Shown here: piece after piece, positions 1 to 64,000 of the stretch
Layout of the letters: each line of letters opens with the position of its first letter
Numbering within the stretch: position 1 is the stretch's first letter
DNA from: Burkholderiaceae bacterium
Lineage (GTDB): Bacteria; Pseudomonadota; Gammaproteobacteria; Burkholderiales; Burkholderiaceae_D
NCBI GenBank assembly: GCA_031291325.1
Contig: JARLJG010000066.1
Span: forward strand, 28,208-92,207
Length of the DNA: 64,000 nt
Direction: 5' to 3'
The notes under the pieces: model-generated
Told to the model about the DNA's origin: nothing
Database searches by the model: none
What the model saw: only the letters and a program-made list of their open reading frames with translations
Position numbers and translations under genes: made by a program

Positions 1-1
1 G

Positions 2-409
2 GCGCAGCCTATCACGTTGGTGGTCGACAAGGGGCGGGTGGTGGAGGCGCTCGATTCGACGCCGGAATTCGACCAGGTTCTTGCCATTATCCGGGCCGAC
101 GAAGGCGAGATATGGGTGCGTGAAATCGGCTTCGGCTTGAATCGGGCGTTTTCGGTCGACCGCACGGTTGCCGATATCGGCACCTACGAGCGCATGTGCG
201 GCATCCACCTTTCGCTCGGCGCCAAACATGGCTCGTATAACAAGCCGCTTATCAAACGCAAGGACGCCAAATATCACATCGACGTGTTCGCCGTCACCGA
301 TGCTGTATACCTGGATGACGAGTTGGTTTACCGGGACGGTGCTTGGCAGGTATTGCTAAAAAACAATGAAGCTTTCCTCAAAGCCGAATGCAATGATGGT
401 ATCGAATAG
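2..409 (+). CDS. C-terminal part of a conserved protein, possibly M29 aminopeptidase-like (truncated by window start)
   Basis: Reading frame is open to the window edge; ends with EIGFGLNRAF...ERMCGIHLSLGAKH...HIDVFA, resembling the C-terminal layout of M29-type aminopeptidases. Family call is tentative. Confidence 0.4.
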   Translation, partial: AQPITLVVDKGRVVEALDSTPEFDQVLAIIRADEGEIWVREIGFGLNRAFSVDRTVADIGTYERMCGIHLSLGAKHGSYNKPLIKRKDAKYHIDVFAVTDAVYLDDELVYRDGAWQVLLKNNEAFLKAECNDGIE

Positions 410-541
410 ATTAATGCGTGATGAAAGTTAATTTATTATCATTTATTTGGTCTCTTAGCTTGAATTAGTTAAATAAATAACAATAAATAACAACAAAAAT
501 CAAAATAATTTGAAAATTTCAAAAATTTTTCAATAAATCCC

Positions 542-568
542 TAAAGTTTCCCCAAACCCGGTCGTTAG
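542..568 (+). promoter_or_regulatory. Candidate sigma-28 (FliA) promoter-like site 1 upstream of flhDC
   Basis: TAAA-GTTTCCCCAAACCCG(15 nt)-GTCGTTAG; matches TAAA-N15-GCCGATAA spacing, weaker -10. Confidence 0.4.
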
Positions 569-644
569 CAATCCTAGATACGGGAGATTGCAGTTTGGGT
601 TTAGAGAGCATCTAAAAATATTTAAAAATATTTTTAAAAATCCC

Positions 645-671
645 TAAAGTTTCCCTAATTCGTGCCGTAAC
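645..671 (+). promoter_or_regulatory. Candidate sigma-28 (FliA) promoter-like site 2 upstream of flhDC
   Basis: TAAA-GTTTCCCTAATTCGT(15 nt)-GCCGTAAC; better match, part of a direct repeat with site 1 (CCCTAAAGTTTCCC). Confidence 0.5.
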
Positions 672-1032
672 CAGATCAGACGCGTTGATATGCGATGGTT
701 TGGTTGTGAGTCTGCAACAATTTTTGAGGAAATTTAACTAAGTATTACGAAATAAATTCTCACTTTCAATATTGCTTCTAAGATAGTTTCTATCTGTAAT
801 CGATTTTGTCGATCGGCTGGAAACCTAAGCTGGAAGCCGCTTCCGAGCCATTTCGCATGATTCGGAGGAGTCGCTGCCTGACGTTTGTAAGACAAACGCC
901 TACAGGTGGCGAGGTTGCGTCTCCTACGCAAAATACCGAATACCGCCTCTTCCCCCTCGTTCAATCACCATCCAGAATGCAATCACTGGCCGAGCAAATT
1001 GCCACCAGCATTCACCGGATGGGAGTTTCACC

Positions 1033-1350
1033 ATGAACACGAACGACATGATTGCAGAGATCCGTGACGCGAACCTGGGTTATTTGATGCTTGCGCAACA
1101 AATGATACGCGCTGACAAAGCCACCGCAATTTTTCGCCTCGGGATCAGCAGCGACATCGCCGATTTGATCGAGGGGATGAATAATGCACAGATTCTGAAG
1201 CTGGCGGGCACCAACATGATGTTGGCGCGATTTCGTTTCGAGGACGGCACTATCCTCGGTATGCTGACCAATTACAACAAGGATCGGAATTTGGCGCATT
1301 CACATGCTGCCATTTTGATGGCGGGCCAGGCGGTCGAAGAAATCGCTTGA
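1033..1350 (+). CDS. flhD: Flagellar transcriptional regulator FlhD
   Basis: 105 aa; MNTNDMIAEIRDANLGYLMLAQQMIRADKATAIFRLGIS is a typical FlhD N-terminus; followed by flhC. Confidence 0.95.
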   Translation: MNTNDMIAEIRDANLGYLMLAQQMIRADKATAIFRLGISSDIADLIEGMNNAQILKLAGTNMMLARFRFEDGTILGMLTNYNKDRNLAHSHAAILMAGQAVEEIA

Positions 1351-1413
1351 AGTTTGAGCGCGCTACCCAAGCAAATTCAGGTCACAAGCTGCGATTAGTC
1401 AAGAGGCAAGAAA

Positions 1414-1971
1414 ATGAGCAAGAAGAGTGTTGTTACCGAGGCGCAAGAAATCCAGTTGGCGATCGAGTTGATCAATCTCGGCGCACGTCTCCAATTACTG
1501 GAGTCGGAAACTTCCCTATCGCGCGAACGCCTGTTGAAATTGTATAAAGAGCTTAAAGGCGTCTCGCCGCCGAAGGGCATGCTGCCGTTTTCGACCGACT
1601 GGTTTATCACTTGGCAACCGAATATTCATTCGTCGCTGTTTATTGGAATCTATCGTTATCTGCAAGAGCATGCGAAGATTTCCGGCATTGAGGCGATCGT
1701 CAAGGCATACCGGCTATACCTGGAACAGGCCGAGTTGGACGCCAATGGCGAACCGGTATTGTCGCTGACCCGCGCCTGGACGCTGATCCGCTTTTTTGAC
1801 AGCAAAATGCTGACGACGACCGCTTGTTGCGATTGCGGCGGGCATTTCGTCGTGCACCGGCTGGATCTGCACGACCACTACACTTGCGGTTTATGCCATA
1901 TGCCGTCGCGCGCCGGCAAAACCAAAAAAGCCCGGGCCGACGCCATATCGGCCTCGCTGGCTGCGGCATGA
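1414..1971 (+). CDS. flhC: Flagellar transcriptional regulator FlhC
   Basis: 185 aa; C-terminal zinc cysteines CCDCGGHF...CGLC; follows flhD. Confidence 0.95.
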   Translation: MSKKSVVTEAQEIQLAIELINLGARLQLLESETSLSRERLLKLYKELKGVSPPKGMLPFSTDWFITWQPNIHSSLFIGIYRYLQEHAKISGIEAIVKAYRLYLEQAELDANGEPVLSLTRAWTLIRFFDSKMLTTTACCDCGGHFVVHRLDLHDHYTCGLCHMPSRAGKTKKARADAISASLAAA

Positions 1972-2026
1972 TAGCCGGCAGCCGATCCCGGCTGCCACAT
2001 TAACGCGTCCCCTTTTTCTTTCTCCT

Positions 2027-2054
2027 CAACGCGCCGGCTTATGCCGGCGCGTTG
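2027..2054. terminator. Hairpin 3' of flhC
   Basis: 12-bp perfect inverted repeat CAACGCGCCGGC-TTAT-GCCGGCGCGTTG; no clear T-tract. Confidence 0.5.
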
Positions 2055-2136
2055 ACTTTGCGCGTCGAAAATTTCCCGGTCTTTCGATTTTTGCGCGATC
2101 ATCTTGAGTATGCCGATAGTCGATGGATAATAGACG

Positions 2137-2916
2137 ATGTTCGAAGAGGGATATAGCAAGCCGTTCTTGCGCTTGCCTGCGGTGCAGGCAATGCTGATGC
2201 AATTCCTGTCCCTTGCGCTTGTGCTCGGGCTGATGTTCGGGTTGTTCGCGTTTTGGGGCGTCAAGGTGCCGCTCCTTGCTGCCGTTCTGCTGCAAGCAAT
2301 CGCGGCGGCCGGTCTGTCTTTTTGGCGCAGGTTGGCCCCTTGGTGGCTGGCGATGCAGATGGTTTTTCTGCCGGGTCTTGTTGCCGGCGCGATGTTGCAT
2401 TTGCCGTCGTCGATCTATTTGCTCGCATTTTTATTTTTACTGCTGCTGTATTGGAGCACGTTTCGCACCCAAGTGCCGTTTTATCCGTCCGGCGCGGCAG
2501 TCTGGGCGGCGGTCGCGGCGCAGTTGCCGACTGCGCGCCCGATTCGTTTCGTCGATGTCGGCAGCGGATTCGGCGGCATGATCTTGCATCTCGCGAGGCT
2601 GCGCCCGGAAAGCGAATTCGTCGGCATAGAACTGGCGCCGTTGCCGTGGCTTGCCAGCCGCGTGCTCGGTCGGCTCACCCGCAGCAGAGGCTGCTTCTTG
2701 CGTGACGATTATCAGCATCTCGATTTTGGCGAATATGACATGGTGTTTGCCTACCTGTCCCCGGCGGCGATGCCTGCCCTGTGGCGCAAGGCGCGCGCCG
2801 AGATGCGGGCCGGCAGCATATTGTTCAGTTATGAATTTGCTATTCGAGAGGCAGAGTCGCAAATCGCCAACATATCCGAGGTCAATGGTCGCAATCTCTA
2901 TCGCTGGAATATGTAA
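2137..2916 (+). CDS. Membrane-anchored class I SAM-dependent methyltransferase-like protein
   Basis: Hydrophobic N-terminal half, then SAM-binding motif RFVDVGSGFGGMILHLARLRPESEFVGIEL. Confidence 0.65.
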   Translation: MFEEGYSKPFLRLPAVQAMLMQFLSLALVLGLMFGLFAFWGVKVPLLAAVLLQAIAAAGLSFWRRLAPWWLAMQMVFLPGLVAGAMLHLPSSIYLLAFLFLLLLYWSTFRTQVPFYPSGAAVWAAVAAQLPTARPIRFVDVGSGFGGMILHLARLRPESEFVGIELAPLPWLASRVLGRLTRSRGCFLRDDYQHLDFGEYDMVFAYLSPAAMPALWRKARAEMRAGSILFSYEFAIREAESQIANISEVNGRNLYRWNM

Positions 2917-3164
2917 TACCATGCCGACGTGTGTTACATTAGCAAATAGTTTCTTTTGGTAATTATTGTGCGGTGGTCGTCGTCAAAATCTAACGGCCGA
3001 GAGTTTCATCGTCGTTTGCGCAAGTGGGCGGAATTGGCTTTTTAGATCGATCATGACTTGTAGAATTTGCGATTCTGAATGATGATTGACTGTTCAGCGG
3101 ATGCCGACACTTCGGGCGCAGGGAAACGGTCGGCGATGCTTCTTAAATTCAGGAGTTTGCGGAC

Positions 3165-4025
3165 TTGTTAATCCTAATTGGCTATGCGGTGGTCATTGGT
3201 TCTGTTTTCGGCGGATTCGCGTTGGAAGGCGGGCATCTGGCAGCGCTCTTGCAACCGATCGAACTATTGATGATCGGCGGTGCGGCGTGCGGCTCCTTTT
3301 TTGTCGGCAATAACGGCAAGGCGATCAAGGCAACGCTGAAGACGCTGCCCACTTTGTTCAAGGGCTCCAAATATACAAAAACTCTGTACATGGAGTTGAT
3401 GACCCTGCAATTCGAACTGCTGAGCAAGGTGCGCAAAGAGGGCTTGATGTCGATCGAAGGCGATATCGAACAACCTGAGGAAAGCGCCATCTTCAGCAAG
3501 TACCCGAATGTTTTGTCGGATCACCACGTCATCGAATTCATGACCGATTACCTGCGGCTGATGGTGTCGGGAAACATGGACGCGTTTCAGATCGAGAATC
3601 TGATGGATAACGAGATCGATACGCACCATGCCGAGGGCGAAGTTCCTGTCCATGTCGTCGCCAAATTAGGCGACGCCATGCCGGCGTTCGGCATTGTCGC
3701 GGCCGTCATGGGCGTCGTGCACACGATGGCGTCAGTTGGTCTTCCACCGGCGGAACTGGGGTTGCTCATTGCCGATGCGCTGGTCGGCACATTCTTGGGT
3801 ATTTTGCTGGCGTACGGTTTTATCGGCCCGCTTTCCACCCTGATGGAGCAAAAGCTGCACGAGTCGTCGAAAGTATTTCAATGCGTCAAAGTGACCCTTT
3901 TGGCGAGTTTGAATGGATACGCTCCTGCGTTGGCGGTCGAGTTTGGTCGCAAGGTGCTGTTTTCGACCGAGCGTCCATCGTTTGCCGAACTCGAAGAACA
4001 TATTAAGCAATCCAAATCGAAGTAA
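3165..4025 (+). CDS. motA: Flagellar motor stator protein MotA (TTG start)
   Basis: MLILIGYAVVIGSVFGGFALEGGHLAALLQPIELLMIGGAA; MotA/TolQ/ExbB-type family; followed by motB. Confidence 0.95.
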   Translation: MLILIGYAVVIGSVFGGFALEGGHLAALLQPIELLMIGGAACGSFFVGNNGKAIKATLKTLPTLFKGSKYTKTLYMELMTLQFELLSKVRKEGLMSIEGDIEQPEESAIFSKYPNVLSDHHVIEFMTDYLRLMVSGNMDAFQIENLMDNEIDTHHAEGEVPVHVVAKLGDAMPAFGIVAAVMGVVHTMASVGLPPAELGLLIADALVGTFLGILLAYGFIGPLSTLMEQKLHESSKVFQCVKVTLLASLNGYAPALAVEFGRKVLFSTERPSFAELEEHIKQSKSK

Positions 4026-4132
4026 ACGAGCGTACTATCATAGGTGTGGACTGGCAGAATTTGTCGCTTCTTGAATTGCGCCGGAGTGGGATCCAACAAC
4101 AAATGCGGTTAATGTTTATGCATCTATCTAAT

Positions 4133-4252
4133 GGGCATCTCTAAAACTTGGCAAAAGACTTCAATCTCGAGCCTGCTGTGCTCGCGGCGTCGGTATACAT
4201 GACCGCTTGTCGACGCGACCACGGTCACTTTTGACAATTTTTAGAAACACTC
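4133..4252. repeat. Long imperfect palindromic intergenic repeat, copy A (motA-motB)
   Basis: Arms GGGCATCTCTAAAACTTGGCAAAA ... TTTTGACAATTTTTAGAAACACTC; shares CTCTAAAA, CAATCTCGAGCCTG and GTGCTC with copy C at 43469. Confidence 0.7.
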
Positions 4253-4304
4253 TAAATAGAACAGACTAGATTAGATAACAACATAGACTTCTGCGGAATG
4301 AGAC

Positions 4305-5273
4305 ATGGCTGACGACGGACTCCGCCCCATAATTGTCAAACGCATCAAGAAATCCGGCGGCGGCGGGCACGGCGGCGCGTGGAAGATTGCCTATGCAGAT
4401 TTTGTGACTGCGATGATGGCGTTTTTCCTGTTGATGTGGCTGCTCGGCTCTACCACCAAGGGCGATTTGCAGGGGATTGCCGACTATTTTCAGACGCCGT
4501 TGAAGGTGGCCATGGCTGGCGGCTCGGGCAGCGGCGATAGTTCCAGCGTTCTCAAAGGCGGCGGCAAGGATCTGACCCGCTCCAACGGCCAGGTGCAGAA
4601 ATCCGACGATCCGACCAAGAGCCGCAAGACCTTCAATCTCAAGGCTGCCCAGGCAGAATTAGCGAAGGCAGAAGCGGCGCAGCTGCAGAATCTGAAGCAG
4701 CGCATCGAAGCCGCGATTGAAACCAATCCGACCCTTAAACAATACAAGAATCAACTGCTGCTCGACATTACTTCGGATGGATTGCGCATCCAAATCGTCG
4801 ACGAGCAAAATAGGCCCATGTTTGCCTTGGCGAAAGCCGACCTCCAGCCTTACACTAAAGAAATATTATTCGACATTGGTCAATTGCTTAACGACATACC
4901 GAATAAAATCAGCCTTTCCGGGCACACCGATGCCTCCGCCTATTCCAGCGGCGAAAAGGGGTATAGCAATTGGGAGCTTTCGGCCGACCGTGCGAACGCG
5001 TCGCGGCGCGCGCTGGTGGCCGGCGGGATGGATGAATCGAAGGTATTGCGCGTGGTGGGCTTGTCGTCGGCGGTGCCGTTCAACAAGAACGATCCGATGG
5101 ATCCGGTGAATCGGCGAATCAGTATTATTGTGATGAACAAGAAAGCGGAAGAAGCGATCACCAAAGAGGGAGTGACGGTGGATGTGGCTAACGAGGAGCA
5201 GGCCAAAGAAGAGTTGGCGGCGCCTGCGCCGGCTCCGGTGGCCGCACCTCCTGCCGCCGCTGCGCCGAAGTGA
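4305..5273 (+). CDS. motB: Flagellar motor protein MotB
   Basis: WKIAYADFVTAMMAFFLLMWLL plug/TM with conserved Asp and C-terminal OmpA-like domain (LSGHTDA...NRRISIIV). Confidence 0.95.
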   Translation: MADDGLRPIIVKRIKKSGGGGHGGAWKIAYADFVTAMMAFFLLMWLLGSTTKGDLQGIADYFQTPLKVAMAGGSGSGDSSSVLKGGGKDLTRSNGQVQKSDDPTKSRKTFNLKAAQAELAKAEAAQLQNLKQRIEAAIETNPTLKQYKNQLLLDITSDGLRIQIVDEQNRPMFALAKADLQPYTKEILFDIGQLLNDIPNKISLSGHTDASAYSSGEKGYSNWELSADRANASRRALVAGGMDESKVLRVVGLSSAVPFNKNDPMDPVNRRISIIVMNKKAEEAITKEGVTVDVANEEQAKEELAAPAPAPVAAPPAAAAPK

Positions 5274-5326
5274 TGGCATTGCTACTTGTGTATGGATAGA
5301 GTTGGCGACCGGCCGGGAAATTTTTC

Positions 5327-5875
5327 ATGACGAGAAAAAACTTATTGGGTTCACAGGTCAAGCGCCTGCTAACCAGCTTGTCCGATCAGGGTAGTCAGCA
5401 TCTTACCGAGGTCGAGACGGATCTGGTTCAGACAACCTATTTGTTGAGCGAAGCCATCGAGAAATTGGGCGCCAGTTTTATGGCTATCCATGCCGGGGTC
5501 GCGGCCCAACAAGAGATACTGGATCAACTGCAGTCGGGCACGCCATTGACTCCCGAAATCGAGTCGCGATTGGGCGTTCTCAAAGGCGAAGTCACGCAAC
5601 ACGTCAATGCGGCGGTGACCGGGCTTCAATTTCAAGACATGACCAGTCAATTGATCGGCAGAACCGTGCGGCGCATTGCCGGCTTGCGCGACGTGCTGTG
5701 TGCAGTCGGATCGAGCGGCGCCATCATGATCCCCGACTCGGAGGCGGACGAATTGATTGCCGTTTTAAGCGACATTAACAAGACATTGGAAGAACAGAGC
5801 GCCAAACTGGAAAGCGTATTGTGGAAGGCAGTCAGCCAGACACATATGGAGAGCGGCGATATCGAGTTGTTTTGA
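5327..5875 (+). CDS. Chemotaxis protein with CheZ-like DxxxQ motif
   Basis: 182 aa; AVTGLQFQDMTSQLIGRTVRRI resembles the CheZ catalytic segment (AQDFQDLTGQVI); next to a cheY-like gene. Confidence 0.6.
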   Translation: MTRKNLLGSQVKRLLTSLSDQGSQHLTEVETDLVQTTYLLSEAIEKLGASFMAIHAGVAAQQEILDQLQSGTPLTPEIESRLGVLKGEVTQHVNAAVTGLQFQDMTSQLIGRTVRRIAGLRDVLCAVGSSGAIMIPDSEADELIAVLSDINKTLEEQSAKLESVLWKAVSQTHMESGDIELF

Positions 5876-5957
5876 CGTTGCGATTGGAAACGCGCAAGGC
5901 GCCCTCAAGCGCAAAGCGGAATTTTGGCAGAGAAACGAGAACATAGCGGGAGCAACG

Positions 5958-6323
5958 ATGGCAAAATCTATTCTGGCAGTGGACGACTCTGGCTCATTGC
6001 GGCAAATGGTGGTTTTCAGTTTGCGCGCAGCCGGTTATCAGGTGACCGAGGCGGTTGATGGGCAAGACGGTCTGGACAAGGCGAAGGCGCAGGCGTTTGA
6101 TTTGGTGCTGACCGATCAAAATATGCCGCGCATGGATGGCTTGACTTTGATACGGTCGTTGCGCGCGATCCCGAGTTATCAACGGGTGCCGATTCTGATG
6201 CTCACCACCGAGTCGAGCGACGATATGAAGTCCAAAGGGCGGGCAGCGGGCGCCAACGGCTGGTTGGTCAAACCCTTCGATCCGCAGCGCTTGACCGAGG
6301 TCGTGAAAAAAGTCATCGGCTAG
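5958..6323 (+). CDS. CheY-like response regulator receiver protein
   Basis: Receiver domain: AVDDSGSLRQM, LVLTDQNMPRMDG, MLTTES, VKPF. Confidence 0.93.
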   Translation: MAKSILAVDDSGSLRQMVVFSLRAAGYQVTEAVDGQDGLDKAKAQAFDLVLTDQNMPRMDGLTLIRSLRAIPSYQRVPILMLTTESSDDMKSKGRAAGANGWLVKPFDPQRLTEVVKKVIG

Positions 6324-6374
6324 TCATACCGGGAAGAACATGCAACGTGAGAAAAAAGACAATGGAGCTCAACA

Positions 6375-8504
6375 ATGACCATTGATATGAGTCAGTTCTT
6401 TCAGGTGTTTTTCGATGAAACCGAAGAACTGCTCGCCGAAATGGAAAAATTGCTTTTGGCGATCGACGTGTCGTCTCCCGACTCGGAAGACCTGAACGCG
6501 ATTTTTCGTGCCGCCCATTCGATCAAGGGGGGCGCTGCGACGTTTGGCCTGACCGATTTGACCGATGTGACGCATGTGCTGGAAAACCTGCTGGACCGCA
6601 TACGCAAAGGCGAGATGGCGCTCACCAGCGAGCATGTCGACGCATTCTTGGTGGCGAAGGACATCTTGAAAATGCAATTGGATGGACATCGATTGCATAC
6701 CGATGTCGATCAGGAAGCGGTTGCCGATGTGCGGATGATGCTGCAGGCGCTGTCGCAAGGCGCCGTGCCGGCCGCGCCGCCGGCGGCTCCCCTGGAAGTT
6801 GCGCACGCCAAGAACCAGGATGCCGATGAGCACTTTGCGCATGCCAAGCGCTGTTTTCGAATCGACATGCCGGAAATCAGCGAGCGCGATGTCAAGGCGC
6901 TGGCCGCTGAGTTGGGCTTGCTGGGTAAATTGACCGTTACCATTCTCGACAACAAGCACGAAGTCTTTACGCTGGCCACCGACGAGAGCGCCGACGATAT
7001 TATTGCCATCTGCTCGTTCATCCTCGATCCGAGCGATTTGATAATTACCGAAGAGACGCCGCCCGTCGGTGTCGCTGCCACCGCTCCCGCGGCACCCACT
7101 GCGGAGCAGGCGAAGATCGAAGAGGAGCAGGGTTATGGCTTCTTCGAGCCGCTGGAAGATTTGCGCGCCTCGATTGCGCAAGACGCGCCGACAGCGGCCG
7201 AGCCCGCCAAGGCCGCCGAGGCGCCGCCCGAACCGCCGCATGAAGTTGCTGCGCCGGCGGACAAGAAAAATCCCGGGCGGCGCGAATCCGATCGCCACCC
7301 TGCGACCAATCAGGAAACGTCGTCGATCCGGGTCGGTATCGAAAAGGTCGACCAACTGATCAACCTGGTCGGCGAACTGGTCATTACGCAGGCAATGATC
7401 GAGCAGCGCACCGATTCTCTCGATCCGATGCTGCATGAAAGATTGCTCAACAGTGTCAGCCAACTGACCCGCAACACGCGCGATTTGCAGGAAGCGGTGA
7501 TGTCGATCCGCATGATGCCGATGGACTACGTGTTCTCGCGCTTTCCGCGCATGGTGCGCGATTTGGCAGGCAAACTCGGCAAGAAGGTCGAATTCATTAC
7601 GCATGGCGCGGCGACCGAACTGGACAAGGGCTTGATCGAGCGCATCGTCGATCCGTTGACGCATCTGGTGCGCAACAGCATCGACCACGGGATCGAAATC
7701 CCCAGTGTCAGGGCGGCTGCCGGCAAGAGCGAAACCGGACGCCTGTCGTTGTCGGCCGGTCACCAGGGCGGCAATATCGTTATCGAAGTCAGCGACGATG
7801 GCGGCGGTCTCAATCGCGAGCGCATTTTGGCAAAAGCCAAAGAGAACGGCTTGCCGGTCGCCGACAACATGCCTGATGCCGACATTTGGCAACTCATCTT
7901 TGCGCCCGGATTTTCGACTGCCGAAATCGTCACCGACGTGTCGGGGCGCGGGGTCGGCATGGACGTCGTCAAGCGCAATATCGGTGCGATGGGCGGTGTG
8001 GTCGATATCCGTTCGGCCAAGGGCTTCGGGACCACCATTTCGATTTCGCTGCCGTTGACGTTGGCGATCCTCGATGGCATGTCGATCAAGGTCGGCGAAG
8101 AAGTCTATATCCTGCCGCTGGGCTATGTGGTCGAATCGCTGCAACCGGATCCGATCGACGTCAAGGAAATCAGCGGGCAAGGGCGAGTGGTCAAGGTGCG
8201 CGGGGAATATCTGCCGCTGATACCGCTATACCAGGTGTTTGGCATCGCCCCGACGTTCACCGATCCGTCCGAAGGGATCGTCGTGATCCTCGAATCCGAT
8301 GGCCGCAAGGCAGCCTTGTTTGTCGACGATCTGGTCGGCCAGCAGCAGGTGGTGGTGAAAAATCTGGAATCGAATTACCGCAAGGTGGCGGGGATTTCCG
8401 GGGCGACGATACTCGGAGATGGCGGGGTTTCGCTGATTATCGATGTTGCCGCGTTATTGAGATCGAGCCGCCAATTGAACGACGAAGCCATTTTTTCCCG
8501 ATAA
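6375..8504 (+). CDS. cheA: Chemotaxis histidine kinase CheA
   Basis: Hpt motif AAHSIKGGAATFGL; ATPase motifs LVRNSIDHGIE, DDGGGLNRERI, GRGVGMDVVKRNI; C-terminal CheW-like domain. Confidence 0.97.
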   Translation: MTIDMSQFFQVFFDETEELLAEMEKLLLAIDVSSPDSEDLNAIFRAAHSIKGGAATFGLTDLTDVTHVLENLLDRIRKGEMALTSEHVDAFLVAKDILKMQLDGHRLHTDVDQEAVADVRMMLQALSQGAVPAAPPAAPLEVAHAKNQDADEHFAHAKRCFRIDMPEISERDVKALAAELGLLGKLTVTILDNKHEVFTLATDESADDIIAICSFILDPSDLIITEETPPVGVAATAPAAPTAEQAKIEEEQGYGFFEPLEDLRASIAQDAPTAAEPAKAAEAPPEPPHEVAAPADKKNPGRRESDRHPATNQETSSIRVGIEKVDQLINLVGELVITQAMIEQRTDSLDPMLHERLLNSVSQLTRNTRDLQEAVMSIRMMPMDYVFSRFPRMVRDLAGKLGKKVEFITHGAATELDKGLIERIVDPLTHLVRNSIDHGIEIPSVRAAAGKSETGRLSLSAGHQGGNIVIEVSDDGGGLNRERILAKAKENGLPVADNMPDADIWQLIFAPGFSTAEIVTDVSGRGVGMDVVKRNIGAMGGVVDIRSAKGFGTTISISLPLTLAILDGMSIKVGEEVYILPLGYVVESLQPDPIDVKEISGQGRVVKVRGEYLPLIPLYQVFGIAPTFTDPSEGIVVILESDGRKAALFVDDLVGQQQVVVKNLESNYRKVAGISGATILGDGGVSLIIDVAALLRSSRQLNDEAIFSR

Positions 8505-8513
8505 GGATCGATC

Positions 8514-9020
8514 ATGTCAACAAGTATGAGCAGCAATGCCGCCGGCGGCGGCAAGCCGGGCGGCGAAGTCGCGGGACAGGAATATCTCGCTTTCACCTTG
8601 GGCAAGGAGGAATATGGTCTCGATATTCTGAAGGTGCAGGAGATTCGCGGCTACGAAACCGTCACCCGGGTCGCCAATGCGCCGGAATTCGTCAAGGGCG
8701 TCGTCAATTTGCGCGGCATTATTGTTCCGATTGTCGACATGCGCATCAAATTCAATCTCGGCGAACCAACCTATGACCAGTTTACCGTGGTCATCATTCT
8801 CAACATCGGCGGCCGCGTGGTCGGGATGGTGGTCGATAGCGTCTCCGACGTGATTACATTGACGCCCGAACAGGTCAAGCCGGCGCCGGATATGGGCGTC
8901 TTGAACAGTAATTATCTGATCGGTCTCGGCACGCTGGACGAACGGATGCTGATTTTGATCGACATCGATCGCTTGATGTCGAGTAGCGACATGGGTTTGA
9001 TCGAGCAAGTTGCTGCATAG
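8514..9020 (+). CDS. cheW: Chemotaxis coupling protein CheW
   Basis: [26 protein letters not shown]...[18 protein letters not shown]. Confidence 0.97.
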
Positions 9021-9159
9021 CTGCATCGGCGCCTGGGTGCATAGACGCGGCACGGACTGCGAAGCCAATACCAGGCGTCGCAATGAATGGGGAAATGGCC
9101 AATCGAGCGGACGAGGTGACAATGTCCGACTGGCTTTTACGCTTGAATGAGGGGGGACT

Positions 9160-10893
9160 ATGGATCTAAGGAGCCTGCGCATCGGCGCCCGATTGGGGAT
9201 TGGTTTTGGCATTGTTCTTGCCGTTTTGGTCATGGTATTGGTGGGCAGTAATTTTCTCAACACGAAAAATCGGGATAAATTGATATCCGGGCTTAGCACA
9301 GCCAATAGCAAGGTGTTGTTGGCAACCAAGATGAAAGCGGCCTTGTTGGAAGGCGGCATTTCGATGCGCAATATCGGCATTCAATCCGATGTCTCCGCAA
9401 TGCAGCAGGAAGAAGCGAAGGTCAAGGAACAGCAAAAGGAGTATGGCCAGGCGCGCGACAATTTGACCGCAGCCGGCTTGAACGAGGCTGAAAACAAGAT
9501 CGTTGCCGAAATCAACGGCATCGACGGCGAAATCGCAAAGCCGTTCAAGGAAGCGTTGGCGCAGGCCCTGGCCTTCAATGGCGAGGGCGCCGCCAAGCTC
9601 ATTGCGGAAAAAATCGACCCGCTCAACCGGCAAGCCTTGCAGGGGATCGACAAACTGATCGATCTCGAACAGGCCGCCGGCAAGCAAGTCGAAGCAGACG
9701 TGGTGGCTGGCGCCAAGAGAGATACGCTGATTTTATTTATTATTGGCGCCGTCACGCTGGCGGCCGGCATCGTTTTTTCGTGGCGTCTGGCGCTGAGCAT
9801 CATCAAGCCCTTGCACAGCGCGGTGGAAGTTGCACAGCGCGTGGCCGGCGGTCAGCTGGCGTCCAAGGTGGAGGTGGTCGGCAAGGACGAAGTCAGCGAT
9901 TTGATGCGGGCGTTGAAGGAGATGGACTCCAGCTTGTGTCGGATCGTCGGCGAAGTCCGCCAGGGAACCGACGCCATTTCGACCGCTTCGGCGCAGATCG
10001 CCTCGGGCAACGCGGACTTGTCGTCGCGCACCGAATCGCAAGCCAGTTCGCTCGAGGAAACGGCATCGTCGATGGAAGAATTGACGGAAACAGTGCGGCA
10101 AAATGCGGAAAATGCGCGCCAGGCCAATCAATTGGTGGTGTCCGCGTCCGAGTTTGCGGTCAAGGGCGGTCAAGTGGTCGGACAAGTCGTCACCACCATG
10201 GGCTCGATCAAGGATAGCTCGCGCAAGATTGTCGACATCATCGGCGTCATCGATGGCATCGCGTTCCAGACCAACATCCTGGCACTGAACGCTGCGGTCG
10301 AAGCGGCGCGCGCCGGCGAGCAGGGGCGTGGCTTCGCCGTGGTGGCGGCGGAGGTGCGCAATCTGGCACAGCGCTCAGCCGGTGCGGCCAAGGAAATCAA
10401 GACACTGATCGGCGATTCGGTCGAGAAAGTCGAGGTTGGCAGCAAATTGGTGGATGAAGCCGGCAAGACGATGGACGAAGTGGTGACTTCGGTCAAGCAT
10501 GTGGCCGACATCATGAGCGAAATTACGGCTGCCAGCCAGGAACAGAGCGCCGGCATCGGCGAGGTGAACCAGGCGATTGCGCAGATGGACGAAATGACGC
10601 AGCAAAATGCCGCGTTGGTGGAGCAGGCGGCCGCCGCCGCCGAAAGCATGCAAGAGCAGGCGGCAATGCTGGCCGAGGCGGTATCGGTATTCAAACAGGG
10701 CGAGCAGGATGCCGTTGTCCGCGATCGCCTGCCGGTCGCTGCAGCGCCGCAACGTGCAGCGCCGCCACGCGCGACGCCGCTTGCGCCAGCCAAATCCGGT
10801 GCGGTCGCTGTGCGCAGCAAGCCAGTTCCGCGAAAGCCGGCGGCAGCTCCGGCGGCGGCGGGCGGCGGCAACGACGAGTGGGAAGAGTTTTAG
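9160..10893 (+). CDS. Methyl-accepting chemotaxis protein
   Basis: 4HB-type N-terminus, HAMP, signalling hairpin [42 protein letters not shown]-terminal EWEEF resembles the NWETF pentapeptide. Confidence 0.97.
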
Positions 10894-10945
10894 AATCAAA
10901 AGGGCCAAGGCGGAATGGCACTTGCTTGAGCGCAAAGCGACTGAA

Positions 10946-11038
10946 ATTCCGTCGTTTCCGCGCCGGCGGGAATCCATGCGACGCTTGGTCGGGCACCGAC
11001 TTATGGATCCCCGCTTGCGCGGGGGCGGCGGTGGAATT
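10946..11038. repeat. Inverted repeat, GCGGGAATCCAT family, degenerate copy
   Basis: AATTCCGTCGTTTCCGCGCCGGCGGGAATCCAT ... ATGGATCCCCGCTTGCGCGGGGGCGGCGGTGGAATT, related to the perfect copy at 16322. Confidence 0.7.
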
Positions 11039-11111
11039 ACGGCGGTGGAACTGAGGAATTTCAAATAGTGTCGGGCCAAGGTGCGGAAAATGTCACGGAA
11101 AGAATCGCTGC

Positions 11112-11990
11112 ATGACACAAACAAGGCAAAATAGGTCGGACTCAGGCAGGGAGTTTGAGTTCACCGCAGGGGACTTCGAGCGGGTGCGCAATTTGATTTA
11201 CAAGCGTGCCGGGATCGCCCTTGCCGAAAGCAAACAGGAGATGGTTTACAGCCGCCTGGCGCGCCGGCTGCGGGCCACCGGCATCACTTCTTTCGTGCGT
11301 TATCTCGACGATTTGGAGCGCGGCGCAAACGATAGCGAGTGGGAAGCCTTTACGAATGCGCTGACCACCAACCTGACCTCGTTTTTTCGCGAGGAACACC
11401 ATTTCCCGATCCTGGCGGAACACGTCGCCAAATTGAAAGGGCCGGTCGAAATCTGGTGTTCCGCCAGTTCCACCGGCGAGGAGCCGTATTCGATCGCGAT
11501 CACCTTGTGCGAAGCTTTCGGCACGCTGACGCCTCCCGCGCATATCATTGCCACCGATATCGATACGAATGTCTTGAATACGGCGGCAAACGGCGTCTAC
11601 CCGATCGATCGGCTGGGGAAAATGTCGGCAGAACGCGCCAAGCGTTTTTTCCTCAAGGGCAAGGGGGAGCAAGCGGGCCTGGTGCGTGTGCGCCCGGAGT
11701 TGCGCAAGATGATCACATTCCAGCAACTCAATTTGCTGGCCGATCATTGGCCGGTCAGCGGCCCGTTCGACGTGATTTTTTGCCGCAACGTGATGATTTA
11801 TTTCGATAAGCCGACCCAGGGCAAGATACTGTCGAGATTTGCCCCGTTAATGAAGCCGGACGGACTCCTGTTTGCCGGTCATTCTGAAAACTTCCTCTAC
11901 GTCACTGATGCCTTCAAGCTGCGCGGAAAGACAGTGTACGAATTGGATCCGCAAGGGAAGGCACGAGCGTTGCCGACCCGTCAGACGTGA
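11112..11990 (+). CDS. cheR: Chemotaxis methyltransferase CheR
   Basis: [43 protein letters not shown]. Confidence 0.96.
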
Positions 11991-12000
11991 GACCAACCCC

Positions 12001-12609
12001 ATGAGCCAATTTCTTCCAGAACAATTTGCCACGAATGTCTATTACGACCGGACATTCGATCGCGACGCAGCGAAGATTTTGCCTGGCGAGTATTATTTCA
12101 CCGGCAAGGACATGTTGATCGTCACGGTACTGGGTTCCTGCGTCGCCGCTTGCATACGGGATCGCGTCTCGGGGGTGGGCGGGATGAATCATTTCATGTT
12201 GCCCGACGGCGGGGGGGATGCAGACAGCCCGGTGTCGGCCTCGATGCGGTACGGCACCTACGCGATGGAAGTGTTGATCAACGATGTGCTCAAGGCCGGG
12301 GCCAGGCGCGAAAATCTTGAAGCCAAGGTGTTCGGCGGCGGTAATGTGTTGCGCGGCTTTATCGCGATCAACGTCGGCGAGCGCAATGCGCAATTCGTGC
12401 GCGACTACCTGCGGGCGGAAAATATACGGATCGTCGCCGAGGACTTGAACGATATTCACCCGCGCAAGGTTTACTTTTTCCCGCGAACCGGTAAAGTATT
12501 GGTCAAGAAGTTGAAACAAATGAATAACAACACGTTGGTCAACCGCGAGCAGGATTATGCGAGCCGGTTGCAGACCAGCAAGGTCAGTGGCGATGTCGAG
12601 CTGTTTTAA
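12001..12609 (+). CDS. cheD: Chemotaxis receptor deamidase CheD
   Basis: [24 protein letters not shown] catalytic Cys/His motif; start placed at [12 protein letters not shown]. Confidence 0.95.
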
Positions 12610-12756
12610 GCCGTGGCGCGGATTCTGCGCACCGCAGCGCGACCTCGAAACGGCCTTGGCGCCATGCGCTGGGCGGTTTTTTCCCAACCTGCGGGCAAGC
12701 TTGTGTTGCGCTCTAATCGTGTCGGGGTATAGGGCGAGTCCCGGAAAGCATGTGGA

Positions 12757-13827
12757 ATGAAAATCAAGGTTTTGATTGTTGACGATTCGGCGCTCATTCG
12801 CAGCGTCATGAGCGAAATCGTGCGAAGTCAACCCGACATGGAAGTCGTCGGCGTGGCGCCCGATCCGCTGGTGGCGCGGGAATTGATCAAGCAGACCAAT
12901 CCGGACGTCTTGACGCTGGATGTCGAAATGCCCAAGATGGACGGTCTCGATTTTCTCGAAAAATTGATGCGTCTGCGGCCGATGCCGGTGTTGATGGTGT
13001 CGTCCTTGACCGAGCGCGGCTCCGAGATCACGTTGCGGGCGCTGGAATTGGGGGCGGTCGATTTTGTGACCAAGCCAAAGATATCGATTCAAAGCGGGAT
13101 GCGCGAGTATACGGAACTGATCGCCGAGAAGATTCGCGCTGCCGCCAAGGCGCGCGTCAAGCCGCGTCAGATCGCGCCTGCCGATGCCGGTCAGAACGGC
13201 GCGTTGCCGCTCATTCGCAATCCGCTGACCAGCAGCGAAAAATTGATCATCGTCGGCGCGTCGACCGGCGGCACCGAGGCGATCAAGGATTTCCTGATGC
13301 AGATGCCGTCCGACTGCCCCGGAATTTTGATCACCCAGCATATGCCGGAGGGGTTCACGCGATCGTTTGCCAAGCGGCTCGATGGCATCTGCAAGATTTC
13401 GGTCAAAGAAGCGGAAAACGGCGAGCGTATCTTGCCGGGGCATGCTTTTATCGCTCCGGGCCATTCGCACCTTTTGTTGGCGCGCAGCGGCGCCAACTAT
13501 GTGACGCATCTGGACCAGGGGCCGCCGGTGAACCGCCATCGGCCATCGGTCGATGTCTTGTTCAATTCGGCAGCGGTTTGCGCCGGCAAGAACGCAGTGG
13601 GTGTTATTCTTACGGGAATGGGCAAGGATGGCGCACTCGGCATGCTGGAAATGAAAAAGGCCGGTGCTCATAATTTCGCCCAGGACGAGGCCAGCTGCGT
13701 CGTCTTCGGCATGCCGCGCGAGGCCATTGCAGTCGGCGCCACGCACGAGGTCGGGGCACTCAACGATTTGCCGGGCATGGTGTTGGCGTATCTGGCGGCC
13801 CACAGTAGTCGCGCATTGCGGGTGTAG
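12757..13827 (+). CDS. cheB: Chemotaxis glutamate methylesterase CheB
   Basis: Receiver domain plus [39 protein letters not shown]. Confidence 0.97.
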
Positions 13828-13919
13828 AGGTGCATAATAGCGATAAATATGCCGCGCTCGGGTGTATCCCGGTCGCGCACAAGATTGATAACGGCTTTTA
13901 AGACGCATTGGAGCAATTC

Positions 13920-14318
13920 ATGGCTGGTCCGAATACTAAATTTCTGATTGTCGACGACTTTTCGACGATGCGTCGTATCGTGCGCAATCTTCTCAAGGAA
14001 TTGGGATACTCGAACGTGGATGAAGCCGAAGACGGGCAAATGGCGCTATCCAAATTGCGCAGCGAACCGTTCGATTTCGTCATCTCCGACTGGAATATGC
14101 CGGTCATGGATGGATTGGCGATGCTGCAAGCCATTCGCGCCGACGCCGCGCTGGCCAAGCTGCCGGTCCTGATGGTGACGGCCGAGGCCAAGAAGGAAAA
14201 CATCATCGCAGCGGCACAGGCTGGCGCCAGCGGCTATGTTGTCAAGCCATTCACGGCAGCAACACTCGACGAAAAATTGGCGAAGATATTTGAAAAGTTG
14301 GACAAAGTCGGAGCCTGA
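13920..14318 (+). CDS. cheY: Chemotaxis response regulator CheY
   Basis: [33 protein letters not shown]...DWNMPVMDG; followed by cheZ. Confidence 0.96.
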
Positions 14319-14319
14319 T

Positions 14320-14994
14320 ATGGAGATCGAACCTTCCAAACCGCAAGAAGCGGCACCCCAGCCGATCGATAGCGGTATGGAATCGAATGCGCAGAACGAA
14401 GTCTTGCTGCGGGTCGGCCAGATGACGCGGACTTTGCACGACAGTTTGCGCGGACTCGGTTTCGACAAATTGCTGGAAAGAGCGGCGCACGATATTCCCG
14501 ATGCGCGCGATCGTCTCGATTACGTCGCCAGGATGACCGAACAGGCGGCGCAACGCGTTCTCAACGCCACCGATGCGGCGGGACCGTTGCAAGACGAAAT
14601 CGATCATGGCGCCAACGCGTTGGGAAACAACTGGCAGGATTTGCTGACGTCGTCGTTTTCCGAGGCGCAATACCGGGCATTGGCCGAGAAGACCATCGTT
14701 TATCTGGGCCAGGCGCACCGCAATGCGAACGCGACCAAGCAGCAGTTGATGGAAATCATGATGGCGCAGGATTTTCAAGACCTGACTGGCCAGGTAATCA
14801 AAAAGGTGACGGAACTGGCGCATGGCATCGAGCAGCAATTGGTGCAATTGCTGATGGACTATGCACCGCCAGATATACGGCGCGACGCCGGCTCGGGTCT
14901 GTTGAATGGCCCGCAAATTAATCCCGAGGGAAATACTGAGGTAGTCTCCGATCAAGGACAAGTGGACGATTTGCTCGAAAGTCTGGGTTTTTGA
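14320..14994 (+). CDS. cheZ: CheY-P phosphatase CheZ
   Basis: MMAQDFQDLTGQVIKKV catalytic segment; C-terminal QVDDLLESLGF CheY-binding tail. Confidence 0.96.
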   Translation: MEIEPSKPQEAAPQPIDSGMESNAQNEVLLRVGQMTRTLHDSLRGLGFDKLLERAAHDIPDARDRLDYVARMTEQAAQRVLNATDAAGPLQDEIDHGANALGNNWQDLLTSSFSEAQYRALAEKTIVYLGQAHRNANATKQQLMEIMMAQDFQDLTGQVIKKVTELAHGIEQQLVQLLMDYAPPDIRRDAGSGLLNGPQINPEGNTEVVSDQGQVDDLLESLGF

Positions 14995-15068
14995 TCGAAA
15001 GCCGGCAACGCGTCTGTTGTCGGTCCTGTGTTCGTTGATTTTCCCTCTTAATCCGGTATTGAATTCCC

Positions 15069-16277
15069 ATGTTAGACACGAACTTTATTGTCCGCGAGCC
15101 TCTGCTGGATCCAAAACAAAAGGTCCTCGGTTATGAACTGAGTCTGCAAGCCGGCTCCGCCACTACGTTGAGCGCTTCGGATGGCGTCGACTTGGTCGAG
15201 TTTATTGCCAAGGAATTGAATCGCCAGGAAAGCGGCTGGATGCTGGAGGACAACCTGGTATTCCTGGACGCGTCGCCGACCTTGATCTTGAGCGAGGCAA
15301 TGGTCGCGTTGCCGCCGAAAAATGTCGTCTTGACCGTTCTGGCGTCGGATTTTTCCAACCCCGAGGTAGCGCAGGCGTTAAAGGCGATGCGCGCCGAAGG
15401 CTATGGCATTTCCTTGCGCGATGCCGACTTGAACGGTCACGACAAGGCTTTGCTGCCGCTGGTGACCCATATCGAAGTGGCTTTCGACCCGGAGCATCTC
15501 GCGGCGCAAGCCCGATTGTACGCGTCCTTGAAGCAAACTTCGCTGCGCATGGTGGCGCGCGGCATTCAAACCTGGGAAGCCTACGATTCTTGCGCTTCGC
15601 TTGGCCTGGACGCGTTTGTCGGCAATCTCTACATGACCACCAAGCCGGGCAGCCATCCGAAAGGCTTGAACCCGGCGCAGGCAATGATCTTGCAGTTGAT
15701 GGACATGGTGCGAAAAAATGCCGATGTGCGTCAATTGGAAGGCGTGTTGAAGCGCGATGCGGGTCTGTCGTATAAATTGTTGCGTTATATTAATTCTGCC
15801 GGCTTCGGACTCGGCGCCGAAATCCAATCGCTGCGCCATGCGGTGACCATGCTGGGCTATTCGCCGCTGTATCGCTGGCTCTCGGTGCTGATGGCAACCG
15901 CCGGCGGCGGCGGCTATTCGCCGGTGTTGATGCAAACTGCGGTGGTGCGCGGGCGCTTCGCCGAATTGCTGGGCAAAGGATTCATTCCCAAAGCGGAGCT
16001 GGAAAACCTGTTTGTGGCAGGGATGTTTTCACTTCTGGACCGCCTGCTGGGTATTCCGATGGACGAGGTATTGAGCAATATCCAATTGTCCGAGCCGGTG
16101 ACGCAAGCCTTGCTGACGCGCGAAGGGATGTACGGACCGTTTCTGGCATTGGCAGAATCTTGCGAAAAGAATAATGGAAAAATCGGAGAATTGGCCGATT
16201 CGCTGTTTATCAGCCCGGCTCAAGTCAACGAAGCGCATCTCGCTGCGCTCGCTTGGGCGCAGAACGTCAAGCATTGA
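15069..16277 (+). CDS. Degenerate EAL plus HDOD domain protein (YuxH-like)
   Basis: FIVREPLLDPKQKVLGYELSLQ (degenerate EAL), C-terminal HDOD (LKRDAGLSYKLLRYINSAGFG...LRHAVTMLG). Confidence 0.85.
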   Translation: MLDTNFIVREPLLDPKQKVLGYELSLQAGSATTLSASDGVDLVEFIAKELNRQESGWMLEDNLVFLDASPTLILSEAMVALPPKNVVLTVLASDFSNPEVAQALKAMRAEGYGISLRDADLNGHDKALLPLVTHIEVAFDPEHLAAQARLYASLKQTSLRMVARGIQTWEAYDSCASLGLDAFVGNLYMTTKPGSHPKGLNPAQAMILQLMDMVRKNADVRQLEGVLKRDAGLSYKLLRYINSAGFGLGAEIQSLRHAVTMLGYSPLYRWLSVLMATAGGGGYSPVLMQTAVVRGRFAELLGKGFIPKAELENLFVAGMFSLLDRLLGIPMDEVLSNIQLSEPVTQALLTREGMYGPFLALAESCEKNNGKIGELADSLFISPAQVNEAHLAALAWAQNVKH

Positions 16278-16321
16278 GCGTGATTCAAACTGTGTTGGAA
16301 ATATCTACTAAATATGCAAAA

Positions 16322-16411
16322 CCTCCGTCTTTCCCGCGAAGGCGGGAATCCATAGGGCATCTGCTGCGTCTACCGGCCTATGGATTCCCGCCTTCGCGGG
16401 AAAGACGGAGG
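16322..16411. repeat. Perfect 35-bp inverted repeat, GCGGGAATCCAT family
   Basis: CCTCCGTCTTTCCCGCGAAGGCGGGAATCCATAGG - 20 nt - exact reverse complement. Confidence 0.95.
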
Positions 16412-16416
16412 GGTGC

Positions 16417-16439
16417 AAGGGGCCGTTCGGCCCCTTTTT
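16417..16439 (+). terminator. Rho-independent terminator after EAL/HDOD gene
   Basis: AAGGGGCC-GTTC-GGCCCCTT followed by TTT. Confidence 0.85.
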
Positions 16440-16614
16440 CACGTCGGCGCGCCCATCGCATTCACCTTCCCTAGCGATGTTTCGGATTACCAACGAAAAA
16501 GCGGGCGGATTCCCTCCCTGTTCAGTCGATGAGCCATTGCGGTTCTGACCAATAATCGATCCCATGACCCGCCTTGCGTCCGTTTTGCAGGCAATGTGAT
16601 TTTGGGAGTCGGCG

Positions 16615-17772
16615 ATGGCCGAAGATAGCGACCTTGAACGTACCGAACCGCCCTCAGCGCGCCGCATAGAGCAGGCGCGCGAGGATGGCGACGTTCCCCG
16701 ATCGCGCGAATTGTCGACTTGCACCGTTTTGATGGCTGCCGCGTTAGGCATCTGGTTCATGGGCGGTGCAGTCACTCGTCAAATGGAGAGCATGCTGGTA
16801 TCCGTTCTGGCATTGGATCGGGCATCGATCTACGACCCGAACCTGCTCATCATGCGCATCGGCGGCAACATTGGCCAACTTTTATTGGTATTTGCGCCGT
16901 TCGCGGGGTTGCTGATGTTGGCTGCATTGGCGTCGCCGCTGCTGATCGGCGGATGGCTTTTCAGCGTCACTGCCTTGCAACCCAATTTCGGCAAGTTGAA
17001 CCCCATTTCCGGGCTGGGCAACATGCTTTCGGTGCGCGCCTTGGTAGAGTTGTTCAAGGCGATCGGTAAAGCGACCCTGGTTGGAACCGTGGCTTGGATG
17101 GTCATGTCGCACCAGATCGACGCCATGCTGGGTTTGACTGCCGAACCGCTGAAAACCGGCAGCGATCACGTCGCGCACCTGTTGCTGACCAGCTTCATCG
17201 GCATCGTCAGCAGCCTGGTGCTCATCGCGATGATCGACGCCCCTTATCAGATGTGGCAATACGCAAACAAATTGAAAATGACGCGCCAGGAATTGCGCCA
17301 GGAATCCAAGGAATCCGACGGTAATCCTGAAATCAAGGCGAGGATACGCAATTTGCAGCGCGAGATGGCGCGTCGCAGGATGATGGCAGCAGTGCCCAAG
17401 GCCGACGTGGTGGTCACCAACCCGACCCATTACGCGGTGGCGTTGCAGTATGCAGACGGTAGCCGAGGCGCGCCGCGCGTGGTCGCCAAAGGCGCCGATG
17501 CGGTGGCGGCGCGCATCCGCGAACTGGCTGCGGAGCATAACGTGCCCTTGCTGGAAGCGCCGGCTTTGGCGCGCGCGCTGCATAAGCACACCGAATTGGG
17601 CGAGGAAATTCCGCAGGCGCTGTATACGGCGGTGGCCGAAGTGCTGGCCTACGTATTTCAATTGCGCGCCTATAACAAACAAGGCGGCAAGCGTCCCGAA
17701 TTGCCGGCAGAACTCGACGTCCCGCCGGAACTCGATCCGCAGAATGCGGCGCCAGCCGGACCGGCGTCATGA
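16615..17772 (+). CDS. flhB: Flagellar export protein FlhB
   Basis: MAEDSDLERTEPPSARRIEQAREDGDVPRSRELS; NPTHYAVAL autocleavage motif. Confidence 0.97.
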   Translation: MAEDSDLERTEPPSARRIEQAREDGDVPRSRELSTCTVLMAAALGIWFMGGAVTRQMESMLVSVLALDRASIYDPNLLIMRIGGNIGQLLLVFAPFAGLLMLAALASPLLIGGWLFSVTALQPNFGKLNPISGLGNMLSVRALVELFKAIGKATLVGTVAWMVMSHQIDAMLGLTAEPLKTGSDHVAHLLLTSFIGIVSSLVLIAMIDAPYQMWQYANKLKMTRQELRQESKESDGNPEIKARIRNLQREMARRRMMAAVPKADVVVTNPTHYAVALQYADGSRGAPRVVAKGADAVAARIRELAAEHNVPLLEAPALARALHKHTELGEEIPQALYTAVAEVLAYVFQLRAYNKQGGKRPELPAELDVPPELDPQNAAPAGPAS

Positions 17773-17794
17773 AGAATAATGGATAGCGCGAAGC

Positions 17795-19876
17795 ATGGAT
17801 AGTTTGAAATTACCCTTATGGATGACCGGCGCAGGCTCGCGGGCCTTCGCCGCGCCAGTGATTATCATCATGATGCTGTCGATGATGATCTTGCCGTTGC
17901 CGGCCTTTGCGCTCGACATTTTCTTCAGTTTCAATATTGCCTTGTCGGTGATCGTGCTGCTGACCAGCCTGTACACCGTCAAGCCGCTCGATTTCATGGT
18001 GTTTCCGACGGTGCTGTTGGTGAGCACCATGTTGCGCCTGTCGCTTAACGTGGCATCGACTCGCGTGGTGCTGACCGAAGGCCATACCGGCCCGGACGCA
18101 GCCGGCAAAGTGATCGAAGCCTTTGGCCACTTCTTGATCGGCGGCAACTATGCGGTGGGTATCATCGTGTTCATCATCCTGACCATCATCAATTTCACCG
18201 TGGTGACCAAGGGCGCCGGACGTATCGCCGAAGTCGGCGCGCGCTTTGCGTTGGATGCGATGCCCGGCAAGCAAATGGCGATCGACGCCGACTTGAACGC
18301 CGGCTTGATCGGCGAGCAGGACGCCCGCAAGCGGCGCAAGGAAGTCGGCCAGGAAGCAGAATTCTATGGAGCAATGGACGGCGCCAGCAAATATGTGCGC
18401 GGCGACGCGATCGCCGGCATCATCGTCACCGTCATCAATATTGTCGGCGGCTTGATCGTCGGCATGGTTCAGCACGATCTCGATTTCGCGGTCGCCATCA
18501 AGAGCTACACGCTGTTGGCGATCGGCGACGGCTTGGTGGCGCAAATTCCTTCCCTGATAATTTCGACGGCAGCCGGCGTGGTGGTGTCGCGCGTGGCCAG
18601 CGACCAGGACATCGGCGGCCAGTTGGTCGGCCAGTTGTTTGCCAAGCCGCAGGTGATGTACATCACCGCGGCGATCATCGGCGGCATGGGCATCATTCCC
18701 GGCATGCCGCACGTGGCATTCTTGTTTCTCGCCGTGTTGCTGGCGACGATGGCATTCGTGGTGACGCAAAAGGCCAAGGCGGCGGCTGCCGTGCCGCCAC
18801 CGCCGCCGCCGCCGACGGCTGCACCGGAAGAGGAGGCAACCTGGCAAGACATCGTGCCGGTCGATACCTTGGGATTGGAAGTCGGATATCGCTTGATTCC
18901 GTTGGTGGACAAGACGCAAAGCGGCGAGCTGCTGCGCAGAATCAAGGGCATCCGCAAGAAATTCGCGCAGGAAGTCGGGTTCCTGGCGCCGCCGGTGCAT
19001 ATCCGCGATAACCTTGAACTGAAGCCGTCTGCCTATCGCATCACCCTCAAAGGCGTCGAAGTGGGCGCCGGCGAGGCGCATGCCGGGCAATTCCTGGCGA
19101 TCAATCCGGGCATGGTCAGCGGGCCCTTGCCCGGCCCGGTCACCAGCGACCCGGCCTTCGGTTTGCCGGCCACCTGGATCGACGCCGGCATGCGCGAACA
19201 GGCGCAAACGATGGGATACACCGTGGTCGATGCCGGCACCGTGGTGGCAACCCATCTCAATCATTTGATTACGACCCATGCGGCGGAATTGCTGGGACGC
19301 CAGGAAGTGCAGCAATTGCTCGACCACCTGGCCAAGGAATCGCCGAAATTGCTGGAAGACCTGGTACCGAAGACGATTTCGCTGGCAACCCTGCAAAAAG
19401 TGCTGCAAAACCTGTTGACCGAAGGGGTGCATATCCGCGATATGCGCAGCATCATCGAGACCATTGCCGAACATGCGGCCACCGTGCGCGACGCCAACGA
19501 ACTGACCGCGCTGGTGCGCGTGGCGTTGGGACGCGCGATCGTCCAGCAAATCTTCCCGTCCACCAATGAATTGTCGGTCATGACGCTCGACAATCGCCTG
19601 GAGCGCCTGCTGCTGCAAGCCTTGCAGACCAGCGGCCCGGACGGGACCGGAATCGAGCCTGGCCTGGCCGACACGATCGCCGTGCAGGCCGAGCAGGCGA
19701 CGCGTCATCAAGAGCAGATGGGCTTGACACCGGTGCTGCTGGTGCCGGCCCCGCTGCGCGCGTTGCTGGCGCGCTTCCTGCGGCGCGCGCTGCCGCAGCT
19801 CAAAGTGCTTTCGCAAGCCGAATTACCCGAATCGAAAACGATTAAAGTTACCCGCCTGGTTGGAGGTCAAGCATGA
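17795..19876 (+). CDS. flhA: Flagellar export protein FlhA
   Basis: 693 aa; LLVSTMLRLSLNVASTRVVLTEGHTGPDAAGKVIEAFG and FHIPEP-type C-terminal domain. Confidence 0.98.
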   Translation: MDSLKLPLWMTGAGSRAFAAPVIIIMMLSMMILPLPAFALDIFFSFNIALSVIVLLTSLYTVKPLDFMVFPTVLLVSTMLRLSLNVASTRVVLTEGHTGPDAAGKVIEAFGHFLIGGNYAVGIIVFIILTIINFTVVTKGAGRIAEVGARFALDAMPGKQMAIDADLNAGLIGEQDARKRRKEVGQEAEFYGAMDGASKYVRGDAIAGIIVTVINIVGGLIVGMVQHDLDFAVAIKSYTLLAIGDGLVAQIPSLIISTAAGVVVSRVASDQDIGGQLVGQLFAKPQVMYITAAIIGGMGIIPGMPHVAFLFLAVLLATMAFVVTQKAKAAAAVPPPPPPPTAAPEEEATWQDIVPVDTLGLEVGYRLIPLVDKTQSGELLRRIKGIRKKFAQEVGFLAPPVHIRDNLELKPSAYRITLKGVEVGAGEAHAGQFLAINPGMVSGPLPGPVTSDPAFGLPATWIDAGMREQAQTMGYTVVDAGTVVATHLNHLITTHAAELLGRQEVQQLLDHLAKESPKLLEDLVPKTISLATLQKVLQNLLTEGVHIRDMRSIIETIAEHAATVRDANELTALVRVALGRAIVQQIFPSTNELSVMTLDNRLERLLLQALQTSGPDGTGIEPGLADTIAVQAEQATRHQEQMGLTPVLLVPAPLRALLARFLRRALPQLKVLSQAELPESKTIKVTRLVGGQA

Positions 19877-21153
19877 ATGTCCAGAAGTTTACAGCAAATA
19901 CATCGCGTGAAGCGTGGCGTCAAGTACGCGATACGCTTGGCGCCGATGCCGTGATTCTGTCGAATCGAACCGTCAACGGCGTGGTTGAGATCCTGGCCCT
20001 GGCGGGCGAGGATATCGCCTCGCTGGCAACGCCCAAGCAAGAGAAAGAGACGCGCCCGGAACCGCCGATTGCCGTGGGCAATGCGCACAATCGCAGACTC
20101 GACAGCGATCAGGCGGCCAGCCTGGCCAGCGCGATGGAGGCGGCGCGGCAGGCGGCGCTGCCGGATGCGGCAAGCGCCACCGAGTTGAACGAGGTGATGT
20201 CCGAGATTCGCTCGATGCGCAGCATGCTGGAAGGGCAATTGGCCGAAATCGCCTGGGGCGGGGCGCAGCAAAAACGCAATCCGGTCATGACGCAGGCGTT
20301 GAAGGAGATGCTGGCGGCGGGTTTCAGCGCAACCCTGGCACGCTACCTGGTCGAAAAGCTTCCTGCCGGCATCAGCGCGGAAGGCGGACTAGCCTGGATC
20401 AAGACCATCCTGGCACGCAATCTGGCGACGGTGAACAATGAAAGCGAAATCCTGGAAAAGGGCGGGGTCTATGCACTGGTCGGGCCGACCGGAGTCGGCA
20501 AGACCACGACTACCGCAAAACTGGCGGCGCGCTGCGTGATGCGGCACGGCCCCGGCAAGCTGGCATTGATCACGACCGACGGCTATCGTATCGGCGGCTA
20601 CGAGCAATTGCGCATCTACGGCAAGATTTTGGGAGTGATGGTGCATTCGGTCAAGGACGAAGCCGACCTGCGCATCGCACTGGACGAACTCAAGAGCAAA
20701 CATACCGTGCTCATCGATACGGTCGGCATGAGCCAGCGCGACAAAATGGTGGCCGAACAAGTGTCGATGCTGTCCGGTTCCGGCACCAAGGTGAAGCGCC
20801 TGTTGTGTCTGGCGGCGACGTCGACCGGCGAAACGCTCAATGAAGTGGTGCGCTCGTATCAGGGCGATGGCCTGGCCGGCGTCATCATGACGAAACTGGA
20901 CGAGGCCGCGACCATCGGCAGTGCACTGGACGTTGTCATTCGACAGAAATTGAATTTATACTATGTTGCAAATGGGCAACGAGTACCGGAAGATTTGCAT
21001 GTGGCCAACCAGCAATACCTGGTCGACCGCGCATTCAAATTAAAGAGGGAAACTGCGCCTTTTCAATACAACGATGACGAATTGCCCTTGGTGGTCGCCA
21101 ATACGGCGCGTAATATGAACGATAAGAATCTGCGCGGGGTGCTTCTTGGCTAG
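19873..21153 (+). CDS. flhF: Flagellar SRP-like GTPase FlhF
   Basis: GPTGVGKTTTTAKLAARC, LITTDGYRIGGYEQL, TKLDEAATIGSALDV. Confidence 0.96.
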   Translation: MNVQKFTANTSREAWRQVRDTLGADAVILSNRTVNGVVEILALAGEDIASLATPKQEKETRPEPPIAVGNAHNRRLDSDQAASLASAMEAARQAALPDAASATELNEVMSEIRSMRSMLEGQLAEIAWGGAQQKRNPVMTQALKEMLAAGFSATLARYLVEKLPAGISAEGGLAWIKTILARNLATVNNESEILEKGGVYALVGPTGVGKTTTTAKLAARCVMRHGPGKLALITTDGYRIGGYEQLRIYGKILGVMVHSVKDEADLRIALDELKSKHTVLIDTVGMSQRDKMVAEQVSMLSGSGTKVKRLLCLAATSTGETLNEVVRSYQGDGLAGVIMTKLDEAATIGSALDVVIRQKLNLYYVANGQRVPEDLHVANQQYLVDRAFKLKRETAPFQYNDDELPLVVANTARNMNDKNLRGVLLG

Positions 21154-21988
21154 TTTCGACTTCGACCAGGCGGAGGGTTTGCGGCGCATGCTGGCCGGGC
21201 CCAAGCCGCGCGTCTTCACTTTTTTATCGGCCACGCCGGACGATGAAAAAAGCGCGATGCTGTCCAATCTTGGCGCGTCCTTGGTGCGGGCCGGCAATCA
21301 TGTGACATTGGTCGATGCGCGCTCCGGCTCGCACGGTATCTGCGCGCGGCTGGAACTGCCGCACGCGGGCACGCTGCTCGACGTGGCTTGCCAGCAGCGT
21401 GCGTTAAGCGACGTGATTCATCCAATGCCGCAAGGGTTCAGTGTTGCCATGTTGACGCGCGGCGGTCGGCGCGATGCCGAAGAATTGGCCGAAGCAGCAA
21501 AAGCGCGGCGTCTTGCCAACATCTTTGATTTGATGGCGCGCCAAGCTGATATCCTATTGGTCGACGGCGAGTTGGACGCCGCCGATGCGTTGCCGCTTGC
21601 GTCGCTGGTCAACGGCGAAATCGTGGTGCAGGTCTCGACCGGCGCCAGTTCGATCAAGGCCGCATATTCGATCGTGAAACGGCTCAACGCGCAACTGGGG
21701 CGTCGCCCATTTGGCATACTTGTGACCGGAGCAACTGACCAGGAGGCGCAAGTAGTGTACGATAATATGGCTAAGGCATCGAATCGCTATTTGGCCGTGC
21801 AATTGAACTGGCTCGGTTCGGTGCCGGAAGACGAACATGTCAGACGTGCCGCCCGCCTGGGGCGGTCGGTGGTGGATGCCTTTCCTTTGGCGGGAGCGTC
21901 GGTTGCGTTCCGACGCCTCGCCGGGCGGGTGGCTGGTCCTGAAGTGATGCTTGGAATGGGTGCCATGCATGCCGTCGGTGCTAACTAG
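21146..21988 (+). CDS. flhG: FlhG/FleN-type MinD-like protein with degenerate Walker A
   Basis: FDQAEGLRRML N-terminus (DQAxxLR), synteny flhF-flhG-fliA; ParA-like fold, but P-loop reads SATPDDEKSAMLSNLG. Confidence 0.88.
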   Translation: MASFDFDQAEGLRRMLAGPKPRVFTFLSATPDDEKSAMLSNLGASLVRAGNHVTLVDARSGSHGICARLELPHAGTLLDVACQQRALSDVIHPMPQGFSVAMLTRGGRRDAEELAEAAKARRLANIFDLMARQADILLVDGELDAADALPLASLVNGEIVVQVSTGASSIKAAYSIVKRLNAQLGRRPFGILVTGATDQEAQVVYDNMAKASNRYLAVQLNWLGSVPEDEHVRRAARLGRSVVDAFPLAGASVAFRRLAGRVAGPEVMLGMGAMHAVGAN

Positions 21989-22000
21989 GTGATTTGATTT

Positions 22001-22738
22001 ATGTATACCGCAGAAGGGAAGGCCGACAAGAACCAATTGCTGGTGGAGCATGCTCCGCTGGTCAAGCGCCTTGCCCATCAATTGAAGGCCAAATTGCCAC
22101 CCAGCGTCGAAGTGGACGATTTGATCCAGGCCGGGATGATCGGCCTGCTGGACGCGGTCAGCCGCTACGAAGAGACGCACGGCGCGCAATTTGAAACCTA
22201 CGCGGTGCAGCGCATACGCGGCGCCATGCTCGACGAGTTGCGCAGCAGCGATTGGCTGCCGCGCAGCATGCGGCAAAATATGCGCAAGATCGAAACGGCG
22301 ATGAGCGCGTTACAGCAAAAGCTGGGACGCCCGCCGAACGAAAGCGAAGTGGCCAAGCAACTCAAATTGTCGCTGGCCGACTACCAGGATTTGCTGACCG
22401 ACGGCGGCGGGCACCAACTGGTGTATTACGAAGATTTCCACGATGGCGACGGCAACGGCAATGAACACTTTCTCGACCGCTATTGCGCCGACGAGGGCGA
22501 AGATCCGCTGCAAACCCTGATGAATACCGGCTTTCGGGCCGCCTTGGTCGAAGCGATCAACACCTTGCCTGAGCGAGAAAAGATTTTGATGGGCCTCTAC
22601 TACGAACAGGAAATGAACTTGAAGGAGATCGGCGCCGTGATGGGGGTCTCCGAATCGCGCGTCTGCCAGTTGCATAGCCAGGCCATCGCGCGGCTGCGTT
22701 CAACCCTCAGGGAAAAAGCGTGGACTGGGGTAGCGTAG
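22001..22738 (+). CDS. fliA: RNA polymerase sigma-28 factor FliA
   Basis: HAPLVKRLAHQLKAKLPPSVEVDDLIQAGMIGLLDAVSRYE; region 4 ESRVCQLHSQAIARLR. Confidence 0.97.
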   Translation: MYTAEGKADKNQLLVEHAPLVKRLAHQLKAKLPPSVEVDDLIQAGMIGLLDAVSRYEETHGAQFETYAVQRIRGAMLDELRSSDWLPRSMRQNMRKIETAMSALQQKLGRPPNESEVAKQLKLSLADYQDLLTDGGGHQLVYYEDFHDGDGNGNEHFLDRYCADEGEDPLQTLMNTGFRAALVEAINTLPEREKILMGLYYEQEMNLKEIGAVMGVSESRVCQLHSQAIARLRSTLREKAWTGVA

Positions 22739-23454
22739 CGGGGCTGCTCCTTGCGCTGGCCGGCATTGTTGTCGGTCAGGCCTTGGAAGGCGGCGAGTTG
22801 AGCTCGCTGATTCAACCCGCCGCTTTTATCATTGTGGTCGTCGGGACGCTGGGCGCGGTGCTCTTGCAAAGCGGGTTGTCGCTATTCCTGCGCGGCGTGC
22901 GCATGGGATTATGGGTTTTCCTGCCGCCGTCTGACCGCCTGCGCGACATCAAGCGCGATGTCGTCAGTTGGAGCGTGACAGCGCGCCGCGAAGGCTTGCT
23001 CAGCCTGGAGCGTCAGCTGGATTCCGTGCGCGACCCCTATGTTGCCAAGGGCTTGCGTCTGATCGTCGACGGCGTCGACCCGTTCAAGTTGCGCGAAATC
23101 CTGGATGTCGAAATATCCGACTTTGAAAGCCGGCAGCGCCTGGCGGTGAAAGTGTGGGAGTCGGCCGGCGGTTATTCCCCGACGGTGGGGATCTTGGGCG
23201 CCGTCCTGGGCTTGATCCATGTGATGGAAAATTTGTCCGACCCGAGCCGGCTGGGCAGCGGGATCGCAGTTGCATTCGTCGCCACCATTTACGGTGTCGG
23301 CTTGGCAAATCTGGTGTTTTTGCCGATCGGAGCCAAGCTCCGATCGATGGTGAACCGTGAAATTGTGAAACGCGAGATGATCGCCGACGTGTTTTGCGCC
23401 ATTGCGACCGGCGAGAATCCGCGCATCATCGAAGAACGCATGACGACTTATTGA
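22720..23454 (+). CDS. motC: MotA-like stator protein MotC
   Basis: MDWGSVAGLLLALAGIVVGQALEGGELSSLIQPAAFIIVVVGTLGAVLLQ; overlaps the fliA 3' end. Confidence 0.92.
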   Translation: MDWGSVAGLLLALAGIVVGQALEGGELSSLIQPAAFIIVVVGTLGAVLLQSGLSLFLRGVRMGLWVFLPPSDRLRDIKRDVVSWSVTARREGLLSLERQLDSVRDPYVAKGLRLIVDGVDPFKLREILDVEISDFESRQRLAVKVWESAGGYSPTVGILGAVLGLIHVMENLSDPSRLGSGIAVAFVATIYGVGLANLVFLPIGAKLRSMVNREIVKREMIADVFCAIATGENPRIIEERMTTY

Positions 23455-23532
23455 CCGGCAGGCGGCGGCCACGGTTTTTGGATGGTTGTTTCCGACTGAT
23501 GTCCGACATTCCGACGACAAGAGAACGCACGA

Positions 23533-25275
23533 ATGATTACACAATTGACCCTGCGAAATTTTAAGAGTGTTGGCGAACAGGTCTATGATTTTACTCAGTT
23601 CGACCTATTGGTTGGCCGAAACAACAGCGGCAAGAGCACAGTCCTGCAGTCGCTGGCAATCTGGCAATTTTGTGTGGACGAATTTCATCGATCAAAACGT
23701 AGTGGTTCCAAAGGAATCCAAGTTGTGTTACCAAATTTCACGGCATTGCCGGTTCCGGAATTCAACTTGCTTTGGAAAGACAGAACGGATCGTCACTGGC
23801 CTGTGGTCAATGGTGCCAAGAAGCAGGAATATATTCTAATTAGTATTAACGTGGTGTGGCGGCGAGAGTCCGGCGAGACTGATTCGTTTGGGGTTGAACT
23901 ACGCTATCACTCGCCGCAAACCATTTATGCCATTCCCAGCGATGGATGGGCGAAGTTTCGTGAATGTGAAAAACAGGATGACTTACCGAGAATTGCTTAT
24001 GTGCCGCCATTTTCTGGATTGGAACCTACGGAGAAGTGGTTAGATATTTCCCCGATCCGGCAGCAAGTGGGTAAAAGTCAACCTGGTAGCGTACTGCGCA
24101 ATTTGCTGTTATGGGTATGTCCTTCGCCAGTTCGTGGAAAGGATGGACGGATAAGTAAAGGATATACTCCGCCAGCTGATTGGAAAGAGTTGGCTGACAT
24201 TATTGAGCGTTGGTTTTCGGTTACGATTCACGAGCCGAAATATGAATCGGCCAAGGATGTCTACATCACCGTAGAGTACCATCACAGGGACAAGGACTAT
24301 GACATTATTTCAGCGGGGAGCGGCTTTCATCAAACATTGACCCTGCTGGCATTTTTGTATGGCTATAAGCCCACAACTATATTGTTGGATGAGCCGGACG
24401 CACACCTCCATGTAAATTTGCAACGCGAAATTCTGGATTACTTCAAGAAGAAGTCTCTTGAGCGGAACATTCAGTTTCTGATTGCTACGCACGCAGAGGA
24501 ATTCGCGCGCGGTGTCGATGCCAGCCAGATCGTGTCCTTGTTAGGCCAAGTACCAAAACGCATTCAGTCTTCCCCCGATGTACTTAGGGCAATGGCTGAC
24601 GTTTCCAACGAGGAGATTACGCGGCTAATGGCGTCGCCTTATATTCTTTACGTTGAGGGCGAGGACGACGAGCGCATTTTGCGTGCTTGGGCAGAGCAAT
24701 GCAACGCACAGGTCGCGTTGGACAAGTTTTGCTTCAAAACAATGGGTGGCGGCAACAAGAAGGATATGAAGGATAGGGCTGACGGACACTTCGGGGGATT
24801 GCAACAGATCATACCAAAAGTATCGAGATTGATACTTTTCGACTACGATGGCGACGCAGCGTGGCATCCTTCAGTTGACAACCCAGCCGTGGCCGAGTGG
24901 ACACGCAAGAATATTGAAAACTATCTGCTTGTGCCCGATGCATGGAAAAGAGCGGCGGCACGGAAATTGCTTTGTGGTGAGGACGATCTGTTTGCGGTGC
25001 AGGTTCTTCGCATGATCGATGAGTTTTTTATCGGAGAGAACTTAACTTTGCCGCCAGGGAAAACTTGGCGGAATGTAACGGCGAATGTATTCAGCGTTGT
25101 AGATGGTAAGCGGATTTTATTCTCAGGTGACAATTCATTATTCCAACAACTACAAAGTGGAAATCCGTCAGTTAAGCTTATTCGTAATGAGATCGCAATG
25201 AGCATGATTGCGGATGAAATTCATGAGGATGTGCATAAGTTCATTGGCAAGGTGATTGCGTTGGTAGGGAGTTAG
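23533..25275 (+). CDS. OLD-family ATP-dependent endonuclease-like protein (SMC/ABC-type ATPase + TOPRIM)
   Basis: Walker A VGRNNSGKST, Walker B TTILLDEPDAHLH, H-loop IATHAEEF; C-terminal TOPRIM-like ILYVEGEDDERIL and LILFDYDGD. Sequence looks more A+T-rich than flanking genes. Confidence 0.85.
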   Translation: MITQLTLRNFKSVGEQVYDFTQFDLLVGRNNSGKSTVLQSLAIWQFCVDEFHRSKRSGSKGIQVVLPNFTALPVPEFNLLWKDRTDRHWPVVNGAKKQEYILISINVVWRRESGETDSFGVELRYHSPQTIYAIPSDGWAKFRECEKQDDLPRIAYVPPFSGLEPTEKWLDISPIRQQVGKSQPGSVLRNLLLWVCPSPVRGKDGRISKGYTPPADWKELADIIERWFSVTIHEPKYESAKDVYITVEYHHRDKDYDIISAGSGFHQTLTLLAFLYGYKPTTILLDEPDAHLHVNLQREILDYFKKKSLERNIQFLIATHAEEFARGVDASQIVSLLGQVPKRIQSSPDVLRAMADVSNEEITRLMASPYILYVEGEDDERILRAWAEQCNAQVALDKFCFKTMGGGNKKDMKDRADGHFGGLQQIIPKVSRLILFDYDGDAAWHPSVDNPAVAEWTRKNIENYLLVPDAWKRAAARKLLCGEDDLFAVQVLRMIDEFFIGENLTLPPGKTWRNVTANVFSVVDGKRILFSGDNSLFQQLQSGNPSVKLIRNEIAMSMIADEIHEDVHKFIGKVIALVGS

Positions 25276-25319
25276 TAACTAACCTTTCCTAGATACAGGT
25301 ATTTCGCTGGCAGACGAAT

Positions 25320-26099
25320 ATGGCAAGAAGAAAAAGCGAAGAAGAACACGATAACCACGAACGATGGATGGTGTCGTACGCCGATTTCATCACCTTGCTG
25401 TTCGCTTTTTTCGTTGTCATGTACGCGATTTCCTCGGTCAACACCGGAAAATATCGGGTCTTGTCGGATGCTCTAGGCAGCGCTTTTGGTCGGGCGCCGG
25501 TCCTGTTGACCAACAACTCGAAAATGGGACTCGTGATCGGCGGGCAGCAGAAATCGTTCGTGAACCAGAAGCGCGAAAATGCGGTGCGGCGCGAGAAAGA
25601 GCAACTCACCGATATGGCTCGTGACATACAAAGGGCGCTCGCGCCGCTGGTCAAACAGGGCAAGGTGCATGTCACGCAGAGCAGTCGCGGCATCAATGTC
25701 GAGATCAACGCCAGCGTATTGTTTGCCACTGGCGAAGCCAAGTTGACCAACGACTCCGGGCAGGCGCTGCGTGCGGTGGCGACCGTGCTGAAAAATGACA
25801 AGCATGCGTTGCAAGTGGAAGGCTACACCGACAACGTGCCGATCGCCACGCCGTTTTTTGCGTCCAATTGGGAACTCTCGGCGGCGCGTGCCAGCGCGGT
25901 GGTCAGGCTATTGGTCGATGCCGGAATCGACGCCGGGCGATTGACTGCAGTCGGGCATGGGGCCAACGATCCGGTCGGGCCGAACGACACGCCGGAAGGA
26001 CGTTCGCGCAATCGGCGCGTCGAAGTGATGATTTTGTCCGGCGTGCCCGATGCAGCCAAGGAAGTGCCGGTCCCGGTGGATGCCGCCAAGAATCCTTGA
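25320..26099 (+). CDS. motD: MotB-like stator protein MotD
   Basis: EEHDNHERWMVSYADFITLLFAFFVVMYAISSVNTGKY; OmpA-like domain VEGYTDNVPI...RSRNRRVEVMI. Confidence 0.94.
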   Translation: MARRKSEEEHDNHERWMVSYADFITLLFAFFVVMYAISSVNTGKYRVLSDALGSAFGRAPVLLTNNSKMGLVIGGQQKSFVNQKRENAVRREKEQLTDMARDIQRALAPLVKQGKVHVTQSSRGINVEINASVLFATGEAKLTNDSGQALRAVATVLKNDKHALQVEGYTDNVPIATPFFASNWELSAARASAVVRLLVDAGIDAGRLTAVGHGANDPVGPNDTPEGRSRNRRVEVMILSGVPDAAKEVPVPVDAAKNP

Positions 26100-26106
26100 G
26101 TTCAGC

Positions 26107-26580
26107 TCAGCCTACCACCAGTCCGCGCGAGCGGATGGTTGCGGTCGATTGGCCATTTGGACCGTAGAAACTGTTGCTGCGGCCGCCTTGCAATACATTC
26201 AGCGCTTTTTGATTGCGCGCCATGTGCTTGGTAATCAGCAAACCATTTGTGTTGTTGAGTGATTTTGCCGAGCGCGCCAGTTTCAGCAGTTCTTGCCAGC
26301 TGTTGGCGGCATCGCCATGAGACGCTGCGCTTTCCAGCCACTCTCGCATGCCGCCTTCCTTCGGCGCAAAGCCTGCGTTCGCCAAATTCCGGTAGCGTCG
26401 GTTCGTCAGTTCCGACATGTGAGAAGCAGCTCTTGCCTTTTCTCCGGTAACCGCCATCAACCCTTCGATATCCGCCTTGATCAAATGCGCCTGTTCCTGC
26501 TTGAGCAGCTCGATCAGTTGCTGGGCCAGTTGGTATTCCTCTTTCAAGGTTGCCGCAGGGGTGGCGGATTCGACGGTCAT
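26107..26580 (-). CDS. flgN: Flagellar export chaperone FlgN
   Basis: Helical 157-aa protein in a flgN-flgM-flgA cluster; EYQLAQQLIELLKQEQAHLIKADIEGLMAVTGEKA. Confidence 0.9.
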   Translation of the reverse strand: MTVESATPAATLKEEYQLAQQLIELLKQEQAHLIKADIEGLMAVTGEKARAASHMSELTNRRYRNLANAGFAPKEGGMREWLESAASHGDAANSWQELLKLARSAKSLNNTNGLLITKHMARNQKALNVLQGGRSNSFYGPNGQSTATIRSRGLVVG

Positions 26581-26584
26581 ATTA

Positions 26585-26884
26585 TTATGCAGTCTGGGTT
26601 TGCAATAGATCTGTTACGTTATTGATAAGTCCATTGGCCACTTTTTCCGGGTTTACCTGGAACTGTCCGCCGGCAATGGCTGCCTTGATTTCGTCGACTT
26701 TATTGGCGTCGAATACGCTGCTCGTGGCGACCTGTCCCTCCAAGCCTTGCAACTGGGACGAACGATGCACGTTATCAGACGAAACACTAGTCGTGCTGGC
26801 TTTGCTTACGCCTTTACCCGCTCGCGTTTGCGTTGAAGTAACGCCCAAGCTTCCGGTTTTCTTGATTGAGTCATCAATTTTCAC
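26585..26884 (-). CDS. flgM: Anti-sigma-28 factor FlgM
   Basis: 99 aa; KVDEIKAAIAGGQFQVNPEKVANGLINNVTDLL. Confidence 0.95.
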   Translation of the reverse strand: MKIDDSIKKTGSLGVTSTQTRAGKGVSKASTTSVSSDNVHRSSQLQGLEGQVATSSVFDANKVDEIKAAIAGGQFQVNPEKVANGLINNVTDLLQTQTA

Positions 26885-26987
26885 GACTTCGTCCTCATCC
26901 GTTTATCTGTTCAATGGTATTGCCCTGATTCTGTTACGGCAGAATACCACTTAACTTTAGCCCGGATTTGCGTTGCTTGCTTGTCTT

Positions 26988-27692
26988 TTAATAGGTTACT
27001 TCTAAAGTGCCGCCCATTTTCGCGATACCGCTGACAATCTGACCGCCCGCCGTCTTCGCTTGAACCAGTTGGCCATCCATTGCATTGGCCAAGGCACGCC
27101 CTTCGGCGGATACTCGAAATCCTTCGCCGGATGATATCAGGCGCACGATCTGCCCTTGCTGCACGGCTTGTTGGATACGCAGCGAGTCCAGGCGCAGCGG
27201 CACGCCTGCGGGCAACGATCGGGCGGCGCTATAGCCGATTGCATGCGACAAATCGGTTATGACGCCAGCCGGAAGCGTGGTCAGATCGCCGCGCACGACG
27301 GCCACATCGTGCTCGCCGATGACTTGGCCTTGCACCAGAGGGGCGATGGCGGCAACGTAGTCGCCGACCACGTGGATGGTAGCCGGAATATACACAGTCC
27401 AATGCGATGGTTCGCTGCAACGCACACCCACGGTAGTTTTACCCCAGGCCTTATTGCCGCTCGGCAAGAATGGCTCCAGGGTGGGGCAGCTTGGCAGATA
27501 TAAGTGGGCATCGACGTTGCCGACACTTATGCTGATCTCGCCTGGAATACCGCCCGATTGAATGAGTAAAAATTGCTCGACGGCAATTCGCATCGCGCCG
27601 GCATCCTGGCGCGGCGCAAGCTCGGTTGCGCGTGCAGCGCCGGCAAGCGCCAGCCAAACCAACAAGTGCACGGTAATTTTAAGCATTTTCAT
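26988..27692 (-). CDS. flgA: Flagellar basal body P-ring formation chaperone FlgA
   Basis: Signal peptide; SAF-like region; C-terminal GQIVRLISSGEGFRVSAEGRALANAMDGQLVQAKTAGGQIVSGIA. Confidence 0.95.
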   Translation of the reverse strand: MKMLKITVHLLVWLALAGAARATELAPRQDAGAMRIAVEQFLLIQSGGIPGEISISVGNVDAHLYLPSCPTLEPFLPSGNKAWGKTTVGVRCSEPSHWTVYIPATIHVVGDYVAAIAPLVQGQVIGEHDVAVVRGDLTTLPAGVITDLSHAIGYSAARSLPAGVPLRLDSLRIQQAVQQGQIVRLISSGEGFRVSAEGRALANAMDGQLVQAKTAGGQIVSGIAKMGGTLEVTY

Positions 27693-27832
27693 CGCAGACG
27701 ATAAATTGGACCCATGCCATATGTTACCCAGAGCAGAACTAAGTTAAGCGCGGAATAGACCTGCGTTTTATTGTCTTATCAGTCGATCGTGCGTTCGTGC
27801 ACTGAGTATGATCGAGGCTATACAAATCCATG

Positions 27833-27955
27833 AGGACATCTCTGAAAATCTACTGCGCGGGCCAATTTTGGGTCTGCGATGCTCACTGTACAGTCGTACA
27901 GTTCCGCTTCTCGACCCGAACTTGGGCCGCTCGCTACGATTTTTAAAGATGTCTA
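27833..27955. repeat. Long imperfect palindromic intergenic repeat, copy B (flgA-flgB)
   Basis: GGACATCTCTGAAAATC...CACTGTACAGTCGTACAGT...GATTTTTAAAGATGTCT; centre ACTGTAC-AGTC-GTACAGT. Confidence 0.75.
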
Positions 27956-28008
27956 GAAGCAATTTGCGCTATGGCCTATACGACTATTCGACTGATGTGG
28001 GAGCTGAC

Positions 28009-28428
28009 ATGAGCGGAGTGCTAGACGATTACCTGCGCGTCAACGAGACCGCAGTCAATCTGCGCGCCCAACGCCAGCAATTGCTGGCGTCGAATATCGC
28101 CAACGCCGATACGCCGAACTACAAGGCGCGCGACATCGATTTTAGCAAGTCTTTGCAATCGGCACTAGAGCGCAGCGATACGTCCGCGACGGCGTTGAAG
28201 AAGACCGATCCCGCGCATTTGGACGCCAATGCCACGGTCGACGGCTCCAAAGGAAGCGACGGCGCGACGATCCTCTACCGGACCTCGGTGCAACCCAATG
28301 CCGATGGCAATACCGTCGATATGGATGTTGAGCGCAATCAGTTTTCCGATAACGCGGTGCACTACGAAGCCGGTTTGACCCTGATCACGTCGCAGATCAA
28401 GGATATGCTGGCAGTTCTCCAGAGTTAA
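28009..28428 (+). CDS. flgB: Flagellar basal body rod protein FlgB
   Basis: [28 protein letters not shown]; start at [10 protein letters not shown]. Confidence 0.96.
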
Positions 28429-28433
28429 ACGCC

Positions 28434-28838
28434 ATGTCGCTATTTAATATATTCAATGTCTCCGGTTCCGCGATGAGTGCACAATCGCAGCGGCTTAACG
28501 CCACTGCCAGCAATATCGCCAATGCCGACAGCGCGAGCGGCCCCGATGGGCAGGTTTATCGCGCCAAGCAAGTCGTATTCAGCGCCGTGCCGATGGGCGA
28601 TGCAGAATCGAACGGCGTCGCGGTGCAGCAGGTTGTGGAAGATTCCTCAGCGCCTAAAATGGTCTATAACCCGTCGCATCCGCTGGCCGACGCCAACGGC
28701 TACGTGGCGATGCCGAATGTCAACGTGGTCGAGGAGATGGTGAACATGATTTCGGCGTCCCGTTCGTATCAAACCAATGTCGACACGATGAATGCGGCCA
28801 AGTCGATGCTGTTGAAAACCTTAACCATTGGCCAATGA
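28434..28838 (+). CDS. flgC: Flagellar basal body rod protein FlgC
   Basis: [33 protein letters not shown]...[36 protein letters not shown]. Confidence 0.97.
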
Positions 28839-28910
28839 GCGATTGCCCTTTTGAGAACCTGTTATCGGCGCCTGACATGATCGAGCCGCTTACCACGCAA
28901 GGAGATTGAA

Positions 28911-29594
28911 ATGACCACGAGTACCAACAACACAGTGTCCGCGAGCTTGCTTGCCGCGATGAATGGAACGTCGAGCACATCGTCGAGCTCCACTTCCAGC
29001 GCCACGGCGGCGCAAAATCAATTCATGACTTTGCTGGTTACGCAGATGGAAAATCAGGATCCGCTGAACCCGATGGATAACTCGCAAATGACTAGCCAGC
29101 TTGCACAGTTGTCGACTGTCAGCGGCATCGATACGCTCAACACGACGCTGACGTCATTGTTGAGCAGCTATCAATCCAGCCAGACTTTGCAGGCGACCTC
29201 GATGATCGGACAAAACGTGCTGGTTCCGGGCAACACCATGACGCTGGCAAGCGGCAGCGCCGCGTTCGGCGTGAATGTGACGACGGCGTCGACCGACGTG
29301 ACGGTGACAATCAAGGATTCTACGGGGCAAACGGTCGATAAGATGGATTTGGGAGCGCAATCGGTCGGCACCGTTCCGCTGGCGTGGGACGGCACCACAT
29401 CGTCGGGGGCGACGGCGGCGGCCGGCCAATATACGTTCTCGGTGACGGCGACTTCGGACGGAAAAACAACTTCGGGCGCGACCGGATTGGCATATGGCGC
29501 GGTGTCGAGTGTCAGCTCCGGCTCTTCCGGTGTGACGCTCAACGTCGCCAATGTCGGCTCGGTGCCTCTGGCGAACGTCGTCCGCATATATTGA
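28911..29594 (+). CDS. flgD: Flagellar hook capping protein FlgD
   Basis: NQFMTLLVTQMENQDPLNPMDNSQMTSQLAQLSTVSGI. Confidence 0.96.
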   Translation: MTTSTNNTVSASLLAAMNGTSSTSSSSTSSATAAQNQFMTLLVTQMENQDPLNPMDNSQMTSQLAQLSTVSGIDTLNTTLTSLLSSYQSSQTLQATSMIGQNVLVPGNTMTLASGSAAFGVNVTTASTDVTVTIKDSTGQTVDKMDLGAQSVGTVPLAWDGTTSSGATAAAGQYTFSVTATSDGKTTSGATGLAYGAVSSVSSGSSGVTLNVANVGSVPLANVVRIY

Positions 29595-29633
29595 TAACCC
29601 ACGCGCCTAACGGTCTGCAAAAAGGAGAAAATC

Positions 29634-30893
29634 ATGGGCTTTGAACAAGGACTAAGCGGTCTCGAAGCATCCAGCCAGAATTTGTCGGTGATCGGCAACA
29701 ATGTTGCCAATGCCAGCACGGTTGGATTCAAGTCTTCCGAAGTGCTGTTTTCGGATGTGTACGCGAACTCGCTGAGCGGGTCAGGCGCCAGCCAGGTCGG
29801 TATTGGCGTGTCGGTCGGCTCGGTTGAACAACAGTTCACGCAAGGCACCATCACGTCGTCCACCAACCCGATGGATATTGCGATCAACGGTGGCGGGTTC
29901 TATCAGATGAGTAATAACGGCACGATCAGTTACACGCGCAACGGTCAGTTTCAGTTGGACAAGAGTGGAAACATCGTGAATGCCGCTGGCGACATTCTGC
30001 AAGGCTATGCGGCCAACTCCGCCGGTGTTTTACAGACCGGATCGACCACCAATCTGACGATCAACACGGCAAATATTGCACCGTCGGCGACGTCCAAGGT
30101 CGACGCGGTATTGAATCTCGATTCAAAAGATACAACACCGACGACCACGCCGTTCAGTGCGACCAATTCGGCGACTTACAACAATTCGTCTTCGGTTACT
30201 ATTTACGACAGCTTGGGTAATTCGCACGTCTTGCAATCGTACTATGTGATGACCGGCGCCACTGGCGGTGCTTCCGGGACCGAGCCGACCTGGGAAGTCT
30301 ATGCGACCCTGGATGGCACGGCAGTTGCCGGCGCGAATCCCGACGGCTCGGTCGGCACCCTGACCTTTACGTCGGCCGGCGCGATCGATACGACCGCGAC
30401 CACGGTGCCCATCGCGATGTCGCTGCCGCTCACCAACGGCGCGACGACGCCGTTGGCCTTCAATCTCGATTTCACCGGCACCACGCAATACGGCGCCGCC
30501 TTTGCCACCACCACCTTGAGTCAAGACGGCTATACGTCGGGCCAATTGTCGGGTTTTTCCGCCAGCGCCGACGGCACCATTGTCGGCACCTATACGAATG
30601 GGAAATCGGCCACGCTCGGGCAAATCGCCTTGGCCAGCTTTACCGATTCGAACGGGCTGCAAAATCTCGGCAACAACGAATGGGCGGCCACTGCCACATC
30701 CGGGGCGGCCTTGGTCGGCGTCCCCGGCACAGGCAACCTGGGCGTGCTGCAATCGTCGGCGACCGAAGATTCGAACGTCGACTTGACCAGTCAATTGGTC
30801 AACATGATTACCGCTCAGGAAGACTATCAGGCGAATTCGCAATCGATCAAGACGGAAGAGACCATTCTGCAAACATTGGTGACGCTGAGATAG
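29634..30893 (+). CDS. flgE: Flagellar hook protein FlgE
   Basis: MGFEQGLSGLEASSQNLSVIGNNVANASTVGFKSS...DLTSQLVNMITAQEDYQANSQSIKTEETILQTLVTLR. Confidence 0.97.
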   Translation: MGFEQGLSGLEASSQNLSVIGNNVANASTVGFKSSEVLFSDVYANSLSGSGASQVGIGVSVGSVEQQFTQGTITSSTNPMDIAINGGGFYQMSNNGTISYTRNGQFQLDKSGNIVNAAGDILQGYAANSAGVLQTGSTTNLTINTANIAPSATSKVDAVLNLDSKDTTPTTTPFSATNSATYNNSSSVTIYDSLGNSHVLQSYYVMTGATGGASGTEPTWEVYATLDGTAVAGANPDGSVGTLTFTSAGAIDTTATTVPIAMSLPLTNGATTPLAFNLDFTGTTQYGAAFATTTLSQDGYTSGQLSGFSASADGTIVGTYTNGKSATLGQIALASFTDSNGLQNLGNNEWAATATSGAALVGVPGTGNLGVLQSSATEDSNVDLTSQLVNMITAQEDYQANSQSIKTEETILQTLVTLR

Positions 30894-30967
30894 CTGATGT
30901 CAATTCGTTTTAGCGAATGGCGCTGGCGTGCCTATCGCGGCTTTTGACGCGATAACTGGAGAATAAG

Positions 30968-31708
30968 ATGGATCGCCTGATTTATACGGCAATGACCGGC
31001 GCCAAGCACACTCTGGAGCAGCAGGCGACGACATCGCAGAATCTTGCGAATGCATCGACGACCGGGTTTCGCGCGCAGATCGATAGCTTTCGTGCCGTTC
31101 CTATCGTCGGCGACGGCTTGCCCACGCGCAGTTTCGTCGTCGATGCGACCGTAGGCAGCAACTTTACTCCCGGTCCGATGCAACAGACCGGCAATTCGCT
31201 GGACGTGGCAATACAAGGCAATGGCTGGTTGACGTTGCAGACGGACGACGGCAGCGAAGCCTATACGCGCAACGGTGCGTTGCAGGTCAGCGTCAACGGC
31301 GTATTGCAGACGCAGAGCGGCGTTGCGGTCGCGGGCGAGGCCGGCCCGATCACGATTCCGCCGAATATGTCGCTCACCATCGGCGCCGACGGCACCATAT
31401 CGGCGATCGACAAAACGACCACGCCGACCTCGGTCACGACGCTGGGAAAGCTGAAATTGGTGAATCCAGCGACACAAAATCTGGTGCGTGGCGACGATGG
31501 ATTGTTTCGCACCAAGAACGGCGCGCCGGTCGAAGCCGATGCCAATGTGGTGGTCGCCAGCGGAACGCTGGAGGGAAGCAACGTCAATCTGGTGGATTCG
31601 ATGGTCAATATGATCTCCTTGTCGCGCCAGTTCGATTTGCATATGACAATGTTGAAGACGGCGGAGACGATGGACAATAGCGCCGCCCAGGTGATGACGC
31701 TGGCTTGA
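30968..31708 (+). CDS. flgF: Flagellar basal body rod protein FlgF
   Basis: MDRLIYTAMTGAKHTLEQQATTSQNLANASTTGFR. Confidence 0.96.
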   Translation: MDRLIYTAMTGAKHTLEQQATTSQNLANASTTGFRAQIDSFRAVPIVGDGLPTRSFVVDATVGSNFTPGPMQQTGNSLDVAIQGNGWLTLQTDDGSEAYTRNGALQVSVNGVLQTQSGVAVAGEAGPITIPPNMSLTIGADGTISAIDKTTTPTSVTTLGKLKLVNPATQNLVRGDDGLFRTKNGAPVEADANVVVASGTLEGSNVNLVDSMVNMISLSRQFDLHMTMLKTAETMDNSAAQVMTLA

Positions 31709-31791
31709 TAGGGCGGCAGAGTAAAGATTTTCGATATTGGGCGCAGCTCGCCGAGCGCGCTTGACGCGATGTGGAATTTGGGGAGAAGGAA

Positions 31792-32574
31792 ATGATTCGT
31801 TCGCTTTGGATTGCCAAGACCGGCATGGAAGCGCAGCAAACTGCGATGGATGTCACTTCCAACAATCTGGCCAACGTCAGCACCAACGGCTTCAAGCGCG
31901 GGCGTGCCGTGTTCGCCGATTTGCTGTATCAGATCGATCGCCAGCCTGGCGGTCAATCCTCGGAACAGACCCAGTTGCCGTCCGGGCTGCAGATGGGCAC
32001 CGGCGTGCGGCCGATCGCCACCGAGCAGATGTTTTCCCAGGGCAATCTGTCGCAAACGAATAATAATCTGGATGTAGCAATTCAGGGCAATGGATTTTTT
32101 CAAGTGCTGATGCCGGATGGCACAACGCAATATACGCGCGACGGTTCGTTTCAAACCAATAACCAGGGCCAGTTGGTGACCGCCAGCGGCTATCCGATAC
32201 AGCCGGCAATCACCATTCCGGCCAGCGCGCAAAGCGTCACCATCGGCGCCGATGGCACGGTGTCGATTACCCAGCAAGGCTCGGTGGCGACCACCCAGGT
32301 GGGAACGCTGCAGCTTGCCACCTTCATCAATAATGCCGGTTTGCAAGCCAAGGGCGATAACCTGTTTCAGGAGACCAGTGCGTCCGGCACGCCCAGCACC
32401 AACACACCGGGCACCAACGGCGCCGGCACCTTGAACCAGGGCTACGTGGAAACGTCGAACGTAAACGTGGTGGAGGAAATGGTCAACATGATTCAAGAGC
32501 AGCGCACCTACGAGTTGAACAGCAAGGCGATCACGACCAGCGATCAAATGTTGCAGACCTTGGCGCAACTGTAA
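31792..32574 (+). CDS. flgG: Flagellar basal body rod protein FlgG
   Basis: [41 protein letters not shown]. Confidence 0.97.
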
Positions 32575-32632
32575 CGAAGCTTATTTTTGAAATGCGGAAT
32601 TGGCGGCCAGCGGCGCGAGATGGAGTAGCAAA

Positions 32633-33298
32633 ATGAAGAAGTACCGTATTATCCTATTGTTCACTGCTGTCACGGCGTTGCTGGCCGGCTGCGCGGTAAC
32701 GCCGCCCTCCATCGTCCAGCACCCGACCACGGTCAAGCCCGAGCGCATCTCGGCAAGCGCGGTCAACGGCTCGATATACCAGGCGGCCTCGTATCGGCCG
32801 ATGTTTGAAGACTACCGCGCACGCGTCGTAGGCGACGTGATTATCATGTCGATTGTCGAAAGCACCAGCGCCGGCAAGACCGCTGCCGCGTCGGACACCA
32901 AGGCCGGCAGCGTCGCCTATTCGGCGCCGACCATCCTGGGCCTGCCGGCCGCGACCACTGCCAAAGCTGGAGTTTCCACGTCGTCGTCGAACAAATTCAG
33001 CGATGCGGGGGCGATCACATCGAGTAATAATTTTACCGGCACGATGGGCTTGACGGTGTTGGAAATTCTACCCAACGGCAATTTGGTGGTCAGCGGCGAG
33101 AAACAGATCGCGCTCGACAAGAGCGTCGAATACATCCGCTTTTCCGGCGTGGTCAGCCCGGCCACCGTCGTCGACAATACCGTATCGTCGACCCAGGTTG
33201 CCGATGCGCGGGTCGAATATCGAACCGACAGCCGCTACGATAGCGCGGAGCTCTCCTCCGAGTTGGCGCGCTTTTTCATGAGCCTGGCGCCGTTCTAG
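32633..33298 (+). CDS. flgH: Flagellar L-ring protein FlgH (lipoprotein)
   Basis: Lipobox LLAGCAV; FRARVVGDVIIMSIVESTSAGK-like; GEKQIALDKSVEYIRFSGVV. Confidence 0.96.
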   Translation: MKKYRIILLFTAVTALLAGCAVTPPSIVQHPTTVKPERISASAVNGSIYQAASYRPMFEDYRARVVGDVIIMSIVESTSAGKTAAASDTKAGSVAYSAPTILGLPAATTAKAGVSTSSSNKFSDAGAITSSNNFTGTMGLTVLEILPNGNLVVSGEKQIALDKSVEYIRFSGVVSPATVVDNTVSSTQVADARVEYRTDSRYDSAELSSELARFFMSLAPF

Positions 33299-33316
33299 CA
33301 TGGGAGTTGCAAAAAA

Positions 33317-34438
33317 ATGAAGCAAGTAACGCGGCAACTGTTCAAGGTATTGTCGATGGCGTGCGTGGGCATCGCCTGCGCACTCGTGGCTGTCGACGGC
33401 AATGCCGAGCGGGTCAGGGATTTGGCCAGCATACAGGGCGTGCGCGAGAATCAACTGATCGGCTACGGCTTGGTGGTCGGCCTCGATGGCAGCGGCGACC
33501 AGACTACGCAAACGCCGTTCACCATCCAAAGCGTGTTGAATATGCTGCAGCAGATGGGCACCAATTTGTCGGCTACGGCGGCGGCGAATTTGCAGCTCAA
33601 GAACGTTGCCGCCGTGGTGGTGACCGCATCGTTGCCGTCCTTTGCGCAACCGGGGCAAACCTTCGACGTGACGGTTTCGTCGATGGGCAATGCCAAGAGC
33701 TTGAGCGGCGGCACGTTGCTGATGACGCCGTTGAAAGGCGCGGACGGTAAAGTTTATGCGATGTCGCAAGGCAACATCCTGGTCGGCACGGTCGGCGGCG
33801 CGCCTGCCGGCACGAAAGCGCAACCGAATCATCTGAGCGTTGGCCGCATCACCGGCGGCGCCAGCGTCGAGCGCACGGTGCCGGCGGTGCTGGGACAGGG
33901 CGACTTGATCTACCTGGAATTGAACGAGTCCGATTTTTCCACCGCCAGCCGCGTGGTCGAAGCGGTCAACCAGCGTTTCGGCTCCGAAACCGCGCGGGCG
34001 CAAGATGGCCGCGTGATTCGTGTGCGCGCGCCGCTGGGCAGCGACGAGCGCGTGGCCTTCCTCGGCATGCTGGAAAACGTGAGCGTCATTCCTGCCGAGA
34101 CGAATGCCAAGGTGATCGTCAATGCCCGCACCGGATCGGTGGTCATGAATACCTCGGTGACGCTCGACGCCTGCGCAATTTCGCACGGCAACCTGTCGGT
34201 GACGGTCAGTTCGGCGCCACCGCCGGCGGCTGGCGCCAGGGGAGCAGCAGCGGCGCCTGCAGCTCCGGTCGAGCTTACCAAGGAACCTGGGCAGGTGTTG
34301 ATGATGAAGGGTGGCGCCTCGCTGGCCGACGTGGTCAAGGCGCTCAATGCGATCGGCGCCACGCCGCAGGATTTGCTATCGATCCTGCAGGCGATGAAGG
34401 CGGCAGGTTCGCTGCACGCCGAGTTGGAAATTATTTAA
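33317..34438 (+). CDS. flgI: Flagellar P-ring protein FlgI
   Basis: ERVRDLASIQGVRENQLIGYGLVVGLDGSGDQTTQTPFTIQSV. Confidence 0.98.
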   Translation: MKQVTRQLFKVLSMACVGIACALVAVDGNAERVRDLASIQGVRENQLIGYGLVVGLDGSGDQTTQTPFTIQSVLNMLQQMGTNLSATAAANLQLKNVAAVVVTASLPSFAQPGQTFDVTVSSMGNAKSLSGGTLLMTPLKGADGKVYAMSQGNILVGTVGGAPAGTKAQPNHLSVGRITGGASVERTVPAVLGQGDLIYLELNESDFSTASRVVEAVNQRFGSETARAQDGRVIRVRAPLGSDERVAFLGMLENVSVIPAETNAKVIVNARTGSVVMNTSVTLDACAISHGNLSVTVSSAPPPAAGARGAAAAPAAPVELTKEPGQVLMMKGGASLADVVKALNAIGATPQDLLSILQAMKAAGSLHAELEII

Positions 34439-34444
34439 TCGACT

Positions 34445-35308
34445 ATGATCTCGCCAACCGACAACAGCTCCTCGCTCGCCATCGACGCCAACGGACTCAA
34501 TGGCCTGCGCTTGTCCGCCAAGCAGAATTCGCCGGAAGCGACGAAGGCGGCAGCCAAGCAGTTTGAGGCCTTGTTCATCGACATGATGTTGAAGAGCATG
34601 CGCGATGCGACTCCGCAAGACGGCCCGATGGACAACGAGCAAAGCCGCATGTTTACCACGATGCTGGATCAGCAAATGTCGCAGAAGATGGCGGACAAGG
34701 GCATCGGCCTGGCGAACGCACTGGTGCGGCAGTTAAGCAACAATGCGGGGGGGCATGTTTCGCCTACAGACAACCAGAATGGCGAAGCCGCTGCAGTGCG
34801 CGCCACCGCGCGGCCATCGACCGGCAAGTCGACTGGCGTCAAGGCGCAGTCGACGCACGTCAAGGCGTTTCAAGACCTGCTTGGCCCGCAGGCGGAAAAA
34901 GCCAGCCAGGCGACCGGCATCCCCGCCAAGTTCATGCTGGGCCAGGCGGCGCTGGAAAGCGGTTGGGGCAAACGCGAAATCAAGGCGGCCGACGGCAGCA
35001 GCAGCCATAACGTGTTCGGCATCAAGGCGACCTCGGGTTGGCGGGGCAAAGTCGTGGAGACGCCGACGACCGAGTATATCAATGGCGTGCCGCAAACCAG
35101 GTTGCAGAAATTCCGCGTGTACGATTCCTACGCGGACGCCTTTCACGATTATGCGAGGATGTTAAGCAATAACCCGCGCTATGGGGCGGTATTGGCAAAT
35201 TCACATGATGCGACCAGCTTTGCCCAAGGTCTGCAAAAGGCGGGTTATGCCACCGACCCGCATTATGCGGCGAAGTTGGCAAATATTATCAACAAGTCGC
35301 TCGCGTAG
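34445..35308 (+). CDS. flgJ: FlgJ, rod cap with peptidoglycan hydrolase domain
   Basis: AAKQFEALFIDMMLKSMRDA plus ATGIPAKFMLGQAALESGWGKREI glucosaminidase domain. Confidence 0.96.
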   Translation: MISPTDNSSSLAIDANGLNGLRLSAKQNSPEATKAAAKQFEALFIDMMLKSMRDATPQDGPMDNEQSRMFTTMLDQQMSQKMADKGIGLANALVRQLSNNAGGHVSPTDNQNGEAAAVRATARPSTGKSTGVKAQSTHVKAFQDLLGPQAEKASQATGIPAKFMLGQAALESGWGKREIKAADGSSSHNVFGIKATSGWRGKVVETPTTEYINGVPQTRLQKFRVYDSYADAFHDYARMLSNNPRYGAVLANSHDATSFAQGLQKAGYATDPHYAAKLANIINKSLA

Positions 35309-35423
35309 CGCGAGCCGATTCTGGATGATCTGCGTTTGATGGAGGCAGTTGAGGTCTGCGCAATTCAAGTTTTTTGCGATATTGCCGTCAACAGCATTGA
35401 TCTGGAAAGAAGTCAGAGAAATT

Positions 35424-37349
35424 ATGAGCATACTGAATATTGGCCAAAGTGCATTAGCCGCCGCGCAACTCGGTTTGCAGACGACTTCGAATAATATCGC
35501 CAACGCCAGTACCCCGGGATATAACCGGGAAAGTATCGTGCAGTCGGAAAACGGCGGGCAAAATAGCGGTTCCGGATTTGTGGGGTCGGGGACCAACGTG
35601 CAGACGATTCAGCGCATGTACAATACATTCCTTGCCACGCAACAGAATGTCGCGCAGTCGTCCTATTCCGGCCTCGATACCAATTACACGCAGGTTTCGC
35701 AGATCAACAATATGTTTGCGAATACCACATCAGGCCTTTCGCCATCGATTCAAAGTTTTTTCGATAGCGTGCAAACTGCCACGGCAAATCCGAGTGCGGC
35801 CTCGTCGCGCGAGACCGTGTTGACGTCGGCGCAGACTTTGGCATCGCAGTTTCAAAGCACCTCCGGGCAATTGACCCAATTGGGCCAAGGTGTCAATTCC
35901 GAGCTTACGACGACCGTTCAAAGCATTAACAGTTATGCAACCCAACTGGCCAGCCTGAATCAATCGATTTCGACAGCGGAGGCTTCCAACGCCGGCCAGC
36001 CGCCGAACGATTTGCTCGACCAGCGCGATCAGGTGGTCTCCAGTTTGAGCAAACTGGTTGGTGTGACCGTGGTCAACCAGGGCAATTCATACAATGTGTC
36101 TATCGGCACCGGGCAGCCATTGGTGGTCGGCACGCAAGCCTATCAGTTGGGCACAGTGGAATCTCCCACTAACGCAAGCCAGTTGGAAGTGGGGTACGTG
36201 ACCGGCAACACGACCAGCGCGATTTCCGAAAATAGCTTGACCGGCGGCTCGCTCGGCGGGCTTTTGCAATTTCGTTCGCAAAACCTGATTCCGGCAGAAA
36301 ATGCGCTGGGCCAGATGGCCATCGGCCTGGCCAGCGTCGTCAACTCGCAGCAGGAATTGGGACAGGATCAAAATGGCAACGCCGGGGTCGCGATGTTTTC
36401 TGCCGGCAGCCCTGTCACCACCTCCAGCACCAATAATACCGGCAGCATGCAGGTGACGACCACTGTTTCAGATCCGACCGCGCTCACAACGGCCAATTAT
36501 TCGCTTGAGTACGATGGCACCAATTACAATTTGACGAATCTATCGACCAATACCGTTGCCTATTCGGGTTCGACTTTTCCACCGGCCTCGGCAGTCGATG
36601 GCTTGACGTTCAGCTCAACCGGCACACCGAGCACGGGCGACAATTTCCTGATTCAGCCCACCGTCGCGGGCGCGTCCAATTTCTCGGTGGCGATTACCAA
36701 CACTTCGCAAATTGCGATGGCGGCGCCGATCGTCACCGCTGCGTCAAGCTCGAATACCGGAACCGGCACGATCAGCGCCGGCGTGGTCAACGGCCCGCCG
36801 CCGGTCAATGCGAATTTGAAAGACTCGGTGAGTATCACATTCAATGGCGCGCCCAATGCCGGCACCTACAATGTGACCGACGCCACCACGGGGACCACGC
36901 TGGCGACCAACGCCACCTATGCGGCCGATGGCAACATCAGCTACAACGGCTGGACTGCGCAAATCAGCGGCACGCCGGCAGCGGGCGATACCTTTACCGT
37001 CGGTGCGAATACCAGCGGCGTCGGCGACAGCCGCAACGGCTTGTTGATCGCCAAATTGGCGACCGCAAATACGCTCAATGGCAGCACCACCAGCATTCAG
37101 GGCGCGTATTCGCAATTGGTGAGTGTGGTCGGCGACCAGACCTCCCAATTGCAGGCCACCAGCACGGCGGCCAACACGCAATTGACCAATGCGACCAGTG
37201 CGCAGCAGGCAGTGTCCGGCGTCAACCTGGACGAGGAAGCAAGCAGTTTGATCCAATATCAGCAAGCGTATCAAGCGGCTGCAAAGGTCATGTCGGCGGC
37301 GGAAACGCTGTTTACCACCTTGTTGAGCGACTTGTCGACCGCAGGCTAA
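35424..37349 (+). CDS. flgK: Flagellar hook-associated protein FlgK
   Basis: MSILNIGQSALAAAQLGLQTTSNNIANASTPGYNRE...VNLDEEASSLIQYQQAYQAAAKVMSAAETLFTTLL. Confidence 0.96.
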   Translation: MSILNIGQSALAAAQLGLQTTSNNIANASTPGYNRESIVQSENGGQNSGSGFVGSGTNVQTIQRMYNTFLATQQNVAQSSYSGLDTNYTQVSQINNMFANTTSGLSPSIQSFFDSVQTATANPSAASSRETVLTSAQTLASQFQSTSGQLTQLGQGVNSELTTTVQSINSYATQLASLNQSISTAEASNAGQPPNDLLDQRDQVVSSLSKLVGVTVVNQGNSYNVSIGTGQPLVVGTQAYQLGTVESPTNASQLEVGYVTGNTTSAISENSLTGGSLGGLLQFRSQNLIPAENALGQMAIGLASVVNSQQELGQDQNGNAGVAMFSAGSPVTTSSTNNTGSMQVTTTVSDPTALTTANYSLEYDGTNYNLTNLSTNTVAYSGSTFPPASAVDGLTFSSTGTPSTGDNFLIQPTVAGASNFSVAITNTSQIAMAAPIVTAASSSNTGTGTISAGVVNGPPPVNANLKDSVSITFNGAPNAGTYNVTDATTGTTLATNATYAADGNISYNGWTAQISGTPAAGDTFTVGANTSGVGDSRNGLLIAKLATANTLNGSTTSIQGAYSQLVSVVGDQTSQLQATSTAANTQLTNATSAQQAVSGVNLDEEASSLIQYQQAYQAAAKVMSAAETLFTTLLSDLSTAG

Positions 37350-37363
37350 GAGGGCAGATAATC

Positions 37364-38851
37364 ATGCGTATCAGCACCAGTATGATCTATTCGAACGGCG
37401 TTGCCCAAATTGACAGTTTGCAGGCGCAATTGGTTCACACGCAAGAGGAAATCTCTACCGGCTCGTCGATTTTGACGCCGGCGGATAATCCGGTTGCAGC
37501 GGCGCAGGCGTTGGTGGTCACGCAAACGCAAGCGAATAACACGCAATATATTGCCAACGGTCAAAGCGCCAGCAGTTCGCTATCCATCGAGGACACGACC
37601 CTGGGCAGCGTCACCACGCTGATTCAGAACGCCCAGACGGCGATTGTCGATGCCGGAAACGGTTCCTACACGCTGCAACAGCGGCAGGCAATTGCGACCA
37701 GCCTGCAGGGCACCTATAACCAATTGCTCGGCTTGGCCAATTCGCAAGACGGCAACGGCAATTATCTTTTCGGCGGCTATCAAAGCAGTTCGCAACCGTT
37801 TTCGGCGACGGCAACCGGCGCGCAATACAACGGCGATCAAGGGCAGACGATGCTGCAGGTCAGCGCTTCGCAGAACATTGCGGTCAACGATTCGGGCGAT
37901 TCGGTGTTTCAGAACAATGTCACCGGAAACGGCACCTTTACCACCGCCGCCAGCACCACGAATGTCGGTTCGGGCATCGTGTCGAGCGGCTCCGTCGTCA
38001 ATGCCACAGCGCTGACGGGGGACACCTATTCGATTGCATTTTCTGGAATCCAGACCGCAGCGGTGGCGACCAATACCGGCACCGGCACGATCTCGACGGG
38101 AACCGCCACAACCAATGGCGCAAAGCCGACCAGCGATACCTTCGATTTGAATTTCAGCGTCGCCGGCGGCGCCACGACCTACGACGTGGTCAACGCCACC
38201 ACCGGGAACACGGTTTCCAGCGGAAATTCCTTTGTTGCGGGGCAGTCCATCACTGTGGGTGGTTCGCAAGTGAGCATTACCGGGAATCCGGCCAGCGGCG
38301 ACCAGTTTACCGTGGCGGACAACCCGACGACTTATACGGTTACCGATACGACCAACCCCGCTTCGACGACCGTGCCGGCGGCGAATCAAACTTATGTGAG
38401 CGGCCAGACCGTTCAATTCGACGGCTTGGAATTCAATGTGAGCGGAAGCCCGTCGAACGGCGACACGTTTTCCGTCGCGCCAAGCGGCAAGCAAAGTGTC
38501 TTTACGACCCTGACCAACCTGATCAATTTGCTCAATCAGCCGACCGGCTCGGGTGTCGCAGGCGAAACCAATCTGACCAACGGACTCAATACCGCCAACA
38601 ATAACCTGAGCAGCGCGCTCAATAATGTCCTGACCGTGCGCGCCTCGGTCGGCGCGCGCGTGAATGAATTGACGTCCTTGGCGAGCGAAGGCTCGAGCTT
38701 GAATGTCCAATATACGACTACGTTGTCAAGCCTGCAGAACGTCGACGAAGCGCAGGCGATCTCGCAATATTCGCAGTTGAATACAACGCTGACGGCAGCC
38801 TTGCAAAGTTTTGCCCAGGTCGGGAAACTTTCGTTGTTCAATTATCTTTGA
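37364..38851 (+). CDS. flgL: Flagellar hook-associated protein FlgL (enlarged, 495 aa)
   Basis: MRISTSMIYSNGVAQIDSLQAQLVHTQEEISTGSSILTPADNPVAAAQAL; flagellin-like C-terminus. Confidence 0.95.
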   Translation: MRISTSMIYSNGVAQIDSLQAQLVHTQEEISTGSSILTPADNPVAAAQALVVTQTQANNTQYIANGQSASSSLSIEDTTLGSVTTLIQNAQTAIVDAGNGSYTLQQRQAIATSLQGTYNQLLGLANSQDGNGNYLFGGYQSSSQPFSATATGAQYNGDQGQTMLQVSASQNIAVNDSGDSVFQNNVTGNGTFTTAASTTNVGSGIVSSGSVVNATALTGDTYSIAFSGIQTAAVATNTGTGTISTGTATTNGAKPTSDTFDLNFSVAGGATTYDVVNATTGNTVSSGNSFVAGQSITVGGSQVSITGNPASGDQFTVADNPTTYTVTDTTNPASTTVPAANQTYVSGQTVQFDGLEFNVSGSPSNGDTFSVAPSGKQSVFTTLTNLINLLNQPTGSGVAGETNLTNGLNTANNNLSSALNNVLTVRASVGARVNELTSLASEGSSLNVQYTTTLSSLQNVDEAQAISQYSQLNTTLTAALQSFAQVGKLSLFNYL

Positions 38852-38865
38852 TCGGCGCGTAACTT

Positions 38866-39660
38866 CTATTTGATTGGCGGCAGCGCGGCAGCGGTAATGT
38901 GCTGCATGACGTTGATCCCTTCTTCCATCAGGCGCAGCACCGGCGTCGTCAAATACGGCAGGCTGACCGCAATCATGACGAAGCCGGCGCTCATTGTGAT
39001 CGGAAAGCCGATCCCGAACAGGTTGAGCTGCGGCGCTGCGCGCGTGAGCACGCCGAGCGCGAGATTGGTGATCAACAGGGCGGTGACCAAGGGCAGCGAC
39101 AATTGCAGGCCGGAGCTGAAAATCCGGCCACCCCAGGCGACCAACAGTCTTAGACGGTCGCCATCGAATGGCGTGGCCGAAATCGGCATCGTGGTAAAGC
39201 TGTCGATCAGGGTCGACAGCACCACCAGATGCAGATTGGCCGTCAGATAGATCATAATCGCCAACAACGCGTAGATTTGGCTTACCGCCGACGATTGGCC
39301 CTGCGACTGCGGATCGAAGAAGGTGGCAAAGCCCAGGCCCATCGTCAAGCCGGTGATCGTGCCCGCCATTTCCATGGCGGCAAACGCTATGCGCATCGCC
39401 AATCCCATTGCCAGGCCGATGACCAATTGCTGGGCCAGGATCAATAGGCCCGGCAACGACATCGGATCCATCGCCGGCCCGGCCGGCACCGAGGGCGCAA
39501 CGATCATCGCCAACAGAAAACTCAAGCCGACCTTGACGCGCGCCGGAATCGTGCCATTGTTGTACAGCGGCGCCAAGGCCATCAATCCAAGTATCCGGGT
39601 CATCGGCCACAGATAGGCGGCGATCAGGGAGTACAGTTGCGCACTGGTGATGGAGATCAT
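38866..39660 (-). CDS. fliR: Flagellar export protein FliR
   Basis: 264-aa polytopic protein; order fliP-Q-R; RVKVGLSFLLAMIVAP...GLTMGLGFATFFDPQSQGQSSAVSQIYALLA. Confidence 0.95.
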   Translation of the reverse strand: MISITSAQLYSLIAAYLWPMTRILGLMALAPLYNNGTIPARVKVGLSFLLAMIVAPSVPAGPAMDPMSLPGLLILAQQLVIGLAMGLAMRIAFAAMEMAGTITGLTMGLGFATFFDPQSQGQSSAVSQIYALLAIMIYLTANLHLVVLSTLIDSFTTMPISATPFDGDRLRLLVAWGGRIFSSGLQLSLPLVTALLITNLALGVLTRAAPQLNLFGIGFPITMSAGFVMIAVSLPYLTTPVLRLMEEGINVMQHITAAALPPIK

Positions 39661-39671
39661 GGCGTGCGACG

Positions 39672-39941
39672 TCAGCCGATCATGCCCGGGATGCCAGCGA
39701 ACATTTCACGCATGTAGTCGAGCAAGACTGTCAACATCCACGGGCCGGCGATAATCAGTGTAGCGAGAATGCCGACCAGCTTGGGAATGAACGATAGCGT
39801 CATTTCATTGATCTGCGTAGCCGCCTGGAAAATGCTGACAACCAGGCCGATTGCCAGTGCCACCAGCAGCATCGGCGCTGCGATCATCAATGCCACTTCG
39901 ACCGCGTGGCGACCCATCGTCATGACGCTTTCGGGAGTCAT
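39672..39941 (-). CDS. fliQ: Flagellar export protein FliQ
   Basis: 89 aa; MTPESVMTMGRHAVEVALMIAAPMLLVALAIGLVVSIFQAATQINEMTLSFIPK. Confidence 0.97.
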   Translation of the reverse strand: MTPESVMTMGRHAVEVALMIAAPMLLVALAIGLVVSIFQAATQINEMTLSFIPKLVGILATLIIAGPWMLTVLLDYMREMFAGIPGMIG

Positions 39942-39950
39942 ATTTATTCC

Positions 39951-40175
39951 TCAGTAACTGATGTAATGCTCCCCTCTCCCGCAGGCGGGAGAGGGGCTGG
40001 GGGTGAGGGCGGTCGATCGAAGAGAAGTCGTCAACATCCCACCAATCGCTTTCATTACCGTCTTGGTTTCCATAACAACGCTTTTCGCATCTGTCATTTC
40101 GTGGTGCATTTCACTTGCCCAGCGACGCAGATCATCGCGATGTTGCGCCAGAGGACTGGACAGGAATTGGTTCAC
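39951..40175 (-). CDS. Hypothetical small protein (GTG start) in fliP-fliQ intergenic insert
   Basis: VNQFLSSPLAQHRDDLRRWASEMHHEMTDAKSVVMETKTVMKAIGGMLTTS..., purine-rich stretch (GAAAGGAAAG) upstream; C-terminus reads through the inverted repeat. Confidence 0.35.
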   Translation of the reverse strand: MNQFLSSPLAQHRDDLRRWASEMHHEMTDAKSVVMETKTVMKAIGGMLTTSLRSTALTPSPSPACGRGEHYISY

Positions 40176-40259
40176 AATGATACTTTCCTTTCTTCGATCA
40201 ACCGCCCTCAGCCTACGCGGCCCGCCCCGACCCCTCTCCCGCCTGCGGGAGAGGGGAGC
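39968..40259. repeat. Insert bounded by long inverted repeats between fliQ and fliP
   Basis: Left GCTCCCCTCTCCCGCAGGCGGGAGAGGGG...TGAGGGCGGTCGATCGAAGA; right is the inverse TCTTCGATCAACCGCCCTCA...CCCCTCTCCCGCCTGCGGGAGAGGGGAGC. Confidence 0.85.
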
Positions 40260-40276
40260 AAAGCGCGCAACATAGG

Positions 40277-41077
40277 TCAGTAAAAACTCTGCGCCAGCGA
40301 CGCAATCAGCAACTGCCAACCGTCCACCAGCACGAACAGCATGATCTTGAACGGCAGCGACACCACCGACGGCGACACCATCATCATCCCCATCGACATC
40401 AACACGCTCGCCACCACCATGTCGATAATCAGGAATGGGATGAAAATGGCAAAGGCAATCTGGAATGCGGTTTTCAACTCGCTGGTGACGAAGGCGGGAA
40501 TCAAGATGCGCAGCGGCACGTCTTCCGGCCCCTGCAATTGCGGATTGTTGGATAGCTTCACGTACAAGGCCAGGTCGGCCTGGCGCGTCTGTTTCATCAT
40601 GAACGCCTTGAGCGGCGCCACGCCTTTGTCCATTGCCTGCGTCAAGGTGATCTTGTTTTCCGACAGCGGCAGATAGGCATCGGCGTAGATCTTGTCGAAT
40701 ACCGGGCCCATCACGAACAAGGTCAAAAACAGCGACAACCCGGTGATAACCTGATTCGGCGGCGCGGTCTGGGTGCCGATCGCCTGCCGCAACAGCGACA
40801 GCACGATCACGATGCGGGTGAAGCTGGTCATCATCATCAACGCCGCCGGCAGGAACGACAGCGAGGTCATCAGCAGCAGCGTTTGCAGGCTCAGCGAATA
40901 GGTCTGCCCGCCGCCAGGGGCCGGCGTGCTGGTGAGGGCGGGCAGGCCCGCAGTCTGCGCGTCTGCGGCCAAGGGAACGACGAGCGCGATCAGCGGGAGA
41001 AGACAAGCCAGGATACGCAGGGTGCGACGCATGGGCTGCGCGAATTCGGATGACGGGTCGGCAAATCTAACTTGCAT
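40277..41077 (-). CDS. fliP: Flagellar export protein FliP
   Basis: [53 protein letters not shown]. Start may instead be 41032. Confidence 0.96.
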
Positions 41078-41477
41078 TGCGTTTTTCTATCGTTTGTTTC
41101 AGCCAGGCCGCAAAATTGTTGGAGGCCGGTTGGTTCGCTTCCGGTATCGGTTGTTCTTGTCGCGGCAGGGTGGCGATCGCGTTGACGCGCCCGGGCGCCA
41201 CGCCGACGACGACCCACTGATCGGCAATTTCCAGCACCAGCACGCGTTCGCGATTGCCGACGCTGACGCCGCCGACGATCTTGATGCTGCTGCCGGCGGG
41301 AGCCTTGCCGAGGCCCGCGCGCTTCAACAACCATGCCGATCCCGCCATCAGGCCGAGCACCACGATCAAGCCGCCCAATACCTTGAACAAGTCGAGCGCC
41401 ACGCTCGGTTGATCGGCGGCCAAGGCGGCGCTGGAAAAGAGCAGGGCAGCAGCAGGCAGCAGCCGGATTTGCCTCAT
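41067..41477 (-). CDS. fliO: Flagellar biosynthesis protein FliO
   Basis: Signal/TM segment; [37 protein letters not shown]; between fliN and fliP. Confidence 0.93.
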
Positions 41478-41908
41478 TTATTCAATTTCCGAATGCGTTC
41501 CGACGGTGTGATGATGTCGGTCAAGCGGATCCCGAACTTGTCGTTGACCACCACCACTTCGCCCTGGGCGATCAAACAACCGTTGACCAGCACATCCATC
41601 GGCTCGCCGGCCATGCCGTCGAGTTCCACCACCGAGCCTTGTGCCAGCTGCAGCAGGTTCTTGATGGCGATCTTGGTGCGGCCGAGTTCGACCGTCAACT
41701 GCACCGGGATATCGAGGATGAAGTCGATATCGTTGTGGGTTTCCCCCTTGGTGCCTGCGGCCAGGTCTTTGAAGACGCTGGCGGCTTCCTGTTGCTTTTT
41801 CTGCGCTGCCGCCTCGGCCTCTGCCTGCTCGGCGATTGCCGCGCCCCAATCGTCTTCCGCCGTCGATTGGGCTTCGTTCTCGTCAGCCATTTTCATCTCC
41901 TTGCACAA
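41474..41908 (-). CDS. fliN: Flagellar motor switch protein FliN
   Basis: DFILDIPVQLTVELGRTKIAIKNLLQLAQGSVVELDGMAGEPMDVLVNGCLIAQGEVVVVNDKFGIRLTDI. Confidence 0.97.
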   Translation of the reverse strand: MCKEMKMADENEAQSTAEDDWGAAIAEQAEAEAAAQKKQQEAASVFKDLAAGTKGETHNDIDFILDIPVQLTVELGRTKIAIKNLLQLAQGSVVELDGMAGEPMDVLVNGCLIAQGEVVVVNDKFGIRLTDIITPSERIRKLNK

Positions 41909-42884
41909 ACTCGTTGGCGCTATGGGTCAGCAATTTTTCGACCTTCAGCGCATATTGACCGTTCAACTTCCCGTAGGTGCATTCCATCACCGGCACGCCG
42001 TCTACCTTGGCCTCGACCAAGGGCGGCACGGCAAGCGGAATGACGTCCCCGACCTTCATGTTCAGTATCTTGCCGAGCGTCGATTTGGCCACGCCCAGGT
42101 CGACGATGATTTCCACTTCCGCAGTTTGGATCTGCTGCGTCATCAAGCGAATCCAGCGCTTATCCATTTCCAGCGTTTCGCCCTGCAGGCTGGAAGTGAG
42201 GATGTCGCGAATCGGCTCGATCATCGAGTACGGCGTGCAAAAATGCATTTCACCGCTGACCGGACCGAGTTCGATGGTAAACGTGGTCGCCACCACCACT
42301 TCATTGGGAGTGGCGATATTGGCGAACTGCGTGTTCATCTCGGAACGGATGTATTCGAACTCGACCGGGTAGACCGGCTCCCAGGACTTCGAGTAAGTCT
42401 CGAAGACGATAGCCAAAATCCGCTGGATGATGCGTTGCTCGGTCTGGGTAAAATCGCGTCCTTCGACCCGCGTATGAAAGCGGCCATCGCCGCCGAACAG
42501 ATTGTCGACCAATAAAAATACCAGGTTCGGATCGAATACCATCAGCGCCGTGCCGCGCAAGGGTTTCATGTGAATCAGGTTCAGGTTGGTGGGAACCACC
42601 AGATTGCGGATGAATTCGCTATATTTCGACACGCGCACCGGGCCGATCGACACTTCGGCGCTGCGATGCAGAAAGTTGAACAATCCAATCCGCAACAGAC
42701 GGGCGAAGCGCTCGTTGATGATCTCCAGGGTCGGCATGCGGCCACGCACGATGCGCTCCTGCGTCGCCAGATTGTAGGGGCGGACTCCGGAATTATCCTC
42801 TGCTGCGTTGTTTTCGTCCTGATCGCCGTTGACGCCCTTTAACAGGGCATCGACTTCTTCTTGGGATAGGAAATTATCGGCCAT
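41883..42884 (-). CDS. fliM: Flagellar motor switch protein FliM
   Basis: MADNFLSQEEVDALLKGV; C-terminal SpoA domain. Confidence 0.98.
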   Translation of the reverse strand: MADNFLSQEEVDALLKGVNGDQDENNAAEDNSGVRPYNLATQERIVRGRMPTLEIINERFARLLRIGLFNFLHRSAEVSIGPVRVSKYSEFIRNLVVPTNLNLIHMKPLRGTALMVFDPNLVFLLVDNLFGGDGRFHTRVEGRDFTQTEQRIIQRILAIVFETYSKSWEPVYPVEFEYIRSEMNTQFANIATPNEVVVATTFTIELGPVSGEMHFCTPYSMIEPIRDILTSSLQGETLEMDKRWIRLMTQQIQTAEVEIIVDLGVAKSTLGKILNMKVGDVIPLAVPPLVEAKVDGVPVMECTYGKLNGQYALKVEKLLTHSANEFVQGDENG

Positions 42885-42888
42885 GATG

Positions 42889-43431
42889 CTATTGAATGAC
42901 GAACGAAGTGAAGAACACGTCGGAAACCGTTTGCGGCGCTCCCTTTGGCGTAAATGGCTGGTTGACCGTCGCGATAATATCTTCGGTCAGTTTTTTCTTG
43001 CCCTCAACGGTGGAAATTTCGGATGCCTTCTTGCTTGAAAGCAGGAATAGCAAGCGGCTGCGCACTTGCGGCATGAAGTTCTTGATCGATTCTTCTTGCG
43101 CGGCGTCGGGCACTTGCAGCGTGAAGGTCACTTGCAGAAATTGATCGTTGCCGCTTTCCGATTGCAGATTGACGGTAAACGGCTCCATCGTCACGAAGAC
43201 GGGCGCCTTGGCCGGTTCTTTTTTCGCTTCTTTCGGCGCCCCCGCCGACGCCGAGCCGCTCAGGAAGTACCAGGCGCCGGCGCCCGCACCGCCGACGACG
43301 ACCACGGCCGCGACAATGAGCACGATCAATTTCATCTTGGATTTTTTCGGTGGCGCTTCCGCCGCAGATTCGGGCGCAGCGACCGACTTCGGCCCTGTCT
43401 TGGGAGCTGCTTTTGGGGCTGTCGTAGCCAT
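42889..43431 (-). CDS. fliL: Flagellar basal body-associated protein FliL
   Basis: Single TM; DQFLQVTFTLQVPDAAQEESIKNFMPQVRSRLLFLLSSKKASEISTVEGKKKLTEDI. Confidence 0.95.
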   Translation of the reverse strand: MATTAPKAAPKTGPKSVAAPESAAEAPPKKSKMKLIVLIVAAVVVVGGAGAGAWYFLSGSASAGAPKEAKKEPAKAPVFVTMEPFTVNLQSESGNDQFLQVTFTLQVPDAAQEESIKNFMPQVRSRLLFLLSSKKASEISTVEGKKKLTEDIIATVNQPFTPKGAPQTVSDVFFTSFVIQ

Positions 43432-43468
43432 GTAAATTCCTCTCGCGCGATGCTAATTCATGGACTTT

Positions 43469-43590
43469 AGGGTACCTCTAAAAATTGCCAAAAGTGTCCA
43501 AGGTCGAGTCGAGGAGCGGACATGTACGTAGGTACAAAGAGCACCACAGGCTCGAGATTGGGCGTTTTTGGCAATTTTTAGAGGCGCCCT
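43469..43590. repeat. Long imperfect palindromic intergenic repeat, copy C (fliL-fliK)
   Basis: GGTACCTCTAAAAATTGCCAAAA ... TTTTTGGCAATTTTTAGAGGCGCCC with 19-bp perfect arm CCTCTAAAAATTGCCAAAA; centre TGTAC-GTAG-GTACA. Confidence 0.85.
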
Positions 43591-43823
43591 TTATTCATTA
43601 TCGGGAAAACGATGCTATCAGGATACGATGAAAAGAAGGGGAAGTCCTCGCATATTCACCCATTCCTGCGGACTTGCATCTGTATTTGCTGCATGATGCG
43701 TTCTCGACCGAACCCGAGGCGGCCAAATCGATCGCCTCATCGAGCCATTTTAAACCACAAGCAGCGCCGTATCTTGAAGATTTATTGTGTTTGGCGCGGG
43801 CGGCTGGCAGTCAGGGCAAGCCC

Positions 43824-45173
43824 TCATGCAAAGGTGTCTACCAGGCCCAAGCCGGCACTGGTCGACATCGCGCCGGTCGTCGAGATTGCCGTTTCGGATG
43901 CGCTTACCGTATTGCCGGATCGGCCGGAACTGCCGGAGCCTTGCTGGGCCGACCCATTTTGCTGCTGCGCGGAGCCGGAATTGATGGAAGCCTGGCCCAA
44001 TTGTATACCGGCGTCGCCGAGCATTTCGCGTAATCTGGGCAGCGCGGATTCCAACGCTTGGCGCACCTCGGGTTGGGCTGCCGAGAAGGTGACGGTGGCA
44101 TGCGAATTGGTGACGTTGAGGACTACCTGCATCGGCCCCAAGTCGGGCGGATTCAAGGTCAGGGAGGCACTTTGCTGGCCGCCGGCGGCCATCCACACAA
44201 CCTTTTGCCCGACCGCTTGATCCCAGCCGCTTGCGCCGACGCGCGGCGTGAGCGTTTCGCCCGGATTGATTGGCGGTGCTTGCGTAGATGCTATCGCTTG
44301 TTGCGTCAGTGCCGTTGCGGCCGGCGTGGTTTGCGCCGCCTGCTCGATTTTCAGCGCATTCGTGTCGAGCGTGGCCAAACCGGCCTGGATATTTTTTTCG
44401 GCGCTGGCGGCAAGGTCGAGCGAACTTGCGGCGGACGCAGCGGCTTGCAGCGCGGACACGCTTTGCTTGTCGGTTTGCGATACGAGATTCGTGCTGTCGA
44501 CGGCAGTGGCGTGCGCCGTCGATGTGCTTGTCCGTTCGGTAATGCCGAGATTCTTCAGCGTGGAAGCGGTAGTCTGCGCCGAACCGTCGCTTGCCTGCGC
44601 GTCGCTGGCCGCGTTAGCAGCACTATCAGTGGCAGACGCGACGACTTGGGCAGCCTGCGCCTGGGCCGCAAGGCCGGTTGCGCCGCCAACCAGCGACACG
44701 CCGGAAATTGCATCATTTGTTGTGGCGGGAGCGGAACCTTTTGAGTCGGTTACGGTTTGTTGAACATTGGTTACCAATGCAAGCAGTTGCGCCGACGCGT
44801 TGCTTGCCGTGCTGGCGTCGGGATTTGCCGATGCGGTCGAAGGCGTGCCGGAAGCCTGGCTCGACGTATCGCTGGATTTGTTTTTGCTGGTCTTGCCGGT
44901 GCCCGTGCCGGACGAGGTGGGAGTCGTCGGTGTCGTCGAAGTCGAAGTCGAAGTCGGAGTAGAAGTCGGAGTTGAAGTTGAAGTTGACGCGGGCGTGCTT
45001 GCCGAATTGCCGTTTGCGTTGCCAGGCGTGGCGTTGGCGTCGTTTCGACTATTGACCTCTTGCGACAACACTTGGCCGAAGGAATGATCGGAGGAAGAGC
45101 CGTTCCCGACCTTGTTCGCCGCAGCGCTGCTATTGGCTACATTACTCACGTTGATGATCGGTGCTGTGCTCAT
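43824..45173 (-). CDS. fliK: Flagellar hook-length control protein FliK
   Basis: Long Ala/Ser/Thr-rich N-terminus; C-terminal SLTLNPPDLGPMQVVLNVTNSHATVTFSAAQPEVRQALESALPRLREML. Confidence 0.94.
   Translation of the reverse strand: MSTAPIINVSNVANSSAAANKVGNGSSSDHSFGQVLSQEVNSRNDANATPGNANGNSASTPASTSTSTPTSTPTSTSTSTTPTTPTSSGTGTGKTSKNKSSDTSSQASGTPSTASANPDASTASNASAQLLALVTNVQQTVTDSKGSAPATTNDAISGVSLVGGATGLAAQAQAAQVVASATDSAANAASDAQASDGSAQTTASTLKNLGITERTSTSTAHATAVDSTNLVSQTDKQSVSALQAAASAASSLDLAASAEKNIQAGLATLDTNALKIEQAAQTTPAATALTQQAIASTQAPPINPGETLTPRVGASGWDQAVGQKVVWMAAGGQQSASLTLNPPDLGPMQVVLNVTNSHATVTFSAAQPEVRQALESALPRLREMLGDAGIQLGQASINSGSAQQQNGSAQQGSGSSGRSGNTVSASETAISTTGAMSTSAGLGLVDTFA
44920..44990. repeat. 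Degenerate hexanucleotide tandem repeat within fliK
   Basis: gtcgtcgaagtcgaagtcgaagtcggagtagaagtcggagttgaagttgaagttgac; encodes STSTSTPTSTPTSTSTST. Confidence 0.8.
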
Positions 45174-45202
45174 GGATTCCGCCGTCTTGTCAGGTTCGAT
45201 CG

Positions 45203-45646
45203 CTAAAAACGCTTGAATTGCCCTTGTCGCGCCGCGTGTTCGTCGTTCAGTTTCTGGTCGCGCTGATTGTCGCGCTTCTGTTCTGCTTTCACCGCCCGGT
45301 TTGCCAGCGTGTCGAACGACATCCGTTTGCGTTCGCTGGCTTGCCAAACGCCTTTTTCCTGCGCCACACCGTTTTCTGCTTCCTTGACCAACTGCAGCTG
45401 TCCATCGATTGCGGCATCGAGCTTGTCGATAAAGGCCTGAAAATTCCGATAATGCATCGGCGACAGCCCTTGCGCCATCTTCGCCTGCAAACGCGCCGAG
45501 TAGTCGGCACGATACTGTTGCAATAACGCAAGTTTCTTCTCGGCCTTATCCGTTGCGCGAATGGCATTGCCCAGCCTTTTCGCGGCTTCGTCGGTGGCGG
45601 AAGTTGCCAGTTCGATCAGCGTTTCCAGTGCAGATGGTGTGGCCAT
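45203..45646 (-). CDS. fliJ: Flagellar export protein FliJ
   Basis: 147-aa coiled-coil protein between fliK and fliI; ALLQQYRADYSARLQAKMAQGLSPMHYRNFQAFIDKLD. Confidence 0.93.
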   Translation of the reverse strand: MATPSALETLIELATSATDEAAKRLGNAIRATDKAEKKLALLQQYRADYSARLQAKMAQGLSPMHYRNFQAFIDKLDAAIDGQLQLVKEAENGVAQEKGVWQASERKRMSFDTLANRAVKAEQKRDNQRDQKLNDEHAARQGQFKRF

Positions 45647-45681
45647 ATTGGTAAATTATAAGATTGGAGAGTTCAATTCAA

Positions 45682-47091
45682 TCACTGGAACAACGCAGTA
45701 AGTTGCCCCAAGCTCTCTTGAATGCCGGCCTGTTCATTGATGCCTTGCTGCAAAAATGATTCAATTTTTGCTCGCATCTTGATAGCTTCGTCCAACACCG
45801 GATCGGTGCCGGCGCTATAGGCGCCGACGTTGATCAAATCGCGGCTGCGCTCGTAGCGCGAAAACAATTGCTTGAGCCGGCGGGTAAGGGCCAAATGTTC
45901 TGGGCTGACTATGCTATGCATGGCCCGGCTGATCGACTGTTCGATATCGATCGCCGGATAATGGCCGCTGTCGGCCAGTGCGCGATTCAATACGATGTGG
46001 CCATCCAGAATGGCGCGCGCGGCGTCTGCAATCGGGTCTTGTTGATCGTCGCCTTCGGTCAATACCGTATAGAACGCGGTAATCGAACCGCCGCCTTCCT
46101 TGCCGTTGCCGGCCCGTTCCACCAGGATCGGCAATTTGGCGAAGACCGACGGCGGGTAGCCCTTGGTCGCCGGCGGCTCGCCGATGGCTAGTGCAATCTC
46201 GCGTTGCGCCATCGCGTAGCGGGTTAGCGAATCCATGATGAGCAAGACGTTCTTGCCTTGGTCGCGGAAGAATTCGGCGATGGTGGTCGCGTAGGCGGCG
46301 CCTTGCAAGCGCATCAACGGCGGCGTGTCGGCAGGCGCTGCGACCACCACTGCGCGGCTCAAGCCGACCGTGCCGAGAATTTGTTCGATGAATTCCTTGA
46401 CTTCGCGACCGCGCTCGCCGATCAATCCGACCACGATGACATCGGCGCTGGTGTAACGCGCCATCATTCCGAGCAACACGCTTTTGCCGACCCCGGAGCC
46501 GGCAAACAAGCCCATGCGCTGCCCGCGCCCAACGGTCAGCATGCTATTGATCGCGCGCACGCCGACGTCGAGGATGTCGACAATCGGCGCGCGTGCCAGC
46601 GGATTGGCGGCGCGCACGTTAAGCGGCGCCGCATGCGATGCGTTCAACGGCCCCAGGTTGTCGAGCGGTTTGCCGCTGCCGTCGAGCACTCGTCCCAGCA
46701 GTTCGTAGCCGACCGGCAGGTGCCGCGCGCGGTCGCTGGGGCGGCGGCGCGGATGCTCGACCGAGCCGGGGCGCGGCAGGGTTTGCGCGGCTTCGACCGG
46801 GAACACGCGGGTGCCGGGCAGCACGCCCTCGACATCGCTTTGCGGCATCAGGAACAGGCGGTCGTTTTCAAATCCGACCACTTCGGCCTCGATGCGGGCG
46901 CCGCTGGGAAGCGGAACCGTGCAGGCCGCGCCGACCGCTAATTTCAAGCCGACCGCTTCCATCACCAGGCCGGTCACGCGCGTGACGCGACCGGAGACCT
47001 GCATCGGCTCGCTGAGGGAAAGCACGGCGCTGCAATCGCGCAAGTACGCTTGCCAGCGCATGCTGCCCGAGGCTGACGCTGACGCACTCAT
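45682..47091 (-). CDS. fliI: Flagellum-specific ATPase FliI
   Basis: [60 protein letters not shown]; start at [13 protein letters not shown]. Confidence 0.97.
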
Positions 47092-47756
47092 AGCCAGCTC
47101 GATTCCTTGCCCAGGTCGGCGGCGATGCGCTCCCAGCGATTGCCGGTGGTCGCGTCGATTTGATTGCTGGCGGTTTCGATGCGGCAGCCGCCGCGCTCGA
47201 GCCGCACATCTTCCGCGATGCGCCAACCGGCCTTGGTCAATTCGTCCGCCATATGTTCTTTGACCAAGGTGGCGTCGTCCGGGTGCAAGAAGAGTAGCGC
47301 CGGTTGTTGCAGGCCCGGCAAATAGCGCACCGCTTCGCCGACAATCGGCAACACCAGTTCCGGCTTGACCGTCAATGCGGTTTTCAACATCGCCTTGGCG
47401 ATGTCCAGCGCCAGGGTTAGCAAGTCTTCTGCGATGACTTCATTGGCGCGCGCCACATCCGCGCCGAACGAATCGGCAAGCTGGCGCAATCGCTGCAATT
47501 CCGCCGCCGCCTGCGCCCGGCCTTCAACCAGTCCGGCCTTGTGTCCTTCGGCGACGCCGTCGGCATGTCCTTGCCGGCGCGCCTCTTCCCGGATCAGCGC
47601 CAATTCTTCGTTGAGCTTGGCAATGGCCTCGGTCGATGGAGGCGGCGGCGCAGCAGGTTGCGGCGGCGGTTGCTGCGATGGCCGATTGTCGCCGAAAGAA
47701 GCCAGTTCCCAGCGCTGATAGGCAGTCTGCCGCTCTTTGGGAAGCACGTCAGACAT
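47088..47756 (-). CDS. fliH: Flagellar assembly protein FliH
   Basis: GxxxG-like helical N-terminus; position between fliG and fli[41 protein letters not shown]. Confidence 0.94.
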
Positions 47757-48744
47757 AAGCGTCGTCGCCCTTGGCGCCTAGCATGATCTGTCCTTCGTCG
47801 GCCAGGCGACGCACGATTTGCAGGATTTCCTTTTGCTGCGCCTCGACTTCGGACAGGCGCACGGGGCCTTTCGATTCGAGGTCTTCGCGCATCATTTCGG
47901 CCGCGCGTTGCGACATGTTCTTGAAGATTTTGTCGCGCAAATCCTGATTTGCGCCTTTGAGCGCGACAATCAGCGATTCCGACTGCACTTCGCGCAGCAT
48001 GACCTGGATGCCACGGTCGTCGATGTCCATGATATTGTCGAAGACGAACATCTCGTCCATGATCTTTTGCGCCATGTCGGCATCGTAATTCTTCAAGTTC
48101 GCCATCACCGACGCTTCGCTTTCGCCGGAGAGGAAGTTGAGGATTTCGGCTGCCGCGCGCACCCCGCCCATCGGCTTTTTCTTGAGGTTTTCGTTGCCGG
48201 TCAGCAGCTTGGTCAACACTTCGTTCAGCTCGCGCAAGGCGGTCGGCTGCACGCCGTCGAGCGTGGCGATGCGCAGCACGACATCGTTGCGCAGACGCTC
48301 GGAAAAATGATCCAGCACTTCGCAGGCGTGGTAGCGCTCCAGGTGGACCAGGATGGTGGCGATGATTTGCGGATGTTCGTTGCGCACCAGGTCGGCGACC
48401 GATTGCGCATCCATCCATTTCAGGCTTTCGATGCCGCTGGCGTCGCGCGTGCCCAGAATCCGGTTGAGCAGCGAGGCGGCCTTGTCTTCGCCCAGGGCCT
48501 TGGTCAATACGGAACGGATGTATTCGTCGGAATCGACTCCCAACGACGTGTTTTGATCGGTTTCGGTGCGAAACTCTTCCAGTACGGCGACCAGTTCTTC
48601 ACTCTGGATCGCCTTCATCGTCGACATCGCCGCACCCAGCTTTTGCACTTCGCGCGGTCCCAGATATTTCATGACCTCGGCGGCTTCTTCCTCGCCGAGC
48701 GCGAGCATCAGGATTGCTCCCTTTTGTACCCCAGCATCACTCAT
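47749..48744 (-). CDS. fliG: Flagellar motor switch protein FliG
   Basis: LMLALGEEEAAEVMKYLGPREVQKLGAAM; MFVFDNIMDIDDRGIQVMLREV. Confidence 0.98.
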   Translation of the reverse strand: MSDAGVQKGAILMLALGEEEAAEVMKYLGPREVQKLGAAMSTMKAIQSEELVAVLEEFRTETDQNTSLGVDSDEYIRSVLTKALGEDKAASLLNRILGTRDASGIESLKWMDAQSVADLVRNEHPQIIATILVHLERYHACEVLDHFSERLRNDVVLRIATLDGVQPTALRELNEVLTKLLTGNENLKKKPMGGVRAAAEILNFLSGESEASVMANLKNYDADMAQKIMDEMFVFDNIMDIDDRGIQVMLREVQSESLIVALKGANQDLRDKIFKNMSQRAAEMMREDLESKGPVRLSEVEAQQKEILQIVRRLADEGQIMLGAKGDDAYV

Positions 48745-50398
48745 TGGCGCCTCCTACCCACGCTTTGACGATGTTGGCAACGACTTTCGGGTCTTGCCGC
48801 GCCAATTCCTTGGCGGCGTCGAGATTGTCCTGGTACGTGCGCACCGCGTTGCCCATCGGCTCCACCTCGTGTTGCGTCGACAAATCGACGATCGCATCTT
48901 CGTCGCCTTCCTCTCCCACGTGTTCGTGCTCAGCCGTCGGATCGATGCTTTTCTTCAGCTTGTTGATCATCGGACGAACAAAAGTACGATAAAACCAAAA
49001 GGCAACGATGATATATAAAAGCCACTTTCCGTATTCTTTCGCCAACTCGATCATGTCATCCGGGCGCTTCCAAATCGGAATCGGTTCCGCGATGCTGTCC
49101 GGGCCGGCAAAGGCGCTGTTGACGACGTTCAAGGTGTCGCCGCGATCCTTGTTGTAACCCATCGCTTCCTTGACCAAATTGGTGATCTGGGTCTTTTCGT
49201 CGTCGCTCAAGGGCCGCACCGTCACTTTACCCGCTTTATCGATTTCGTGTTTGTAATTGACCACCACCGCCACCGACAGACGTTTGAGGCCGCCCATCGG
49301 CTGTTGCATATAGCGGATGGTTTTGTCGACTTCATAATTGACGGTGCTGTCCTTGTGCGTATTGCCTGCGGACGATGGGGCAGGTGCGGCGGCGGCAGGC
49401 GCTGCGTTGATTGGCGCGGTGGCCGGCGCCGGCGGTTGATTGGTCAGGGCGCCGGGAATGCCGGTCGCGTTGTTCGGCGAACCGCCGGCGGTTTCGCTGG
49501 TTTGCAGGCTGCGCACTGCGGCCTCGTTCGGCGGTTGGTTCGGTTTGTAGGTTTCTGCAGCCTGTTCGGTATGCGAGAAATCGACGTCGGCGGTGGCTTC
49601 CGCACGAACATTGTTGGCGCCGACGATAGGCACAATGATGGATTCGACGCGCGTGGCAATGTTGTGTTGTAATTCTTGCACGTATTTCAACTGCGCGGGA
49701 TCGAGTCCATTGGTTCCCGCCATTTTCTCGGAACTGGACAGCAAATCGCCGGCCTGGTCGACCACGGTCACGTTTTTTGCCGACAAATCGGGAACGCTGC
49801 TGGCGACCAGGTGAACGATGGCACTGACTTGTTGTTCATCCAGCGAGCGGCCGGGGCTGAGGTTGAGTAGCACCGAGGCGGTCGGCTTTTGCTGTTCGCG
49901 CATGAAGACCGACGCCTTGGGCAAGGCCAGGTGAACCCTGGCTGCCTGCACGGCGGCCAGGGATTGAATCGAACTGGCGAGTTCACCCTCCAGCGCGCGC
50001 TGGTAGTTGACCTGCTCCAGGAATTGCGACACCCCGAGCTTCTGGTTCTCCATGATCTCGAAGCCGACATTGCCGCCCTTGGGCAAGCCTTGCGACGCCA
50101 GTTTCAAACGGGCGTCGTAGACTTGATTGGCCGGCACCAAGATCGCACCGCCGCCTTCGGCGAATTTGTACGGAATATTCAGTTGCTGCAAGGAAGCGAC
50201 GATGGCCCCGCCATCGCGGTCGGAGAAATTGGAAAACAAGACGCGGTATTCCGGCTGCTGCGTCCATAGCCAGCCAGCGACGATCAACCCCAGCGCCGCA
50301 GCGATGCCCAGAGAGAGCAAAACATTGCGGCCAGCCGGGGACTGGACGAATCCCGCAATGCCTGGTGGCGGCGCGACTGCTTCACCTGCTACTGCCAT
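48737..50398 (-). CDS. fliF: Flagellar MS-ring protein FliF
   Basis: YRVLFSNFSDRDGGAIVASLQQLNIPYKF...YQRALEGELASSIQSLAAVQAARVHLALPK. Confidence 0.97.
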   Translation of the reverse strand: MAVAGEAVAPPPGIAGFVQSPAGRNVLLSLGIAAALGLIVAGWLWTQQPEYRVLFSNFSDRDGGAIVASLQQLNIPYKFAEGGGAILVPANQVYDARLKLASQGLPKGGNVGFEIMENQKLGVSQFLEQVNYQRALEGELASSIQSLAAVQAARVHLALPKASVFMREQQKPTASVLLNLSPGRSLDEQQVSAIVHLVASSVPDLSAKNVTVVDQAGDLLSSSEKMAGTNGLDPAQLKYVQELQHNIATRVESIIVPIVGANNVRAEATADVDFSHTEQAAETYKPNQPPNEAAVRSLQTSETAGGSPNNATGIPGALTNQPPAPATAPINAAPAAAAPAPSSAGNTHKDSTVNYEVDKTIRYMQQPMGGLKRLSVAVVVNYKHEIDKAGKVTVRPLSDDEKTQITNLVKEAMGYNKDRGDTLNVVNSAFAGPDSIAEPIPIWKRPDDMIELAKEYGKWLLYIIVAFWFYRTFVRPMINKLKKSIDPTAEHEHVGEEGDEDAIVDLSTQHEVEPMGNAVRTYQDNLDAAKELARQDPKVVANIVKAWVGGANE

Positions 50399-50688
50399 GA
50401 TGCTTCTCCCCAACTGCTGCGATCAAGAATACTCTTGTTGTACACGTGTGTCCTCATTCATTTGATTCCAAGAGCGACCGTCCATTTATTCTTTCTGCAT
50501 GATGGGCGCGTGCGCAAGCCCGCACTGGTCGGTTCTATGACAGGATTTTCGACCAGTCGGGGAAAATCAATCATTGGAAAAGAGCAATCTTTTCAGTGTT
50601 AATCGACGCGAGACATTGCACTCGACGTGATAACGTGGCGCAGTATAAGGGCGGATTGTCGCTGCAATGGCAGATTTTAGAGGTCAGC

Positions 50689-51036
50689 ATGAATACTATC
50701 GGCGGAATCGACACCAGCAAAATCCAGGCGATGGTGCAGCAATTGAAAGCGGTGGCGGCGCAAACGCAAGCGACCGCTGCACCTGCCGTGGCCGGCGAAG
50801 AGTCTGCCGCGCCGGTCGACTTTGGCGCTGTGTTGAAAGCGTCGCTTGATAAGGTCAATGATACGCAACAAGCAGCCGATGCATTGAGCGACCGATTCAT
50901 GAAAGGCGACGACTCGGTCAACTTGTCCGAAGTGATGATCGCCGGACAAAAAGCCAACATCGCGCTGCAGGCGACCATACAGGTGAGAACAAAACTGGTC
51001 GCAGCCTATAACGACATCATGAATATGCAGGTATAA
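50689..51036 (+). CDS. fliE: Flagellar hook-basal body protein FliE
   Basis: VDFGAVLKASLDKVNDTQQAADALSDRFMKGDDSVNLSEVMIAGQKANIALQATIQVRTKLVAAYNDIMNMQV. Confidence 0.97.
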   Translation: MNTIGGIDTSKIQAMVQQLKAVAAQTQATAAPAVAGEESAAPVDFGAVLKASLDKVNDTQQAADALSDRFMKGDDSVNLSEVMIAGQKANIALQATIQVRTKLVAAYNDIMNMQV

Positions 51037-51112
51037 AACGGGCTGCCCGGTTTTCGCAAGAGTCAATTCGGCATGCGCGCCTGGAAAATGGCAAAATTTT
51101 CAAGGACAAGCC

Positions 51113-51877
51113 CTAACGGAAGCCGGTTGCTTTCGCGTTTTGTTCGCGCTCCATTTTGGTAATATAGCGCTGCACCGCATTCATCATCGATTTTGGCAAA
51201 TCGATAAATAGGCAGCCCAGCCTGCGGATCGATTTCCCGTTTGCCAAAGTAATTTCTTGCGCGTTGCGTATCTGCAGTGTGGCGACCACCAGGGTTCCAC
51301 CGGGCAGGTCGATGCGGCAATCTTTGTAGATGCGACCGACGGTCGGATCGAGCTGCTTTTTCTCGTCGACCATTGCGATGCCGCCACCGCTGACGTTTTG
51401 CAGAGTCAGCACAACCGTGGTTGATCCGTCGCCATCCTCGCGCGGCACGGTAATCGCACAGCGAACCGGGTTGGTGACCGGCGTGAGGACCCGATAAAAC
51501 TCGCGGCGCTGCAAACGTATCAAGCTTGCAGGTATGGTAAAACTGAATGCCGGCAGGTTTTCAAAAATGCAAGACTCGATTTTGGTGACGAAAAATAGAA
51601 TGCGAATATGCTCCAGCAGGGTTTCAAAGGAGATATTGTCGCTTTGCAGTATGCGTTGATTTTGCAGCGGGGAAGGCGCGCAGTCGATAATCACGACCCC
51701 GTTCGGCTCGTCGATTTTCAGAATAGAGGTGACAACCGACTCCGTCCCGCCGTTGATGATCATTCTGACGAGTTGATTGCGTTCCCCGATACTACGAAGC
51801 AGGGCGACAATCTCCTTGCGCGAATAGACTTGGTAGGGGCCTAGGTCTTCGACTCCGAAATTTGAATTGAAAGTCAT
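51113..51877 (-). CDS. ycgR: PilZ-domain flagellar brake protein (YcgR family)
   Basis: YcgR N-terminal domain; PilZ motif LQRREFYRV ... NVSGGGIAM. Confidence 0.93.
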   Translation of the reverse strand: MTFNSNFGVEDLGPYQVYSRKEIVALLRSIGERNQLVRMIINGGTESVVTSILKIDEPNGVVIIDCAPSPLQNQRILQSDNISFETLLEHIRILFFVTKIESCIFENLPAFSFTIPASLIRLQRREFYRVLTPVTNPVRCAITVPREDGDGSTTVVLTLQNVSGGGIAMVDEKKQLDPTVGRIYKDCRIDLPGGTLVVATLQIRNAQEITLANGKSIRRLGCLFIDLPKSMMNAVQRYITKMEREQNAKATGFR

Positions 51878-51937
51878 GGGTGCATGCGGTTGAACTCACT
51901 GCACCATTTTACACATAAGTTTGCGGATATGACTATT

Positions 51938-52231
51938 CTATCCTGCTGTTTTGGCTTGAAACTCGGTTTCCCCGGACTCGACGCGGTACAGCCAGGCCAG
52001 CAATTCGGCGACCGCGCGATATAATGCCGGCGGAATTTTTGCGTCCAGGTCGACCTGCATCAAGAGCGCGACCAACTCCTTCGATTCATGCACGAAAACC
52101 CCGTGTTCCTTGGCGCGCGAAATGATCTCTTCGGCGATCAAACCGCGCCCCTTGGCGACCACCTTGGGCGCCAATTCGCCGGTCTTGTAGGCGAGGGCAA
52201 CCGCGCTTTGCTTAGGATTGGGCTGCTTCAT
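51938..52231 (-). CDS. FlhB C-terminal-domain-like protein lacking NPTH
   Basis: 97 aa; SAVALAYKTGELAPKVVAKGRGLIAEEIISRAKEHGVFVHESKELVALLMQVDLDAKIPPALYRAVAELLAWLY aligns with FlhB-CC. Confidence 0.92.
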   Translation of the reverse strand: MKQPNPKQSAVALAYKTGELAPKVVAKGRGLIAEEIISRAKEHGVFVHESKELVALLMQVDLDAKIPPALYRAVAELLAWLYRVESGETEFQAKTAG

Positions 52232-53441
52232 CTTGTTTGATCGTTAAGGAGTCCAGCGGAGATCCGGCTGCATCCAGTGCGCTCGCCAACAGGTCGCCAT
52301 GCGCCTTGAGCGTTGCCGCCGAAGACTGCGAGGCGGTGGCGACGCGCACGTGCACGTGGCCCCCGGCCAGGTTGATGGTTGCCGATATTTTGCCCAATTT
52401 CGGCAAATCGAAGCGAATCACGCTTTGCCACGAAGTTTGGCCGCCGTCGGCATTGCCTGCGTGCCCGCCGTGATTGCTTTCGTCGCTGATTTCCCATTCA
52501 AAATGCTGTCCCGGCCACAATTCTCCCTGCCACGCAACGCGATGCTGCTCCAGCGCATTCAACTGCAAATTGATGGTTTGTGCGCTCTGCTGAGTCAGGT
52601 TGGGAGAGCGCACCACGGCATCGGCCTGTTGCGGCAGATTGCGGGCGTTGAGCAAGGTATTGAGCGCTTGGGTCAACTTCGTCTGGCCGTCCGACGTGTT
52701 GCGCAAGTTGTCCATGAGTCGGGACAAGTCGGCGTCCGAGATTGCCGGCCTTGGCAGCACCGTTTGCGCGCCGACGCTTTGCGCTTTGGCCGTTGTCGCT
52801 GTGTTGGTCGCCGCGCCGGCGCGCGATGTTTGACTTGATTGTTCGACCTGCGGTGTTGCGGGCGCATTTGTTTGCGGTTCTTGCAGCAAGTCGCTCAACG
52901 GGCGCTGGCCGTCCACCCATTGACTGACATGCGATTCATAGAAGAGGCCGCTCAATTCGATGCTGTCCTGCAGCACCGCAGCAATTTTTGGGGGATTCGT
53001 AGTGGGGGCCGCCAACAACGGGGTCTTGCCGACCAGAGCTTGCGGCGCTCCCGATTGCTGCGCGGCTTGCAGCGCGGTATTGATGACCTTTGCGGCGTCG
53101 CTGAGCGAGGCCGACGACCCATCGTTCTGTTGCGTGACCAAAAAGGTTGGGCGCGGTTCCGACGCCAACAAAGTCATCGGCAAGGTTTCGCCGACATTGG
53201 TATCGGCCGGTAGCGCCATCCTAAGGACGTTGTTGGCGACGTTGACCAGAAACGTGCCGTCTTCCAGTTTGGTCAGCACCTGCGTTTGAAACAGCTGTCC
53301 GATTGCAGCTTGGGTGATATTGCCGGGCGCACCTTGGGCCAGGTTGGCGCTAACCGATACCGCCGTAGAACCGGTCGGCGCAGGTGCTGCCTCGGCGAGA
53401 ACCAGCGACTTAACGCTCGTTATGTCGGCCGGCGGAATCAT
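52212..53441 (-). CDS. Second FliK-like (Flg_hook domain) protein
   Basis: Start at MIPPADITSV; C-terminal WQSVIRFDLPKLGKISATINLAGGHVHVRVATASQSSAATLKAHGDLLASALDAAG; overlaps the FlhB-like gene. Confidence 0.8.
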   Translation of the reverse strand: MIPPADITSVKSLVLAEAAPAPTGSTAVSVSANLAQGAPGNITQAAIGQLFQTQVLTKLEDGTFLVNVANNVLRMALPADTNVGETLPMTLLASEPRPTFLVTQQNDGSSASLSDAAKVINTALQAAQQSGAPQALVGKTPLLAAPTTNPPKIAAVLQDSIELSGLFYESHVSQWVDGQRPLSDLLQEPQTNAPATPQVEQSSQTSRAGAATNTATTAKAQSVGAQTVLPRPAISDADLSRLMDNLRNTSDGQTKLTQALNTLLNARNLPQQADAVVRSPNLTQQSAQTINLQLNALEQHRVAWQGELWPGQHFEWEISDESNHGGHAGNADGGQTSWQSVIRFDLPKLGKISATINLAGGHVHVRVATASQSSAATLKAHGDLLASALDAAGSPLDSLTIKQDEAAQS

Positions 53442-53446
53442 CCAGT

Positions 53447-53779
53447 TTAGCTCGAACGGGTCGTGCCGTATGCATCGGCCAGTTTGCGCTTGGTCTTGAC
53501 GCTGCTGATTTGCATCGACAATGTTGCCATCCACGGCTCGGTAATGTTGCGAATTGCGCGATCGTCGGCCAGGATTTTTTGGATGACTTTGATTTTGCGC
53601 TCGCGAACGGCGCCCTCGGCAATTTCGCTCTCGCTGCGTTTGATGGTCGCGATGTGCTGCGCGCAGGCATTTTCCAGTGTTGCCAATTGCATCCAATTGC
53701 CATTGCGCGCGGCCACCACCATCTCATCGGTCAATACGGCGATGGCTTCATAAAGGGAAACCACTTCTTGGCTATTCAT
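53447..53779 (-). CDS. fliT: Flagellar export chaperone FliT
   Basis: Small helical protein adjacent to fliS; MNSQEVVSLYEAIAVLTDEMVVAARNGNWMQLATLENACAQHI. Confidence 0.88.
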   Translation of the reverse strand: MNSQEVVSLYEAIAVLTDEMVVAARNGNWMQLATLENACAQHIATIKRSESEIAEGAVRERKIKVIQKILADDRAIRNITEPWMATLSMQISSVKTKRKLADAYGTTRSS

Positions 53780-53785
53780 TGTCGA

Positions 53786-54262
53786 TCATGCCTTTACAAG
53801 ACGGGATACACGCGGTGCCAGCGGGTCGGTATTTAAAGCGGGCGGCACTTGCCGCGCTGCTTGCTTTGCGCCATCGGCGCCGATCGCTTCCCACGCTCCC
53901 TTCAATTCGTTCAATAGGCGATAAACTTCGTCCAGGATTTCCGGGTCGTTGGTGCTGTTGGCAGTCAACAATTGGCGGCTCATATAGGCGTACAGCGCGT
54001 CCAGATTGAGCGCCAATTCGCCGCCCACCTCTTTATTGAGGCTGGCTCGCAAACCGGTCTCGATAAAGGCGATCGCCCTGGAAATCGCTTTGCCCTTTGC
54101 CGCGATGTGCTGGGCTTGCATATTCTGTTTTGCCACTGTAACGTGCAGCATGGCGCCTTCAAAGAGCATGACAACCAGTTGGTGCGGGCTGGCGGACATG
54201 ACCCCGGTCTCCATACCGACATTGGCGTATGCCGTGGCGCCACGTTGAGGTGATCCAAACAT
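53786..54262 (-). CDS. fliS: Flagellin export chaperone FliS
   Basis: GVMSASPHQLVVMLFEGAMLHVTVAKQNMQAQHIAAKGKAISRAIAFIETGLRASLNKEVGGELALNLDALYAYM. Confidence 0.97.
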   Translation of the reverse strand: MFGSPQRGATAYANVGMETGVMSASPHQLVVMLFEGAMLHVTVAKQNMQAQHIAAKGKAISRAIAFIETGLRASLNKEVGGELALNLDALYAYMSRQLLTANSTNDPEILDEVYRLLNELKGAWEAIGADGAKQAARQVPPALNTDPLAPRVSRLVKA

Positions 54263-54286
54263 TGATTGTTTTCCCTGAATGATAGG

Positions 54287-56914
54287 TTAGCCACTGCTCG
54301 ACGAGCTTGCCAACGAGGCCAGCTCTTGAGTTAGATAGGTTTGCGTCGCATCCAGTTTGGACATGGTCGTGTCCAACGCTTGAAACTCAGCCATGTAATT
54401 TGCCTGTTGCGCCGCCAGGGTCTTGTTGAGCGTCTTAATCTGCGCCTGGATGCCGGTGATATCGTTGTTGAGTCCTGTGGTTTCGGTCGTGATCGGTCCC
54501 GTGCTTCCCATGATCGAGGTCAGCGCGGTATTGAGTTGATACGCGTACCCTTGCGAGAAGGTCAATGTGCCGCGCGATCCGGTCGAGCCGCCATCGACGG
54601 TCAGTGCCAGTCCGGCAGTGGCAGACCCAGCCGATCCGGTCAGGACTTGCCCCGACCCGCTTGCCGGATTGCCGCCGATGGTGCCTTCGACATCCAGTCC
54701 GGTAGTGCTGGTTGGTGCAGAACCCAACAATGTGTTTGCGGCATTGCCACTGAGGGTGACCAGCGACGCCGAACCATAGCGTTGCGAGGTGATCGAGAGC
54801 GCGCCGCTGCTATCGACCGCCACTTTGACGGAGCTGCCCGCGTTCGAGATTGCACCCGCGCCGTTGATTGCGCTTTGCACCGCAGTAGCCAGCGAACTGG
54901 CGGTATAGGTTCCTGCGGCTAGCGTAACGGACGCCGAAACACCGTCGATGTTCACCGATAATGCATCGTTGCTGCCGGTGGTGATGGTAAGGCCGGGGGC
55001 GGCGCTTCCCACTTCGGTTCCCTGCGTTGCCACTTGCGAGACGTTGATCGCGTAGGTGCCTGCCTTCGAGGCCGAGGTCGAGGATTTGAAACTGACCAGG
55101 CTGTCCGAGGCGTTCCCGACAGCAGTAAACAGGGCGGCCACGTTGCCGAAATTGTTGGTGACGGCTTTGTTTAACGTGGTGCTGTTGAGCGCCATGCTGC
55201 CGTCGCTCTGAAACGTGATGCCAAGTTGCGCCAGCGAATTCATGCTGTCGCTGGTTCCGGCAATCGTTCCGCCGAGCACGGCGCGTAACTGCTCTTGGAC
55301 GGTCTGGACGCCGCTGTCGCCCAGCAAAGGGCCGTAGGTATTGTTGGTGGTATTATGCCCGATCGCCGAAGTGAACGTGCTGTTCAACGAGTTGTACGCG
55401 CTCACCAGCGACTGCACCGAAGTTTCCACCGAAGACGAATTTTGCGTCACTGCAACCGTGGACGACCCTGTCGCGGTGAGGCTCATCGACAGGCCCTGAA
55501 CCGCGCCGGTGACGTTGTTGCTCGCGCTGGTAATCGCAAGGCCGTTGACCGTGAGCGCGGCGTTTTGCGCACTGGCGCTTTGCGTCAAGTTTTGCGTTCC
55601 AGACGGATCGTAGGAGAGCAAACTGCTTAAGGTGGAGTCGCCACTGACCGAGATTTTCATGCTCGATGCGGCGCCGGTTGAGCTCGAAGTCAACACCAGA
55701 TGATAGGGTGAACTGCTGCCATCGTTGACGATGGTCGCGGTGACGCCGATGCTGGCGCTGTTGATCGCTGACGCTATTCCCGCCAGCGAATCGTTGGAAC
55801 TGCCGATCGTGATGCTGCCGCCGGCATTGCTGGCATCTTGCGTGAAAGCGGAATTAGCGTACGTTCCACTGGTGAGCGTGCTGCCCGCAGTCAGGCCCGC
55901 AGTGGTCGGGGACGTGCCCGCCACCGTGATCGCATTGGCGGAAGTCAAGGCGACGCTGCCCATATACGTCTGCGTCGTGCCGGACGAATTTATCCCGGTG
56001 AAGCCTCCGCTTGCGCCGCTGCTGGCATTTTGGTTGATCGTAAGGTTGGCGCCGGATGCGCTGGAGAACGCCAGTGTGCCGGCCGCTGCCGTGCCGGTAA
56101 CGGTGATGCCGGCTGCAGTCAATTGCGCGCCGACAGAACCGGAGTCGGTGCTTTGCAATGCGCTATCGAGTTGCGCGGCAGTCAAGCTGGAATTTGCGCC
56201 GACGTTGGCGACGGTGACGCCTCCCACCGTCAAGTTATAGGAGTCGGTGCTTCCAGTGCTGACATCGGTGAAGGCCAAAACGCCGCTACTGGCCGCTTGC
56301 GCAGTGGCGGTGACCCCGGTCGTGGCGGTCTGGAGGTTGATTTGTGTCGCCAGCGCAGCCGCACTGGTGGTCGAACTGCTGGTGGCGATTGTCGTTCCGT
56401 TGAGCGTGAGGGAACCGGCGGCAATTCCGCTGCTGGCAACGCTGGAGGCTAAAGTGGATCCCGTCAGGTTGGCGCTTACAGTGCCGAACTCGAACGAAAT
56501 CGTGGTCGAACTCCCGGTTCCTAGGGCTGTGCTGCTACTCGCTTGCCCTTTGCTCGTTAGCGTTTGCGCTTGCGCCAGTTGGCTGACAACGACGCTATAA
56601 TTTCCCGCGCTCGCCGTGCTGTCGGCGGTGCCGGACAAAACCGACGTGTTCGACGGCGTCACCGACAAGGCACCGAACGCGCTGGCAGAATCGATGCTTT
56701 GCACAGCCGATTGAAACGTGCTGAGCGCCGATGTCACCGCACCATAAGCGGATAAGGTCGTTTGATAGCTGGTGATCTGATTGTTAAGCTGGGTCAGCGG
56801 CAGCGACTGAACAATCATCAATTGCGAGACGATCGCATTGACATTCAGCCCCGAGCCGATTCCGGCGTCGGTCAGCGCGGCTATCCCGGTACTAGAAACG
56901 GGTGAAACACTCAC
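54287..56914 (-). CDS. fliD: Flagellar filament capping protein FliD (enlarged, 875 aa)
   Basis: GIGSGLNVNAIVSQLMIVQSLPLTQLNNQITSYQTTLSAYGAVTSALSTFQSAV; FliD_C region; between fliS and flaG. Confidence 0.95.
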   Translation of the reverse strand: MSVSPVSSTGIAALTDAGIGSGLNVNAIVSQLMIVQSLPLTQLNNQITSYQTTLSAYGAVTSALSTFQSAVQSIDSASAFGALSVTPSNTSVLSGTADSTASAGNYSVVVSQLAQAQTLTSKGQASSSTALGTGSSTTISFEFGTVSANLTGSTLASSVASSGIAAGSLTLNGTTIATSSSTTSAAALATQINLQTATTGVTATAQAASSGVLAFTDVSTGSTDSYNLTVGGVTVANVGANSSLTAAQLDSALQSTDSGSVGAQLTAAGITVTGTAAAGTLAFSSASGANLTINQNASSGASGGFTGINSSGTTQTYMGSVALTSANAITVAGTSPTTAGLTAGSTLTSGTYANSAFTQDASNAGGSITIGSSNDSLAGIASAINSASIGVTATIVNDGSSSPYHLVLTSSSTGAASSMKISVSGDSTLSSLLSYDPSGTQNLTQSASAQNAALTVNGLAITSASNNVTGAVQGLSMSLTATGSSTVAVTQNSSSVETSVQSLVSAYNSLNSTFTSAIGHNTTNNTYGPLLGDSGVQTVQEQLRAVLGGTIAGTSDSMNSLAQLGITFQSDGSMALNSTTLNKAVTNNFGNVAALFTAVGNASDSLVSFKSSTSASKAGTYAINVSQVATQGTEVGSAAPGLTITTGSNDALSVNIDGVSASVTLAAGTYTASSLATAVQSAINGAGAISNAGSSVKVAVDSSGALSITSQRYGSASLVTLSGNAANTLLGSAPTSTTGLDVEGTIGGNPASGSGQVLTGSAGSATAGLALTVDGGSTGSRGTLTFSQGYAYQLNTALTSIMGSTGPITTETTGLNNDITGIQAQIKTLNKTLAAQQANYMAEFQALDTTMSKLDATQTYLTQELASLASSSSSG

Positions 56915-57015
56915 TTGCGCCTCCTGCGAAAACTACACTATACGTCGTTTACGGCGCGGACAAAGCAGACTTTAGAAGGCAGTTTGCATGTCTGTTTCGC
57001 AAAATACCATGCCGA

Positions 57016-57393
57016 TCATACCTGTTGCTTGATTAACAAGCCCTGCGTCTGGTCGAGCGAATCGGCGATTGCCAAAGCTTCTTTCGACGGAATTTGACGG
57101 ATAACCTGGTTGTTCTGCTGATCGACGATCTTCACCACGATACGGTGGCTGCTTGAGTCCATGGAAAATTCGATTCCCTGCGCTTGCGATTCCATTGCCT
57201 TATTGATCTTTTGCACTGCCTGGCTTACTTGAGCGATAGATGGTTCCGACTGCGCGCCGGAAGCCTGCGCGACAGTGCTCGATTTATCGACGGTGACGGT
57301 CGCAGCCGATCCAGAGCTGGAATTTGTGCTCGCTTGCGGCGTCGGAGCCGGCACCCCCGATTGACTGATACTCGCGACTGGTCGGATATCCAT
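57016..57393 (-). CDS. flaG: FlaG family protein
   Basis: IEFSMDSSSHRIVVKIVDQQNNQVIRQIPSKEALAIADSLDQTQGLLIKQQV. Confidence 0.94.
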   Translation of the reverse strand: MDIRPVASISQSGVPAPTPQASTNSSSGSAATVTVDKSSTVAQASGAQSEPSIAQVSQAVQKINKAMESQAQGIEFSMDSSSHRIVVKIVDQQNNQVIRQIPSKEALAIADSLDQTQGLLIKQQV

Positions 57394-57416
57394 GATGACC
57401 TTCCTTTATGGCCGAA

Positions 57417-57443
57417 ATCCCGGCCTGAAAAACTGGCCGGGAT
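57417..57443 (-). terminator. Hairpin between fliC and flaG (terminator/attenuator candidate)
   Basis: ATCCCGGCC-TGAAAAACT-GGCCGGGAT, 9-bp perfect stem, weak T-run. Confidence 0.6.
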
Positions 57444-57470
57444 CGCTTACGCTGCTATATGACTAACCGT

Positions 57471-59015
57471 TTAACGCAATAAGGTCAGTACCGAGTTAGG
57501 CAAGGAATTCGCCTGTGCCAGCATCGCCGTGCCCGCTTGTTGCAAGATTTGATAGTGGGCAAGGTTGGCGGTTTCCGACGCGTAGTTCGTATTTGAAATC
57601 AAGCTTTGCGCGGATTGCAGATTCGTCGATGCCGTGCTCAAGTTGCTGATGGTCGCCGTGAAACGATTCTGGATCGCGCCCAAGTCCGCTTGCTGCGAAT
57701 TGATCTGGTTGATCGCCGCGTCCACAATGTTGATCGCCGCATTGGCCCCCGAGACTGAGCTGATATCAAGGGTAGACAGAGACGAGAGTTGCGAGGAATA
57801 GCCGGTCAAGCCGCCATCGCCCAACGCGGTGCCGCCGTTGGTGTCCACAAGATTGATCGACGACGAGGAATTCAAAGTCAAGTTACCTGAGGTTGTCGTC
57901 CCCGCGCTGCCGGCAGTGCCCGAGACCAAGTTGACATCCGTGCTGCTGAGATTGCCGTTCGCAAGGATACCTGTACTGTTGACGCCACCGTTCGCGGTCC
58001 ATCCCGTTGCAGTCAATCCCGTTGCGGCCAATACCGCAGCTGAGCCGGCGCCAGCGGCATCCGTCGCCACGTTAATGTCGCGTCCGTCTGCAGCGGTCAA
58101 TTTCAATTGGCCGGTGCTGGCGTCGGCGGTGGCCGTCACTCCCGATTGCGACGCGACGGCATTGATTGCCGAAGCGGCATTCTGGATTTGCCCCAATTCG
58201 GTAGTGGATGCAGAGATGGAGCCGACGGCGATCCCGTTAATCCAAAGCTGACCGGAGGTGGTCGAGTTCGAAGTCGCGACCGTTACTGCCGCACCTGTTA
58301 CCGTCGTCGATGCAGTCGCAGTCACGCCACCCGTCAAGCTCGATTGGGCATTGATCGCGGCTGCCTTGGCGTAGGCGCTCGATGCGCTGACGCCGGGGTC
58401 GGAAGTGGCGTTGGATGCGCCGATCGTCACGCCGTTGACGATGATGCTCGAAGCGGTCGTCCACGCGTTGGTCGAGACTGCGGTGGCGCTGGCGCCGCCG
58501 TAATTGCCGAGCGTATTGGTGGTGGCGCCGGCCACACTGACGCTGATCGTTTGATTGGCATTGGCGCCGGTTTGGAATTGTTGCGCCTGGAACGAGCCGT
58601 CCAGCAGATTTTCGCCGTTGAACTGGGTGGTGGTTGCCGTATTTTGAATTTCCTGCAGCAACTGCTGTGCTTGCGCATTCAATGCAGAGCGGTCGGAAGA
58701 TGTGTTAGTCGCATTCGCCGATTCGACTGCCAGTTGGCGCAGCGTTTGCAGGTTGGACGTGACCGAAGTCAATGCGCCGCCAGCCGTTTGCGCCAGCGAA
58801 ATGCCGTCGTTCGAGTTTTGCGACGCCTGTGTCAAACCGTTGATTTGCGAGGTCATGCGTGTGGAAATCGCCAAACCTGCCGCATCGTCGGCTGCGCTAT
58901 TGATGCGCAAACCGGAAGACAGACGTGCCAACGACTGCGACAAGCCAGACTGCGAATTCGACAGGTTGTTTTGAGCAACTAGCGACGCCACGTTAGTGTT
59001 GATGAATAAGGACAT
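57471..59015 (-). CDS. fliC: Flagellin FliC
   Basis: MSLFINTNVASLVAQNNLSNSQSGLSQSLARLSSGLRINSAADDAAGLAISTRMTSQ; C-terminal flagellin domain; RBS AGGAGA. Confidence 0.97.
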   Translation of the reverse strand: MSLFINTNVASLVAQNNLSNSQSGLSQSLARLSSGLRINSAADDAAGLAISTRMTSQINGLTQASQNSNDGISLAQTAGGALTSVTSNLQTLRQLAVESANATNTSSDRSALNAQAQQLLQEIQNTATTTQFNGENLLDGSFQAQQFQTGANANQTISVSVAGATTNTLGNYGGASATAVSTNAWTTASSIIVNGVTIGASNATSDPGVSASSAYAKAAAINAQSSLTGGVTATASTTVTGAAVTVATSNSTTSGQLWINGIAVGSISASTTELGQIQNAASAINAVASQSGVTATADASTGQLKLTAADGRDINVATDAAGAGSAAVLAATGLTATGWTANGGVNSTGILANGNLSSTDVNLVSGTAGSAGTTTSGNLTLNSSSSINLVDTNGGTALGDGGLTGYSSQLSSLSTLDISSVSGANAAINIVDAAINQINSQQADLGAIQNRFTATISNLSTASTNLQSAQSLISNTNYASETANLAHYQILQQAGTAMLAQANSLPNSVLTLLR

Positions 59016-59111
59016 GATATTTCTCCTGTGTGGATCCGATGGTTTCCGGCTCAATCACTGCCAACTTTGGTTCGCCTTCGGTTGACTGCAAACAAACCGC
59101 CGTTGTTCTAT

Positions 59112-59138
59112 TTATCGGTCAAGACTGGAAAAAGTTTA
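59112..59138 (-). promoter_or_regulatory. Sigma-28 (FliA) promoter of fliC
   Basis: On the minus strand: TAAA-CTTTTTCCAGTCTTG(15 nt)-ACCGATAA. Confidence 0.85.
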
Positions 59139-59381
59139 GTGTTGAACGCAACTTTTATTTTTTCCGTTCTTGCCGAAGTTCAATCGCGCCAAGTTCTTCA
59201 TCGGTTGCATTGGGACAATTCTTTAATGTTTCTTGAAATAAATTTTAGCGGGTGGACGCAAGCAGGAGATCCTGGCTTCATATGGAAGTTTGCCGGAATG
59301 GCATCGAGGGCGTATGGTAAACTGCCGACCCACGTCGTTTTTCATTAGTTAATCATTACCGCATCAGGAGGGCAGTACCCC

Positions 59382-60389
59382 ATGGATTATTCGCAGAAAT
59401 CGGTGCTGGTGTCGGGCGGAACCGGCTCTTTCGGCAACTTCATCGTGCGGCGCTTGCTCGATTTGGGCGCCAAGGAAGTGCGTGTTCTCAGCCGCGATGA
59501 GAAAAAACAGCACGATATGCGGGTGTTTTATCGCGGGCGCAGCAATCTTTCGTTCGTTATCGGCGACGTGCGCAATCGCGACCGCCTGGACGAAGCGATG
59601 AGCGGCATCGACATCATGTTTCACGCGGCTGCGCTCAAGCAAGTGCCGGCGTGCGAGAATTTCCCCAACGAAGCGATCCACACCAATGTCATCGGCGCGC
59701 AAAACGTGGTCGACGCCGCGCTGCGCAACAAGCTCGAAGCGTTCGTGATGGTCAGCACCGACAAGGCGGTCAAGCCGGTCAACGTGATGGGCATGACCAA
59801 GGCGCTGCAAGAGCGCATCGTGTTGAAAGGGAATCAGTCGCGCCTGAATCAGGGGACGCGTTTTGCCTGCGTGCGCTACGGCAACGTGCTGCGTTCGCGC
59901 GGATCGGTGATCCCGCTGTTCCGGCGTCTGTTGGCGGCGGATCAGCGTTTGACCATCACCGACGAACGCATGACGCGTTTTCTGTTGACTTTGAACGACG
60001 CCATCGACCTGGTGCTGTACGCTGCTGCCGAGCAGCGCGGCGGCGAAATCTTCGTGCGCAAGGCGCCTGCTGCGCGCATCCTCGACCTGGCCGAAATCTG
60101 CTGCGAAGAAGTGGGCAAGAAACTCGACTACGATGTGATCGGCTTGCTGCCGGGCGAGAAGTTGAACGAGATCATGCTGACCGAGGAAGAACTGGTGCGC
60201 ACCGAGGACTTGGGCGACTACTACAAGATTCATCCGTGGTGGAGCAAGACGCATTTCGACCACATCGACCACGAATACAGTTCGTTCGACAGCGTGGTCG
60301 ACAAGGCGCATATCTTGAAATTGATCGCGCGCGCGGATAAGGAGTTCGAAACTTTGGAGATGCCCGGTGGCGAATTCTCGAATTTCTGA
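59382..60389 (+). CDS. Polysaccharide-biosynthesis NAD-dependent epimerase/4,6-dehydratase (PseB/CapE/FlaA1-like)
   Basis: VLVSGGTGSFGNFIVRRLL Rossmann motif, FHAAALKQVPACE, VSTDKAVKPVNVMGMTKALQE. Confidence 0.85.
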   Translation: MDYSQKSVLVSGGTGSFGNFIVRRLLDLGAKEVRVLSRDEKKQHDMRVFYRGRSNLSFVIGDVRNRDRLDEAMSGIDIMFHAAALKQVPACENFPNEAIHTNVIGAQNVVDAALRNKLEAFVMVSTDKAVKPVNVMGMTKALQERIVLKGNQSRLNQGTRFACVRYGNVLRSRGSVIPLFRRLLAADQRLTITDERMTRFLLTLNDAIDLVLYAAAEQRGGEIFVRKAPAARILDLAEICCEEVGKKLDYDVIGLLPGEKLNEIMLTEEELVRTEDLGDYYKIHPWWSKTHFDHIDHEYSSFDSVVDKAHILKLIARADKEFETLEMPGGEFSNF

Positions 60390-61518
60390 TTCTTCCACCG
60401 CCGACGGCGGCCAGCCGAACATTCCGCTGTTCAAAGTGTTCCTGCCGCCGCGCGAGGTGTTGATGCCGCGCCTGGAAGAAGTGCTGTATAGCGGCCAGAT
60501 TTCGGAAGGCGCGCAAGTCGTCGAATTCGAGCGCCGTTTTGCCCAACGGATCGGTTGCGCCGGCATGCTGTCGTTCAATTCCGGCACCGCCGCCTTGCAC
60601 GGCGCGCTGGCTTTGGCCGGTGTGCAAGCCGGGGATGACGTGGTTTCGACGCCGATGACTGCCGAACCGACGAATATGGCGATCCTGCATGCCGGCGCCA
60701 ACGTGGTGTGGGCCGATGTCGATCCCGCCAACGGCAATCTGGATGCGCGTTCGCTGGCTGAGAAGATCACTGAGCGCACGCGCGCCATCATGGTCGTGCA
60801 CTACGGCGGCATTCCCGCCGACATCGACGCCATCCGCGCCGTTGCGCAACAGCGCGGCATTCCCGTCGTCGAAGATGCTGCGCACGCGATGGGCGCGCGC
60901 TACGATGGACGACCGATCGGCGTGCATTCCGAGTTCGTGATGTTTTCGCTGCAGGCAATCAAGCACATGACGACCGTCGACGGCGGCATGCTGGCTTGCA
61001 ACAGCGCGCACGATTTGGACAAGCTGCTGGCCGAAGGGCGCAAGTTCCGCTGGTTCGGCATCGACCGCGCGGCGCCGCGCACCGAGGTCGACGTGGCCAG
61101 CGTCGGCTACAAGTATCATATGAATAATGTGACGGCGGCAATCGGCTTGGCGCAGCTCGACTACGTCGACGAGGTAATTGGCGCGCATATCGCCAACGGT
61201 CGCTATTTCGATGTGGCGCTGCAAAATATCGACGGCTTGCGCACTTGCACCTGGGACGCGAAGGCGGAACCCTCGTATTGGTTTTACACCGTGATGGTGC
61301 GGGATCGCGACAATTTTTGCCGCCATCTGGCGGCGCACGGCATCGCCAGTTCGCAAGCGCACAAGCGCAACGACCGCCATTCGATATTCGCCTCCAGCCG
61401 TTGCGCATTGCCGGGCGTGGACGCCTTTTACGGCAGCATGGTGCATATCCCTTGCGGCTGGTGGCTGAGCGAAAGCCAGCGCGACTACATCGTCGATGTC
61501 ATTCGCAAAGGATGGTGA
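60367..61518 (+). CDS. DegT/DnrJ/EryC1-type PLP sugar aminotransferase 1
   Basis: FNSGTAALHGALALAGVQAGDDVV, PVVEDAAHAMGA, FSLQAIKHMTTVDGGML (PLP lysine). Confidence 0.92.
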   Translation: MANSRISDSSTADGGQPNIPLFKVFLPPREVLMPRLEEVLYSGQISEGAQVVEFERRFAQRIGCAGMLSFNSGTAALHGALALAGVQAGDDVVSTPMTAEPTNMAILHAGANVVWADVDPANGNLDARSLAEKITERTRAIMVVHYGGIPADIDAIRAVAQQRGIPVVEDAAHAMGARYDGRPIGVHSEFVMFSLQAIKHMTTVDGGMLACNSAHDLDKLLAEGRKFRWFGIDRAAPRTEVDVASVGYKYHMNNVTAAIGLAQLDYVDEVIGAHIANGRYFDVALQNIDGLRTCTWDAKAEPSYWFYTVMVRDRDNFCRHLAAHGIASSQAHKRNDRHSIFASSRCALPGVDAFYGSMVHIPCGWWLSESQRDYIVDVIRKGW

Positions 61519-61519
61519 T

Positions 61520-62638
61520 GTGAGCGGGCTGCCGGCGATCCCACTGTTCAAGGTATTCATGCCGGAGCGCGCGCCCGCGCTGCTGGCGCCGGTGCTGGCA
61601 AGCGGACGCCTGGCTTGCGGGCCGCAAGTGGCCGCCTTTGAAGCGCAATGTGCGGCCTGGCTCGGCGCAGTCGACGCGGTCGCCTTGAACGATTCTTCGT
61701 CGGCCTTGACGCTGTCCATGTATCTTGCGGGCGTGCGGCCCGGCGACGAAGTGATCGTGCCGTCTTTAGCCTGTTCCGCGACGGTGATGCCGATTGCCAA
61801 CCTGTTTGCCCGTCCAGTCTGGTGTGATGTCGATGCAGCGACCGGCATGCCCAATGCCGAACATGTCGCCGGCCTGATCTCGGAGAAGACCAAAGCGATC
61901 TTGATTTACCATTGGTCGGGCGACGTAGCGCAGCTCGAAGCGACGCTCGCCCTGGCCAAGCAGCATGACCTCAAGGTGATTGAGGAGGCGAGTGAAGCGT
62001 TCGGCGCCGAAAGCGGCGGCAGGCGCTTGGGCGGCGTCGCCGATTACACGGTTTACTCCTTCTACGCCACTAAACATATCAATACCGGCGAAGGTGCTTT
62101 GTTGTTGACGGCCGACCGTGCAGAGCTGGCGCTTGCGCGGCGCTTGCGCCGTTTCGGCATCGATCCGGGCACCTTGCGCTTGGCCAACGGCGACCTCAAT
62201 CCGCACTTCGACGTGCCGTTGGCCGGCTTCAACATGCCGATGAACGAGATTGCCGCCACCATCGGCCTGGCGGCCTTGCCGGAGGCGGACGGCATCGTCG
62301 CCCGTCATCGCGGCAACGGGCATCGCTACGAGTTGGCATTGGCGAATGTGGCGGGGGTGCGCCTGCTTGAACGCGGCGCGCACACCGAGTCCGCCTATTG
62401 GACCTACTCGATGCTGGCCGAACGGCGCGACGATTTGATCCGCAAGTTGAACAGCCACGGCATTGGCGCGCAACGTTTGCATTTACGTAATGATGGCTTT
62501 AGCTGCTTTGGGGGCAAAGCGCTTGTGTTACCCGGCACCGAGGTGTTCGATTCGCACAACATCAGCATCCCCTGCGGATGGTGGATAGGCGAACAAGAGC
62601 AGGAGCGTGTGGTACAGTGCATCAAAGACGGTTGGTAG
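61520..62638 (+). CDS. DegT/DnrJ/EryC1-type family protein 2, variant active site
   Basis: YSFYATKHINTGEGALLL (Lys kept); KVIEEASEAFGAE instead of EDAAHA; same N/C-terminal framing as the upstream gene. Confidence 0.88.
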   Translation: MSGLPAIPLFKVFMPERAPALLAPVLASGRLACGPQVAAFEAQCAAWLGAVDAVALNDSSSALTLSMYLAGVRPGDEVIVPSLACSATVMPIANLFARPVWCDVDAATGMPNAEHVAGLISEKTKAILIYHWSGDVAQLEATLALAKQHDLKVIEEASEAFGAESGGRRLGGVADYTVYSFYATKHINTGEGALLLTADRAELALARRLRRFGIDPGTLRLANGDLNPHFDVPLAGFNMPMNEIAATIGLAALPEADGIVARHRGNGHRYELALANVAGVRLLERGAHTESAYWTYSMLAERRDDLIRKLNSHGIGAQRLHLRNDGFSCFGGKALVLPGTEVFDSHNISIPCGWWIGEQEQERVVQCIKDGW

Positions 62639-62665
62639 CGACCCCCTATTTTCAACGGCATCCAT

Positions 62666-63568
62666 ATGACGATAAGCCATCGCGCAGCGCAACCGGCAGA
62701 CCTCGAACGCTTGGGTCCGATGCTCGACAATGAATTCATCTTCGGCAAGGGACGGAAAACGTCGTTTGCGCAGCGTTATCCGTCGACTTTCTGCGCAGCC
62801 AATGTCGGCAACATCTTTGTGGCCGAAGAAAACGGTCAAATCGTTGCCGCATTCTTATGCAAACGGTTTGAGTGGCACCAACCCGACCGGAATTGGCCGG
62901 GCGCGATGGTGGGCGCGGTGTACGCCGATCCAAAAAGGCGCGGCGAAGGCTTGGGCAGCGCATTGCTGAAATGGGGCCTGCAAGCGCTGCAGGCCGCTGG
63001 CGCAGAGTTCGCGGTCTTGTGGACTACGCAGCCCGATTTCTATGGACGCCTGGGTTGGAGCAGCGCCGACATTGGCATGTTCGGCAATTGCGGTTCCGGG
63101 ACTGGCAGCGGCGCTGCGCTCGATTCGGTCAGGGTCTTGCCGCTGGCTTTGTGCAACGAGCGCGAAGTCGACGATATCCGTGTCCAATGCCTCGATGAAT
63201 ATGTCTGCCGGCAATCGCTCGACTATGCGCAACAGCCGATCCCGGCGGAAAACGTCGATATTTTGCTATGGACCGAAGATGGCGAGGCGCCCAGCTACGC
63301 ATTGCTGGGACGTGTCGGCGGCACCGGGATTTTGTACGAGATGGTTGGCAGCGAAAGCGGCTTCGCCGACCTGTGGGAGAGCGTACGCCTGCGCCACAAG
63401 AAAATCGTGATTAACGATAGCGCCGACAGCGCATCTTATCGCTGGCTGGCGCAACATACCGATATCGTTTGGGAGAGCAAAAAACTGGCGATGTGGTTGC
63501 CGCTTTCTGCCGAGATCGACATCTCAACGATGTCGCAATGGTATATTCCTTACTTCGACCGGATTTGA
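62666..63568 (+). CDS. GNAT-family N-acetyltransferase
   Basis: MVGAVYADPKRRGEGLGSALLKWGLQALQAAGAEFAVLWTTQPDFYGRLGW (Q/RxxGxG/A motif). Confidence 0.88.
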   Translation: MTISHRAAQPADLERLGPMLDNEFIFGKGRKTSFAQRYPSTFCAANVGNIFVAEENGQIVAAFLCKRFEWHQPDRNWPGAMVGAVYADPKRRGEGLGSALLKWGLQALQAAGAEFAVLWTTQPDFYGRLGWSSADIGMFGNCGSGTGSGAALDSVRVLPLALCNEREVDDIRVQCLDEYVCRQSLDYAQQPIPAENVDILLWTEDGEAPSYALLGRVGGTGILYEMVGSESGFADLWESVRLRHKKIVINDSADSASYRWLAQHTDIVWESKKLAMWLPLSAEIDISTMSQWYIPYFDRI

Positions 63569-63570
63569 TC

Positions 63571-63845
63571 CGAATGGCGCTTACTTAGGCGATAGATATA
63601 GATGTGATGTGGAAAAGCGCAGCGCCTTCCACCATCTGCGGTTCAAATATCGCGTATGCGCGTCAAGCGACGAAGCTGTGCGAACCGCGAAACGCTGCAA
63701 TGTGTCTTGGCGATGGCCTGCGCAGCGCAATCGCAAATGGTGGAAGGCGCTGCGCTTTTCCACCCAGATGGCGGCGCTTGTAACATGCCTGTATTGTCAA
63801 CACAGCGATAATACAGACACTATGCGCTTAAGTAAGCGCCATTCG
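63571..63845. repeat. REP-type inverted repeat pair with outer 18-bp inverted termini
   Basis: CCGAATGGCGCTTACTTA ... TAAGTAAGCGCCATTCGG and TGGAAAAGCGCAGCGCCTTCCACCAT ... ATGGTGGAAGGCGCTGCGCTTTTCCA, both perfect. Confidence 0.92.
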
Positions 63846-63869
63846 GATTTATTCCTTTTTAGAGCCTGT

Positions 63870-64000
63870 TTACGATCTCTTCAATAGCAGAGCCAAAAAC
63901 GCCAATGAAACAAACTGCAAGCTGGTATTGAGCTTTCGTTCGCAGTTTTTCCATAACCGCCGACATTTTTCGAGCCATGCGAAAGAACGCTCTACCACCC
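63870..64000 (-). mobile_element. 3' end of an IS5-family-like transposase (continues past window end)
   Basis: Translation VVERSFAWLEKCRRLWKNCERKLNTSLQFVSLAFLALLLKRS*, the typical C-terminal ...VERxFAWLxxxRRL... of DDE IS5-type transposases. Confidence 0.85.

Follow-up and report, generated by a model that had tools for sequence, protein, structure and literature searches.

An OLD/PARIS-superfamily ATPase-TOPRIM gene acquired between the flagellar stator genes motC and motD: a candidate single-gene anti-phage effector

In the 64,000-nucleotide stretch of contig JARLJG010000066.1 analyzed here (the window), from a Burkholderiaceae bacterium, the flagellar stator genes motC and motD, both intact, are separated by an open reading frame coding for a 580-amino-acid protein with an ABC-type ATPase half followed by a TOPRIM half. 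This arrangement, as well as the five motifs that a first-pass annotation had read in the protein (GRNNSGKST, LLDEPDAHLH, ATHAEE, VEGEDDERIL and FDYDGD), was found as described: the gene starts 78 bp after motC and stops 44 bp before motD, no other gene lies between the two stator genes and no helicase adjoins it (Table 1). Does such a gene belong to the stator operon, and if not, where did it come from and what might it do there? The explanation that we consider probable is that the gene is intact, was acquired recently and codes by itself for an anti-phage effector of the OLD/PARIS superfamily, an anti-phage role being plausible by analogy with related proteins.

Table 1. Coordinates of the gene, its motifs and its flanks in the window.
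Feature	Positions	Strand	Remarks
motC (MotA-type stator), left flank	22720..23454	+	NF006583, 349 bits vs. cut-off 237
Leader from motC to the ATPase-TOPRIM gene, 78 bp	23455..23532	+	
OLD/PARIS-superfamily ABC-ATPase and TOPRIM nuclease gene (predicted), 580 aa, acquired cargo	23533..25275	+	ATG start
Walker A, GRNNSGKST	23614..23640	+	K34 and S35 invariant in 50 homologues
Walker B/D-loop, LLDEPDAHLH	24379..24408	+	D286 and E287 invariant
Switch, ATHAEE	24484..24501	+	H320 invariant
C-terminal TOPRIM half, residues 358-580, divergent DUF4435 by sequence	24604..25275	+	E375, D437 and D439 invariant; EWxRxNIENYLL motif
TOPRIM acidic codon E375	24655-24657	+	
TOPRIM acidic codon D437	24841-24843	+	
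TOPRIM acidic codon D439	24847-24849	+	
Junction from the ATPase-TOPRIM gene to motD, 44 bp	25276..25319	+	
motD (MotB-type stator), right flank	25320..26099	+	NF006541, 324.6 bits vs. cut-off 283

Foreign origin of the gene

The ATPase-TOPRIM gene is AT-rich (GC 0.475, GC3 0.51) compared with seven flagellar neighbors (GC 0.58-0.61, GC3 0.68-0.79), and its codon usage lies at a distance of 0.26 from theirs, each flagellar gene being at 0.11-0.16. The reference set comprised flhB, flhA, flhF, an flhG-like gene and fliA, which were named by their translations, and motC and motD, which were not. A motD search of 60 related genomes recovered 28 relatives in which motC and motD are adjacent, with gaps of 1 to about 110 bp; among these empty sites are those of two genomes of the same genus, with gaps of 75 and 33 bp. 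The gene was found in two of 398 genomes of the order, the second copy at a different site; among 295 genomes of the taxonomic family it is confined to its own genome, apart from a remote relative at 27% identity, and insertion at the motC-motD site was seen in one genome only. Conservation between motC and motD throughout the order, which had been set beforehand as the observation that would speak against an acquisition, was therefore not encountered. Since 28 motC-motD pairs are adjacent and the gene is present in so few genomes of the order, it is not an ancestral stator gene. Together with its foreign composition and codon usage, these observations bear out its horizontal acquisition into the operon: the gene is a recent import, a single foreign gene cleanly inserted.

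Several vehicles for this import were considered and rejected. Insertion via a recognizable element was set aside, as there is no tRNA gene in the window and neither border repeats nor a target-site duplication were found; a search for known RNA families gave no Rfam match between positions 21000 and 28000. For carriage by plasmids the matches were all remote, reaching about 28% identity at best, and for carriage by phages there was no match in 50,697 phage records and a single close IMG/VR contig. The latter (L113:6001-8219; relatives are designated by L and a number), which also bears a phage tail gene, holds a truncated, ATPase-only copy of 343 aa at 61% identity; the 4 bp at its end are shared with a second AAA_21 ATPase gene.

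At the upstream border, the stretch from -18 to -4 agrees in register with the leaders of copies that follow a type III methylase (CGACAAGAGAACGC in the window vs. CGACAAGAGGACGC in L013 and L015, that of L006 being similar), with a shuffle p of at most 0.005, uncorrected for about 78 comparisons. This in-register match, a modest signal, suggests that a few tens of bp upstream probably arrived together with the gene. Downstream, the 44-bp junction showed no UvrD remnant and no resemblance to same-genus intergenic DNA, and no border common to the relatives or to such intergenic DNA was found. The gene is probably co-transcribed with motC and motD, given their common orientation, their short spacing and the lack of a detected terminator before motD. 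Promoter and terminator candidates alike were at chance level, which neither proves nor excludes the earlier suggestion that motD depends on readthrough. The leader of motD has no GGGGTGA-type ribosome site, such as precedes motD in a same-genus genome (L082), and the translation of motD may have changed after the insertion.

The ATPase and TOPRIM halves

The N-terminal half is an ABC/SMC-type ATPase with Walker A, Walker B and a His switch, and passes the Pfam cut-offs of both AAA_15 (72.5 bits, cut-off 32.1) and AAA_21 (65.6 bits, cut-off 27). The best named relatives of the protein in PADLOC are NsnB, AriA and AriAB, followed by PtuA, GajA and Old; the AriAB profile covers residues 282-469 (E 1.6e-17). 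The full-length predicted structure (pLDDT 85.7) is nearest to the folds of Septu/retron PtuA and then GajA. The fold matches, here and below, are distant (TM about 0.5). An alignment of 50 members of the homologous family, drawn from many phyla, shows that K34/S35, D286/E287 and H320 are invariant, as are E375, D379, D437 and D439 in the second half, where most residues of a C-terminal EWxRxNIENYLL motif are invariant too.

The TOPRIM half, modeled alone (pLDDT 93.8), best matches the TOPRIM domains of class 2 OLD proteins, i.e., XccOLD (6njw, E 3.7e-5) and BpOLD (6nk8, E 3.1e-4), the matches to these two spanning E 3.7e-5 to 6.1e-4; next comes the PARIS complex (8ux9_A, E 7.6e-3), through AriB. 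At the sequence level, DUF4435 is matched by seven of the 50 family members (E up to 0.01), with L062 (30.4 bits) as the sole member above the Pfam cut-off of 27 bits, the threshold also used in PMC9122126. The window protein itself has no match to DUF4435 or any other Pfam TOPRIM family, and a TOPRIM-only sequence profile searched against the PDB recovered neither an OLD nor an AriB chain. The nuclease assignment hence relies on the fold match and on the invariant Glu and DxD residues (E375, D437 and D439), which sequence searches do not recover by themselves.

By sequence, then, the TOPRIM half reads as a divergent DUF4435 domain. The DUF4435 matches in the family, the OLD-like fold and the PADLOC ranking point to a predicted OLD-superfamily nuclease situated between class 1 OLD proteins and the fused AriAB of PARIS. 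The OLD-family identity given in the first-pass annotation holds for the ATPase-TOPRIM architecture of the superfamily, and has to be amended for the TOPRIM half, which by sequence belongs with DUF4435 (AriB of PARIS) although its fold is nearest to class 2 OLD.

Relatives, their neighborhoods and the likely role

One scan of GTDB representatives returned 77 loci at 49-86% identity, the handful above 78% being short partial matches. Full-length homologues, at 49-81% identity, are spread over at least ten phyla, among them Pseudomonadota, Thermodesulfobacteriota, Verrucomicrobiota, Acidobacteriota, Bacteroidota, Cyanobacteriota, Nitrospirota, Spirochaetota, Kiritimatiellota and Myxococcota. Because most of these genomes are metagenome-assembled, mis-binning could make single host assignments wrong, and is unlikely to account for the whole spread. 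In the family tree the phyla are thoroughly intermixed, a pattern that horizontal spread would produce. A clade of 38 (support 99/98) takes in the window copy, at no fixed place, together with almost every copy found in a type III methylase/UvrD operon. Solo copies are common and scattered, and make up whole deep clades. The nearest relative, L141 (81% identity), shows a low dN (0.117) with saturated dS, which indicates purifying selection. Homologues mostly of full length at 49-78% identity, with one at 81%, and the low dN put this reading frame far beyond a chance occurrence.

The neighborhoods of 72 relatives with upstream sequence were compared. Restriction-modification or Wadjet genes adjoin 31 of them, mostly in operons where the family gene stands between a type III methylase and UvrD. 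In 22 of the 72 the gene just upstream is a type III methyltransferase (some 850-1000 aa when complete; MTase_III in PADLOC with E = 0 for L013) or its decayed 3′ end, and in about ten of these 22 a UvrD/GajB-like helicase comes next, usually within a few bases. L141 likewise seems, on reading its sequence, to lie directly after the same type III methylase and before a remnant of the UvrD start. Elsewhere the gene is preceded by type I HsdM-HsdS (L029), a type IIG enzyme (L027, L040 and L056) or Wadjet JetC (L033, L063 and L074), and in L017 JetD is the next gene after it. No restriction partner was detected for the other 41 of the 72, several of which sit, as in the window, among housekeeping genes (moeA, metF, a selD-like fusion, a sugar transporter or a 2-oxoacid-dehydrogenase E2), so that the defense association is not universal. 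Most often, members of the family are found inserted between tandem genes and in the same orientation. As a whole, the family has the marks of a tight, often restriction-associated effector that is mobile across phyla.

Some of these loci merit a description of their own. L033 has the order DUF3375 gene (of the JetA family), JetC, family gene, an AAA_21 ATPase and DUF4276 pair, and JetD; the pair (L033:7852-9735) forms a second module right after the family gene, and two separate ATPase effectors are nested in one Wadjet operon. The UvrD-like partner was repeatedly lost: L013:7749-9620, compared with L004, L009, L023, L030, L072 and L141, forms a decay series in which the first few to about 45 helicase codons persist straight after the ATPase-TOPRIM stop. 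Upstream of the type III methylase, L013:3-2495 codes for a protein of at least 831 aa with homologues in about 12 loci and no Pfam or PADLOC match at the thresholds used; its 29% match to the downstream protein of L052, which matches ResIII, makes it probably a divergent Res subunit. RhuM-family genes or fragments lie beside the family gene in L006, L007, L019, L023, L056 and L063, that of L056 being fused to Fic.

A mechanism can be outlined from the two halves and the company kept by the family, in which we infer the trigger, the substrate, the abortive outcome and the co-transcription. The N-terminal ABC ATPase would sense a phage-induced change, e.g., inhibited restriction or DNA-repair enzymes, and then license the C-terminal two-metal TOPRIM nuclease, which would cut host tRNA or DNA and abort the infection. 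Besides DNA, host tRNA has to be taken seriously as a target, because AriB cuts tRNA by a two-metal mechanism (PMC12409363) and cleavage of a host tRNA is reported for P2 Old (cited in PMC13261556). The family gene travels by itself or is added to restriction-modification and Wadjet operons, where it most frequently has a type III methylase before it and a UvrD-like helicase after it; the window copy is a solo version that came to lie between motC and motD. A sharper form of this explanation, which can be put forward tentatively, makes the protein a back-up of the PARIS or PrrC kind that senses phage anti-restriction proteins and hence travels with restriction-modification and Wadjet operons. 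The positions after type III methylases (some of them remnants), HsdM-HsdS, type IIG enzymes and JetC, with JetD downstream in L033 and L017, suit a back-up against anti-restriction, a role already suggested for the PARIS-like and OLD-ABC/TOPRIM modules that BREX operons contain (PMC12839542, PMC11341690). Ocr is the trigger of PARIS, for which no restriction system has to be present in the cell (PMC9122126), and the solo window copy would still respond because the ATPase itself would be the sensor; however, a Salmonella PARIS in BREX was unresponsive to Ocr (PMC11341690), and the 41 of 72 copies with no such partner detected speak against this sharper form. A further generalization, which we find rather doubtful, would have a promiscuous one-gene guard module insert in many unrelated systems (type I, IIG, III and, between JetC and JetD, Wadjet) at the boundary where the final modification or loader gene gives way to the gene after it, carry a common anti-restriction sensor, cause cell death once the host system is blocked, and persist alone as well, as at motC-motD.

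Two other explanations deny the window copy this independence or give it another purpose. It could be a stranded Gabija-like effector, a remnant with no function or a partial one, that needed a UvrD partner and lost it: helicases follow about ten close relatives, L004, L009, L023 and L030 (and, by sequence reading, L141) keep only the first helicase codons, and the genome of the window has no UvrD or type III methylase homologue that we could find elsewhere (best helicase match E 5.7e-4 over 75 residues). Yet all active-site residues are kept, dN to the nearest relative is low and solo copies abound, which makes such a remnant decidedly unlikely; the window copy is solo, intact and probably autonomous. 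Recruitment to the stator operon, coupling motility and phage defense, e.g., against flagellotropic phages, is in our opinion very improbable. The shared strand, the tight spacing, the missing terminator and the altered motD leader would agree with it, but only one genome has the gene at this site, the nearest relatives lie in unrelated operons, and co-oriented insertion between tandem genes is what the family does most often. No motility role is needed to explain the gene, and nothing points to a role in the motor.

The preferred reading of an acquired effector also has a wider bearing. The flagellar stator operon, a housekeeping operon, has served as a landing site for a defense-type gene, and the family offers matched sets in which the same protein, at roughly 60-80% identity, occurs alone or in type III, type I, type IIG and Wadjet operons; it is therefore testable whether an OLD/PARIS-type nuclease acts alone or as a restriction back-up. 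One tight family common to these four kinds of operons and to lone sites was not found described in the literature searched, the coverage of which is incomplete, and no priority is claimed.

Comparison with known defense systems

Among systems built on an ATPase and a nuclease, retrons (class 3 OLD) are ruled out for the window gene: motC and motD flank it, with no reverse transcriptase as a neighbor and no Rfam non-coding RNA. The partner of PtuA is either the HNH nuclease PtuB or a retron. The Septu/retron PtuA proteins provide the best full-length fold matches, driven by the ATPase half, whereas the TOPRIM half has no PtuA match and neither PtuB nor a retron adjoins the gene. PrrC and RloC similarly join an ABC ATPase to a nuclease, and PrrC is described as tied to a type I restriction enzyme, its activator being an anti-restriction factor of the phage (PMC2610378); the analogy is one of setting only, and no homology of the nuclease half is claimed.

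Gabija (GajA-GajB, class 2 OLD) shares the ATPase and the TOPRIM fold, and many relatives of the window gene are followed by a UvrD/GajB-like helicase, adjacent in about ten. A classical Gabija is nevertheless ruled out for the window copy, which has no GajB in the window or detected in its genome; the relatives, unlike Gabija, carry a type III methylase, and the GajA match is faint (E 0.01).

Class 1 OLD proteins (P2 Old, T. scotoductus OLD and E. coli YbjD) resemble the window copy in being encoded by a single gene, ATPase then TOPRIM, with no adjoining defense genes. They are rare and poorly understood (PMC10568477, PMC13261556), and the match to TsOLD (6p74) is very weak (E 1e-4 over the first 41 residues). 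The single-gene class 1 label proposed by the first-pass annotation suits this copy; it does not extend to the family, as many close relatives lie in multi-gene restriction operons, with a type III methylase before and UvrD after them. A related Sulfolobales OLD protein has a cell-cycle role and apparently none in defense (PMC12796447), which weighs against the anti-phage reading.

The fused AriAB of PARIS (class 4 OLD) likewise combines an AAA_15/AAA_21-type ATPase with a DUF4435-type TOPRIM in one chain. Such fusions exist (PMC9122126, PMC10568477), and whether they are separate from class 1 OLD has been called unclear (PMC10568477). The window protein passes the ATPase thresholds of PARIS, but gives no DUF4435 match (threshold 27 bits), its TOPRIM fold is nearer to class 2 OLD than to AriB, and AriA is only distantly related by sequence (8ux9_B, E 2e-4). 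PARIS also occurs embedded in another defense operon, i.e., BREX (PMC11341690), as do OLD-ABC/TOPRIM modules (PMC12839542), and related modules are known from ABC-ATPase-anchored restriction-like systems (PMC12839542). The window gene is a new member of a known superfamily, related modules of which have already been described within BREX operons, and its product is probably a new member of a known defense family rather than a new kind of system.
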